DNA of 64,000 nucleotides from Acheta domesticus (Eukaryota > Arthropoda > Insecta > Orthoptera > Gryllidae), in contig JAHLJT010009436.1 in assembly GCA_031308135.1 (NCBI GenBank), forward strand, positions 215,301,420 through 215,365,419. Direction: 5' to 3'. The first letter of the stretch is position 1; every line of letters begins with the position of its first letter. The notes under the pieces are model-generated. The model was not told the DNA's origin. It worked only from the letters and a program-made list of their open reading frames with translations, and did no database searches. The position numbers and the translations under genes are program-made. This document shows, piece by piece, positions 1 to 64,000 of the stretch.

Positions 1-1050
1 CTCGACGTTCTGTTATTAACAAATGCAATAAAAATATAAAGTATATTTGTATCATGTTTGAAGTACAGCAACATTCACTGCATCTAGATTGCCCCCTCCC
101 CCTCCGATAGAGGAAGAACCAGCGGAAATCCTTGCACTCCGGTACCTCTGAGGTGTTACGCGTGTGAATCATGAGAAGCCTCCGCTCGTTTCACAAATCT
201 CGATGTTAATGAACACCAAGAAAAGTAATGGATGGATGCTGTTTAATAGATTTTGTGTGTACACTATGCAGAATTTTACTCTAGCGGAAGCCCAGGTCGG
301 ATTTTCCATTTCTTCGGTAATGGTGTTCCTCAGCGTACTAACGTTTTTAATAAATCAATATTAACAATTTTCCAGTACAATTTACATACGTTTTAAAATA
401 TTGTAAACAAGTGGAACTCTAAAAGCATCTTGGATTGAATCTGTAAAATATAAGAAGAACAACAATTTATGGTTTGCTTCTTGATAATACAATTGCCGTC
501 TTACGAGTATATGATACAACAACCCAACATTTCGCCTATGATCACTACCAAGAAACCAAATGCAAAACAAAGTAAACAATAATCTCTACTTCCCGTCAAT
601 AACGTTTCTATGCAACACAGAAACTGAATTCATGTCAAATATAATTCAAATTTAACGGGAAGTTCGTATATCACGAATACGTCGAAACCTTTGGGTTTCT
701 TTGAACAGAGACCGAGCATATCTACAAAACCACTTTCGAAACTACCTTACAGTAACATCTGAAACGAACGACAAATGTAAATTTACATTCAATTTGAAAG
801 CATTTCCTTTGCCCACGAGCAATCACATGACATACTGAAGGGAAAAAAACAACAAAAAACGAACGATACGATTATTACGAAAGAATGCTATATACTGTCA
901 TTTCCGACAACATTCGATAAGAGATTCATATCAACAAATCGCGTTCCTTTCCCAAAAATATTTCATTACGAAGAACCTGGTAATTCAAATACAATATTCA
1001 AATAATAGCGAACTCTTCGGTTCATTTCCGCTCCCTTCTCAAGCGAAAAA
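1..1050. other. AT-rich non-coding sequence
   Basis: Low-GC sequence with short chance open frames on both strands (66 and 65 codons) that resemble no family I know. No inverted repeat, tandem repeat or RNA gene is visible. Treated as intergenic or intronic. Confidence 0.6.
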
Positions 1051-1059
1051 AAAAAAATG

Positions 1060-1480
1060 TTGCCCGGGACAACTGGCGGCGTCCATAGGCAAAAGTTTAT
1101 CTTTCGAAGCGCCGGGGGGCAAATTCGAGGCGTGCGGTCGAATGCAAATCCTCCTCCGCGGCGCCCACGCAGGCAAGAGAGAGAGCAAGCGAGGGGGGTG
1201 GAGACGGGTTGGGAGGAGGGGGAGCGGAGGGGGCAGGGCGCGCTGCGGCGGCCAGCGGGCCAGCGCAGAAATTCCGCTCTACCGGCGAAAAATTTCCGAT
1301 AACCAATAAAGAGTCGGGCACAAAGTAATTGTGAACCGCGAAAGCGGGCGGGGCGCGCGCGCTAGGGCTGGCAAAGGGCTGGGTGTGGCGCGGAGGGGAG
1401 GGGCGGCTGCGAGAGAAGGACGGCGATCTGGAGGGGAACCTCGGGAAAGGCGCCGTTGGAGCGACGGGTGAGTGAAAGCA
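1060..1480. other. CpG-rich GC island
   Basis: A sharp rise in G+C and CpG, bounded by AT-rich DNA. The plus strand is purine-rich in its second half (AGAGAGAG, GGAGGGG runs). Overlapping frames on both strands are rich in Arg, Pro and Ser, as expected of biased base composition. It could be a promoter or enhancer island, but no TATA box, start codon context or splice site supports a gene. Confidence 0.45.
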
Positions 1481-1593
1481 AAGTGACGAAATTGTGAGAT
1501 GGGAAGACGGCGGAAAGAGAGACGGACAATGATAGATAAAAGAATGGATTTGCATTGAATCAGGAGGAGTCTGTTGGCTGAGAAGTGACGGGG

Positions 1594-1597
1594 AATA

Positions 1598-1642
<45 letters not shown>
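1594..1642 (+). repeat. (AAT)n microsatellite
   Basis: About 16 uninterrupted trinucleotide units. It lies about 50 bp upstream of the left target-site duplication of the LTR element. Similar AAT/ATT arrays recur at 8012, 11804 and 51782. Confidence 0.95.
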
Positions 1643-1644
<2 letters not shown>

Positions 1645-1696
1645 CAAAATAAGCTGACCAGACTACGAAGATACATCATGACCGAATCTACAATTC

Positions 1697-2103
1697 TGTG
1701 GCGTGCCACCATTACTCCACACCGAAGGTTAGCGGCTTGCATCGGCAAGCACAACATCTCGGGGCACAACCTCTAAAAAGTGCTGCCGCATGCAAGCGGG
1801 GACCAATATATACGGGACCCGCGGAGCCAGCAGGGGCAGACGGTACCATGCAGGGCAGACGGTACCATGCGGAGCAGACGGAAGCAGTCCGGGATCATGT
1901 GAGACACTGGAGTCAGAAGCGTGTGTGAGAATCGTGAACGACGTGCACCAGGTCTCCATGATGACTCGTTCGCAGAGTTCCGCCGCCGCCCGCCGCTGCT
2001 GTCGTCTTCGCCGCGCCTGGACCACGGAGTGATGGGGTAAGAGGCCGCCACATCTGAGCTCGACTTCCCATGTACTCCTTATCTGATTTATCGTCCCTCC
2101 CTC

Positions 2104-2160
<57 letters not shown>

Positions 2161-2324
2161 ATGCAACAGTAATAAATGGTGCATTATTTGAAACATGACG
2201 ACTTCTTCTTGAGAAAACTGCCCTCTCTTTAAAATCTTCCAAGTCAACCACAGTGCTCCAAAGTGACGCGCTGCCTAAGGAATACGCTGAAGTCAGTCAG
2301 CTTCGAGGGTGGCCGCACGTCACA
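1697..2324 (+). repeat. 5' LTR
   Basis: Direct repeat with short inverted ends: TGTGGCGTGCCACC on the left, and on the right the reverse complement of TGTGACGTGCCACC with a small insertion. Internal signals are a possible TATA element (ATATATA, 1806-1812), two units of a 19-bp repeat around 1836-1873, a long CT microsatellite (about 2107-2157) and AATAAA (2171-2176) as a likely poly(A) signal. The order of TATA box, body and AATAAA matches a U3-R-U5 layout. It differs from the 3' LTR mainly in the number of 19-bp units and CT units. Confidence 0.85.
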
Positions 2325-2326
2325 TC

Positions 2327-2338
2327 TGGTGGCAGCGG
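2327..2338 (+). other. Putative primer binding site
   Basis: TGGTGGCAGCGG begins two bases after the 5' LTR ends. Starting with TGG (complement of the CCA tail) immediately inside the LTR is the normal arrangement for tRNA-primed retroelements. The priming tRNA was not identified here. Confidence 0.6.
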
Positions 2339-3281
2339 TTAGCGTCAGATTCACCTCTGGCGCAACGAACCTACGCTTACATCGCCTCACAAACGATTGC
2401 GTAAACATTCTTCACGAGTACTGTGACTGACATTCAAAATTTTTCTATAGTTTGGTTTTTCACTCCCTACGATTTCTAATTTTTTTTTCCGTGACATTTT
2501 ATTTCGCACCCTGAGTTTCCAAAATTTTAATTACACTTCGTATGGCACTTGAAAATTTTCTCACCTAGTTTTCATTTTTTTTTCTTAGCTGTGGCTTCGC
2601 CAAAGATTCTGTAAATTTTTTTTATCCAATTTTATCCCATACATATCAGAATTTTTAATACAGTATGCTATGTTTCCCCGATGTTGTAAAATACTACTCA
2701 ACACCTTCTAATCTACCTTACGCAGTTAGGGTTCCCACTACCTGAAATTTCAAAATTACTATGACCTACCGAATATTTAATACTATGCCACTTGCGATAC
2801 TTGCGACAAGACACTTACTTGAGACTACTTTCACCCTCCTTCGCTATTATTATTAATTAATTATGTTCCGGAGACCTAGCATTGCAAAAACAAGTACATA
2901 ATTAATGATAAAAATAACTCTTTCTTTGTGAAATTCATTAGTAATGAAATGTATGATATTTATGTATGATGTTAATAGTGAAAATAATAATGATAGAATA
3001 ATGATAATGATGATAATAATAGTCACAAAGATGAATAATGATGATAATATTGATAGAAACAATTGTATAAACGATAATACTTGTATGAATGATAATGTTC
3101 AATCAAATTGCGTATATTTTAATCCTCAATGGAACGACTAATGCAAATAATACGGAAATATGAATACGGATTATAATTAATTTTACAACGATCCCCAAAC
3201 TCTATCGCAAAGAATATGGAAACATGAATATAGATATTGTATACAATACTACTCCAAACACAACTACACAATATTACAATT

Positions 3282-3545
3282 ACACAATCACAACTTACGT
3301 CCTCCGCTCGACGTACATTCAACTCTTCAAGGCCAGAACAGCCCCCCCCCTCCCCCCGCTCCTCAGCCACTTCAGCATTTCCGCGCAAGCAACCTTCTGT
3401 GCTGGCATCTACTGGCGTCAGCAAATTCCATGCTCACACTCGCTTCTTCCTCGGGATTACGCTCATTGAAATATCTTCCGGGATGTCGCGTTGTTGACCC
3501 AGAGAAACCTTACCGTCTCGTGCGCCTTGAAAATTAACCATTAAA
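3282..3545 (+). repeat. Diverged internal tandem segment, copy 1
   Basis: It aligns with 4213-4490: both run from a CACAATCACAA stretch through a C-rich block, then AGCAAATTCCATG, CACACTCGCTTCTTC, GGGATTACGCT, CTTCCGGGATG and AACCTTA in the same order. Identity is perhaps 70-75% by eye, well below that of the LTRs, so this duplication predates the insertion or was inherited by the element. Confidence 0.7.
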
Positions 3546-3772
3546 CCAACCCGCAGTAAACTTACTTGTAGAACAAATGTAGATCACATCCCCTCCACTT
3601 TAGCGGTACTCGAGCCGAAAAACATGTACTACTTCCACGGCATCTTATGCGCGCGGTTACTAGTGAATATCACTGATAAAACGATCATCCCTACGCGTTT
3701 AATCAATGTCACTTCTGCGCCCATAATCGTGCCCCGCAACACAACTGTAGCACTCTGTTTACCTGCGCAACT

Positions 3773-3831
3773 TAGTTTACCTAAGGAATCACTAGATTAT
3801 CCTTGCAAAGACAGGACGATAATCAGCGATA
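3773..3831 (+). repeat. Exact 58-bp duplication, copy 1
   Basis: A block from TAGTTTACCTAAGGAATCAC to CAGCGATAA is repeated exactly at 4020-4078. Both copies are followed by AAT-rich DNA, suggesting unequal exchange or replication slippage anchored in the trinucleotide tracts. Confidence 0.85.
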
Positions 3832-4019
3832 ACAATAATAGTAATAATAATGATAATAATAATGATGATAATGATAATATTGATAACAATGAAATAATGT
3901 ATATGATGATGATAATGATGATATAGATAACAAGGAAAGAAAGATATATGATGATAATAATGATAATTATGAGAGCAATTGCATTAGTAATAATAAGAAT
4001 AAGAATAGGAATAATAACA

Positions 4020-4078
4020 TAGTTTACCTAAGGAATCACTAGATTATCCTTGCAAAGACAGGACGATAATCAGCGATA
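4020..4078 (+). repeat. Exact 58-bp duplication, copy 2
   Basis: Second copy of the 3773-3831 block, 247 bp downstream and perfectly identical over the core, hence much younger than the 3282/4213 duplication that surrounds it. Confidence 0.85.
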
Positions 4079-4212
4079 ATAATAATAATAATAGTAATAA
4101 TAGTAATAATAATAGAAATAAGAATAAGAATAATGTGTGAGCGAAAACACACAATAAAATTGCGCATTCTTTAATCAAAATAACAATCAATACAAAGAAC
4201 ACGGTAATTCCA

Positions 4213-4490
4213 CAATCACAAGTGCCGCCCACTGCTCAAAGCACATTCAAATCTCCTCTAATCCCAGAACATCCCTCCCCCCGTACCTCAATCCAGAGCG
4301 CCGCCTCAGCACTTCTGTGCAAGCGCACAAGCATTGTTCTACGCGTATCAGCATTAGCAAATTCCATGCCACACTCGCTTCTTCTTTGGGATTACGCTAA
4401 ATTAAACAGCTTCCGGGATGACGCATTGGCATATATATTAATCCAGAAAAACCTTATCCTCCGCCTTTTGAAAACAACCTGCGCCTTTGA
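4213..4490 (+). repeat. Diverged internal tandem segment, copy 2
   Basis: Partner of 3282-3545, offset by about 930 bp in the same orientation. It includes the shared blocks AGCAAATTCCATG and GGGATTACGCT. Its 125-codon frame (4222-4599) has no recognisable domain and is not conserved in copy 1. Confidence 0.7.
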
Positions 4491-5356
4491 AAACAACCAC
4501 CACCACCAACACAACAACAAGAAACAACACAACCACCATCACTATTTTTCGCCTTCTTCTCCTCTGCATCTGTCAAGGAAACATGACCAAAGCATATAAG
4601 AACAAACTATCACCACTCGTCGCTCAAGTTGTTCATCAACACAAAATAACGGCGTAATTTGCGTAAAACCGCGTAAACTGCGAATATTCCTTGGATTTCA
4701 ACAAAAGTAATTGAATATTCCGACAGAAAACATAGGAAGTAAATCCACAATTAAAAATATACATTAGAGAAACCAAGCTATATTGCCTCCTACAAATAAT
4801 CAATTTTGCACCTCTTTATTAATTACTATTGATGCACCTATTTATTACTAACAGAATGAATCCACATGCTCCCAAAATTAGCAAACCTCTAAAATATCCA
4901 CCACTTCCAAATATACCATTTCCCACGCCTTCTCAAAATTATGAACTTATCTCCCGCCCTGTCGAAGCCGGAAACAACGGTCTCCTAGCAATTGGAGCCC
5001 ATCACTCCACCAGCCAGACGCCCACGGACAGGATCAGCAGCAGCGCTCCAGTATAACTCGTCCATCACTGCTTCGACCGGAAGATAACCACAGCAGAGAA
5101 TCATCAGTGAATCATCAGAAACACGCAACAAGCACCAATGCAACCATCATGTAAATAAAAAACAAAATCGCCGAATTTCATACTCTATACCATGCATCAT
5201 TCAGATCTCCAGTTTTTTGTGAATGTATCCAGATATTTTTGTACGTATTATCCTTTACCCCCCCCCCCAAAAAAAACGTACCCACCTTGTCGAGACATCA
5301 CCAACTTGCTCAGCTTCCTTCAGTCGAAAAACACAGCCAAATGGCTATGTTTTTCT

Positions 5357-5370
5357 GGAAGGCATGGGAG
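5357..5370 (+). other. Polypurine-tract-like sequence
   Basis: GGAAGGCATGGGAG lies three bases upstream of the 3' LTR. It sits where a plus-strand primer should be but has two pyrimidines, so it may be degraded. Confidence 0.4.
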
Positions 5371-5373
5371 CCA

Positions 5374-5829
5374 TGTGGCGTGCCACCATTACTCCACACC
5401 GAAGGTTAGCGGCTTGCATCGGCAAGCACAACATCTCGGGGGCACAACCTCTAAAAAGTGCTGCCGCATGCAAGCGGGGACCAATATATACGAGACCCGC
5501 GGAGCCAGCAGGGGCAGACGGTACCATGCAGGGCAGACGGTACCATGCAGGGCAGACGGTACCATGCAGGGCAGACGGTACCATGCAGGGCAGACGGTAC
5601 CATGCGGAGCAGACGGAAGCAGTCCGGGATCATGTGAGACACTGGAGTCAGAAGCGTGTGTGAGAATCGTGAACGACGTGCACCAGGTCTCCATGATGAC
5701 TCGTTCGCAGAGTTCCGCCGCCGCCGCCGCTGCTGTCGTCTTCGCCGCGCCTGGACCACGGAGTGATGGGGTAAGAGGCCGCCACATCTGAGCTCGACTT
5801 CCCATATACTCCTTATCTGATTTATTGTT

Positions 5830-5874
<45 letters not shown>

Positions 5875-6032
5875 ATGCAACAGTAATAAATGGTGCATTA
5901 TTTGGAACATGACTTCTTCTTGAGAAAACTGCCCTCCCTTTAAAATCTCCCAAGTCAACCACAGTGCTCCAAAGTGACGCGCTGCCTAAGGAATACGCTG
6001 AAGTCAGTCAGCTCCGAGGGTGGCACGTCACA
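5374..6032 (+). repeat. 3' LTR
   Basis: Same landmarks as the 5' LTR: TGTGGCGTGCCACC start, ATATATA (5484-5490), CT microsatellite (about 5833-5871), AATAAA (5885-5890), and GGTGGCACGTCACA end. It is longer mainly because it carries five rather than two 19-bp units. The ATTC duplication follows directly. Confidence 0.85.
5513..5607 (+). repeat. 19-bp minisatellite inside the 3' LTR
   Basis: Five units of GGCAGACGGTACCATGCAG; the last ends in GGA. The 5' LTR has only two. Because LTRs are copied from one template, the difference of three units arose after insertion or during reverse transcription. Confidence 0.9.
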
Positions 6033-6036
6033 ATTC

Positions 6037-6760
6037 GCAATAGATGCGTTTAAAACACGACCGAAGTTGGTAAGAAGTAGGCCTACTCGTGTAGATGAAT
6101 GCTACTGAAGTAAAAAGAGAAGGGAGAAGCGAGGAATCGAACGAAGAAGCAGGAGCGACAGAGCGAAAGGTAACCGAAGTAGTAGAAGGCAGCGAATAAT
6201 TACTGCCTAACGAAGACATACATGGATATGATGAAAAAGCGCTCCATGATGAAATCTTTCAAGCACTTAATTAGGGAGAAGCAACATTAACAAGAATGTC
6301 AGACGCCAGAATTAGGAAACCACGATATTGCAAATCGTAGGGAATCTATGAAACAAATTTCTAAACAAGTATAAGAGTTAACAAGAAGTTTATACAGGAA
6401 AGCAAAAATGGAAAATTTCCAAAAACATTGCAAAAATCTGCTGGGAAACAAATTATAATTCATTCTGTACAATTCCGCCGTAGACATTGTGTGTCTAAAA
6501 CTAATTGCAAATGACCTGAAAACAATTCCTCTTCTCATTTTGTATTTTGAACATTTTAACGAGTCAAATTCATTAAACCAATGTTCTGATTTGGTAACAT
6601 AAAACAAGAAAATGCTATACTTAATAATAAAGGGTATTTCCAACAAATGATTTTCGGCCACGAAAATATCAATAATCTTCCAGCCTGGAAGTCAAAGGGC
6701 AAAAACTTTGCAAACCCCGCAAGCGTTAAGTCACAGAAACGGAAAGGAGAGGCAATGTGA
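6037..6760. other. AT-rich sequence, nothing recognised
   Basis: Mostly AT-rich, with a 120-codon minus frame (6299-6661) that has no recognisable domain. No repeats seen. Confidence 0.5.
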
Positions 6761-6769
6761 CGACCGGCG

Positions 6770-7340
6770 CGCGAATCAAGTGCAGACGATAGCGACGACA
6801 CAGAGCCAACACGCCGCGGAAGAGAGCGCGAGAGCGGGAGCGGAAAGCGCACGGCGGGGCGCCAGCGGTTTTCGCTTTCATGTGGCCGGCGGCGGGCAGC
6901 CCAGGCGGTGTGGCGAGGCGCCTTGTAGCAGGGTGGATTTGCCCTACCTTCCACCCCTTCCCCCTCCCCCTCCCCCTCACACGCACGACTCCTGCCCCCC
7001 ACGCAATGCTCTTCCCCGCTCCACCTCCTTCTACTCCGCCCCCACCCATCCCCGCCCCGCCCCATCCCAATGGTCACGCACAACTCTTACCCATCCCACC
7101 ACGCAATGCCCCTCCTTCCTCGGCACCGCCGCACCACCCTCCTTGCCCGTCTCTTCCCGCCCCACCCTTTCCACCACGCCTCGTCTCTCCCCGCCCCGCC
7201 CGTTCCAGCCCGCCTCGTCTCTCCCCACCCCACCCGTCACCACACCACCTCTTCTCTCCCAGCCCCGCCCCCTCGGAATCACTCTTCCCAGCCTCCTTCA
7301 GCCCCGCGCAGCGCGGCGTCGTGCGTTTCATCTCCTTGAA
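6770..7340. other. GC-rich island with pyrimidine-rich degenerate repeats
   Basis: CpG-rich to about 6930, then nearly pure C/T on the plus strand to about 7310. In the C/T part, phrases such as CGCCTCGTCTCTCCCCGCCC recur every 35-50 bp, so it is a decayed minisatellite. Overlapping Pro/Ser-rich frames in all phases (up to 223 codons) are explained by composition. Confidence 0.55.
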
Positions 7341-7493
7341 ATGCCAACTCGCGCGCAGCGTCCGTGTAATCCACTCTAACTCGCGCAATCCTTCCTGCTC
7401 CGCGCCCGTAGTTTGCCGTGAACCAAAATTTTGCATAAACTCTACCCGACGCCATTTTTGATGAATCGCTTCTTTATATAAAAGCGCTTCCCC

Positions 7494-7536
7494 TTGCCGC
7501 CGCCGCCGCCCCTCCTCCTTCTGCTGCTGCTGCGGC
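7494..7536. repeat. CCG/CTG-type trinucleotide repeats
   Basis: A short run of CCG units followed by CTC and CTG units. Confidence 0.75.
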
Positions 7537-7539
7537 TGT

Positions 7540-8008
7540 ACACACAAGTCCCCTCGTGCAATTTCTAAATTGCTTTCATTGCTGAGATAGAAAGAGTCGA
7601 GAGGGAGGACTTAAACAACTCGAAACGCCCGCCATGTTTCTACAGAGTCGACGGGGAAGATGCCATCCACAACTCTTCGGGCACGCCCCCTTCAGAAATG
7701 AAAATAACGGAAAGGCCCGCTGAACAACCTACTTGATTATACCCTAATAAAGAGAATTGTCATATTATGGAAATTACTCTTTCCAAGGGTGTTCTAAAAG
7801 TATAAGGACAGGAAATGTTGCGCATTACATCTTTGTCGCTCTGTATGAGTTGTAGAGAAGAATACGAATTATCACCACGTGCATACAACCAACAGAAAAG
7901 AAATAGTCTCTTACTCATTTTAAACGTTTCCAAGCTTTAGCAGAAATGCTTCAAGCAAATTCCTAGAATATTATGGATTAGTTTTCTAATTAATTATTGA
8001 TTTGTCAC

Positions 8009-8039
<31 letters not shown>

Positions 8040-8540
8040 TACCAATTATTATTTTCATTACAGTAATTATTACAAATGATGGAATATTTTCTATTGCCTT
8101 TGAAATCATGTTGCATTGTAAGTTCAATTTATCATTAAATGAAAATAAATGCAATAATTTAAAGGGCGATTTGAGTCTTACAGAACCTTGCAGAAAAATA
8201 CCTGCCAGAAATATTGATTTTAACAACGTCCTCATAGCTCTTTTCTTCACTTCGTTACATACACTGAATCTGTACCATTAAATCAAAGTTACTCCTGATT
8301 CAACGCTAAGAACATTAGTCAGTATCGTAAAATTAGTCTTTTCTTCAAAACGCAAACGTGCCAGCAAATAACGACCAAATAAAATTCTTCCTCTCTTCCA
8401 CGAACAAACGAAATTCTTCCTTCCTAAAGAAGAAAATACGTTCACCTTCCATAAAAACTAACAACCACTCCTCTTTCACCGCAGATCTGTCGCGAGGTTT
8501 GCAGAACGACCGTTCTCAATCCTTCGGTGGGACAGAATTC
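7540..8540. other. AT-rich sequence with (ATA)n
   Basis: Mostly AT-rich. An uninterrupted (AAT/ATA) microsatellite occupies 8012-8041. No gene-like frame; the 94-codon frame through the microsatellite is low complexity. Confidence 0.6.
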
Positions 8541-9200
8541 GGGGCGCTAAATCGCCCTCCAGGACATCAGCGGAGCGTCGGGCGAACTGCGCGCCACCTG
8601 GCGCGGCGCTTGACGCAGGCGGCCAACGACGAACGCCACGTGCGCGCCGCGCCGCCCGACGGGCGAAGGGCGCACGTCACGTGTGCGTCGTCCTGCGAGG
8701 GCGGAGGGCCGCGGGCGGGCGCACACGTTCCAGGGGAACGGCTCGGCCCACGCGCGCCGCCCCCGACGCAACCGCCGTCGCCCGCGCCCCGCCCCCGCCA
8801 GCCCACCCTCGAGGCACTGCTGACGCAGGCCCTTAGCACGCTGCCCCCGTCGTCTCCGCCGCGCCCCCGCCATTACAATAATAACCGGCTCTGAGACCGC
8901 CTCCGCCTCCCCGCCGGATCGTGACCGGGGAGACCCAGCCGCCACGTCAGGTAGATGCGTCCGTCCCCCGTCCGTCCGTCTGTCCGATGGCCGCCCATCC
9001 GTTCGGCTGGCTCGCCCTCCGCTCAGCAAGCGAGCGAGTGGATGGCGCGGCGCGGGAGGGGTAGGTGGGCGCTCGCCCTCTCGTTCCGAAAGGAATCGCC
9101 CGGCGAGGGGCGCGCGGGCCTCCGATATGGCGAGCCGGCGGCATGGGTGGCCCCCGCATGCGATCGCTTCCAATAAGAGTAGCGCACTCCCCTCGGCTAC
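8540..9200. other. CpG island
   Basis: Strongly GC-rich, CpG-dense block of about 650 bp with CACGTG/ACGTCAC-type motifs (8636-8680). Frames of up to 208 codons are Arg/Ala/Gly/Pro-rich on both strands at once, the signature of composition rather than coding. A promoter or first exon cannot be excluded. Confidence 0.5.
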
Positions 9201-9529
9201 GCGAGCGAGAAATACCTGGCCGCGTTCCGATGTTCAAATTAACTCTTGCGTCAGAGCGTTTCTGCCCCGGCGAGATACACTCAGATAAACGAATATCTGT
9301 TCTGATTATAATAAAAGGGCATTTCTTTGGTAAAACTTAAACAAAATGAAATGTATGATTAATATGGCTTGTATGCAAAAGAAAATAACGTTTGTGTTAT
9401 TAAATGAACAAAATTTGAAAAAATTAATGCTGATATTGAAATTGATTTTTACACCAAGTTGTTAGAAAGTAAACATTTCCCAAACGAAGACATTATATTG
9501 TTCATTTATGTTCACCTTCACGATTCAAA

Positions 9530-9678
9530 ATATATCACTGCATAAATATAAAGCACCACTGACAACACTGGGGACTCTACCTAGAAAGTAATGAAATAGT
9601 ACTTCTTCTATATCTACACAAAATAGAAAGGTTTTCAAATGTGCAGCAATAAATGCAGTTGATAATGCGAACAACGTG
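9530..9678 (-). repeat. Dispersed repeat, inverted relative of 11033-11184
   Basis: Begins TATATCACTGCA and ends near GCGAACAACGTG. It matches the reverse complement of 11033-11184 along its length, including AAATGTG-GC-ATAAATGCAGTT, at perhaps 80% identity. It contains the loop and one arm of the hairpin at 10932-11243 but not the second arm. Confidence 0.75.
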
Positions 9679-9849
9679 CTCTGATGGACCCATAGTTTCT
9701 TGACTATCTTCAGTTACGATGTAAATGACATAGGGGTTCACTCTACACCTCTCCTAAATTATCCGCTAATTCGGCAGCGCCAGCAATCCGCACGAGAACT
9801 TTCGGAACAAGGCGATACCTTCGCAATTACGGGTCAAAGGAAGATTACC

Positions 9850-10360
9850 CCGAAATGAACGAAAGGCGCCGCTTCATCAGACGAGAAGAGAGAACACGTG
9901 AGCCCGCGCAGAGGCGCCCAATCTATTTGCAGACAGCCTCCCTCCCTCCCTTCCTTCCTTCCTTCCCACGGGACGAGCCGAGCACGACACACAGACAAAG
10001 GCCACGCGAATACCGGGCGTCGGCTCATGTTATGCACGCGGCGCACCACCACCTCTCGTCGACCCCACCGACGGTGCTGCCGTCTGTCGGGAGGATACCG
10101 GAGCGCGCGAGCGCGCGCGCGAGGGACTTCCCCGACGCTAACTAGTCTGCGCGCCGCCGCCGCCACCGCCACCGCCCGCCCGCGCGCGCGCACAAGTGGA
10201 TTTGGGGGCAAGGTTCTCCGCTTTCATGTGGCTCGCGCCGCCCTCAGCGCCACCCCGCCCCTACGCCCTCAGGCTTTGTCTGCGGGACTCGAGCCCGTGT
10301 GTTGATTCAGTGGGTAGGATTGCGGGCGGAGACGTCGTCGACGGCGGCGGCGGCGGCGGA

Positions 10361-10391
<31 letters not shown>

Positions 10392-10510
10392 AGGAGGAGA
10401 GACGGAAGGGCTGGCGGCGGCGGCGGCTCCGGCGCAGGCCTCAAAGACGGCCCAACTGTTTGGATGGGCGACGCGAGGCCCGCCCGGAGACTAATCTCCA
10501 CTAAAGCTCA
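9850..10510. other. CpG island with (GGC)n and alternating GC runs
   Basis: Contains a CCTT/CCCT-type run (about 9940-9967), alternating GCGCGC (10102-10122, 10178-10190) and a (GGC/GGT)n tract (10342-10392). Poly-Gly/Ala frames reflect the trinucleotide tract. No supported gene. Confidence 0.5.
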
Positions 10511-10931
10511 CATGTTCTGGTAATGAAATTCCTGTTCGGGCATTGACGATCGTCTCAGGTCCGGACACATTGCGTGAGAGCCAGAAGCTAAGAAGTGGAG
10601 GCCATAGGGGCGTCAGAGACGGTAAGGGAAACGAAGGCGACGTGTGTGATGCCACAAGATAGAGAAGTGTCTTAGATGTCAAGACAGCGAGATGTAGAAG
10701 AACAGTGGGGGTAATCAGGATGTTAGGACAGAAGGGACGGAGATAAGTTAGGTGAGTAGATCGCGACATTGGGAGAGCGGGAACGGTAGGTATTGGAGAA
10801 TTGATACAAAATTATCGGAGGAAATGGTTGGTAAGAGGAAGCAACAACTTGTTAAAGAGAGGCGACGTCAGTCCAATCGATACAAGTGTATCAGTTAAAC
10901 CGGAGTAATTGAAAACTGCTGTGAAAGTACG

Positions 10932-11243
10932 AGAATAAGAGGTCGAAGCGAAAACAGCGCAGACGAAAGGAACAGTGAAGGCGACACAGAGAATATATCA
11001 CTGCAGAAATATCAAGCACCATTCACACTTGACACCTTGTTCGCATTATAAACTGCATTTATCGCAGCACATTTGAAAACATTTCTATTTGTTATAAATA
11101 CAGAGGAAGTATTATTTCAATCCTTTTTTAGGTACAGTCGTCAGTGTTGTCAATGGTGCTTAATATGCCTGCAGTGATATATTCTCTGTGTCGCCTTCAC
11201 TGTTACTTTCGTCTGCGCTGTTTTCGCTTCGCCCTCTTATTCT
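10932..11243. repeat. Imperfect hairpin, 92-bp inverted arms
   Basis: Arms 10932-11023 and 11152-11243 are reverse complements with about five mismatches in 92, separated by a 128-bp loop. Outer ends start AGAATAAGAGG; inner ends are AGCACCATT. If transcribed in either direction, the product would fold into a long hairpin. It may be a foldback MITE or an inverted duplication of a dispersed repeat, since 9530-9678 is homologous to the loop plus one arm. No clear target duplication was found. Confidence 0.85.
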
Positions 11244-11279
11244 TGCAGCTTGAAGTTACAAACCCGTCACAGGAAACCA

Positions 11280-11620
11280 AGGGATTCCGCTCGAAAAAAG
11301 GTCCTCGCGCGCGACCAAGCGAGGGGCGGGACGCCAGGGCCGCCCCCGCGCCGCTCGGCAGCCAGCCCGACCGCGCGGGTCTCGCGTGGGCGCGTAACGC
11401 GAGTCGATCGAAGGCGTTAACGACGCCGCGCCGCGCCGCCGCCGCCGGCCCGGGGGCGGAGGGCGAGCGGGAGGCGGCGTGTCTGCAATTAAACAGCTCG
11501 GCTTTCGGCGGCCGCACCTCGCGCCGCCCGCCGAGTGGGAGAGAGGGGGGATCGTCGAGTGCGGCGGCCGTGATTGCGGAGCGGTCCGCGAGCAGCGTTT
11601 AAAGCTGAAGTCCGAGTTCC
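11280..11620. other. CpG island
   Basis: CpG-dense block starting just after the hairpin, with GCCGCGCCGCGCC near 11425-11445. Both-strand open frames (104-167 codons) are composition-driven. Confidence 0.5.
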
Positions 11621-11803
11621 CTGTACTCGGCCACGCGGGGCGAGACGTAATGAAACGGTGGGACTGTGAGTGGGTGAAGCAGTGGATGCGAAGTGAAGAG
11701 AGGCAAATTGAAGTCTGAATGCCTAGGGTTACACACGGCAGGAGTAAAGCACTGTACAATAAAGAAAGAGTCCACAGAACACTACCTAAAATTTTTTCTC
11801 ATC

Positions 11804-11849
11804 AATAATAATAATAATAATAATAATAATAGTACTACTAATAATAATT
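11804..11849 (+). repeat. (AAT)n microsatellite
   Basis: About nine AAT units, a short AGTACTACT interruption, then further AAT units. Confidence 0.9.
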
Positions 11850-12250
11850 ACAAATTAACTTTACTTTTATTTTCTACAAAATAATATGTTCTCGTAATGT
11901 CATAACCATAATCGCATCTCTTCACACTATTCTTTAACAACCACAAATTCATACTATTCCATTACTCATAAAATATTGTTTGGAAATACAATTTAATTAT
12001 TTATCACTTCTAGTAGCACACATTCAATCCAATACAAACAAACGTATACTGAGTGGCACCGCTAAGTGGAAGATTACAATGTTAAATTTTCCAGTTAATC
12101 GTATTTAATTTTGCGCCATTCAATGCTCCACAAATATTTCATAAGTTCCTTATCTCTTTGTGCGCATCAATAGCCCAGGTATAACACCGAGCATTAAAAA
12201 GTACTGCCTTCTCCTTGAAAACGTAAATTCCGACTCATATCATCCGGCCA
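11850..12250. other. AT-rich sequence, nothing recognised
   Basis: No gene, inverted repeat or tandem repeat seen. Confidence 0.5.
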
Positions 12251-13210
12251 GTGCGTGCGAACGGTCAGGAACTCGAGCGTCGCCAAGAATCCAGTTAAGA
12301 AAATTGCCTCGGCGCCGGCGAGAAGGACGCGGTGCGCAGGCCATAAACCGCAAAGCCTCGCGACGAAGCGGAAGCGGTGAGGAGGAGAGGGGCAGGGGGG
12401 CAGGGGGGATGGGGTTGGCGAGGAGGAGGCAGCAGAAGCAACGAGGGAAGTGGGAGCGCCGGAAACTGCGGATGGTGACGCGGAAAAGGTTAGAGAGGAC
12501 ACGCGATCAAAACGCACAAGGACATAGGGAAAGCGCGGGGAGATGTCATGAGAATGTAGGGTGGGGGGAGCTGAAGAGAGAGAGAGAAAGAGAGGGAGGG
12601 GAGAGGAAGGGGAGAGAAAGTGGATCGGGCGTGAAGCAGTGAAGAGAGAGTGGAATGGACGTGGGGAAGTGTGGGCAAAAAAAAAAGGTGAGGAAGAGGG
12701 TGTGCGGAGGAAGTAGACACTGTAGGGAGCATGAAGTAGGTTGTTGAGAGAGATTGGGGAAGGCGCCAGAAGGACACGAAGAGAAAGTGAAGAGAGTGGG
12801 GTGAGCTGGAGAGGTCTGAACAGAAGTTGTGAAGCAAGACGGGAGGTCGTGGGAGGAGCGTAAAGAGGGTGTGGAAATAGTGAGTCTAAGATAAGTGAGA
12901 ATAAGGTAAGGAGAGCACGAAAAAGGCAGCAGGAGTAGTGCGACGTATGCGGTAAGTGGGAAGGCGTGGGAGAGGCTGGGCAGCGCGAGGACGAAGCGGA
13001 AGCGGCGTGAATGATATCGACGCAGAGGCGTGGGTGGCGAGGGCGGAGGGAGAAGCAACAGCAGGCGGACGCTGACTCCGCAGCGCGTCTTCGCGGTGGG
13101 TCTCGCCGGAAGATAGCGCGCTCCAGCGACGGAGATATGCACAAGAGAGGGCGAAACAAGACGCAAGAGCTCCCGCCACCCGTGAAGTATCCTCACGACG
13201 ACGGCATTTT
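12250..13210. other. GC- then purine-rich strand-asymmetric tract
   Basis: CpG-rich to about 12480, then strongly G/A-rich on the plus strand (GA runs at 12570-12600) to about 12960, then CpG-rich again. Overlapping minus frames of 321, 320 and 115 codons here encode Ser/Pro/Leu/Phe-rich, low-complexity peptides in more than one phase over the same DNA, so they are artefacts of pyrimidine bias. Confidence 0.55.
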
Positions 13211-14420
13211 TAAAGGAATAAAATCTTGAAATGAAATTCGTCTTAACGACTGGGTGTGTTAAGTTTAAAAATGAAAACAACGAGTAAGCAAAGAAAGCAG
13301 ATGTGCTCGTTATAAAAACGTGTAATGAGCTGTTAGTGTTAATTACATTTGAAGATTTGATACAATCAAACATTAAAGCCAGAGCGCGAGAAGCCGAGAG
13401 CCAGAATCGCAAACGAGTGGCTTCCTGGAAAGAACGGGCTTTCCTGTAATTTCTGACGTTTCGTTTTTGTTGGCAGCTAAATATAATTCTTCCGAGAAGA
13501 GCATTCATTTTTTTGAACTGAAAAGATAATACTATTATTATTTTCGTTCATTTATGATCCGAAATTAGCGAATAGCTTAGGATGACAGCACATTGACTCT
13601 ATTAAGATTAACTACGACCTGACTGGACTGTAGATGACTTCGTAAAGTTAAAGCTGCTCGTGACTCACCCAAAGCGAAGTTTTGCGTTTTTGGCAAAAAC
13701 AGCTTGCTTACCTGCAAAAAACAAACAAACAATGCATTAGAATGGCCGATACTAATAATAATCAGACTTCCACATAGCATATATAGCAGTGTATAAAGAT
13801 TTGCCACAGTACTGAGTTTTTTAATATAATAAGGTTGTGCATTGTACTCCTTCCTTTGTTTCCATGTTTCCTATAATTTAGTAATACGTTGTTAATTGTT
13901 AGATTCGTTTTTCGGTGTACGAATTATATACCATTGACTTCTGATTACGTAATATAATGGAATTCTCAAACTATTTTGGAAAATGCAGACCATAAGACGT
14001 CAATTAACAAATGCCATGAAATTCACCGCAGTTGGTAATAATAAAGTAGCTCTGAGTTCTTTGTGAATTGTGTTATGTTATTTCAACTAACACATACAAT
14101 TATACTCCAAGAACACATAAGTTATCTTTCTGCAATACAATTTTGCAGAGATCAACAGATAAGTGGTTTCAATGCAAGGATGCGGCATATAACGTCTTTA
14201 AATAGTAATTGCAATGGTGAAAATAGGAGCCCACGATTCTTTCCTTAGTTCTCATTAATTTCAGAGGCACATTTGAAATTATACGTTCGAACAATAAGTA
14301 CCAAGAACATCACCACTCCTTCTCTAAACGATCCTATCCAACGACAAAATTAGTGACTCACAATTCACGATACATATTTCCCATCCGCAGTCCCAAATCT
14401 TGATACGAAGCTAATACAAA
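13210..14420. other. AT-rich sequence, nothing recognised
   Basis: Only short frames (up to 76 codons) without recognisable domains. No repeat structure seen. Confidence 0.5.
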
Positions 14421-14429
14421 CTCGAAAAG

Positions 14430-15060
14430 TGGCCCGGGAACATCGTGCAGAAGAAGCGAAAAGCTTCCGATAAGCCTTCCGCAACTGCAGGAACCGCGCG
14501 CAGGCCTTCAGGAGGGGATGTATTATCTGGCAGCAATCGCGCGCCGAGCCGGCAGTGGAACTTTCTCGTCTTCGTCGCAAAACTGCGGCGAGGGTCGGCG
14601 GGGAGAAGGTGGCAATGGGGAGGTGGAAACGCTGACTAAGGGAGTACTGATGTTACCAAATGCAATAAAATTCCCGAGACGAAGACAGTGGGTTTCCAAT
14701 GTGCATCGACTGATTACGACTGGTTAGTGATCAGTAATCACATTGTCGATGGCAGTTACAATCGCATTGTATTGACGACTGCGGTCGACGTTGACAGCAA
14801 TAAAAATATTATTCACAGCAATATTATAATAATAATTAATAATAATGTCACAATTGCGTCAAATAACTACTTAGTAGATTAAAGTCTGTGTGGATGGCAT
14901 TTATGCATGCACTCAGAGGTCAATATTAAGAACCACCGAGGACGAAATACGTTTCCATTGCGAGCTCGATGACCCATATACCAGAATAATAGTGTCTCAA
15001 AGCTGTTTTTGCACGCGGTACGAAACCGATGACAGAGGCGCGACAACGAGGCTGAGGACA
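14430..15060. other. Short CpG-rich block and AT-rich spacer
   Basis: 14430-14620 is GC-rich; 14640-15060 is AT-rich with an imperfect AAT tract (14808-14850). No supported gene. Confidence 0.45.
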
Positions 15061-15069
15061 ACGACCTAA

Positions 15070-15600
15070 GCGGCGTCCGCCGGCGCGGCAGAGAGTGACA
15101 GCGGCAGCAAAGCAGGCAGCGGAAACGCCGCCGCGCTCCCCCGCAGGGGTGGCGTGCCTTGTGGCAGTAAACGGCGCGGAGGCCTCGCCCCGCGGCGGCG
15201 CCGATCAAATGCAATCGCCGCCATCAACGTCTTCCTTGGAGGCGGCGGGACGCGACGGCGCCCTCCTCAGGCGGCACGGCGTACAGCAGTTGCGGGATTA
15301 TAGGGGGGTCAACAATAGCGGCGGCGACGGAGGCGGAGGTGGAGGCAGAGGAGAAGGCGGTGGGGCAGGCGGAGACGGACACGGAGATGGAGGCGGAGAC
15401 GGTGGCGGAGATGGAGGCGGCGTGGTCGGCGTGGTCGGCGGGGGCGGCGCGGGCGGCGGGGGCGGCGGAGGCGGCGGGGACTGCGGGGGCGGCGGGGACT
15501 GCGGGGGCGGCGGGGGCGGCGGGGGCGGTGAGGGCGGTGAGGGCGGCGGGGGCGGTGAGGGCGGAGGTTATAGTGAGGTAGCCGTGGCGGATGCAGCAAC
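15070..15600 (+). repeat. CpG island ending in a GGNGGC-type minisatellite
   Basis: From about 15315 to 15570 the plus strand is a degenerate GGC/GGNGGC array of mixed 6-, 9- and 15-bp periods. Because the periods are multiples of three, all three phases stay open and give poly-Gly (175 codons), poly-Ala or poly-Arg/His-Pro frames. The upstream part (15095-15300) is CpG-rich. A true Gly-rich protein is possible but unsupported. Confidence 0.7.
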
Positions 15601-16140
15601 GGTTGCATTCGCGTTCGAGTGATGGTAGCGTTGGCAGGGGTGGCAGCAGCTTCATCTGTACTGGCCGTCCCTCCCTGAGGAGTCGTACTGAAGATGTCAT
15701 TATGTGCGCCAAGGATTCACACAGATACTTCTTTTTCTGAGAGCATTTCGGTGGAGCCCCTATTGCCGTCTATGACATCTACGACACAATCTTTTGGTGT
15801 TTCAGCTATTGCCCTTCATACATGGCGACAATCGTGTTTGGATCAAGCGCAAATACATGACAAACACCGCCCAATTCTTTTCAATTGAATCGTTTCCATA
15901 ATGACAAAGTGCTTTTAACATTAGAGAAATACAATCATGCAATATTTTGGAACTGTAATACGTTAAGTAGTCCAAGAATAGCAATTGATTATAAGGAGCG
16001 AAAGTTTTTCAATGCCTCACTATTTGTCTGGCGTCTATAAGTTTATATCGGCAACACCAGAAATCTCGCCATATCTTCGCCATATCCTCGAAAGCAGTAC
16101 CAGCCATTCACAGACTAGAGGCTGCTGTCGCCGCTGAGGC
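15600..16140. other. Mixed sequence, nothing recognised
   Basis: Intermediate then AT-rich composition, with only short frames of no recognisable family. Confidence 0.45.
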
Positions 16141-16310
16141 TTGCATTTCCGACTGTAATATCTCCGCCCTTGTCGCCTCTCAGCCGCGCCAAGACGTCCC
16201 CGTCGTCTCTCTTCACCCCCGCACCGACGAACGCCCTTCCCCACCTTCCCCTACTCCGGCCGATCTTCCCTTCCCCGCACGCCGTCCTTTACGCTACCGC
16301 CGGAGTTACT

Positions 16311-16500
16311 CGCGCAATCTCCGACACAATCGCCGATACCGCGTCCATCCCACCACCCGCTCATCACCGGTCGCCGTTGACGCCTCATTGCAGCGGCTTC
16401 GCTGTAGACGCACGCATTTCCGGCTGCAGCGTCCCCGACGCTGGCGCCGCATCATCCTCGCCAAGACCCCCATCCCCACCCCACCCCACCTTCCGCAAGG
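16311..16500 (+). repeat. Diverged GC-rich dispersed repeat, copy 1
   Basis: Shares ordered blocks with 17105-17265: TCTCCGACACA, a CACC-rich stretch with ATCACCG, then GACGCACGCATTTCCG, GCATC/CGTC and CCCCATCCCCACC-like sequence. Identity is moderate. It lies in a C-rich island (16150-16570). Confidence 0.55.
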
Positions 16501-16569
16501 ATCGCGATTCGCTCCGCCCTCACTCGCGACAGCTCCGCCAGCGTCTACACATTGGCAAGATTGGCAGTA

Positions 16570-17060
16570 ATATGCGTACGCTTACGAAAGAATCAGATGG
16601 TTAGGGAAGAGAAAAATATTCAGAATTGACAATCAAGTATTTTAAATTATTATTTATTAATTTATTACAATTAGAAATCTCCGAGTTAAAAGTATGCAAG
16701 AATCACTCTCACATGGAATGTTGCGCTGAATTATCCTACAGTTGTTTTTTTTTTTTATTTACAGAAGTTCCTTTAAAAGGGGGGACGTTTTAAAATATTT
16801 ACCAATAATAACTAGCAAAATATTCAACGTGTTGGCCGACTATTAAAACATTCAGTCCTTTTGGCATTGCGTTAGCTGTGACGGTGTCCTCCAATCGCGT
16901 GCGGAGGATGTCATGATAGTGACGTTCAGGCTCCCGATTGGATGACAGCGTCACAGCTCACGAACTGGCAACGGAATGTTTTAATCAAAGTATACTGTAT
17001 TTGTTGTCCCATCCCATCCTTGGTCACTTGCATCAGCATGTGTTCTACAAAGAGAATTAT
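16570..17060. other. AT-rich sequence between two related islands
   Basis: No gene recognised. A poly-T run lies at about 16745-16757. Confidence 0.5.
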
Positions 17061-17104
17061 TCTCACAATCATGGTCGTGGCCTCCACCGCCCCTTCCACC
17101 CTCC

Positions 17105-17265
17105 CCTGTCTCCGACACATTTCCTCCACCCCCCACCCTCCAATCACCGTCGGCCGTCGTCGGCGGCGCATGATCGCGGCCGCCGCTTCGTGGCAGACGC
17201 ACGCATTTCCGCCCGCTGCATCTCCGGCGTTGTCGCCGCATCAGCCGCGCCCCCGTCCCCACCCC
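17105..17265 (+). repeat. Diverged GC-rich dispersed repeat, copy 2
   Basis: Partner of 16311-16500, about 790 bp downstream in the same orientation. It lies in a CpG-rich block (17090-17510) whose both-strand frames (148-202 codons) are Pro/Ala/Arg-rich artefacts. Confidence 0.55.
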
Positions 17266-17539
17266 CGCCCGCGCCCTCTCTCCGCGCCACGCGTTCCGCA
17301 CCACCCGCGCCAAACGAGGGCGCCGCCGCCGCCGCCACAGCAGCTGCGATACTGCGCGCTTCCGGCGCGGGCGGACCCCCGGAAATGACGGCGGGCCGCG
17401 CGTCTTATCGCCGTGACTCACCGGAAGCGTGGCCCGTGAGCCGCGCCCTCCGCCTTCGTCTTCTTCTTCGCGAACGGCTCCCGCCGATCGGCCCTCTCGC
17501 CTCAGGCATGGGGCCAATTCCGAGACTGGTTCTTATCGG

Positions 17540-20480
17540 AGAATGAATGCCGAAAGTTGAATGCCATCGCTACTAAGCAAAATGAAGTAGAGAAAATACA
17601 CATCTTAAAGTGACCACTAACTTACAATTTCATAAAATTTGAAAAATCAAAAAAGTCACCAGTCACCACCCGAAACCAATTCCCCTTGCGCGCAGATATT
17701 GAAAGAAAACTATGCTTCCTTCGATCATGTGAGAGGTGTTATGATGATTTCGTTAGCAACTCGGGAACGTCGGTTTTGTTAAAATATTTAGTTTATTCAA
17801 GAGTTTTGCGAGAGTGCTTTTATTTTCACGAGTACTGCACGTGCAACGTATTATAAAACTTCGGTATGTTTTTTTTCAGCAGCATTTTTGCTAACACGCC
17901 ACTAGTATCAATATAATAACATTAGAAGCATTTTTCTGCTTCATGAAGCATTATAAACGCATATATATTAATATAATAATCATTAAGAGTTGTTTCGCAT
18001 TGTCGAATTAAAAATTTAATTGTAAGAAAGGAGTAACTAATAGTGTCTTCCAAATAAAATCACGCACTGGAGAAATAATTTAATGGAAGAATAATGTTCT
18101 TTAGAGTGAAACAATAGCAAAAATTGTAAGTATATTATCTTGGAACATTCCCCTAGAACAACATTTTACAAAATTTGTCCAAATGAACCTGAAGTTCATT
18201 TGACATACTTCCTTCAATAACAAAATTAACTTCTGTGACATAATATTGACGGAAAAATGTCCATGATGTTTTCTTTGAGCTTCTCCAAAATCACAATTTG
18301 CAAACTTCATAATTAAAACAATATTGAAAAAAATGCTGTATGTACACTCTTTCAAATGAGCATCGCCATGTTACCCACTAACGTAATATTTTTTGCGGTT
18401 TCGAATCCCAGTTCTACGTGTAATTCATTTACGTGCATTTTTGGGGTTTGTTCTCTGTTGATCTCACTCTCATTAACAAGCGTTATTTTTTCAACGTTAA
18501 ATAAGCTCGTGTTCATTCATTAATACGCTAGGGAAATGAGATATAAAAAAACGTGACATCACGAGCAGTCGTGTTTCAGTGTATCATTTGAAAATGCTTT
18601 AATTACGTCATTGTTTTCAGTCCAGGAATCACATTTGTTCTGAATTCCCACAATCGTGCTCGATAACTCAAAGATTTCTTAATTTTGCCAACCACCCGAT
18701 TAGAAGTGATGGAAGCAATTATACACATTTTATTGTGGATTAAGCAAACGACTTAGCGTCCTGTAAGAATCACAAGAACCACTTAACTAGACACCTCACG
18801 CCTAGGCTCAAACCAACATTCCCTGTGTTAGTTTTATTTACACGAGCACTTGAATTTAATGTCGAAGAAATGCATGTCTACAAACTATTCTTCTTTTGGA
18901 TACATTAATTTATATTTACAGAATTTATATTAACCGTCCAGGTGCCATCTAAATTGGAGCTCATCAAAAAAGAAATGGAAACGACCATAATGTAAAAATT
19001 AACACGTTTTGCACATTTTGAAGAAAGCTCAAATTGCTCACAACACAATTTTCTACATAGTACATCAGACATTCGAACCTTAGTACCTAGAGACGGAAGG
19101 TGACTATTTCAACCTCTCCACCGCGGATAGTCCATATTTGCTCTGCGTAACCACTCCATTTCTGCGTTGAATACGTGGCTACAAGATACACAGAAACACG
19201 CGTCGCGTCGTCTTGCCAGGCCCTCCAGGAGGAGGGAATGGAGGAGATTGGGGGAGGACGAGCCACGCGGGAGTTCCGACGACCTAGTACATTAGCCGGC
19301 AAAGCGGAATCAAGAGCGAGAGTGCGCACTTACGTACGGGTTACGCGAAATGGATAAAGCGAGCATTCGGAAGGCAAGCTCTCATCGAAATGTAGAACAA
19401 AGTAATGCACACAAAAAATTAAAAGAAACTGAAACGTCAAACAGATTCGTTCCCCTCAAATCGGAAAAGCCCAGAAAGGATTCAAAACTACGTAAAAAAT
19501 CATTCAAACTGTTCCAGTAAAAAAAATTACACTTTATTAGTCAAATCACATCGTGCACTAATAAACCAAGTACGTATATTTCATTACTCACAATAAAAAG
19601 TTCGTTGTATTCATAGCAATATGTACATCATATAGGGCCTACCAGTGCATTATTAATACATATTATGAAATGAACTGCATGTGATATTAATTTTTTTAGT
19701 TATGACCGAGTTTGCCAATAGCAGTTGGAAGGATTCCGCAAGAGAGAAGAGGACAAATGGTAAAATATGAAGTCGCGTATTAAATAAAATTATTCGAATG
19801 ACATACGTTGAAAAGCCACAATACTTTTACATCGTTTTTCCTTTTCATGTTATGAACAATTAGCGATCCATCTCTGTGATAATTAAAAAGGGCAATGCAA
19901 GCTTTCATTATCCTCGTTGTGTGGAGTTCTATTATCTCATTATATTCGCTTGCAGGAGTTACGGAGCCGGATGAACTTTCATCCGGGGTAGGGTTAGTAA
20001 GGTTAACGGCCCGAAAGCGGTAAATACACAATAGACTGCAGCGTCGACCACGAAATAAATTTTTATACGCGATCAATACTAGTAAAGATTTTAAAACAAA
20101 AATTCAACGTTCAGGCAAATCCAAACTAATCTTGATCGCCTCTGTTTTTATTGGCTACAAGTTTAAATATCTGTTCAATTCTATTATACACTATTATATA
20201 CTATTCAATACTACATTTTCGTTATTTGCACTCTGTAAATCTCAAGGAGATTTAATTGAAATGAATTGGGTAAGTGAAGAATTTTTAGAACATACTTATT
20301 CGTACTTTTCTTGGATTTCTAGTACAAATGCTGAAATAAGCGACATTTAATCCACATTTCCTCAACACGCTGAACATTTTATTTTTTTTTTCATCTTCCA
20401 TCTTCTCAATTTTCTGTTCCCAAGATTACGATTAAATTAACGTTCTCCACTTCCCACAAAACGCATATCTTCTTGCGAGA
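17540..20480. other. AT-rich sequence, nothing recognised
   Basis: About 2.9 kb of low-GC DNA with a small GC-rich patch at 19190-19340. Frames are at most 98 codons and unrecognised. Confidence 0.5.
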
Positions 20481-20486
20481 TGAAAC

Positions 20487-20588
20487 TTCACATTCACATT
20501 CACATTCACATTCACATTCACATTCATATTCATATTCACATTCACATTCGCATTCATTTTCATTCACAAACACATTTCATTCACATTC
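20487..20588 (+). repeat. (CATTCA)n hexanucleotide array
   Basis: About 17 units of ATTCAC-type hexamer with scattered substitutions, most regular in the first half. Confidence 0.9.
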
Positions 20589-20679
20589 GAGTATTCTACT
20601 GACACGGTGTTCGTATCTAAGGTGAACCAGTATCAAATATCTTTAAATTTAGTTCCCTGAATCTACGGCCAACTGAGCA

Positions 20680-21000
20680 ATCACGTGCGGTGTTTGGCGC
20701 TCGCCGCTCCCGAATTAGGGAGGGTGTCGATGGCGGCGGAGTGCGCGCGGGCCGAGGCGCACCGCGCTTCCGTCCACACCTCGCACGTGGCGTGCACACG
20801 TGGCGTGCACACGTGTGCCGACTAACGAGCATAGGACGCCGCCCACAGCGCGCTCTGTTTGCGCAGCCTTTTAAAAAGCCCCCACTCAAAATATTTGTGG
20901 GGCGCCGCGCCGCTACCGCCGCTCTCGTTGCATCCACCTCCGCTGCTGCTGCCGCTGACGTCACTACCTCGCAGATGCTTCCGCCACGCACACGTCGCTT
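20680..21000. other. CpG island with clustered CACGTG sites
   Basis: GC-rich block. At about 20780-20818 a 17-bp phrase of the type GCACACGTGGCGT is repeated, giving several CACGTG E-boxes. This could bind bHLH factors, but no promoter is demonstrated. Confidence 0.45.
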
Positions 21001-21284
21001 TTATAGGTACAAAACCTTGCTTTTCAAAGAAATCGACGGGATAGAACGCCTGGGCATTCAGTCCTCATCCTCAACAGATATGTGTGACTTACATTAGAGC
21101 ATATTTAAGTATAACCTTAGAGCAGTCTTCATTAACGTTCCTGTAGTTTAAGGTAGTTCTAGAGAGACCTGGATTTCCTGAAATATACCTGTTAGTTATT
21201 CTTCCACAAACTCCTATAACAGTTCTTATCCAATTCGGTCGCATATAATATATATTGTAATGTAGTCGTTATTAAGACTATAAA

Positions 21285-21345
21285 GTAGAGTCGCGATAAT
21301 CCGGGGATAATTTGGGCTGATGGTACTTCGGTTTACAAGGACAAA
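21285..21345 (+). mobile_element. Possible pogo/Tigger-like terminal sequence
   Basis: GTAGAGTCGCGATAATCCGG resembles the terminal repeats of pogo-superfamily transposons (an AGTAGAGTCTCGATTATCCG type). No matching opposite end was found nearby, so this would be an isolated fragment. Chance similarity is quite possible. Confidence 0.25.
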
Positions 21346-21514
21346 AGGAAAATACATAACGGAATATTCAACTGCAGGTACTAAGTCAAATTTAACATGT
21401 AGGAACTATTCAAATTGATATACACATACACACATGAGCGCGAACCGGTCACAACAATGTAGCAGGTAGCTTGACACTGGCACCAACCGCCGCACACGTG
21501 AACTTCGATGCAGT

Positions 21515-21591
21515 GTACTGTAGTACTCTACCGGGTACTGTAGTACTCTACCGAGTACTGTAGTACTCTACCGAGTACTGTAGTACTCTAC
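21515..21591 (+). repeat. 20-bp tandem repeat, about four units
   Basis: Unit GTACTGTAGTACTCTACCGA; three full units (the first ending CCGG) and a 17-bp partial one. Each unit contains the near-palindrome GTACTGTAGTAC. Confidence 0.95.
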
Positions 21592-21599
21592 AAAATCTT

Positions 21600-21960
21600 C
21601 GTCGCCGTCTTCTCCGTCTTCACGGCTGCGTTTCCGGAAAGGAGTCGCCTTCGCCGCCGACGGCTACCGCCGTTGTTGTTGCCTTCGCCGTTGTCGAGGT
21701 CGTGACCGTCGCCATCATTGCGGTCGTCGCGATCATAGCCATTGTCGCTGTCGTCGGTGTCCTCACCGTCCTCAGGATCGTCACCGTTCTCATCATCGTC
21801 TCCAACACCGCCACCAACGAAGGTGCTTGCTCTCGCCTCAGCGCTCCCGCCCGCGCTGTCGACAGTTTACCACAAGCTGCCATGTGCGGCGGGGGCGGGG
21901 AGGCTACCGGCGCTGCTGCGGACGTAAAGGTCTCGTGCAGACGAGGCGGATATATGCCAG
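21600..21960. other. GC-rich block with degenerate CGTCGC-type repeats
   Basis: From 21600 to 21810 the plus strand is a decayed array of CGTC/GTCGCC/ATCGTC phrases, giving Val/Ile/Ala-rich and Thr/Met-rich frames. It is GC-rich to about 21960. No gene supported. Confidence 0.5.
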
Positions 21961-21964
21961 AAGC

Positions 21965-22730
21965 AGGAAGCCGTGTTGATAATATTTCTGTCGTTCTGAA
22001 GGGGATGCTTTGTGCTTCTTTGGGAGAACAGTCGAGGCGGCTTCATCGAGACTGCGCTTCCTAAACAAACCTATTAATCAAAACGGCGGGTTGTTCCTCT
22101 TGTACCAGATTCACGAGTTCATGGTTTTGAGAGTGACCTCGATTATTCCGGTCAAATTCCAACAGATGTTTGAGTAACAATTCAAAGGATAAACGTACCT
22201 TCACTATCGTTCTTATAAATCATCCAACAAAGTTCCATATACATTAGTCATTTTCTAGAGGCTTACGCAAACATTTTGCTACCAAAAAAGATCAATGTTC
22301 TACGCTTTAAGAACAGGGCCTAAATGAGACAAAAGGTATTAATAAATGAATATATATCTTGGCCATGTTTATCATTTCTACAAGATTCATCACAGGCGTC
22401 ATTAATCAATTACTGTCTTGCCTCAAACGGTTGCGGCAGGGCCAGTCAAAACTCGACAACTCTTCTTTGATCTGCCAACCTTTGATATTTCTCTCTTCAG
22501 GTTTGCCTGAACTTCATGGTTTACCGAAGCAACACAGCTCTCAACGAAAATGACAAATTATCTCACGTCTGGAATACAATGCAAAACGAAATCTGGATCC
22601 TGTACTGCACGTGAGAGAACAAGATACGCACATAATCCTATAACATGTCAAGGTAGAATTACAGCACTTTGAGCAACCAACGGCAAAACTCGACTGAAGT
22701 ACAATACACACTATTTTTTCGTGTCAAGTT
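21965..22730. other. AT-rich sequence, nothing recognised
   Basis: No gene or repeat structure seen. Confidence 0.5.
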
Positions 22731-22734
22731 ACTT

Positions 22735-23200
22735 ACAGCCCGGGCTTACAGCCCGCGGCGCCAAGATCTTTGTCAGCTTGGTTTAAGACGCACTCCGAAG
22801 CCCACCCGAGTCAGGCGGCGTGACACGCAGGCGTGTCGCGAGGGGGGCGGGTCATCCGCGAGCACGACCCGCCCGTCCCGCTCCGGCGCTCGCCGGCGTC
22901 TCCGGCGTGTTCCTCCACCCCCGACACTCTCACGTTTTCCCCGCAACACCCAAGGCGGCGAACATCGCCCGGGCGCGCCCGCCCGGGCGCGCCCGCCCGG
23001 GGGCTCTGATCCCTGACCCCGGCCGGGGCCCCGACCCCGCGGGTGTGGCCGACACCTCCGCCGGATAACTCACGGGCGCGCAGATAACTCACGCCGACGC
23101 GTGGGACCCCGCCGCGCCGCGCCGCGCCGCGCCGCGCCGCGCCGGCCGGGCTGACTGGCTGATTGGCTGGCTGGCTGGCTGGCGCCGTGGGAGCCATCCC
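22735..23200. other. CpG island with palindromic and pentamer repeats
   Basis: Very CpG-dense. It contains 2.5 units of the 14-bp self-complementary GCCCGGGCGCGCCC (22967-23004), seven units of GCCGC (23111-23145) and a GGCT run (about 23150-23183). Frames of 115-128 codons on both strands are composition-driven. Confidence 0.65.
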
Positions 23201-23209
23201 AGAGGTCGG

Positions 23210-24690
23210 GATAGAAGGGCTTTGTGAGCAGTAATGTGGTCAGCATTGCACCTGTGACTCTGTCTAGTCCGACAATTTCAATGATAGGAAAATTCCAATA
23301 ATACTAGGTTGAAGAACCATGAATGAGAGAGAGGAAAGACAGAAACAACGAATGACAATATGACAAGTAACCGAAGAGAACAACAGTGATACAGAAAAGG
23401 AAATATCACAGAAGGAAATGAAAGTATAATAAGAAAAACAAAATGTACGCAGAAAATACTATTACGTTATAATGAACGATACATTATAATGAAATGGGAA
23501 AGAACAAAGAAGGAAAGTAAAAACGAAGAGAACAGAAAAACAGGGAATAGAAGGGATTGTGAAAGTACAATAATAAACGAGAAGAGATAACACAAGAAAA
23601 GGGAGAGAAATATAAGGAGAGTTCAAGAAGCAAATGGACTGCAAAGAATTAAACAGAGAAGTCGACAGAAGAAAGAAGCGAAGAACACAAGGCCCGCAAC
23701 AGACTACGCCGAGGAATGTGTTTCCAGAAATGTGCGACGAGAAATCTGGAAAATCGAAACAAGGGACTCTTATGGAACCCCACACACCTGAAAGAGTTTC
23801 CTCGTTCGCCTCTGCGGAGGCGAAAGAGTTCCTCGCTCGAGTCGGTCGGCGAGCGAGTTTCCTCGGACACATTTCTACTCCTTCACTTGTTATAAGACAT
23901 TTGGGCGTTCGCTGCCGCAGGAAAACACCAAACAGTACATAGAACTGAGTAAGGTTATAACGTTTGGCAGTAAATGATGCGATAAACTACCAGTTTTTTA
24001 ATTGTTTTCTTGAATTTTCTCTTAAAACGGAAATGAACAAGTAAAAACTTGTATGGAAGATATTCTTATTTGTGTGAAATCCGCTCATAATGAGTAATAT
24101 AAAAATAAAAATTTGAAGCAAGAAACTTGAAAGGGTATTTTGAAAGAATTAAATTAATTTATTACTTTTCTTCATTGGTATTTATGAATGAATTTATTAA
24201 TTGTGAATTTATTATGAATTATTTTATCATTATCTATTCATTATTCAACCAACAAATATAGTAAACCAGAGCGTGGTAGAGATTACGGAGTTCAAGAAAA
24301 TTTGCTGATGTACAACTTCTCCCTTATACGTCACTTAACTTCTTGTTTTTTACATTAAATAATGATTTGTATGCAATGTAGTAGTGTGTTTCTCTTTAGG
24401 TAATTGGAACTCGTTAAACAAATGGTTTACGATTATTGTAACAAAACAAGGATATCACGAGTAAAAATTACATAAGAGCATTTAATAAAGCAAGAAATGG
24501 GACTCTCACATGATCTCATAGCTAAAACTGTTGCCATCACTCTCGGCTTGTGGCACATAAAGGCATTTCGAGACATCGAATAACCTCTTTGTAGTGTGTG
24601 GACGCAGCCTCGCCGGCTTATTTCCACATTTCCACACCAAAGAGGTAGAAGAGGAGGAAATATCAGGTTTCAAAATGAATTACAAACCAG
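23210..24690. other. Purine-rich then AT-rich sequence
   Basis: 23290-23640 is strongly A/G-biased on the plus strand. 23740-23870 is of mixed composition and contains an imperfect inverted GAGTTTCCTCG/CGAGGAA-type arrangement. The rest is AT-rich. No gene recognised. Confidence 0.45.
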
Positions 24691-24699
24691 GTAAATGAC

Positions 24700-25130
24700 A
24701 GAGAAACAGTGCGGTCAGCAGAGGTCGCGGAGTGGGCCAACCCAAGCACGCAGCAGCGGCGACCTGGGTACGGCTGGGAGAGAGCAGCATAGCGCGGCGG
24801 AAACGTGCAGCATAGCACGGCGGAGACGTTCAACAGGGCAGGAGGGGCAGGCGACGAGTATCTGTAGCCCCAAGGCCGCGGCTGTCGGTAGGAGCTCGCC
24901 GTCCGCCCGCCTACGCACCAATTGGGCGGTCTCTATCTGATGGAGCGGCGAGACCACCGCGCCCGCAGCCGCCGCCGCCGCCGCCGCCGCCCCCGCCCTC
25001 GCCCCCGTCCCCGCCCCCGTTGCCGCTCAGGCTTTTCTTGTCGGATCTCGTTGGCCGCGCGATCACTTCTCGCCGATTCCAGCGCGCACGAGCGCCCTCG
25101 TGGATTTTCGCGTCTTAACACCTCTCCTTT
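24700..25130. other. CpG island with (GCC)n
   Basis: Contains a 22-bp tandem pair (CAGCATAGC-CGGCGGA-ACG, about 24786-24829) and a CCG-rich tract (24965-25025). No supported gene. Confidence 0.5.
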
Positions 25131-25139
25131 GCCTGATGA

Positions 25140-25498
25140 GCGCGAGTCGATAATGGATTAACACGCATGCAACGACGCGCAGGTAATTGATAGGGACGCG
25201 TTAGCACGAAAACACGGCAAACATAAGCCTGAATTTTATCACACAATCGCATTCCTTCCAGATATACTTTTTTTTTCCTTCCTACAGTAACAATACATGC
25301 AGATAAGCATGGAGAAGAAATGTTTCGTCTGTCACTAGCACTCACAGATGTTATATTTAACGTCTAGACCCACAACGATCCTCGTGAACTATCTCTTACG
25401 TCTTATTCGAAATTCTCACTTGAAACGCTTCTCCATGCAGTGTCGCAATTGATGACACGATTTCAGAAACAAACACACTCGCTTTTAATAAATAACAG
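25140..25498. other. AT-rich sequence, nothing recognised
   Basis: No gene or repeat seen apart from a short poly-T run near 25270. Confidence 0.5.
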
Positions 25499-25499
25499 G

Positions 25500-25731
25500 C
25501 GATGATTCCAATCATAAGTCAAAAATTATATTTCGACAACAGACGTTTCGATCTCTTTTACAAGTTTCTCTTCAGTATATGAAACTATATTGTTAAAAGG
25601 TCTTTTAAAAACTCTATTGTTACAATTATAACAATATAATTTGTAATGTCGTTTCGGATACTGAAGACGATCTCGCAAGAGAAATAAACTGTCGTTGAAA
25701 TATAATTTTTGGCTTGTGACTGGAATCATCG
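25500..25731. mobile_element. 232-bp inverted-repeat element (MITE-like)
   Basis: The outer ends are 43-bp inverted repeats with about five mismatches, starting CGATGATTCCA and including AAAAATTATATTTC. Complementarity continues inward (CTTCAGTAT-GAAAC and CTATTGTTA/ATTGTTA), so nearly the whole element folds on itself. No open frame. Both arms carry CTGAAGA followed by GAAA-type sequence. A target duplication was not identified, so the transposon superfamily is unknown. Confidence 0.8.
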
Positions 25732-25969
25732 TTTGTTATTTTATTTATCCAATTTATCCAGTGAACTTGGATTTTTTTATACACTTACTGTTATTCACAA
25801 TCAATTATGATGAGTGCATAGGGACTGAGAGGAAGTTTACCCAACTGTCACGAAGTGACATTAATAGAACCGGTAACGTAACTTGATTTTTAACGCCAGC
25901 TCGTTTTTTCGACAAATAGGCGCCGTTGAAACGTGCCGTGTGTTTTACTTTTATAGCTGAGGCTTGTCG

Positions 25970-26350
25970 CGTCCATCCAGTTCGCGCCCATCGCGCCACA
26001 AAGCAGCGCTCGTAATTCAAACGCCGTCGCCTCCACCGCCGCCGCCTCCACCGCCGCCGCCGCCTCCACCGCCGCCGCCGCCTCCACCGCCGCCGCCGCC
26101 TCCACGCCGCCGCCGCCGCCTCCACGCCGCCGCCTCCACCGCCGCCTCCTCCACCGCCGCCTCCGCGTTACATCCTCCGTGGCGAGAGGACAAAAATAAA
26201 CGCTTGAGAGCCGTAAAAAGGCGTGACTGGCGCCCGCCGTTCAGCCCGCTACGAAGCCTCGTCTTCGCCTCACGTTAATGGAAAGCTTTGTAGCGGGGGC
26301 CGGCGCGGCGCGGCGGTCCGGGACGCGGCATGTCGCGCACCCTGGAGCTT
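25970..26350 (+). repeat. CpG island with CCGCCGCCTCCA minisatellite
   Basis: 26028-26165 consists of CCG triplets interrupted by CCTCCA every 12-18 bp. Frames read poly-Pro on the plus strand and Arg-Trp or Ala-Val-Glu repeats on the minus strand, in several phases at once, so coding is unlikely. Confidence 0.75.
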
Positions 26351-26359
26351 CACGCCGGA

Positions 26360-27265
26360 GACAATAAACGGGATAGAAAGTTCCCAGTGGTTGAATGTTA
26401 TGTGGGAACTGTCCCACAGGGCGGTTGTAGACGGACGAACCTTGGAGAAGGAAGGACAGGTTGCGATCGTCCTTTAATCAATCAAGGACATTTACGTTTA
26501 CCTGCGACTTTTCCTGCCCGTTTCTGGACGGTTGGGCGTTCCACGAGTGATTTCAAGACTCACGTGACGATTTACCCCGACTGTCCTTGATATTGCTTCA
26601 TGTTTCAACTGTTGTCCCTCCCGACTGGCATCTTTTTTCTTCTGAAGAGTATGTCTTCCGCATTGGTTTCAAAGTACGCCTACTGAATATTGCAGAGGTG
26701 TTACTTTTATAACTATTATTATTCATTCCTATTGTTCCCCAAAACAAAACTCACGAAAGTGGGGAGTACTAGGTTATTAAACAGACTACTATTTCCATAC
26801 TAAAGCAAATGGAGTATTAGTTTCGTTCAAAATCTACTTTCTTTTCATCTCTTACATTGTCCCTCTCCTAAGTGTACTTCATTCCTTCCTGATTTCTTTT
26901 TAAAATTGTCATTTATTTTGCCATGAAAAGAATTCACTGAAGTTTTCTCTTTCGCTCTTCTCTTCACCCTCTATTTATTTCCTTTTACCTTATTTATAAA
27001 TTACATAAAGCCTTGGTTCAAGTGTGATTAAATTCTTAATTGTTACTACCACTGAGCTCTGAAACAAATACCATCTGATTTTTTTCTCGGTTAAGTTTCT
27101 TTTAGACATCCTCGGACCTCTCTCCATCATCCTAATTATACTATCTCACAATCACAAGTAATCGACGCTAAATCATTTCTAATGCTGGAAGGGCTGGAAA
27201 CGAACAACCCACAAAACCCCCGAACCAAAAAACGCCCAAAGAAAATAAAAAATAAACATCCTCCT
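26360..27265. other. AT-rich sequence, nothing recognised
   Basis: From about 26640 plainly AT-rich. No domain-bearing frame. Confidence 0.5.
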
Positions 27266-27269
27266 GGCC

Positions 27270-27800
27270 TCTTCTTCGGACGGCCACGGGGCCAGCGGGT
27301 CATCTCTCGCCTGCCCCAACACAATGGCTCATCGCGGCTAACGAGGTGAGGCGGGCGTCGCGCCACCGCGTCCCTAGCCGCCTCTCGCCACACCGCCTGG
27401 CTCCGCTCAGCAGCACCGCCCCGCCCCACTCCCACTGCCTGCCACGCCCCACAGCTCTCCCACGCCATCCACCCCCGCCCACCCCTCATAATGCCTCGCG
27501 TCGGCCCACCCTCCTGTCCCCGCCCCCGCCACCCTTCCCGCCCGCCTCGTCCACGGCCACCACCCGTCCACCCCACCCCCGCCCGCTCGCGGCTCAGATC
27601 CCGCCACCCGCGCCGCCCCCTTCCCCTGCTCCCCTCCCCGGCCAGGCCATTGAGAGCCCGGCGTTCTGTCACGTCCCTAATAGTCCACGCAGTCTCTTTT
27701 TTTAGGCTGACCGAGAAGTCCCAACCGCGCTCCCCCTCCCCCGCGGCTTCTCCAAGAACGACAGGGAGCAACCTCTTAGGGGGAACCCTCTCTCCGAGGG
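27270..27800. other. C-rich GC island
   Basis: Pyrimidine-biased on the plus strand, with CCCGCC/CCACCC phrases. Frames on both strands (211 codons minus, 119 and 115 plus) are Pro/Ser/Arg- or Gly/Trp-rich. No supported gene. Confidence 0.5.
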
Positions 27801-28280
27801 ATCTTGCTTCTTTGGTTCGATGTGACAGAAAGTCATAGGTACCTTCCAGGGAAGGTAAATTTTGTAATGGAAGATGATCAGCGAATTCAGATAAGTCACT
27901 TGCTTTAGGTAATCGAACGTTAAGCTGTAGGGCACACCTACATTAACACCAGTCAGTCACGTGTGAACCCATGGCCCATTGAGGATACATAGCAATTTGA
28001 ATAGCAGTAATTCGAAACTCCGTTATACTTTCACTTAATTGGAATTACTAAACAATTCTAATAGATAATTAGAAAGAAACCATGGAACTATTAATTTTCA
28101 ATGAAATTTCAGTACATTATGCCCTACACGCTCGCATGGTGAACCAAAACTTATATTCTTCTCAGAACCAGAAGCTATCGAGAAAAAAATGAACGCTGAC
28201 AAAGTAATAATACAACATTACAACTCATAACATTAAAAAAACTGTTTCACGTTGGTGTAAATATACTACTATCCTAAAGC

Positions 28281-28522
28281 AAAGTGATTTATTGTCGGCC
28301 CCGTGGCCTAGATTGCTAAAACAGAAGTGCCGTAGTGATCTTTGACCGAGGGGTCGCGGGTTCGAGTCCCGCCTCGGGCATGGTTGTGTGTATTCGTCCT
28401 TTGACCCCCTACCATCACTATACCGTATTATCTTCATACCATAACGTTACATCCGATAGTGGTCGCTAATGACCAAGTAGTTGATGCGACCTTAACATAA
28501 AAAACAAAAAAAGTGATTTATT
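28281..28522 (+). mobile_element. tRNA-derived SINE with 13-bp target duplication
   Basis: The body (28294-28509, about 216 bp) has an A-box-like TGGCCTAGATTGCT and a strong B box, GGTTCGAGTCC, in a tRNA-like head followed by CCTCGGGCATGG. It ends in an A-rich tail after GATGCGACCTTAACATA. AAAGTGATTTATT flanks it perfectly at 28281-28293 and 28510-28522. Promoter boxes, A-rich tail and target duplication define an insertion made by a partner LINE. A second diverged copy at 48280-48480 confirms a dispersed family. Confidence 0.93.
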
Positions 28523-30020
28523 AAAGTATATTTAAGTACCACATCGAACATTGTCTTCGGGGCAAATCAAGAGAAATTGCGAACAAGATATTCAGTTAAA
28601 TTCCAAAATGCTTCGCATTTCAAGAAAATATATTAAAAATTTAACTAAGTAATTAGAATGAAGAATCGTGGGTTCAAGATAACAAGTTTATGTTATCCGC
28701 AACCGAAATAAATGTGTTCCATGCGAGATAATTCATTTCCCTTCTATTAACTCGACTTTGTTTCGCTGTCTTTTTCCAAAATTGTGTAAACTGTACACGA
28801 ACACAATTGTTTCATGATTACAAGAGCGAGTAACTACGTTAACAATGGTGTCTAGTTCGAAAGTTAAATGAAGGTAATGTGAGCCATCATAATGAATTCT
28901 CGTCTTCCTATACGGCAGATACACAATGCAGACGTACAGAGGTGATCTAATATACCCTGAAACACGATTTTCTCCCTTCTCGTGAATCATTATCGTACTA
29001 TAAACAAGTGGAGCTCCTTAATTACAAGCTTCATTTGCCACACTGAAAAAGGGGATAATGAACGTAAACACAATGTTACGTTCCACCCCGGTGCTCAGCT
29101 GCATAAATATTTCATTTTTAACTGTCAGAGGAAACAAATGTAAATGTAGAAATAATTGGGGTGCCTTCAGAAAAGTGTACAATTTAAAGTAAACGTAAAA
29201 ACGTACGAGTATATCCGGTATATCAATTTGAAGATTTTCATCTTTCCTCTAAGCGAGGTAGGAGGAATTATTGCATTACATGATAAACGAAATATTTCGT
29301 ATAAGTGTTTCGTTAACACTGTATTTAAAGAAAAGCCCATAGTTTGTCTATTTTTTTGGTTGTTTATATTCTGATTTGCAAGGTAAGTTATTTTTACGGT
29401 TAAAATGCCATAGACCTTTTGTTCGTGATATTTTGAACACATTACAATTTATTCTATATCTCTCTATGATTGTCACCTACGCACAGGAGTAATCATTTAA
29501 TTTCATGGGTGCACTTATTAGCTGAATGAGGATTTCGAAATAAGTACGTTCAAATCCTATTTAATATTTTACGAATTCAATAAAGCGTATTTTTTTAGAC
29601 AATCGGGATAATGAAGAGTTGAGAGCAAAATGTCGAGTTTCAAAATGAAACCGGTACTCATGACAATGACACTGTTGCTTTAGTTAAATTTACAATATTG
29701 TGTTATTATTTAATACAAGATTAATATTTTTCGTAAACTTTAAAGTTCTTCAGAGACAGTTCTTCAGTCAATCATGATCGTAATTTTCCATGCAATTTCG
29801 TTGTTTTTTTTGTTTTGTTTTTTTTTCCAGTTAACAAATTCTGTGGTGGCTTCTTACTGTGCTTCTGACCCCTAATATAATTTACATTTACTTATTTTTA
29901 CACATTATACACACACACGCACACGTACAGACTCTACAATTAACGGTTAATTTTGTAGTGTTTTGATATGAAATATAAATCAATAAATCGCAGCAAATCA
30001 CACTTTCCTTGTCAGAAGGA
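28523..30020. other. AT-rich sequence, nothing recognised
   Basis: About 1.5 kb of low-GC DNA. A pyrimidine tract ending TTTTTTTTTCCAG (29818-29830) looks like a 3' splice site but is not followed by a recognisable exon. Confidence 0.45.
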
Positions 30021-30024
30021 CTCC

Positions 30025-30570
30025 AGGTCACAAAGAACGCGCGTCTCTCGACAACGCGCCGGGCCGCCGCTTGTGCCAAGTTCGCTTTCGATGCGAAAAC
30101 CCTCGCAGCGGCGGTGGCAGACTACCCGGGCCATCGAGTTCCGCATCAAATTACCAGAGTTGTGTTTAGTTTCCAGAGCTTCGAGTGGGTCGAGCGGAGA
30201 GAGCGAAAGTGCTTCAAAAAGTTGCGGGGCGCTATTCGAACTAACAAAAGTTCCCACTAGCCAGGTGGAAAACAGTGCCGACACGCGGGTGGAAAGGGGG
30301 GGCGGAGGCCGTGGGGGTGGGGAGGGGGGTTGGGGGACCGGGACAGTGGCTAGCCGAGTGAAGCCAGAGTCGAGTCGACGCCATGCAATATGCTAATCAC
30401 GCTCAAATTAAAGAGCACAATGCCCGGTTCGAACGCGCGAGTAATTTCACTTGCTGATTAAATACTCCACTGTGGGGATTACAAACGGCCCCTGGAAATT
30501 TTAAATTCGATGCGAGTCCCGCCGCCGATGCCGCCGTCACCGCTATTACATAGGCACCAACACAGTGATC
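30025..30570. other. CpG-rich island
   Basis: GC-rich to about 30390 with a G-rich run (30294-30345), then a mixed block (30466-30560) containing GCCGCCGATGCCGCCGTCACCG. No gene supported. Confidence 0.45.
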
Positions 30571-30574
30571 GGGA

Positions 30575-31255
30575 ATCCGGCTTTATCCTCATTGGAGATT
30601 CTAGATCGCTACTTTTATTCAATTTAATGAGTTGGATATGAAGTTCTGCAATGTAAATGGGTTGGGATTTTTATCCTACGGAAGAGCAGAATAATAGTTT
30701 CGATTTAACAGGTAGAACAGTTACATTAACAACAGCCCGACAATGGGTTTTACCCGAAAATCAAGGAAGATTCACTCCTTGAAACAAAATCACAAAATAA
30801 ATAGTTCTATTTATTATTAATATTTTGCTCCAATTCAATGGTTGTGTGACGAAATAATCAGTTCTTCATAATTTCCCTGGTGGTACTTACCATTTACTGA
30901 TTCAAGCAATTAAAATTAATTCCAGTGGACTTCATACGTGGATCTTAACTTGTATATTCCAAAACAACACAAGTGTAACAAATAATTGAACACATAGTTC
31001 TGCCAGCTCTTTCTGAACGAGAATATATTCCATCATTCTAAGCCCGTCCACAGTTTTATTATTCAATATTAAGACTTATTCCATAATTTCAATATGAAAA
31101 ACGCATGCCTTTCCAAACGCATAGTTTTTAACTTTGACATTAAATAAAAATAAGTTGAATGATGCCTCATAAACCATGCTCCCAATCTGTGGTAGCTTCG
31201 AGAACATGGAGGACTCTCGCTTGCCATTTCGTCCTACGGCTCTCGATGTCTGATG
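30575..31255. other. AT-rich sequence, nothing recognised
   Basis: No gene seen. A minus-strand frame ending here (31076) is the tail of the minisatellite frame. Confidence 0.5.
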
Positions 31256-31261
31256 CCGACG

Positions 31262-32242
31262 GTGGCGAGCGGTGAGGCTAGCGGTGAGGCTAGCGGTGAG
31301 GCTAGCGGTGAGGCTAGCGGTGAGGCTAGCGGTGAGGCTAGCGGTGAGGCGAGCGGTGAGGCGAGCGGTGAGGCTAGCGGTGAGGCGAGCGGTGAGGCGA
31401 GCGGTGAGGCGAGCGGTGAGGCGAGCGGTGAGGCGAGCGGTGAGGCGAGCGGTGAGGCGAGCGGTGAGGCTAGCGGTGAGGCGAGCGGTGAGGCGAGCGG
31501 TGAGGCGAGCGGTGAGGCTAGCGGTGAGGCTAGCGGTGAGGCGAGCGGTGAGGCGAGCGGTGAGGCGAGCGGTGAGGCGAGCGGTGAGGCGAGCGGTGAG
31601 GCGAGCGGTGAGGCGAGCGGTGAGGCGAGCGGTGAGGCGAGCGGTGAGGCGAGCGGTGAGGCGAGCGGTGAGACTTGCACTGAGGCGTGTGGTGTGGCGT
31701 GTAGTGTGCCTTGCGGTGTGGTTTTGGGTGGCATTCGGTGTGGCAAACGGTGTGGTAAACGGTGTGGCGAGTGATGAGACGTGTAGTGAAGTGATTGGTG
31801 TGACAGCCGTTGTGGCGAGCAGCATGGCGGGCAGTGTTGCGAACGGCGTGTGAGTGGTAGGGGGACCCGCGTAGCGTAGCAAGGGATGTGATGAGCGGAG
31901 AGACGAGTGGTGTGGGGAGCGTCGTGGCAAACTGTGTGGCGGCAGGACTTCGAGCGGCGCACCGCTCGCGGCAAAACGCCGAGGCGAGCAATGAAGCGAG
32001 GAGTGTTGCAAGTGGAGTCGCTAGCGATATGACGGGCGGTGAGTCTATTGGTGTGGCGGGCGTTGCGGCGAAAGGTGTAGAGAGTAGCGATGTGGCGAGC
32101 GGTGAGACGCGTGGTATGGTGACTTGGGGAGAACGGTGTAGTGAGGGATGTGATGAGCGGTCAGACGTGTGGTGTAGGGAGCGTGGTGACAAACGGTGTG
32201 GCGGCAGTACTTCGAACAGAGCATCGCTCGTGGCGAACGGCG
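31262..32242 (+). repeat. 12-bp minisatellite, perfect core and decayed flank
   Basis: 31271-31666 holds 33 consecutive units GGTGAGGC(T/G)AGC; the T variant occupies units 1-6, 9, 17, 21 and 22. From 31667 to 32242 the same 12-bp rhythm continues as degenerate units such as GGTGTGGCGAGC and GGTGTGGCAAAC. Since 12 is a multiple of three, all six phases can stay open: GEAS repeats on the plus strand and SPLA or RLTA repeats on the minus strand (frames up to 311 codons). Coding is therefore doubtful. The array resumes at 34099 beyond the inserted transposon. Confidence 0.95.
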
Positions 32243-34098
32243 CACAGTGTGTAATTTTGACGATCTAGGAAGAAAAAATTAATAACTCTCTTTGAAATGA
32301 ATTTCTCGTAGTTTTTGGAGGTCTGTTGAATGAATAATGTCCAAAGAAACAAATCTGCTCGTAAAACTTAAATTTTTACAAAATAGTTTGTAAAATATTT
32401 AGGAAATTTGAATACTTTAATTAGCCTTCATGACAGCATACGTTTTTCAAACGCTGAATTTGTTTAACTCTATTGGACATAATATTTGAATTTTACAAAA
32501 CATACTATGCAAGAAAAATGAAATGAAAGTATACAAAACTAAAAAGCCGAAAATGAAAAAATGAAAACAAAAATTAAGCGAGAGGAATGTACAACAAATA
32601 TTTTCAAATTAGTTTGAAACACTACCCGCGTATTCTTCTGATGGTGATTCTTCTAAATATGCCGTCTCTTTTTTGCCTTATTCCTTCATTCTAATAACAC
32701 GAAAAGTTCATGTTTCACTTTTTTGGGTGCAGTTATAGTTTTGGTGCTTATGCTGGACTTGAATGGATCTGAGCTAATAAGCAGCCGGTGGAGCAAATTC
32801 ATATTTGCGTTTGCTCTTGACGTTTTTCTAGTTCTTTTTCGCCACTTTCGCTTTATTTTATTCTACTCTCACTAGCCATATTCGTATTTCTGAACGATAA
32901 GAAATGTGCAAAATGCATTCAAAATCTTTTTTTTTTGTTGGTATGTCTACATACTGGCGGGTTGAAATATTGATATCCATCATTAAAGCAAGTGACAATG
33001 ATGCAAGCTTTTGAAAAATGGATCTTCGAGCTTTGTTAATTGTAATTCTCCTATTGGAAGAATGTTCACGGAGCTCCTTACCTATAGCTGCCACATATCT
33101 TTTTGTCATACTTCCTTAGTTTGATTTCAATAGCTATGGATAACTTTTCTGAGCTAGTAGTGTCTGCAAAATGTTTCAATTGAATGGTTTTAGCTTTAAT
33201 CCCACAGTACCTGAAAGACTCATTAGGTCTTCTAGCTCTATTAATTTTTACATTTATTTGTGATGGACCTGGGACTGCCTCTAACATTTAATCAGGAAGG
33301 GTAAGAGTTCCTTGTAGCCAGGACGAATTATATTTCAAGAACGACTCTTTACATCTTACGGAGTTTTGCAATGCGGTTTCAACTTTTTCACAAATACATC
33401 TAACGTAAGACTTAATTTTGTCCAAAAATGCTTTGTGAGGTTCTATAATTCTTAATTCACGTAAGAAAACATTTAATGCAGCTACAAATCTCTTATCAAT
33501 TGAATTTGTTACTCATATATCAAATAACAACCTGCGGGTATCTTGAAGACTCTTTCTGTAAAATGTATATATAATTCAGATAAGCAGGTATAAGCAGCTA
33601 GTCTTTTCACGATTAAGAACCCAAAAGTACTAGTTTTAAAATGTATATGGCCCGAAAGGTGTATAATGGTGTATAATACACTAAAACTCTAATTGAATTT
33701 AGAGAACGTGTAATTCATTCAATTTAAATCGCTCACCTTTTCCATTAACTTTTTAGGTACATCAAAAATAAATATTTAAATTTTATCCACATAAAAATAA
33801 TCGTAAAAGCATGTAGATTACTAATAGTAAACCCACAATCACAGAATGAGACGAGTAGTGTATTCCTACCAAGAGAACTTAACGGACTGAAAAGGGTCAT
33901 TCGGAGCTGAGCGCTGGCGGAGCGGCGATGGACGTCTTTGGACATGCACCATGGGGTCCTTGTGACCTTCAAGAGAAAACTAACAACGTTTCCACATAGT
34001 TCAGACATTCTACTACACAGAAATATAACGATTTTGCTATTTTAATTCAGTCGAAAATTGAATTTTTTCCAGCTAGTTGGCCAAAATTACACACTGTG
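32243..34098 (-). mobile_element. Transib-like DNA transposon relic
   Basis: Terminal inverted repeats of about 38 bp with 32 identities; the first 17 (CACAGTGTGTAATTTTG) are perfect. The 5-bp CGGCG flanks both ends (32238-32242 and 34099-34103). Removing the element and one CGGCG restores the 12-bp rhythm of the surrounding minisatellite. A 5-bp GC-rich duplication and termini beginning CAC are hallmarks of the Transib superfamily, relatives of RAG1; here the first seven bases equal the vertebrate recombination-signal heptamer CACAGTG. At 1,856 bp it is shorter than typical autonomous copies (about 3 kb). Orientation follows the transposase remnant. Confidence 0.8.
32858..33650 (-). pseudogene. 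Broken Transib (RAG1-like) transposase fragment
   Basis: Minus-strand coding traces run in three phases: about 33650-33510 (weak), 33512-33078 with one in-frame TAA at 33288, and 33109-32858. The middle part has ARRPNESF followed by basic residues and SSEKLSIAIEIKLR; the last has ASLSLALMMDINISTRQY. From memory of the family, these fit the GRPxxSFExxSxRTKRR... and ...EALALxVxAxLSxxQY segments of the Transib N-terminal half, in the right order and spacing. The C-terminal half with the catalytic acidic residues is not detectable in the remaining 600 bp. At least two frameshifts and one stop make it inactive. Identification rests on motif recall, not a database search. Confidence 0.6.
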
Positions 34099-34262
34099 CG
34101 GCGTGGCGAACGGCGTGGCGAGCGGTGAGGCTATTGGTGTGGCGATGCGGCGAGCAGTGAGACGTGTGGTGTGGTGATTGGTGTGGCGAGCGTAGTGGTG
34201 AACGATGTGGCGAGCAGCCTGGCGGACGGCGTGGCGAGCGATGTGGCGGAAGACAGCGTGGC
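34099..34262 (+). repeat. 12-bp minisatellite, continuation
   Basis: Degenerate GGTGTGGCGAGC-type units in the same orientation and phase as 31262-32242, separated from them by the transposon. They fade out after GATGTGGCGGAAGAC. Confidence 0.85.
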
Positions 34263-34264
34263 GC

Positions 34265-34520
34265 TGCAGAGAGGCGTGCGCCCGACAGCCCGTGATCGAA
34301 CCCTCGACACCGGCGACCGCCGCCGCCGCCGCCGCGTGCGCGTGGGTGGAAGAGCGAGTGCTGGTCAAACAGTGCGCGCTCTTTCGACGCGCCCCCAGCC
34401 CGGCGCCCGGACGCTCTCCAGCAGATGGCGTTTCGATTGCGAGGACGCGCCCCTGCCCGCAACACGGGGCTCGGGCACTCGCGGACGAACGAGGTTTCAC
34501 GGTCCGGGCACACAGCCGAA
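34265..34520. other. CpG-rich block
   Basis: GC-rich, with CGCCGCCGCCGCCGC at 34317-34334. Frames of 117-151 codons on both strands overlap each other and the minisatellite. No supported gene. Confidence 0.45.
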
Positions 34521-34524
34521 TATC

Positions 34525-35455
34525 ATCGCTTGGACTGTACACAGATATACACTTTTAAATAAATTCAGGTCTATATATTTTCGTTGTTAATATCCAACAG
34601 GTACAATTCACCCAATACGCCTGGCGTATAACAGAGGTAAAAAGCCAATAAATAAATTATTATATTTATAATTGTCACCATTACCGTTTCGTCCCGGTCG
34701 GGTCGACCAATTCTTTGAACAAATTTAATAATTATTATAATATATATACCCAATATTTCTAGTTTTAAATTACATACTGTTTGCTTTTGTAATAGTTGTT
34801 ACTTTTCAGTTACTCAAAACTAGATTAAGAGAAATTAACATTTACTTCACAGTTTCTGATTTTGGCATGCAGTCTTTTTGTGGTAGTCTTTGAAGATGAA
34901 ATGATCCGAAATAAGAATACAAAAATTACACGTCGTTTGAATCAGACTGGGTTATCCAGAATCGTCGGCAAGGATACCCACGCCACCTGCACAAGGGCAT
35001 TGAGGGCAAATGGCTTTTGTCTGCAATAATCGCTCAGAAAAAATTGAAATCACAGTATTTCGCATGCACCTCTAAATGTACTTACGCACATTGCAGCGAA
35101 ATATTTGTTACTTCAAAAATAAACAGTTTGATGTATTTCGTATTTACATTTTCATAAGTGCTTATCAGACAAGCAAATTCATTTCACCACCACATTGTAA
35201 AAATGACGTCTGTGGTCTGCAAGTCGTCAAAGGTTATTTTCGACATGCACTATAAGATTGATAGGAACGTTGATGATACAGCCACCAGTATTCTTAATAC
35301 ACTTTTTTTAATCTTTGTTCGAACGCAGTGAAGCATCGTTTGAATCATCGAACAAACGAAGGTTATTCGCCTCATCGTCACACTCAATCTTCCACAACAC
35401 TACTTGTCTCGTAGAGACCACATCCACACTGTACCCAGCACAGTAACAGAATTGC
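34525..35455. other. AT-rich sequence, nothing recognised
   Basis: No gene, tandem repeat or inverted repeat seen. Confidence 0.5.
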
Positions 35456-35459
35456 GAGA

Positions 35460-35790
35460 CTAGATCCGTTTAATCGAATCCAAAGGTCGGAGTTCCCCTC
35501 AGCTGGCGACGTGGGCGGAAAGGTAATATCTCACAAAATATTTCTCGCGAGCTGCCGCGGCGACGCCGCAGAAAACATCTGGAGTCGATACGAATTAAAC
35601 CCTTCCATATGCATAAGCGCCCGTCTTGGCCTCGCGGTGGCGGCGCCCGCCCGCCCGCCCGCCCGCCCATCCGGCGCGGGGCGTCGCGATTACCATGGGA
35701 ATTGCTCGTTAAACCCGCACAATGCGTCCGTCTGCAGAGTCAACAGCGGGGAGCCGCGCGCATCGCCGGTTCTGCGGGAAGGGGATGAGG
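35460..35790. other. CpG island with (CCCG)n
   Basis: Contains five to six CCCG/CCGC units (35647-35669) and a 28-bp motif at 35685-35712 that recurs inverted in the island at 38210-38570. Frames are composition-driven. Confidence 0.5.
35685..35712 (-). repeat. Shared 28-bp island motif, copy 1
   Basis: On the minus strand it reads TTAACGAGCAATTCCCATGG then TAATCGCG, with 24 of 28 bases matching 38373-38400. Similarity continues weakly into the GGCGGGCGG-rich flank. It may be a duplicated regulatory element. Confidence 0.6.
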
Positions 35791-35794
35791 TCGG

Positions 35795-38205
35795 GTTGCC
35801 GTGGAAGGAAGAAACCAAGCAGTCACATGCAAGTGGTGGGAAAAAATGAACCAAAAGAAAAACGAGAATAAACAAGTTGCACGGAACTGGGCAATAAGAG
35901 TCAGGGATGGATCCAGCCGATCACTGAGGAGGGGGGGGGAGTCATCGTAATGTTTTAAAATAATAAACATATTTGTAATTATATTGTATATTATTTATGT
36001 ACTGTACATATGATACTATACAATATTATTGTTTAAACAATTATATAATTCGAGCATAAATGAATAATTAAATCATTTTTCCCAAACAAAAGAAAGTAAA
36101 TGAAAACTCTAAGCCTGGGGGGGGATGCGGAAGATAAAGTGATGAAATGAGAATACGGCGTATGAGAAAACGTTGTATTGCATCTCCAAGAAAAGTGTGA
36201 AGATTAAAAAATATTAATTTCTTTACGCCAGACACAATAAAAGCTGCTCATTGATCTCTCCAGAAACATGGAATTGATCATTTGCTTCCTTTAGATGCAG
36301 AAATGCGATTTAGATCATCGCTCGCGTCCCTCGTGCCTACTACAAATAAAATCGATCTAGTTATCGACAACTACATGTGTCGACAAGTCTCTCAGCACGA
36401 AAGAACTGCGTTCTCCCCTCAGGCTGCACTTTTGGGGCCTAAGCCGTGTTTCGCGTGTTCTCGAAGGAGTTCGCCATTGTTAACTCCCGACGAACGCACC
36501 CTCGGAAACCCTACCAAGACGCCACCCCCATTCGATTTCCTTGCTACGCAAACGCGCCTCCCCAACCAACTCCCCGCGCCGCCTCCGTATGACTCGGCGT
36601 TTTAATTCAATTAGCGGCTCGAACGCAATTACCAAGCGTTTGTCTCGCGGTATCTCGGCGTCCGCGCAGTGTTTGGACAGCCTATCTGTGCACATGGCGC
36701 AAGGATTCGTCCAGAGTGTTTGATATGTTTTACGCGGCTTATGTAAATGTTTAGGGGACCTCGTTCAGGGGCGCTCTTCGAGGCAATATATCCGAGAGCC
36801 ATAAAGCAAACCCAAACATGTAAGACGCCACCAACTCTCTGGTGAAGAGGGGAAGTTAGTCTGCTGCCGGCCATGTCTCCACAAGAAAACGAGTCGTTAA
36901 GATGAAGCCGAATGAATTATCGCCGAGGGGAAGGGCCCCGTAACCAGACTGGCGAATGGGAATACGCAGATATGATATCAGCATTAATTATTATTTGAGG
37001 TTGAGCGTAGCTGCTTGGGCCTGCCTTGGGGGTAACCTTAGTTATCGTTCACTTATGTTGTACTTGTGCTCATTAACCCAACAATGGACTTTCAATGCAA
37101 ACTATGTTTACACTGATAATTTAGCAAAATAGTGTTAGCTAATGATGTAACCATTACAATCACAATGAGAGTTAATACGAAATGTGTTCCAGTAGTTCGA
37201 ATTTAAGTGTTCGAGAAAAGCTAGTCATCATCGAAACAAATGAACAATACACTCAGCGTAGATTTCTAAACATCCTTCAAAGAACATCCAAAACATATGA
37301 ACTCAAAGTCTTAACTTTTGTCTCAAGTTCAAAGAGACAAAACTACATAAAATATTTGAAACTCAGAGAGAGTTACAAATATTTTATGTTAATTCCACGC
37401 CATATATTTATCTTTATGATATGGCTTTCGGTTTTCAAGATACTGACACGTCCATTTCGTCCAAACGTTTAAAATTCAACTGTTTGCACATCATCGCATT
37501 GTTTGAATGTTACAGTCATCGCTTCAAAGTTCAAATGAGTTTCCCATTCACAGAACGAACTGTTAGCACTTAAATCAATCGGAATCCCCCATCTCCTTGA
37601 GGTTTTTTCGCCCAGTTCCCTGATCCTTTGAGAGACTGCTGATATGGTCTCTTGTTTTGATTCTGGACAAAAATGTAACAGTTCAGTGGGAAATATCGTT
37701 ATTGAAATTATTGTTCTCCATGTTGTCGTCGCAGGAAGCCGATTGCTTCATGAAAGGCACCACGAAGAATAAAGAGTCTAAATGTATAGCTAATTTATTC
37801 TAGCAAATAGTTTTTATTACAACGGAGTGAATATTTTCTTATCAAAAAAATATTGTCAAAAACGCTCATTTTCGTCTGTATCCAACCTGTACGTGACACA
37901 GAGGAGGGATCCCAGAATTAAGAAAACGTGCAAAGAAAACACTTCTCCTCGTAGCTTGTCAAACATAGGTTTTTACTGTTTTCATGTAAAATAAAATACA
38001 TTTAAAAAAATGAAAACATTTTCTATTCACAATGATCATTCACCATATGTAGTGATAACACGAGGTATCAGTTGCGTTGCGTTGTACTAACCAGTCAGGG
38101 TACGTCCCTTCCAATGTATCATTACTGTCTACATTTTAAAGACGTATTCACAGCGTAAAGTTCGGCTCCAGACTCGAAATCACTACCCCATTCTGCACGT
38201 ACTGT
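35795..38205. other. AT-rich sequence, nothing recognised
   Basis: About 2.4 kb, with a moderately GC-rich patch at 36400-36700. Frames are at most 107 codons and unrecognised. Confidence 0.45.
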
Positions 38206-38209
38206 TAGC

Positions 38210-38575
38210 AAGCGAAATCAGTAGCGAGCGGAAGCGGCGACGCAGCAAATCGCGGCGTCACAGGTCCGCGCCCAGCCGGCGGCGGCAGCGGCGAGGGCGG
38301 CGGCGGCGGTTCCGCCGAGGCGGAGAGGGTAGCGGCTTCGCGTCGGCGGCGCGGCGGCAGCGGGGGAGTGTCTTAATGAACAATTTGCATGGTAATCGCG
38401 AGCCCCCACGCAGCTGCCGTAGGCGGGCGGCGTAAGACAGCCCGCCGCTCCGCCCTCTCCCACCGCCCTGATGCATATTAATAAACACGCCGATTGCGGC
38501 GCGCTCGCGCGGCGCTCACGCGCGTTTTCAGCCGGCGAATCTGCGGGGGGAAGCGCGCAATGACGATTGCAAAGG
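38210..38575. other. CpG island
   Basis: GGC-rich start, the shared motif at 38373-38400, then GATGCATATTAATAAACACG and alternating GC. No supported gene. Confidence 0.5.
38373..38400 (+). repeat. Shared 28-bp island motif, copy 2
   Basis: TTAATGAACAATTTGCATGG then TAATCGCG. It contains ATTTGCAT, the reverse complement of the POU-factor octamer ATGCAAAT, which copy 1 lacks. Copy 1 lies 2.66 kb upstream in opposite orientation. Confidence 0.6.
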
Positions 38576-38694
38576 TGATGGTCGATTTTTACTCGATTGA
38601 TGTAATGTAAAGATCGTAGTGATCGTATGAAATGATTTGGTAACTGGTATGGGTTAGTGATGGTGATGTTAAGTAAATGTGATACGATATTATG

Positions 38695-38847
38695 GGGTCA
38701 TCCATAAATTCCGTAACGCTAAAGGGGAAGGGAGGGGGTCTGAGGCAGCGTTACGCTGCGTTACATAGAGATAGGGAAGTGCGTTACAAGGGGGGAGGGG
38801 GTATTGAAAATACTCGAAATTTGTGTTACGTAATTTATGAACGGCCC
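38695..38847. mobile_element. 153-bp inverted-repeat MITE
   Basis: The left end GGGTCATCCATAAATTCCGT pairs with the right end, whose reverse complement is GGGCCGTTCATAAATTACGT; both continue AAC-C. Inside are two G-rich blocks and repeated GCGTTAC. Short elements with GGG-C-T-CATAAATTACGTAAC ends are common in invertebrate genomes. No frame and no clear target duplication. Confidence 0.75.
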
Positions 38848-38849
38848 TA

Positions 38850-41350
38850 AGTCAAAGGCTGATGCTGCACTGATAATACTAGTGTCATGACGACTAGTCA
38901 TGACTCAGCAAAAGAGTTTCAATACGTTGACCAAGATAGTATCATCGACGACAATGTCTGTGTACATCTAGAAATCAAAATGTAACTGATGGAATTATTT
39001 GGTCAGTTGCCTAATTCGTGGAGGATGATTTACAGTTCATGAAGGACCACGCAGTGTAGGAGAGAAGAGCTTGAAAAAAGCTACAACATTTAATTAAGAA
39101 GATATGACATACAAGTTTTTGAACATGAAGTAAAACTAATATCTGTGTCTGTAGGAAAAGAATGAAATACAACTAACCTACAAGTTGCCGCCGAGTTTAA
39201 GATGCGGCCAACTGTGGCGCGGTTGAATGACAAATTTTCAAACAGAGAAGAGTAGACCGCAGAAAGAACGCTGTCAACCATGGTCATTCTTTGCAGAGCA
39301 TGTGGCACAGAAGTAGCAAACCTCGAGACACGAACAAGAAAGACACGTCTTCAGAATTCCTTCCGCTCCACTACTGCGGTTATTCCGTGAGAAGTGATTT
39401 ACATCCCTATTTGCTACTTCCACTGGGACAGTCGCTTCCTTCAGAGTAATGGAGTAATAAGGCAACACTAACTTCTTTTTAGAAGATTAATTGCTCAAGA
39501 AATATTTCGCTCAGAATGCAAGAAATCACGAGCAGAAAGATATGTCAGTGCATACATCGTAAATTATATACAGACGCAAATTTTACACAAATACACAATA
39601 AATACACAGATTCTCGTTACTTATAAAAATGTTAAGTCGTGGATTCTCCTTCACAACATAAAAGTTTGAAAATTTTACAAGCAAAAATTCGTATTTGATT
39701 ACCTGAACATATACCAACCATGCAAATAGTCTCCATTTAAACATAACTTATACATTGAAGTTAATAACGGTTTATATCGAGTTATCTGTCAATAAAACAT
39801 CAAAAGCTGGCGGAGAGTCCAACAAACATTGTATTACCAACACAAATCAGCAAACTATTTCAGACTACGAAAATGTGAGAAAATGTATAATAATAAGGTA
39901 CATAAAACCAAAGCCCCTTAATAAATTAACGATTATTTTGCAGTATAAAATTAATCAACAATGAAACAAAGATCGAGAATATCCTCTCAACGATTCAAAT
40001 TGTTTCAACATTCCCATCCACGTCAATTCTGTCACCCAACCCCTCAACCCAACAACCACGTGGCTGTCCTCGGCGGGCCGTATTCCATGTAATTCGCTGA
40101 ATCAATATTGCCGCTCGTGCTAGAAGTGCTCAAATTGAGGCAAACAAAATACAGTCCAAAAATCTGGATTATTTGAATAAGACAGGGCTGCTCGTTGTCC
40201 TAACAAGGTTTGTGTTTCCTGGACGAATGTTAACAAACAGGATGCAAAAGAGAGTAACAAACAGAAGCGTATTTTAAAAAAAAATCGCGTTGCAAATGTT
40301 GAAGAAACGACACTGATGTTGCGATGAATATTTCCAGACTGAATGTACATATTTTGAAGACAGCAATTGATAGGTACTACAATAAGTTTCGAAAGATAGG
40401 GAGCAGCACACAAATACTATCAGTTCCCAAGTAATGATATCTCAAAACTTGAATGCATAATGCATCAAACACCAATATTAATCATGAATAGCTTCTAGAT
40501 ATTTGACGCGGTGAATATTACTTCATCGGAAATCCAATATAATTAAATCATACAATACAAACAAGACAATGTGTAATGCATCCTGAAAGTTTTCCTCACC
40601 TTGTGTTTTCTTCTTTGGTCTTGTGAAGTGCAAAATTTGGATATTGCAATGATTTGGAGGAAAAATTACATGAATAGTAAAATAGTAGTATATGACCTGT
40701 CTGATGGGAAGACGATCCTAGTCCCTGCTATCGCAGGTTATGTAAAACAAAAATTTGACGGTCAATATGAGTAATAGCCTCTAGGGTAAAAGTATCAGTT
40801 AAGACCACTGATGAGAACATCTTCGTATTTTTCTTAACACTCTTGGACTGAAGTACTAAATTTGTTACGTTAAGCACGAGGGGCGACTAGCTTCTGAATA
40901 GAGCAATTGCCGCGATATGGTCAATTTCAATTTGTGGTATGTTTTATTTAATTTATTTCCAAACCCCGATTTTCATCAAGTACAGGCCACCTGAAAATTG
41001 TTAAATTGTCATAACACATTTTGACTCAGTAAAGGCTACTCACGATTCTACCCCTTGAACGTGTTTGAGAGACAGTCCCGTAAAGTACTGTTCATGTTAT
41101 ATTACTACAATGGCAATATTAATAAGTTTTCAACTTCTTATTTAAATATAAAAAGGGATAATAAATAATTGACGTTCTACTCGAGAAATATCCCCATGTT
41201 TCGCAAGTTTGAGGCAAGTGGGAAGCATATAACTCTCACATTTCAAATTTTGAACTAAGGGAGTGACCATTATTGGTGTCCTTAACCTATGTCCCCCATC
41301 TACTGTAACCAAGTAAATCACATGAGTTTGATGATTGATGGGGTGGGGAG
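38850..41350. other. AT-rich sequence, nothing recognised
   Basis: About 2.5 kb. Frames are at most 97 codons (40120-40413, minus) and match no family I recognise. Confidence 0.5.
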
Positions 41351-41357
41351 AGGGGAC

Positions 41358-41402
41358 GCCGCGCGCGCACACACACACACACACGCGCGCGCACGCACAC
41401 AT
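41358..41402 (+). repeat. (CG)n-(CA)n-(CG)n microsatellite
   Basis: Alternating purine-pyrimidine for about 44 bp: GCGCGCGC, then about nine CA units, then CGCGCGCGCACGCACAC. Such sequence favours Z-DNA. Confidence 0.95.
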
Positions 41403-41404
41403 TC

Positions 41405-41875
41405 ATCCAAACATCCATAAATAGTCATCATGATAAAAATCAGATCATTCGTTTTAGAGGCCCTCAAAATGAATTTTACCACCGAAATCTAGAACTTTAA
41501 TTTTTGGGCCATTCACAATTGTTTTCCTCTATAATATGCATGCCCTTCGAAAAGTAATAACACCATTAAAATTATAAAATGAATAATGATGGTTTTGTAG
41601 TTCACGCCTCTTACATTTTGCCTAACCGCACGAAAATTGCATTCAATCCAGTGGAAATTACAGTAATTGACAGAAAATTCAAAATTATTTGTATCAGCAC
41701 AATATTATCACGCAATCTTTTGCTGTATCTCCCTCCCATCACTGTCAGAAAATTGAATTTCTCTAGCTTGAAACACAAACCAGAGTCAATGGAAGCTCCG
41801 TCTGTGAATCTAGTATGTTACCTCTAAACTATCTGATGGATTTTTTGTGTGTTGGCTTACAGACGTCTGTGCACT
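41405..41875. other. AT-rich sequence, nothing recognised
   Basis: No gene or repeat seen. Confidence 0.5.
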
Positions 41876-41879
41876 CGCA

Positions 41880-42165
41880 GGGAGCTAACTGACAGGGAGG
41901 ACGTCCCCGAGGTTACTTCTCTGGGGCGCCTGTGTATTTAGGGCGCCCCCAGCAGCTGTGCAACAACTCAGCTTCACGCCGCGTCGGTTGCGTGTGAACC
42001 AGAGGCGATGGCGGGGGCGGGGGCGGGGAGGGAAGAGGAGGCAAGTTCTCTCCCGAAGGGTGCAAAGGGTCAGGGGTGGATCCGGCGGCCCTAATGAATG
42101 ACGTATTGAAGTGCTGGGGCAATATTGGCCCAGCGACCGAGCTCCAGGCCGAGAGTTTTCGAGCA
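41880..42165. other. Short CpG-rich island
   Basis: GC-rich, with a GGGGGCGGGGGCGGGG run (42012-42028). No supported gene. Confidence 0.45.
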
Positions 42166-42169
42166 CTCT

Positions 42170-43310
42170 GCTGTGTTTGAGTTACGCGTATGAGCTTGCA
42201 CCCTGCCCCGCGATATCCTGTCTTCTCTTCTTTTTTTTTATTTTAATTTTAAGCACCAAACATCACGCTATATTTTTAATTTCAAAAAACAAAACAAAAA
42301 CAACAAACTAAACAAAGAAAAGTGGTCCACTCGCTACTATATTAAAGGGTTTGGTATTGCACACTTGGTAAGAATAAAAATGATGTAACTTCTACTGAAA
42401 TTGAAATTCATGAGTATAATTATAATAAGTAATAGGTTATAACAACTTCCAAATAGCATTTCAATACCAACGTGTACCCAATGAATTAATTTTACTTCAT
42501 AGTGTTACATTATGTTAATAGTTTTCACATTTAGAGTCGCACATTCGAGATATTTTACGCGCACTCAATAAAATTTCCCAATACAACCCACCGGCGTATT
42601 ATAGCATATGATTTTGCGCGAGATAGAACTTCGCAATTAGGTGTAATTTTAATCCAATTCAACAGCAGTTACAAGGATTTTCTTATTGCAATCATGAACT
42701 TTAAGTTAAAAGTTATACGATTTGATTTAGATTTGATATTATATCAGACAGAGAAAGAATAGAGAAAGAGAGGGACATAAAGAGAGAGTGAGAAAGAGAG
42801 AGAACGAGAGAGACGAGCACAGCTTCGGTTGCAGCTGCACCGATTCCCTATGTTAATGCATGAAATTGGATCCACGTATCTGTATGCTTTAATAGAAGGT
42901 ATATGTTATTTTGAGATACACAAAAGAAGATAAATAGTTAAATAACAAAGATCATATTTAGAAATGTAGCACACAGTTCTTATCTCAACTGATCTCTTTT
43001 CACGAGTTATTTTTGGCCGTGTACTACAAGACGCTTATGTAAAGATTTACACCCGTACGTTTTTTATGTTAGGAAAAGAAGGAATGCCTAGTAACATTTC
43101 GAGATCGAATAACAGTTCGGTGTTTCATATTAACTGATGTTTCCTACATTCAAAATGTCATCGTTTTGATTGAAATAGCCTTCCATTGTGAAATATAAGT
43201 ACACCCTCTTATCTACAACTAAATCTTGCCCGCTTTTCCAGAAATCGACTAGAACCGAACCCAATCAGCCACATTCCAAAACAAACACGTAAAAGCAAAA
43301 AGCACGAAGT
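42170..43310. other. AT-rich sequence with a GA-rich tract
   Basis: A degenerate (GA)n tract lies at 42746-42816. No gene recognised. Confidence 0.5.
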
Positions 43311-43319
43311 AGCGGTGAA

Positions 43320-43790
43320 AATCACCTCGACCGAGCGCCGGACATCCCGAGGGGCCGTTAGAAAATCAACAGGTACCCGGAGCGGCAGCGAGCCGAGTTG
43401 CTCGGTCGCACACGCCTCCGGCACCCGGCGCGACGGCCGTTCGAGTCCTCTTTCGTGCCGCCATCGCACCCTCATTACTCCCTCGCCGTCCTCCGGCCTC
43501 GGCCGCCCCGTGCCGCGTAGGAGGTCCTCGTCCTCGAAATGGGTCCACCCGTCCCCTCGCCGGCCGCCGCCGCCGCCGCCTCGCAATCTAGATCGGACGC
43601 CGCCGCCTGCTCAGCCTCCGCCGTCGTCTTGTTCGGCGAGTCTCCTTGTTCCCTCGCAATCCTCTCCAGAATTCCAAATATTTGCGATAACACGCGCGCC
43701 GCCGCCGATACGCGCCGGGCAGCAGCCGGTGGTAATGGCGAGAGGCGGATGACAATGGCAAGGCCCAAGGCAATGCCCAAGAGAATCGGG
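43320..43790. other. CpG island
   Basis: GC-rich, with CCGCCGCCGCCGCCGCC (43561-43580). Plus- and minus-strand frames overlap; none is recognised. Confidence 0.5.
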
Positions 43791-43793
43791 TGA

Positions 43794-44155
43794 CGAGAGA
43801 GAGGGAGAGGGAGAAAGGGAAAGAGGGAGAGTTGAAGATGGAGAAAGAGGGGGAGAAGAGATCGAAAAAGAGGGGGAGAGAGAAAAGGAAGGAGAGGGAG
43901 AAAGAAAGGGAAGGAGAGGGAGAAAGAGAAAGAGGGAGAGTCGAAGATGGAGAAAGAGGGGGAGAAGAGATCGAAAAAGAGGGGGAGAGAGAGAAAGAGA
44001 AAGGGAAAGAGAGGGAGAAAGAGAAAGAGGGGAGAGGGGGACGGAGAAAGGGGAAAGGAAGATAGAGAAAGGAGAGTGAGAGGACAAGAGGGTGGGAGAA
44101 AGGAGGAGGGAGATGAAGAGAGGAGAGGCAGGAGAGGGAGGAAGAGTCGCTGAAA
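43794..44155 (+). repeat. 360-bp polypurine tract with 109-bp tandem duplication
   Basis: The plus strand is almost entirely A/G. A segment beginning (T/C)CGAAGATGGAGAAAGAGG-type sequence at 43832 is repeated at 43941, with GATCGAAAAAGAGGGGGAGA in both copies. On the minus strand this produces Ser/Phe/Leu/Pro frames of 158-277 codons in several phases at once, so they are not genes. Long mirror-like purine tracts can form triplex (H) DNA. Confidence 0.85.
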
Positions 44156-44159
44156 GCTA

Positions 44160-45425
44160 TGAAAATGGATATGGGAACGGCGAGTACGGAGACCGGCGTA
44201 CATAAATATATTGTTGGTGTAGCCATACTAGGTTTGGGGACAGAGTTACTGTGATGAATGGAGCAAGAGGATGAGTACGTGGTAGTGTGATGAGGCGATA
44301 AACAATGGGACGGATAAAGCGACATTGACGATGAGATATGAAGAACGGGAAAGTTAACAATGCGACCCAGAAGACTTGAGTGCGACGGGGACAAGGTACA
44401 CGACATGGGGACGAACACCACACGAAGTATCGAGTGAAATCAAGAGGTCGCAGGAGCACACTAGAAACGACTGAAACGTCAAGGGAAACGAAGATAAAGT
44501 ATCGAGCACAACGGAGCTAGCACAAGCGGGGCACCAATAATGTTGAGGCAGCGGAGACATCAAGGCAGCAAAGCCGTGGACGAAAAAGAGTAGTCCGCGG
44601 AGAGAGAGGTAGCTGAGACATCAATATCGATAGCAATCTGGAGTTTGTAGTTAAGATGATAATTTCGGGAATAACAACCGGAAATTTAGATTCGGCAGAT
44701 ACAAAGTAACTATAAAAGTTCTCGACATGTTTCGTCTGCAAGCGCGACGTGACCGGGGCCTCGATCGGACAGCGGACTCTTTGGGCAGAGACCTACAGCG
44801 CTGCGCAGGGGACTATCGCACATCGACAACGTTCCCTGAAGGCCGTCGGGGCACCGATCGCATACTTGATCTGATCGCTGTCGATGTCCACAGAGCAGAA
44901 ACTTGGGAACAACATACTTGATTATCTTGATTTCATTTCATTTCATTACATGGCTGACCCTTCGGCATCCTGTGGAGCTCGATAAGAGACTAAGAGTACA
45001 AAGTACACGAGTGATGATGGATCTGATATTGGCCCAACGAGAATTTAGGCCAGATAACATCGAATTTTGAGTAGTAAAAGAAAGTAAAATTACTTTTATC
45101 GGCAAACAACTATTGAAGATCTGAAAACTCAGAATACCTGTTAGAAACTCGAGAGAGCGTAACATATATATGCCATGCGTCTCTGCTATAACGATTTCAT
45201 CTAACACAAAAGCAAATGCTTAGTAGAATTCCTATGCTTCTTCGGTCAATACGTATTTTGTATCTCCAATACAACATTTATTAAAAAAACAACAGATATT
45301 TTAAATGTTTTTACAGTAAGGTCAAAATTTCTTTTACTGACGGATTCTCTTTACGCCGTCTCGAAGCGGCAACGCCACTCCAACTCACACATTAAATTCC
45401 TTGGACGGCAAAGAACATTTCATGC
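44160..45425. other. Purine-biased then AT-rich sequence
   Basis: 44160-44600 keeps a milder A/G bias. The rest is mixed or AT-rich. No gene recognised. Confidence 0.45.
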
Positions 45426-45429
45426 AATT

Positions 45430-45970
45430 CCAGCCCATGTCGATGAAAGCTCTCCCACGTAACGCCGCGACCCCGCTCCGCTCGCGCAATCAAGAGTGCA
45501 ATTGAGGGAATTGCCGCCCACGCTCTCTCACGGCTTCATTTCGATTCACAATCAGCTCGGCGCGGACCTCCGCTCTCGCTACATGTAGCACAATAGCCCT
45601 AGAGCATCAACTTCTGCGCGAGGTTTCAAATTAATATCCCGTTGCCGCCGCCGCCGCCTCCTCCTCCTCCTCCTCCTCTGGGACTTCACGCTCCGTTTGA
45701 ATTCCGCGAAATGGGCCAGCGCCCGCGCCGCGCTGTTGTCGGCCGTATGCCGCTGTGCGCGCGGGGGCTGGGCGAACGGGCCGCAGCGCCGCGCCGCGCC
45801 GCGCCGCGCAACGCGCGAGTCGCCGCTAAATTGATTTAAAGTTGGGGGCGCGTGAGCGAGACGTCTATGAAACGCCGCCGCCGCCGCGCAGAGCGACGCC
45901 CGCGAGTGCCCTCGGGCGATTGCGCGCGGCGGAAACGCGCAAGAGGAGGACGAGGACGAGGAGGGAAGAG
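45430..45970. other. CpG island with triplet and pentamer repeats
   Basis: Contains CCGCCG/CCTCCT (45643-45678) and four to five GCCGC units (45787-45808). Frames are composition-driven. Confidence 0.5.
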
Positions 45971-45974
45971 GACG

Positions 45975-46220
45975 CTGTAGAGTAGGGCTTTCCAACTGGC
46001 GGCCCGCCGGATCTTTTTGTGCGGCTCGTGACTGTTTTGAAACACTTTATTATACCAACCAAACACAATACAATTGCACGATTCATCTTACACATTGTTG
46101 TTTCAAATAATCTCAGTATTTACGGTAAAAACGATCTTGATTTTTTTGCGGCCCCCGGCTTAACTAGAATTTGATATGTGGCGCATACCCTCTAGTAAGT
46201 TGGACAGCCCTGCTGTAGAG
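45975..46220. mobile_element. Non-autonomous hAT MITE with 8-bp target duplication
   Basis: The element spans 45983-46212 (230 bp). Ends are TAGGGCTTTCCAAC and, reverse-complemented, CAGGGCTGTCCAAC, the classic hAT terminus with one end mutated at base 1. CTGTAGAG flanks it perfectly at 45975-45982 and 46213-46220; 8 bp is diagnostic of hAT. Subterminal GCGGCCC sequences occur near both ends. There is no transposase frame, so it depended on a hAT enzyme from elsewhere. Confidence 0.92.
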
Positions 46221-46224
46221 GGCC

Positions 46225-47035
46225 GCGTTATAGAGGTGGAGGAGAATTCAAAGGGCGCCCCGAGGGGGGCGGGGTGGGGGAGGGCACTGCAAAGGCTCGC
46301 GTCCTCGAACATGTTTGTGAATAGGATGCAGGATGATAAACAGATGTGCGGATATGACCAAAATGGTATCGTGACACTGCGTTCTCGGTAATTATTGAAC
46401 GACAAGTTTCTCAACTCCACGTCTAGGTAGGATTGTTTTTCATGAACATCAAGAAGTCATTACAACTTTGGTTTTAGAAAAGTGTACACACCAGGTTTTG
46501 AAATAATTCCTACACCACTGTATTCATACGGGACAGCGAAAAGAAGCGTGACCTATTGAGGTTATGATCGGAGCACCAACAAATGCATTCCGAAACTCGT
46601 ATTTGAGGACACTGGGATTTTCTTCTTTTACAAACTTGGTGTAATATTGTCTTTCTGAGTGTATCAGGAGAAGAGTCAGAAGCCTAGAGCTTGTCTCGGG
46701 TGGGGCGATGACCCGCTGGTGGGATATGTCTGTTTGGGGGAAATTCCGCAAGCCGAGGTGTAGGTCAACGCCGGATCTCACCATCCAGCGGGGAAAGATC
46801 ATAGCCAACTCACCATAAAAGCAAGCACTACACATACGGGACTAATGACAATAGCAGTTGACGTGCTCGGAAACACGGAGAAATAAATCAATCGATCTAG
46901 TTTCACGAAATACAGCAAGTTTCAAGGCATCTCAAATCCACTGAAACTTAATTCGTTTCAATTCAAGCCAAAACGAATTTTACACTCCACCCATCTCCTT
47001 ACATTCTCGTCCCCACGCTACTCTATCCCGCTCGA
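46225..47035. other. Mixed sequence, nothing firmly recognised
   Basis: A 103-codon minus frame (46524-46835) is of normal complexity, unlike most frames here, but resembles no family I know. Chance is likely. Confidence 0.4.
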
Positions 47036-47039
47036 CCCC

Positions 47040-47640
47040 TCGACACCGCTTGAGACACGCCACGGCGCAGTGCCCGACTCGCGTGGGCGGCGGGGCAGAC
47101 TCGCCGAGATGGGCAGTGGGCTCCCTCCGCGTGATTCCCAGAACTGAAGCGAGACCTATGCTAAGAGGGAGGGGGGGCACTCAGATGCACCCCGCTGCCG
47201 CCCCAGCGCCGCCGCCGCCTCCCCACCCTCGCCACCGCCCCATCGCCGCCGCTACCCCACCGCCCCCGCCGCCGCCCTGCCACCCTGCTGCCCCCGTCCT
47301 GCCGCCGCCACCCCACCGCCGCCGCCGTCCAATCGTCGCCGCCCCCGCCGCCGCCCCCGCCGCCCCCGCCGCCCCCGCCGCCCCCGCCGCCCCCGCCGCC
47401 CTGCCGCCCTGCCGCCTCCGCCGCCGCCGGAGGGAGCGTTGCGCGGGGAGTGCTCGGCCCAAGGGCGTCGCAGGGCGTCCGGGAGAGCTCGCCTCGCCGT
47501 CACTCCACCCGCCCTCTCCAAGCGCAGCTCACGACGTGCTGATTCGCAGAAGCGCTTGCTCTGCGAAGAGGTCACGGGGCTCTTGATGTAAGCAACGTCC
47601 AATGGCCAGTTCACGCGGGTGTGACGTGTTTTGCCTTTCG
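47040..47640. repeat. CpG island with GCCGCCCCC 9-bp array
   Basis: 47335-47410 contains about seven GCCGCCCCC units inside a larger CCG/CCCCA-rich tract (47195-47430). Poly-Ala, poly-Arg-Pro and poly-Gly frames up to 178 codons follow from the 9-bp period. Confidence 0.75.
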
Positions 47641-47644
47641 CGCG

Positions 47645-48275
47645 AAATGGGCTTCAAGCGAAATGTGGAAGGCCATTTTCCAGTTGAAATGTACTACGAA
47701 ATTAATTCCAATAAGAACGGGGTAAATAATTTCTAAAATTAATTCGAGTGCGTCGTCTAATGTATTAGTAATAGGATCATTTTACAGAGATTTACTTGTC
47801 CAAAAAATCGTTAGTAATTATTTTAAAAAAAATAGTATTCATGATAAAGAAGTGTACAGCACTCACCATTCGATTCTGTGTCTGGCGAGTCTGAATTTTC
47901 GCGCGCGGCTGGATCGGAGCATGCTCTGCAGCAGGCAGCAGAAGTCTTCAGCAGAGCCCAGCCATCGAAAGGAGTCTCGACTTACAGCAGCGCGGGCTAT
48001 ATAATGGACTAGCCGGCGCCTCAGTGGGTAGATTAGTCTGGGAATCAATCCTTAGTCGTAGTGCACTTCGTGTGTCAGTACTATTACGCCGACTGATTAC
48101 GTCTACGGTTTTGTGCTCCGTCTGGATTCTGGTGACCACGCAACGTTTAGAAATTTCTATTGGGGGACGGCTACTTGGTATTGGAGTTAGTTTTTCTCTC
48201 TAGGGAATTTGACAACTACTGGCACAATTTTGTTACCAGTGCGAATTTACAAAGTATAACTAAGCTAAAAATAAA
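47645..48275. other. AT-rich sequence, nothing firmly recognised
   Basis: A TATATAAT near 47998 is an isolated TATA-like match. No gene recognised. Confidence 0.45.
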
Positions 48276-48279
48276 TGGC

Positions 48280-48480
48280 CGTTTTTTTTCTTATTTAAGG
48301 TCGCAGCAACTTCTAGGTCATAAGCGAATACGTTCTTGTATCTACGCGGATGAAACGATATGCTGATGACAGGGGGTGAAAGGACAAACACAACCACGCC
48401 CGAGGCGGGACTCGAACCCGCGACCCTTCGGTCCGTGATCGCTACGGCACACTCTTAGCGATCTCGACCAACTGCTGTTA
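48280..48480 (-). mobile_element. tRNA-derived SINE, second copy
   Basis: On the minus strand: GTCGAGATCGCTAAGAG-like A-box region, CGCGGGTTCGAGTCCCGCC (B box; plus-strand 48404-48422), CTCGGGCGTGGTTGTGT, then GTTGCTGCGACCTTAAATAA and an A-rich tail (plus-strand T run at 48282-48289). It aligns with the SINE at 28294-28509 along the whole body. The target duplication is not evident, so the copy is probably older. Confidence 0.88.
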
Positions 48481-48489
48481 TTGTTACTG

Positions 48490-50270
48490 TCTTGTGTTCC
48501 TCGTTTTGATACCTTTCAGATTCCAAGAAAAAGCGTGAAACCCTAAAGATCAAACAACAGATTACTGTCAACAATTGCACGTGCAACGGCAAACAATGAG
48601 TATGATGTTGACAACACAACATCGTCGTCGACGACGACGACTGACGTGAACCAGGACTGACGACAGCCGCCAACGACCACGTCGACTCGTTACAGCCCCG
48701 GCCAAACGCTTGGTCCCTTTAGCGCCGGGGGCGCCACGATAAAGATCTATCTCTAATGGTGTCGGCCTCGTAAACATCGGCAGGTTGCTAGGGCGACGGA
48801 GGGGGGGTGGGGGGGGTGGCGCGCGCCCAGAAGCGGAACTCGAGGCCCCCGTGCAGGCTCAGCGCCGCGGCCGGGCAGATCTCGTGCCGGGAGGCGGACG
48901 CGGAAAATACTGCGGAATAATGGAAAACTCGCACGAAGGAGGTGGGACGTGGTAAGGAGCGGCAACTTTCTTTTATCGACACGCCGCCTCCGCGACGGAA
49001 GGTGCTACTTTCGGCGCGATTTTCCATCGAAAGTGTACAGCCCGAGGCACGGTCATGTTCAGGAAGTAGGTGTATGGAAAGTGGATACTATTTTTTCCCC
49101 TTCTTTAGCGTAAGGAGAATGTTAACAGGGAATGTCTAACATAAAACTAGCAGGGAGTTTTCTTTTCTTAAAATCATCAATATTACTAATTTCGGACCAG
49201 CGCTCTACTTCAGAAATTGAAGGAACACTATGTCGCTTTCGACCTTTTGAGTTGTGTCTGTGGTTTGATTCGGAGCCCAGGAATTCGGCAAAAACACAAA
49301 ACAATGAAACAGGTTCGCTTTTCGCTGAAAAATACTAATAATTGAAGCTGTTATTCCGTATATTCTCATACTGCGCGCACCGACAAAATACTCACACTCA
49401 GTGCGTCACTGCATACGAGACAGCTGACGTCAAGGTTCCAAGGAAGATGCCAACCGCCGTTAAATATTTGCTATATAAGTGCTGCGTTTGGAACAAATAT
49501 TCTTTCTTTTCTTTTCTTCTTCTTTGTTTTTGTTGTTGTTGTACGCACAAAGCTATTGTACGGTATAACATTGTAGTACTAATGTTATTGCTGTGTTTGT
49601 GAAGACTCTTTTGATTAACACGTTTAATTAATTGCAGTGCTACACGAGAGTATTATGTTTGTTATGTTTACAGAGTGTGCGTGCCACATTTTGGAAACTC
49701 TTTTAAAGTGGTTTGGTTCAGTAGGATTTCTTTACGTATGGACGCTAGTAGTGAACTACTAATTTTCAAAAGATAATAAACACTATTAAATATATCATTA
49801 AATTTAAAGGGTGTTTTGTCAGGTTTGTGATTAATAGAAACGTTCTCGGAAAAGATGAGATAATGAGGATATGCTCATGTATTCTGCATGGAATATTGTA
49901 TTACCGCCTGCTGTTCTACATATTCCACGAATCTGTTGTAAATGTGTAGGCAAATAGTATTCATTACATTCTTATCATTCATTCATTCTATTACTTAGGA
50001 ATTGAGTCCAGCATAGCACGGTAAGAATTTAAGAGAGTACTCGCAAACGTCATTTTTAAATACGCAAGAGAAACGATGGAAACACCCAACCTTTTAAAAC
50101 AGTATTTCAGCCTCACAAACGCGAGGAAAAGAAACGAAACGATACAAAGTATTAATAAATAACAAGCTCCACAAATACGCCCCAGAGAGAAACGTAAAAA
50201 ATAGCGGCAGCGAAATATTTGCTTTTTATATCCCACGGCGGGACCCCTATGAAGCCATCAAGTTCCCGTC
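48490..50270. other. AT-rich sequence with one CpG-rich block
   Basis: 48690-49030 is CpG-rich, with a G-run (48796-48820). 48620-48645 has a CGTCGTCGACGACGACGAC palindrome. CTATATAAG at 49470 is TATA-like. No gene recognised. Confidence 0.45.
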
Positions 50271-50279
50271 GTAAAACTT

Positions 50280-50700
50280 CCCACCCTCAATACGGCGGAG
50301 ACGGATGGGGGCGACGGTAACAGAACTCCGCTTCGGTAGGCTGCCCGCGGCACCTCCTCGGAAGGAGGACGGGGGGGGGGGCAGGCGAGGACGGGCGAGG
50401 ACGGCCGAGGACGGCCGAGGACGGGCGCGACGAGGGCGCCCCGCGTGCAGTGGGCCATAACTCGCCCGACCCGCGGGCCCGCGCCGCTATTAAAACAATT
50501 GAAAGCATCTTGCGCGCGCGCGGCATATGGTGGCGGCGGCGCCGGAAAGGGGGTGGGGGTGGGGGGCGGAGCTGGGGAGACGATAAGAAAACGGCGACGC
50601 GAGAGCAATATAAAGCAGAGCAGAGGGCAATTGAGCGGCGGCCGGATCCTTACGGAATATTTATTTGTATTTAAAGGCGCGGGCCAATCTTGGAAAAGGC
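50280..50700. other. CpG island with 10-bp tandem repeat
   Basis: Units of GAGGACGGGC or GAGGACGGCC recur four to five times (50387-50433), preceded by a G run. Frames on both strands are composition-driven. Confidence 0.55.
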
Positions 50701-50704
50701 ACGG

Positions 50705-51195
50705 CACGGGAGCCGTATTTGATTCAATAATCCGAAGGGAGATGCGTTCGAATGAGTGTCGTTGCATCGAGGATCGGCGGAAGTAAACCTTGGCTTCTGC
50801 CACATGCTAGATTGAGAGGGAAAAAATTATTCACATTTGAATACGTATATATTAGTATAAGTTTTTCTTTAACACAAGACATTACTATAACATTTCGAGA
50901 TTCTCTTAATGCAGAAATGCTCAATATACACAGGCTTGTAACTAAAATCTTCTTAGTACAATCGGGTGTCTTCCATGAGGAATAAGAACAAACAGAAAAT
51001 TCTCATATTACATCTAGGATTTTAAAACTTAACACATCGTATGAAGTGTGATGGGCACAATTTATAAGTCACAGTCATACGTTCATTCCTGATTCATTTA
51101 CTACAAAGAAAATCAAAAAGGAATTTATTTTGTTTTAGACGAATCTAATGTAGGAGTTCCAGTTAAAAAAAAACTGAACTATAAAATTACAAGAA
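50705..51195. other. AT-rich sequence, nothing recognised
   Basis: No gene or repeat seen. Confidence 0.5.
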
Positions 51196-51196
51196 G

Positions 51197-51801
51197 GAAT
51201 GGGTCAGTCCATATTAAATCAACACAGTTTTCTATCTCACCATTTTAGATTCAGATGAAATTTGACACATAGATAGTATGAATGAAGAACAAGAAAACCA
51301 CAAAGTTTGAGTAAAATATTTCCACCAGTTTGTGAAATATAGCCATGTAAATTTTACAAAATTAGGTTCCCGAAAAGTTTGAAATTGATGTAGAACCTCT
51401 CCAAATTAAGATAGAGAGCTGGAACAGGTGTCATTTTACAGCTTTCTTTATGGCCTTTTATAAGATATACAACTCAAAGGGGGTTGCGATCAAAAAGTTT
51501 TTCAAATTTGAATTTACAATTTTGATTTTGAGTTTCTTCAAAATGCTCATAAAAAAATTGAAAAAAATTCTAAAATAATCCCTATATGTTTCCAAACAGA
51601 TGGTGCAAGTTTAAAAATGGGACTGCAATGGATTCATATGGTAATCTTTACTTAAAATGCACAATATTTACATACTCTAGATTTTACTGATTTAAAATGC
51701 ATTTTATTCCACATTATAAGACCTAATATATACAAATTATTAATTTAGTGTTTTTTGTTGGTGAGTGTGTTGTGTTTTATTGTTATTGTTATTATTATTA
51801 C

Positions 51802-51856
<55 letters not shown>

Positions 51857-52541
51857 CCGCGGAACTTCATGCAATTGCATATTTTTATTGACTGTGCATA
51901 TCGAAAGAAAATGTATATAACTTTACCTATCACCAAAAATAAAACGAATCTACCCTATTTTTATTTTGCATGTATGCTATTTTTAGTTTAACTGCGTATT
52001 TTAATGTATGCCGTATATTTAAGTGCATATACTTCAGGTCTTATAATGTAAAATAAAATGCATTTCAAATCAGTAAAATCTAGAGTAAGTAAATATTGTG
52101 CATTTTAAGTAAAGATTACCACATGAACCCATTGCAGTCCCATTTTTAAACTTGCACCATCTGTTTCGAAACACTTAAGGATTATTTTAGAATTTTTTCA
52201 ATTTTTTTGAAGAAGAGCATTTTGAAGAAACTCAAAATCAAAATTTTAAATTCAAATTTGAAAAACATTTTGATCGCAACCCCCATTTAGTTGTATATCT
52301 TATAAAAGGCCATAAAGAAAGCTGTAAAATGACACCTGTTCCAGCTCCCTACCTTAATTTGGAGAAGTTCTACATCAATTTAAAAATGTTCGGGAACCGA
52401 ATTTTGTAAACTTTTACATGGCTGCATTTCACAAATGGGTGGAGACATTTACCTCAAAATGTGTAGTTTTCTGATTCTTCATTCATACTATCTAAAATGG
52501 TGAGGTAAAAAACTGTTGATTTAATATGGAATGACCCGAAT
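51197..52541. mobile_element. 1.34-kb foldback element with about 0.5-kb inverted arms
   Basis: The element spans 51201-52537. Ends are GGGTCAGTCCATATTAAATC and, reverse-complemented, GGGTCATTCCATATTAAATC. Arms of about 530 bp (51201 to about 51730, and about 52035-52537) pair along their length with scattered mismatches and small gaps. GAAT flanks both ends (51197-51200, 52538-52541), fitting a 4-bp target duplication. The roughly 300-bp centre holds an ATT microsatellite. No transposase frame. Superfamily not determined; a transcript would form a long dsRNA hairpin. Confidence 0.88.
51782..51855 (+). repeat. (ATT)n microsatellite in the foldback loop
   Basis: About 20 units of ATT, nearly perfect for the last 16. 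Frames across it read poly-Ile on both strands and are not genes. Confidence 0.95.
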
Positions 52542-52544
52542 GTT

Positions 52545-53870
52545 GTGTATGAAGTTGCATAGTGAGTTTAAATGTTCAGACTTGAAATATGATATTTCAC
52601 TGGATATCTCCACGCAGACCAGAGTATAGTTCACACGGCTTTTCTATGAATTTAAGAGACATACATGCACGACCCAAATAACACCTACCCAATGCTTCTG
52701 GATCATAACGCCAACGCGCTCCGTTCGACAATCGCACGCAAGCCGCGTTATGTGCAGGGTAAACGCTAAACGGCCAAGGAAAACATATAGCCCGTCGCAA
52801 GCCGCAGCAGGCAACGTAATCCGTTACTTAGTTAATAACCGGACGCAGCGAACAGCTGCGGGATCCGGAGAGCCATCGCCCCCCCCCCCCACGTTGCCAA
52901 CGCAGTCACCCCCTCTCCCCCACTGGCGTCCTCGCCACCCCGCCTCCCGGACATCCCGACTCGCGCCATTGCCCTAAACCCTCCACGGCTGGGTCATCGC
53001 TGCTACGCAGCACTCCGTGGCAGCGATCTCCTTTGCACTATTGTTCCTCGCTAATGACAACCATTGTCAGTGACTTTTCCTTTTCCTATTCTTGTGCATT
53101 TTCATTGAAAAATCTTGCTTCTACCAATATTATCTTCTTTTTCTGAATTTCAAGTTCTCCTTCCTCCAAAAAAAATTCTGTACACATTTAACATTAAAAT
53201 TAGGAAAAATAGTGTTGACACATGGCTACTCCTCAACCAATCCATTATCACTTTCTTATCAACAATCTTAGTATTACCTGTATTATTTTCATTACTGTCC
53301 ATTGATCTCTCCATCACAAAACGATGCATTTTTCATTTACGACTGTTCAGTTACTGTCGACTATGCGCTATATATTATGCAGCAACTTTACAAATTCTCC
53401 GACAATTAACAATGTGTCATCAAAAGTATTCCCGCTACCCCAACAATCGCCACCTCGATTTCCAACGACCATTTCAGCGCATGCCTTGACTTCACTTATT
53501 TACATATTACTCAGAGACCGATACACGTTCAGAATGCGGTATTAGTTTCACGCATCCTGATTCATGTATTTCGTGCTTATCCCGAATAAACTAACGGTCC
53601 CGGCCGGTTTCGCCAATAAAAGATCTACTGCGACTCAAACCAATATGAAAAAAAATCTCCTTCCGCAGTTTAAAAAAACATATTGGTACATGTTAGGCGC
53701 ACGTCTTAAAAAAACGCGCGTGAAAAAGAACAAACCCATACTACATAGAAAAACAGGAGTTGGCCGGAATAGAGATGTATAGTATCCAAAACGTGAGTGG
53801 ACTTCTCAACTTTTCTTCGCTAGATGATTTGCTACTCCGGCTCATGTCCCGCCCCCTTTGTTAACCACTG
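52545..53870. other. Mixed and AT-rich sequence, nothing recognised
   Basis: 52855-52980 is C-rich, with a run of ten C. The 124-codon plus frame at 53115-53489 is unrecognised. Confidence 0.45.
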
Positions 53871-53879
53871 ACGCTCCTC

Positions 53880-54710
53880 AGCAGTGCGAGGCGGAGGGCC
53901 GGCGCGGCGCGGCGCGGCGCGGCGCGGCGAGGCGAGGCGGCGGCTGGCGCGCAACCTGCCAGTGATTTGTGGAGTGATCAAGCGCGCATTTGGGTGGCGG
54001 CGGCGGCTGAGTCTGTGGCAGCGGGGGCAGCGGGCCGACGCTTCGCGGCTTTGGGGGCGGGGGCGGGAGGGCGGCTCCGTCCCCGGGGCGCGATCCATCA
54101 ACCCCCGCGCCGCCCCCGGGTGATGAATGGTCGCGCGGGCTGGTTCCGGTTCCGTTCTGGGCGTCGGCGGTCGGCGCCGGCACCGGAGCCGGAGCCCGGC
54201 CCGCTCGAGGTGCGAGAGGGTGATGCAGCCACCGCCGCCGCCACCGCCGCTGGAGGCGGTATGCAGAGAGCGCGAGGCGGCGCAAAGCCTCGCCACGTGC
54301 CACCGGCGCGGGGGCGGGGGGCACGTGACGGGGGCGGGGGGCGGGGACGGTGAGCGGGGGCGGGGAGGGCGTGGGCGGGGCGTGGGGCGCGGGACGCGGG
54401 ACGCGGCGCGCGTGCCCGGCCGAGGTGAGACGTGGTGAGCGGAGGTGAGGTGAGGTGTGTAGGGATGGAGGGATGTGATGCGAGGTGTGGAGGGTGGCGG
54501 AGCGGCTCCTGCTGCACGTGCGAAGGACGCCGGGGCGCCGGCGGCGACGTGCCATTCCAGGAATAGAGACGTCCGATACACGCGCCGCTCAACGGCAGCT
54601 CGTCTTTACTGCTCGATAGTATCGGCCGTCAAGCAAAGGGACGTGCCAAGGAAATCGATTACACGCGCGCCCTTGCGCGTGTCAGTCGCAGAAATCCGCT
54701 TTACAGAATA
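53880..54710. other. Large CpG island with GGCGC pentamers
   Basis: GGCGC/GCGCG units at 53901-53935, several GGGGGCGGG boxes of Sp1/GC-box type (54051-54066, 54308-54370), and GGTGAG-type repeats (54425-54480). Six overlapping frames up to 249 codons are Pro/Arg/Ala-rich in multiple phases. One of the larger islands in the window and a candidate promoter. Confidence 0.5.
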
Positions 54711-54719
54711 AGAGGTTTG

Positions 54720-56160
54720 CACACTATCCACCCGACATTATTTTGTACCAATTATTAAACAACACGTTGACTGTTGGCTAAGAGAAATACACACAAATGC
54801 CATCAAGAGATCACTGCAGTTTATTTGTGAGTTATTGCTATTTATGGAAATAATTTTATTTTGTAGGTGATAATATAAAACCGAAATAATCTGCCAGATA
54901 ATATTTTCATCTATCTAGTAATTATCTTTCACTAAAGCAGCGAGTTCATTACGTTTGGTAAACAAAACAGCGCAGGAATTGTGTCCATGCAAATTGAGAG
55001 CACAAGGCCTCTCTAGTCCTCTGTAAATCCCTTGTTTACCTACCACTGATTTGAATTGTATCCACACTATTTATTTTAAGTGGCAACAAACATGCTATCA
55101 GGCGAGCTATCATTGAATCACTTTATTCCAATTCGCCTACAAATTTACCAGATAAAATTACTGGCAATTAAAATTCCAGGGAATATTAATATGACGGAGA
55201 TGGGAAATACAAATGACTAAATGTATATATTTAGACGGCGTTATATTGATGTTAATCGATGGTTCACTTGCGTGGAAGATTTCTTGCGAGTTTGCGTTAT
55301 CGCGTAAATGGTAGACGTCAGTTACCTAACCGTTAATGAATGCCTGTATGTGGACGTACGTATAAACCCACATATACACACAAGAACATCCATCCACATG
55401 CACACACCCACATCACAGACCACACAGTATAAACAAATTCACATAGCATTTGTTTGCAGCGGGCTTAATTCCTCTCCGAAGCAGCACTGACCTGTTTATA
55501 GCATATGCATTGTCTGCAGACGTCTATGGCAGCAGAAACTGTTTTTCGCTGGGATTGAAGTTGAGAATTCACCTTGGGGTATAGACGTCATTGCCCTATG
55601 AATGGGGCGCGTAAGACGGCAAACCAACACGAATCCCTTACGTTTCCAGCCTTTACGTTACTTCAAATTCACTGTGATTTTGGTGCACCCTGTCCTCAAA
55701 TACCAGTAAGCCAGGAATTTTCCTATCAATAAAATAATGAAACGCAAATGTCTCAGTGTTCTGGCATCGGCAACTCCAAATGCCTCAAAGTTTCGCAAGT
55801 GGAGCCAGCAAATGTAACTATATTAAGTATTATATTTGAAAATGAACACAAATGGAAACAGTGGAATCTCTGCTATAAATACATACAGCAAAACACAGCA
55901 AGCTGAAACATGTACAATTCAATACGAGTTGAATTCGTTCATTACATTAGTTTTCAACATTCATGTATCTACAATTTTCGTATTTCTATGCAAGTTGTTT
56001 CCATGCTTAAGTGCCCACCTGTACAGCTTTGCATACCTCCAGCGGTTCGCGTGCCTCTGTATGAAAACCCGTACCTTCCAGTAATTGTAAATAATTTTAG
56101 AATTAACCAAGAAAATAAGATAGTTCCTTTCCTTTCCCAACGTACCTGTGAAGGTTCGAC
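54720..56160. other. AT-rich sequence, nothing recognised
   Basis: An imperfect CACA/CATC-rich patch lies at 55366-55430. No gene recognised. Confidence 0.5.
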
Positions 56161-56164
56161 ACTA

Positions 56165-57235
56165 TCACCGACGACAAAACCTCCACCGAGCCCGCGGCTT
56201 TGGACCCACGCATCGGGCCCCAGGGCCGAGCGACCGGGCACCGAGCGGCGTCGCCCGGGACGCGCAAGCCGCCGAGTGAGTTATCGCGGACGTGAGAATC
56301 GAACTGGGGGCTCTAAAGGAGCCGTACATCTCGCCTTTACAGCGGCCATCCGGACGGCGCGGGGCGGGACGGCACGGCGGCGAGGCGGAGGCCGCCCTCC
56401 CGGTCGCCACGCACACACGTTGCGGGACATGAAACTCCATGGGACTGGTCGAGTAACGAAGAAAAAAGGAGTTAAATAAATTGAGAGAATTGAGAGTGCG
56501 TTGTTCATAGAGTGCGAATGCCCAGGTCGAGCTAAGCAAGCAGTGCTGGGTGCTCACATTCATCTGTACTTCATGTTTTCACGGAAAATATTGCTTATTC
56601 TTGAATCTCAACAGTTACGCATAACTACAACACAATTTTACTTCTGAGTAGAAACAGTTCGGCTATGTCATCAGAACTTCAAGTTATTCGACATTCGCCA
56701 AACGGGGCCTTTTCAGACTGTCAAAGAACCCACGAGAAAGTGGTGAACCAGTGGAGGTTGGGGGTGATTGGTGGGATGGCTGTGCATACTGGGATGGAGG
56801 GAGGTGTGGGCGGTGGGTAAGAACGCGCAGTGGTAGGCAGGACCGAGGGATGCAGCTGGACGAAGGAGGTGGGCAGTGGGAACAGAGAGGGTAACAGGGT
56901 GGCGGGTTGCTGAAGGCTACGCCGAAGGGCTCACCGGGGAGACGACGTGAGGGGTAGCGGGGAGGGGGTGCAGAAGGGTGGATTGCAGGACGCAAGGTCG
57001 CCGCCAGGCTCCGCCCCCCGGGGAGCACCTCGGCCGCCAGGCGGAGGCTCGGCTCCGAGAAGCAGAACCAACTCCCGCCCGCTCGCCCAGTCGCGAGTTG
57101 GGGCGCTCAACTTTGCTGCGTTGTAGAGCGTCCACGGTCCAAGGCCGCTGGCCGGTTTTCGCGGTTCGTTTGCCGGCGGAAAGTCACGCTCGATTCATTC
57201 TCGCGAAGCAGAAGTTGCCGGAAGATTTATACGGA
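56165..57235. other. Two GC-rich blocks
   Basis: 56165-56430 is CpG-rich, and 56740-57235 is GC-rich with G-biased phrases. A 189-codon plus frame (55910-56479) crosses an AT/GC boundary and has no recognisable domain. Confidence 0.4.
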
Positions 57236-57239
57236 GGAG

Positions 57240-57920
57240 TGGTGACAACGCCAACTAGCTTGACGCCATGAAGTGCCCATTTTGTTAAAGGAGAATCCAT
57301 GTGTTTGTGTAAATAATTCGCAACAAAACTGAAGCGTGGTATTTGCTGAAAACACGCAACGAAATTGAGTTCGAACAAAATCGCAAATGAAATAGTGTCA
57401 ACATATACCTCTTGATGAGAAAAATAATTTATTTGGTCTTACTTAATATGATATTCTTTATTACGAGTGATATAACTTTAAATTAATAATAAATGTTTAA
57501 ATATTGCTGACAAATTTGAAAGAACTTGCTCTAGAACATTATTTTTAATATATAGCTTACGATTGAACTTTGTGGGTCCATTGAACTAGACATTAAAGTA
57601 TTCATTGGCATCAAACTTCAGTACAGCCTTTAAGACAAGTTTAAATCTGTGCGTATTTGACAAAGAGCGTTTTCAGAAACAATTTTTCATCAAGTCAATT
57701 TTATGAATTGAATCGCACGTTCAAGTGCCATGCAAAAATTAATAACTACAATGACGTAAGTATTGAAACCTAAAATATGAACACAGCCAGAAAACATATA
57801 CAAATTCACATTATCTACTGTTAGCGGACACTCAAGAAATGACGTAATACAATGACAGTTCGAAGAAGCTTGTAGATTTAATACCGGCGAAATAATTTAT
57901 GACGTAACTTTTCAATCCCA
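57240..57920. other. AT-rich sequence, nothing recognised
   Basis: No gene or repeat seen. Confidence 0.5.
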
Positions 57921-57924
57921 TCTG

Positions 57925-58257
57925 CACTGCGAAGTGCATCCACCGCCAGCACCAGCGCCGCGGTCCGTCAGGCGCGCCGCTTCGCCGAGCCATTTTTGCC
58001 CGCACGTGCGGGGATTGCGGTGGCGGCGAGAGCGGGCGCCTGTAATCCATCCGCAGCAGCGACAACGAGGGCTTAAGTTATTAAAACTGTTGTTTTTTCG
58101 TGTTAATTCCCATTCCGATGCGCCACTCGCACGTTCGAGGGCGAGCGCCGAGTGGGCGCTCCGCTGCCCATTAAGATTCACGCGCGCGCCGGTGCGAGAG
58201 TGGGTGGCGGGGGACGATGGCGGGGTGGATGGCAAGGTGAATGGCGGGGGGACGGTG
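57925..58257. other. CpG island
   Basis: CpG-rich sequence leading directly into the 14-bp G-rich array. The 154-codon plus frame (57934-58398) continues into the array and is unsupported. Confidence 0.45.
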
Positions 58258-58467
58258 GCAGGGGGACGGCGGCAGGGGGACGGCGGCAGGGGGACGGCGG
58301 CAGGGGGACGGCGGCAGGGGGACGGCGGCAGGGGGACGGCGGCAGGGGGACGGCGGCAGGGGGACGGCGGCAGGGGGACGGCGGCAGGGGGACGGTAGCA
58401 GGGGGACGGTAGCAGGGGGACGGTAGCAGGGGGACGGTAGCAGGGGGACGGTAGCAGGGGGACGGTA
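58258..58467 (+). repeat. 14-bp G-rich minisatellite, 15 units
   Basis: Unit GCAGGGGGACGG followed by CG in units 1-9 and TA in units 10-15, otherwise perfect. With period 14 the three phases cycle through one peptide repeat, so frames of 154-250 codons exist on both strands and are not evidence of a gene. Regular G5 runs could form G-quadruplexes. G-rich decayed sequence continues to about 58600. Confidence 0.97.
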
Positions 58468-58599
58468 GCGGGGGACAGTGGCGTGGGGACGGGGGCGAGG
58501 GGACGGTGGCGCGAACGGTGATGGGGAACTGGGGGGGACGGTGGCGGGAGGCGGGGGCGGGGGACGGGGCGGGGGACGGTGGCAGGGAACATATCGGGC

Positions 58600-59535
58600 G
58601 GGGAGAGGTGAGAACAGGCGCAGGAAACGAGAGAGGGCATGGATGCGGGGCAGGGAGGAAACGCGTATCGTGCGGGGCGTGGAATGGGCCCAGAAAACGG
58701 AGGGGGAACAGGAGAAAAGAGAGGGAACGGGCGGGGATTGAGTGGGTGCCGGTTGGTGATGCGGCGAGGGTTGGGCGAGGAAATTGAATGGTTCTTTTTT
58801 TGGGAGACGGTTGATACAACGAATCCTCAGAAACTTATATTGGTTTTCGTTAAAACTGTACAATTCGTTCGTGGTGAAGAGCCCGTTTTCATCACGAGCA
58901 AATATCTTTCGGTGTTTTAACATGGACTAGCGCTAAAATTGCTAATGATAATTGCTAAGATTGCTAAATGCCAAAATTACTAAGATTGCTAAAGCGGGAA
59001 AAGATGTCTGGAACGAAACATCCAGTATCTAATGAACTCGTACTGTATGTGATTAGTATCGAAATTGTGTACAACGTGTAGATGATTAAGAGAGTGACTA
59101 TTACGGTAGTAAAATTAAGAACCGTAGCAACACGATACAAATATGATTCTTAGCCAATTTTGGTAGCGCGAGGATTGTGCATCGTCCAAGGTGATGGCTA
59201 GCGATTCTAGCCACACGTGAAACATACATTTTCACAACGAAGTAATTCCTTTACACATCGCATGAGAAAATCCGTAATCATTCTACAATCATTCACTACT
59301 CATGAATTTTCTACCAACCAGCAGAAAAATTAATATCAATTTGATAATTTATGCTGAAATTATGAGCCCATAAATGAATAATCTTCCTCCCTCACAAACG
59401 CTCAAAAATGAGTAAAAGGCTTACTCGTAACGACAACTCTTCTGAAACGTCAACTTCTGAAAACGAACAATTTCGAAAACTTATTACAGCCGTATTATTA
59501 AAAAAGCCCTCAACCGCGTTACGATAATAGCGTCG
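58600..59535. other. Purine-biased then AT-rich sequence
   Basis: 58600-58790 is A/G-biased. 58920-58995 has a repeated GCTAA(A/G)ATTGCTAA-type motif (about four short units). No gene recognised. Confidence 0.5.
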
Positions 59536-59539
59536 ACCT

Positions 59540-60065
59540 CGTGGCCTATTTCGGTCCAACAGTCCCCGCGGGAGATTCGCTGGATCCACGTGCGCGGCCA
59601 TGCAGTGGCCGAAGGCCGCATCTCGGTCGCAACGACAACTGCGCCTACCCATCCCAAGTCTCCGCCCCCCGCCACTCCACTCCTCCTCCGCCCCCGCGTC
59701 CGGCTGGCGAACAAAAACGGCGCGACGACAAAGCACGGCCGTTCACCCGACGCTCACAAAAAGGCGAAGAGGGCCTCGCGGCAACGGCAGCGACGGCGGC
59801 GGCAAAGGCGAAGGCGAGTCTTCCAGACGGGTCGAGATCAAACATTTCAAAGGAGCTGCTCGGCCATTACGAACAATCCCATTACGATTCTGAGAAGGAA
59901 TGATGTCGCCGGCCAAATCTGCTCGCTTTTCGTCTCTCTCCGACGCTGCCCCTGCGCCCTGCCCCGCCCCTCTCCGCTTTCGATCTGCGACGGCGGCGGG
60001 TTAAGCCCAAACGCTCAACGCGCCAGGAGCTGGGGCGAGGGGCGAAGACGGTGGAGGTGGAACTG
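59540..60065. other. CpG island
   Basis: GC-rich block with several both-strand frames (up to 179 codons) of Arg/Pro/Ser-rich composition. No supported gene. Confidence 0.45.
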
Positions 60066-60069
60066 GTCA

Positions 60070-60600
60070 CTGCCTGAAGAGAGAGAGAGAGAGAACGGTG
60101 CTCTTGAAGTTGTGTGGGTGAGGCTATAACGGCAGAAAAGAGGTGGGATACAAGCGAAAGTAGGAACGACTCCAAAGGTGAGGAAGAATTGAGGAGTACG
60201 GGGAAGAATGCGTGAAGGACCAGTGGTAGGTTGGAGCCAATGAATCACAGGAACTTTTGAGCAGAGATGTGACCAACAACTGGGAGGCAGAGACAATGAC
60301 AGGACAAACGCGACGGGCAGAGTATCAACGGATACGTGGTGAAACGGTTCATAAGTAAAGACGAGGATACCTTAAATCTGGTCGGGGATGGTACGAGGTG
60401 GAGATGGCACGGGACATGGGGAAGGATAATTAAATCACGCAAGCGAAAATCGAAACAAGGACGAAAAATCGAGAAGGATGTCAGAGAGAAATTGTGTAAA
60501 TGGAAAGAACGAGTGGTGAAACAGGTAATTGAAATAGAGTCAAAACGGAAAAGATAAAGTGGAAAGAATGCAGAGAGAAGGCGAAGGCGTGGACAGATCG
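60070..60600 (+). other. Purine-biased tract
   Basis: A/G-rich on the plus strand, starting with GAGAGAGAGAGA (60079-60094). It follows the CpG island directly. No gene. Confidence 0.45.
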
Positions 60601-60990
60601 GAGACACGAAATAGCACGGAGAGAGGATCGACGGGGAAGGCGGCGGCAGGGGCGTGGGTGGAGGCGGGGACGGAGGCGTGGTTGCCGGGGGACGGCCGCG
60701 TATATTGCGCGGAAGGGAAATTTAATCAGTCCGGGTTGCGCTCGGGCGACCGAAAGTAATTCCGTTGACTTTGGCCGACCTGCGCCGCTTTTGACGGGGC
60801 CGCAGAACCCGCTCGGGGCCCGATTTCTCCCGATTTGCTGCGCGACCGGCTTCGGGTCCGCTCGGCGCGCCGCGCCGCGCCGCGCCGCGCCGGTCGCCCG
60901 TCCACGCGATGCGAAACGGCAGCTTTGCGGGCCGCTCCATGAAGACATAAAAGACCGCAGAGGTAGCCCTTTCTGACCTCGGGAATCCTT
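60600..60990. other. CpG island with GCCGC pentamers
   Basis: GGCGGGGACGGAGGCG-type sequence, then about five CCGCG units (60866-60891). No supported gene. Confidence 0.5.
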
Positions 60991-60994
60991 CAGC

Positions 60995-61890
60995 CATGCC
61001 ATCCTTACATCTCTTCTGAGAATCTGCAGAAATAATGAGGTCCACAACAAGAATAAACGCTTTGTAAATTTTCTGCCAAATTCAATTATTGTTGATTTTT
61101 ATCCCCTTGGACTCTAGTTCAGTCTTGTAAATGTATGCGGCACACATTCCTTCCATTACACTGCTGAGGTACAATGCACCTAACTCATTCCAACCTCTCG
61201 TCTGTTCATGTAATCTCATGGGAAGGATGCGTCAATATCTTACATATTTATTTCCCCGAGTCCTTCGGGTACTCGCAGACAAGAATCGAGCAGCAGCTGC
61301 ATCCATCTCGCTATCAAAACAAACACTCTCCGGACAAGCGTAATATTCCATATTTAATGTTCCGCAGCCTTTACTGCACAACCGCAAACCCTCGACATGC
61401 ACAGGCACATCCCCCTTCGAAGACCTCACGCTCCCCCGCTAAGAGGGAAAATAGATTCGTAGGGCCTCTCCATTAAAAACCACGTCACGGCCGCAGCGAG
61501 CCTTTTATTATAAATGAAACATCCACGAAATTCATAGCATTGTGAACGCGCCCCCCCTCCCCAGTTGTCACCGTTACCACCATCGCCTCCACCACAGCCA
61601 ACATCTTATTGAGAACTAACCCCAACACCGCTGATGTCGCATTCACCAACAATACTACATGCAACCCCTGCTCCTCCTGCTGTACCAACACCGTGGACAT
61701 TAACCTTCCACAATGCTTTTTACTCCCATTGTTGCTTCTGCCTCCTTCCAGATCACCAACATATCGACCTCCCCTCGCACCTCTACCCCCTTCTCCCGCC
61801 TCCATTCTATTCCCTTTTCACCGCCGCCCCCAGCACCACATTCACCCCACCCTGTCGTGTGGAAGAAGCTCAAAACGCACTTAAGAGGCC
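60995..61890. other. Mixed and pyrimidine-rich sequence
   Basis: 61500-61850 is C/T-biased. Frames of 91-107 codons are Pro/Ser/Thr-rich and unrecognised. Confidence 0.45.
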
Positions 61891-61894
61891 GGGC

Positions 61895-62205
61895 GCACGT
61901 CGCGACCATCCTCCCTCCGATCCCCAGCCCCGCTCCGGCTTTCTTCTATCAATTTAAAACAACGGAGAGGGGGCGGGCGGGCGACCGAGCGATTCCATAA
62001 AGAAATCCCCTCCCGGCGCGGGCGCGAATGAAATCCCCCGCCCCCGCCCCTGCCCTCGCCCACGCTCCTCCCCGGGTGGGAGGCGCGCGCCTCGCCCGCC
62101 GGCTGTTTGATTGAGGCGCGCGCGCTGTTTGCTGCGGCGGCCGCGGCGAGCGCCAGCGGCGCCCGACGGGAAGCTGAGCGCACAGTGGGCTAAGAACTCT
62201 CCAAC
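61895..62205. other. CpG island
   Basis: GC-rich, with CCCCCGCCCCCGCCCC (62035-62051) and alternating GCGCGC. No supported gene. Confidence 0.45.
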
Positions 62206-62209
62206 CGAC

Positions 62210-62755
62210 ACTTTTCTCCCATTATGAGGTGATGTAAGCGCGTGTAAATTGGCTTATGGTTTAATGCATAACGCCTATTTGAAGTACTTCAGATAATATT
62301 TGCTCGTAGGTTGCATAAGTGTGTGACATAAATAAAAATGCAATGAAAGGCCATTTTAGGTGAATATCAGAAATCGAAAGGTTAGAACGCGTTGGGATGT
62401 AGGTATTGTGCTGGCAATACCTAATTACCTATTGAATAAAAAATAATAAAATCAGAATATATTTGATCAAAAACATTGCTTCCCGATTTTGGAAGTCAAC
62501 AGACCATCAAGAACGTTGGAATTCAAGAATTAAAAAGCTTTCGTATTCCACCGTCAAAATTTTATTTTGTAACAAGATGATATGATAAGAAGACAAGATG
62601 ATTTGACATGATAACAAGCAACAACCTGCAAATCATTTGTTGTCATTCCAAAATAACAAAACAGGATACACCTGCCTGGAATAAGGCTGGGTGACAATCT
62701 GGTTTTCAATACAAATGAGAAGAGTCCTGACACCGCCTGAGTTTCAAAACACGTG
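62210..62755. other. AT-rich sequence, nothing recognised
   Basis: Imperfect ACAAGATGAT-type repeats lie near 62571-62612. No gene recognised. Confidence 0.5.
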
Positions 62756-62759
62756 ATTT

Positions 62760-63240
62760 TGCCCGAAAAGTTGTGCGCCGGGGACCATTGCTTGGCGGCA
62801 GCTGGAGCAGCGGGGGCGCACACAGAGAAAGAGCCGGGCTTTCCAGCTGGCCAGCGTCCGCCTCCACCGCCCCCCCCCGCAGTTTCCCTCCTCCAACTCG
62901 CCCCCACCCCCAACCCTCACCGCGTCGCTCACAACTCCGTTACGCCGGCCGCTCCGAGCGCGTTGTTTGCTGTCTTTATTTTTGTGATATTTGTTTTGGG
63001 ATTTGCGGGGGCAGAGGCGGGGGCGCGTTGTGGGGCGTTCGGTGTAGAGATGGTCGCCACCCGAGCTACGGTGTGGGTACTGGAGGAGGAAGAGGGGAGG
63101 AGGCACGATGTAGACGTCCGTGGCGACGTAGGCCTTCGCAGTCCGTCTGCCCGTCCAGGCGTCACTGAGTCCGGACGTCTATCTGACGCTCGTTCCGGGC
63201 ATCCGGAAGCGAACACGGTCGCAGCACGAGGGTGATCCGA
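62760..63240. other. CpG-rich block
   Basis: GC-rich, with frames on both strands (up to 160 codons) of mixed composition and no recognisable domain. Confidence 0.4.
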
Positions 63241-63621
63241 CTGAAGACAAGAGAATACTCTCAGACAGTAATCAAACCCTACTCCACCACGTCCCTCGCT
63301 CAAACTCGTCCTATTCGGCGGGTCTTCCTTCTCATGAGCTACTTGCCGCCGACGCTACCGCCCCACCCTCGTAAATCTTGGGGCGGGTCTCCGCGAATCG
63401 CCCGCCAACTCGGGGCGGAGTGAAGTTGGCCGCCGCCAAAAACTTGGCCCGCCTCGCGGTGGCAAGGGCGGCGGTGCTGGGCGTGGCCGTGGGGTGTTGG
63501 CAGCGATGACAGAGGTGTAGGGAACGATGGGGGTGGCATCAGTAGTAACGGGGGGCGGTTGCATGGGAGGTGGTAGTGATGGGTGGCGGAGTGGGAGAGG
63601 CGGCAGCGGGGAGGACGGGGG

Positions 63622-63749
63622 CGTTGGCGGGGGGCGTTGGCGGGGGGCGTTGGCGGGGGGCGTTGGCGGGGGGCGTTGGCGGGGGCGTTGGCGGGGGGCG
63701 TTGGCGGGGGGCGTTGGCGGGGGGCGTTGGCGGGGGGCGTTGAAGGGGG
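63622..63749 (+). repeat. 13-bp G-rich minisatellite, about 10 units
   Basis: Unit CGTTGGCGGGGGG; one unit (63674) is 12 bp, and the last is a variant (CGTTGAAGG). Surrounding sequence (63440-63830) carries decayed GGCGGTGG-type units. Period-13 peptide repeats explain the open frames of 112 and 173 codons. G6 runs may form G-quadruplexes. Confidence 0.96.
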
Positions 63750-63834
63750 GGGGGCTGGAAGCGGGGGTTGCGTCGAAGTGGCGGCGGTTGTGGCAGCGGG
63801 GCGGTGACGGGGACGGCGGTGGTCGGAAACTAAC

Positions 63835-64000
63835 TCACCCCGACGCTCGGCGAGGCACACAATGAAGATCTACTGGGAAGTCGCTAGTTGGCTCCGGTGG
63901 TATTGTGCGCGTTGTAAGAAAAGTTGAAAATAATTGCACCATGTTCGCTTCGAAGAGAGGAAGAAGAAACGCGTTGTGGGTTCGATGGGATCCACTTGGG
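63835..64000. other. Unremarkable sequence at the window edge
   Basis: No feature recognised. Confidence 0.4.

Follow-up and report, generated by a model that had tools for sequence, protein, structure and literature searches.

The window, which is the whole stretch of 64,000 nucleotides from Acheta domesticus that was analysed, contains an element of 1,856 bp with a GC content of 33% in comparison with 47% for the window (Table 1). Read inward, both of its ends open with CACAGTGTGTAATTTTG (17/17 identical), with the heptamer CACAGTG beginning at 32243 on the forward strand and at 34098 on the opposite strand, and further in they share CTAG (positions 23-26) and GAAAAAATT (positions 30-38). 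Identity across the terminal inverted repeat is 32 of 38 bp (84.2%), and an inverted-repeat search of the window returned it as arms of 44 nt at 84%, six flanking bases included. A first reading of the locus made from the sequence only had described CACAGTG at both ends within a 5-bp flanking duplication CGGCG and both were seen.

Table 1 Coordinates of the element, its ends, its target site and its transposase traces (positions are those of the window)
Feature	Position	Strand	Evidence
Transib-derived non-autonomous element	32243-34098	- (strand of transposase remnant)	Ends, inverted repeats, coding traces
Left target-site duplication CGGCG	32238-32242	.	5-bp collapse restores the 12-bp register at 12/12
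Right target-site duplication CGGCG	34099-34103	.	Flank comparison, collapse test
Left terminal inverted repeat	32243-32280	+	Begins with heptamer CACAGTG; GAAAAAATT as A-rich block (repeat positions 30-38)
Right terminal inverted repeat	34061-34098	-	Heptamer CACAGTG and A-rich block as at the left end
N-terminal transposase trace	32951-33551	-	P0123 residues 2-151 and 150-205; linked tblastn E 4.8e-24
Short middle transposase trace (FECILHISY block)	32867-32923	-	P0123 residues 450-468; 68% identity; E 7.1e-4
C-terminal transposase trace	32689-32862	-	P0103 residues 605-663; tblastn E 4e-8 (composition adjustment off); profile E 7.1e-12

Neither the heptamer alone nor a 17-bp inverted repeat alone is rare enough in this window to prove an element. 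CACAGTG occurs eight times in comparison with a shuffle mean of 3.84 and by itself is weak evidence, and perfect 17-bp inverted repeats within 4 kb form 15 clusters in the window, 10 of which fall in one hairpin at 51.2-52.5 kb. This background is what would favour an AT-rich island that holds an unrelated Transib pseudogene fragment and has an inverted repeat on its two sides by chance, a reading we nevertheless consider very improbable, as the shift in GC content, the ends of the repeat and a 5-bp register all coincide and enclose a Transib trace. What makes the call of an element decisive is the combination of the inverted repeat, the 5-bp duplication, the recovery of the 12-bp register when the empty site is rebuilt, and the enclosed transposase traces.

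A second copy of the element was not found in the window, with the exception of one match with 3 mismatches to the 17-bp end at 34848-34864, 750 bp to the right of the element (shuffle mean 0.12), which could be a lone decayed Transib end or chance. As no second copy was found, the ends of the element's family rest on a single insertion. The 17-bp end also matched 6 stretches in IMG/VR and 14 in prokaryotes, and these were set aside because approximately 30 matches are expected by chance (our own arithmetic for 17 bases, 257 billion bases, two strands and equal base frequencies).

The element is flanked on both sides by G-rich arrays in which related copies are spaced 12 bp apart, the right flank being scored additionally as a 24-bp array with 61% matches. 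A 12-bp minisatellite GGCGAGCGGTGA with 34 copies at 97% lies at 31264-31672 and is related to the array that hosts the insertion. We joined the two flanks after removing k bases from the right one, with k running from 0 to 12, and scored the 12-bp period across the joint. The period was restored at 12/12 for k = 5, in comparison with 2-6/12 at the 12 other values of k, and the 24-bp period gave 14/24 at k = 5 and 4-11/24 at the remaining values. The restored register stands out because the flanks themselves keep the 12-bp period only loosely, with a mean identity of 0.45 on the left and 0.62 on the right. The 5-bp length of the duplication is thus supported by the register and not by the CGGCG match alone. 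As to published target sites, CGNCG is given as the target motif of Trichoplusia ni Transib insertions into baculovirus (PMC4735498) and likewise as a Transib target motif in a table row (PMC5704228), while different GC-rich sites are known from further Transibs: the target duplication of HzTransib is GCTCG (PMC1852546), and for Drosophila hopper and transib2 the motif is CCANTGG, with 5 bp as the modal length in 532/533 and 7/7 insertions respectively (PMC3276498).

A first translated search, confined to proteins no longer than about 618 aa, had a single weak match that fell short of significance, P0001 (E 0.11). By sequence P0001 is a Transib protein, as it finds HzTransib at E 1.4e-126. Relatives were then collected outward from P0001 (the best 120 of 757 hits) and subsequently from P0103 (the best 120 of 262), giving a query set of 232 distinct Transib-like proteins from the listed matches, all of which descend from P0001, itself found using the coding trace. 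With these 232 queries in a tblastn search of the whole window at E 0.05 the element takes 253 HSPs from 159 proteins, all on the minus strand, and 7 HSPs lie elsewhere with a best E of 0.002. Among the latter, a possible second Transib fragment at 39575-39829 on the plus strand (5/232 proteins, best E 0.002) was rejected and judged to be chance, as the alignments inspected are short or weak, cross stops and fall in AT-rich sequence, and it has no surrounding inverted repeat of at least 24 nt. Two further outside matches lie near 516-884 and at 61585-61686.

Observed scores against the element were compared with the best scores from 200 dinucleotide shuffles of it. P0103 reached 66.6 bits against a best shuffled score of 26.2, P0072 45.1 against 25.4, P0054 38.1 against 24.6 and P0001 33.1 against 22.3, with P0103 giving a match of any kind in 188 of the 200 shuffled elements. 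A profile, A1, was built from 31 rows out of 120 proteins that were picked partly for having matched the window and is hence not blind. Against window fragments of at least 15 aa it placed 4 of 2,500 above the inclusion threshold, all within the element and on the minus strand, and the next-best fragment had an E of 1.6. As A1 finds HzTransib (6pqn) at E 5.4e-198, the family it represents is Transib. A Pfam search of the read-through trace gave nothing relevant and Transib was absent from two of the three PDB searches with single pieces of the trace, while the third, with the C-terminal trace, returned HzTransib 6pqn first at E 0.054. Named relatives among the listed matches come from moths, a butterfly, beetles, a fly, an aphid, an ant and bees. 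When viral contigs were searched for Transib, the 13 stretches matched by P0103 and the 30 matched by A1 yielded no confirmed case.

The best relative, P0123 (697 aa), aligns over residues 2-205, 450-468 and 622-665 (the last at E 2.6e-4), colinear along the minus strand. Two stops in frame and, near 33100, a change of frame interrupt its N-terminal match in the element, and a further change of reading frame separates the middle block from the C-terminal one. With composition adjustment on, the C-terminal trace is matched at 32820-32689 with E 1.8e-4. The sequence-only reading had placed a RAG1-like N-terminal trace on the minus strand within 32858-33650. The trace is there and the span is nearly right, with the N-terminal and middle traces running from 33551 to 32867, but the C-terminal trace at 32862-32689 went unmentioned and the likeness to RAG1 holds only through the distant similarity of Transib to RAG1. 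A translated search of the coding trace against Transib, the check proposed in that reading, gave matches of up to E 4.8e-24.

Residues 206-449 of P0123 (244 residues) have no counterpart, nor do residues 469-606 or thereabouts (138 residues, the start of the C-terminal trace being taken from the P0103 alignment), so that about 380 of the 697 residues are absent, the three catalytic positions included. P0123 carries three conserved motifs, KWGCDG (282-287), MIDGK (392-396) and SEEAQEARNK (599-608), which we take to be those bearing the DDE residues. The first two fall within the gap at 206-449, and of the third the final NK alone aligns in the C-terminal trace (P0103 numbering). In profile alignments the columns of the three motifs face CDG, YDEK and EGNE.GNK of RAG1, whose DDE residues are D600, D708 and E962 (PMC6941560). 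An autonomous Transib would have the catalytic D, D and E in an open frame, which this copy lacks, and with the catalytic positions missing and stops and frame changes in what remains it is unable to make an active transposase. The undamaged ends and duplication could in themselves suggest an autonomous, intact Transib; given the extent of the missing protein and the broken frames, that idea is refuted for this copy and we attach next to no weight to it.

A RAG-like (RAG1L/RAG2L) transposon would likewise have ends starting with CAC and 5-bp duplications (PMC7204232). We judge this reading highly unlikely for the present element, as the traces match Transib transposases over the N-terminus, the middle and the C-terminus, 1,856 bp gives little space for two genes, and the end consensus of protostome RAGL elements has AAA at positions 8-10 (PMC7204232) where the element has TGT. 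Our assignment to Transib draws support from the ends, from the GC-rich duplication of 5 bp and from the transposase traces. Among the hallmarks of the superfamily, inverted repeats starting with CAC and an RSS-like heptamer are found at both ends, the 5-bp GC-rich target-site duplication is there as CGGCG on each side, and a transposase of Transib type is present as a broken remnant only. We conclude that the element is almost certainly a cut-and-paste DNA transposon of the Transib superfamily that is now non-autonomous, and the call of a Transib-like transposon at 32238-34103 is in this way borne out by ends, duplication, register and coding traces.

Several other repeats were seen in the window. 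A second AT-rich element of 1,337 bp (28% GC, ends GGGTCAGTCC) occupies 51201-52537, with inverted arms of 200 nt at 94% and 186 nt at 90% and with GAAT on each side as a possible 4-bp duplication. Copies duplicated in direct orientation lie at 1697-2302 and 5374-6013, share exact blocks of up to 157 bp and each hold a simple-repeat tract and a CACAGTG. Nested inverted repeats at 9529-11243 (96 nt at 94%; 94 nt and 59 nt at 85%) are perhaps two small inverted-repeat elements, the one lying within the other, and an AT-rich, MITE-like inverted repeat of 252 bp with 53-nt arms at 87% is found at 25490-25741. A tRNA search and Rfam at gathering threshold gave no matches in the window.

Among known systems HzTransib of Helicoverpa zea (PDB 6pqn and five further entries) belongs by profile to the same superfamily, and its chain residues 423-461 align with the C-terminal trace of the element. 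It shares with the element a 5-bp duplication and long terminal inverted repeats, but is 3,518 bp in length with a deduced protein of 489 aa (PMC1852546), whereas the element has 1,856 bp and is broken. The unnamed proteins P0123, P0122, P0121, P0125 and P0103 of one Transib subfamily (tag lgn) are among the best matches to the N-terminal, middle and C-terminal traces; they measure 682-714 aa and, unlike the element, have the three conserved motifs. Transib N1, N2 and N3 of Anopheles gambiae are presumably non-autonomous copies, going by the convention for N names. The ends of these three are compared with RSSs in a figure legend and are asymmetric in the 12/23 manner, while the A-rich block of our element is equidistant from the heptamer at both ends (PMC8355894).

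The consensus vertebrate RSS consists of the heptamer CACAGTG, to which that of the element is identical, and the nonamer ACAAAAACC (PMC8289069). The nonamer is matched at best at 6/9 positions, with a spacer of 21 on the left and 23 on the right, a figure reached over 43 offsets in AT-rich sequence and uncontrolled, and a 12/23 pair as in vertebrate RSSs was not seen. The block GAAAAAATT begins 22 bp past the heptamer at the left and at the right end alike, an arrangement that fits the symmetric class of Transib ends. Transib ends reportedly received their first full description from Kapitonov and Jurka in 2005. Symmetric ends with spacers of 20-22 bp have been described, and some Transib heptamers and nonamers are the canonical RSS ones (PMC8355894), and a second paper says as much for both (PMC6941560). 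The sequence-only reading had seen value in the element for comparing Transib and RAG signal ends; the heptamer is indeed exact, but this value was overstated, since Transib heptamers identical to that of the RSS are already in print (PMC8355894, PMC6941560) and the best nonamer match is 6/9, uncontrolled. It is conceivable, though unlikely, that vertebrate RAG, in addition to Transib transposase, would cut the ends of this subfamily, with their exact RSS heptamer and the A-rich block on both sides. If true, these would be naturally occurring invertebrate ends that stand where the symmetric ends of Transib and the asymmetric RSSs meet.

The history that we propose begins with an ancestral copy that was roughly 3 kb long, a length we infer by adding the missing coding sequence, about 1.15 kb, to the present 1,856 bp. 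This copy would have lost two internal stretches of the transposase, all three catalytic residues among them, and kept its ends. Its movement would have needed transposase supplied in trans: by analogy with the known behaviour of Transib and RAG, the transposase of a full-length relative may have bound both ends and cut beside the CAC of each heptamer, and the ends would have been joined with a 5-bp stagger to a GC-rich target, in this case the 12-bp repeat array, producing the CGGCG duplication. The deletions may have occurred before or after the insertion, as both orders fit an element that shows the product of the reaction only.

The element belongs to a well-known kind and is a decayed, internally deleted copy of Transib, and the accepted picture of Transib and RAG1 is unchanged by it. 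Its significance is mainly for genome annotation, as a decayed Transib derivative with an exact target duplication. One more end sequence with the canonical RSS heptamer joins those already described, and the family of the element, if collected, could be a substrate set for comparing end recognition by Transib and RAG.
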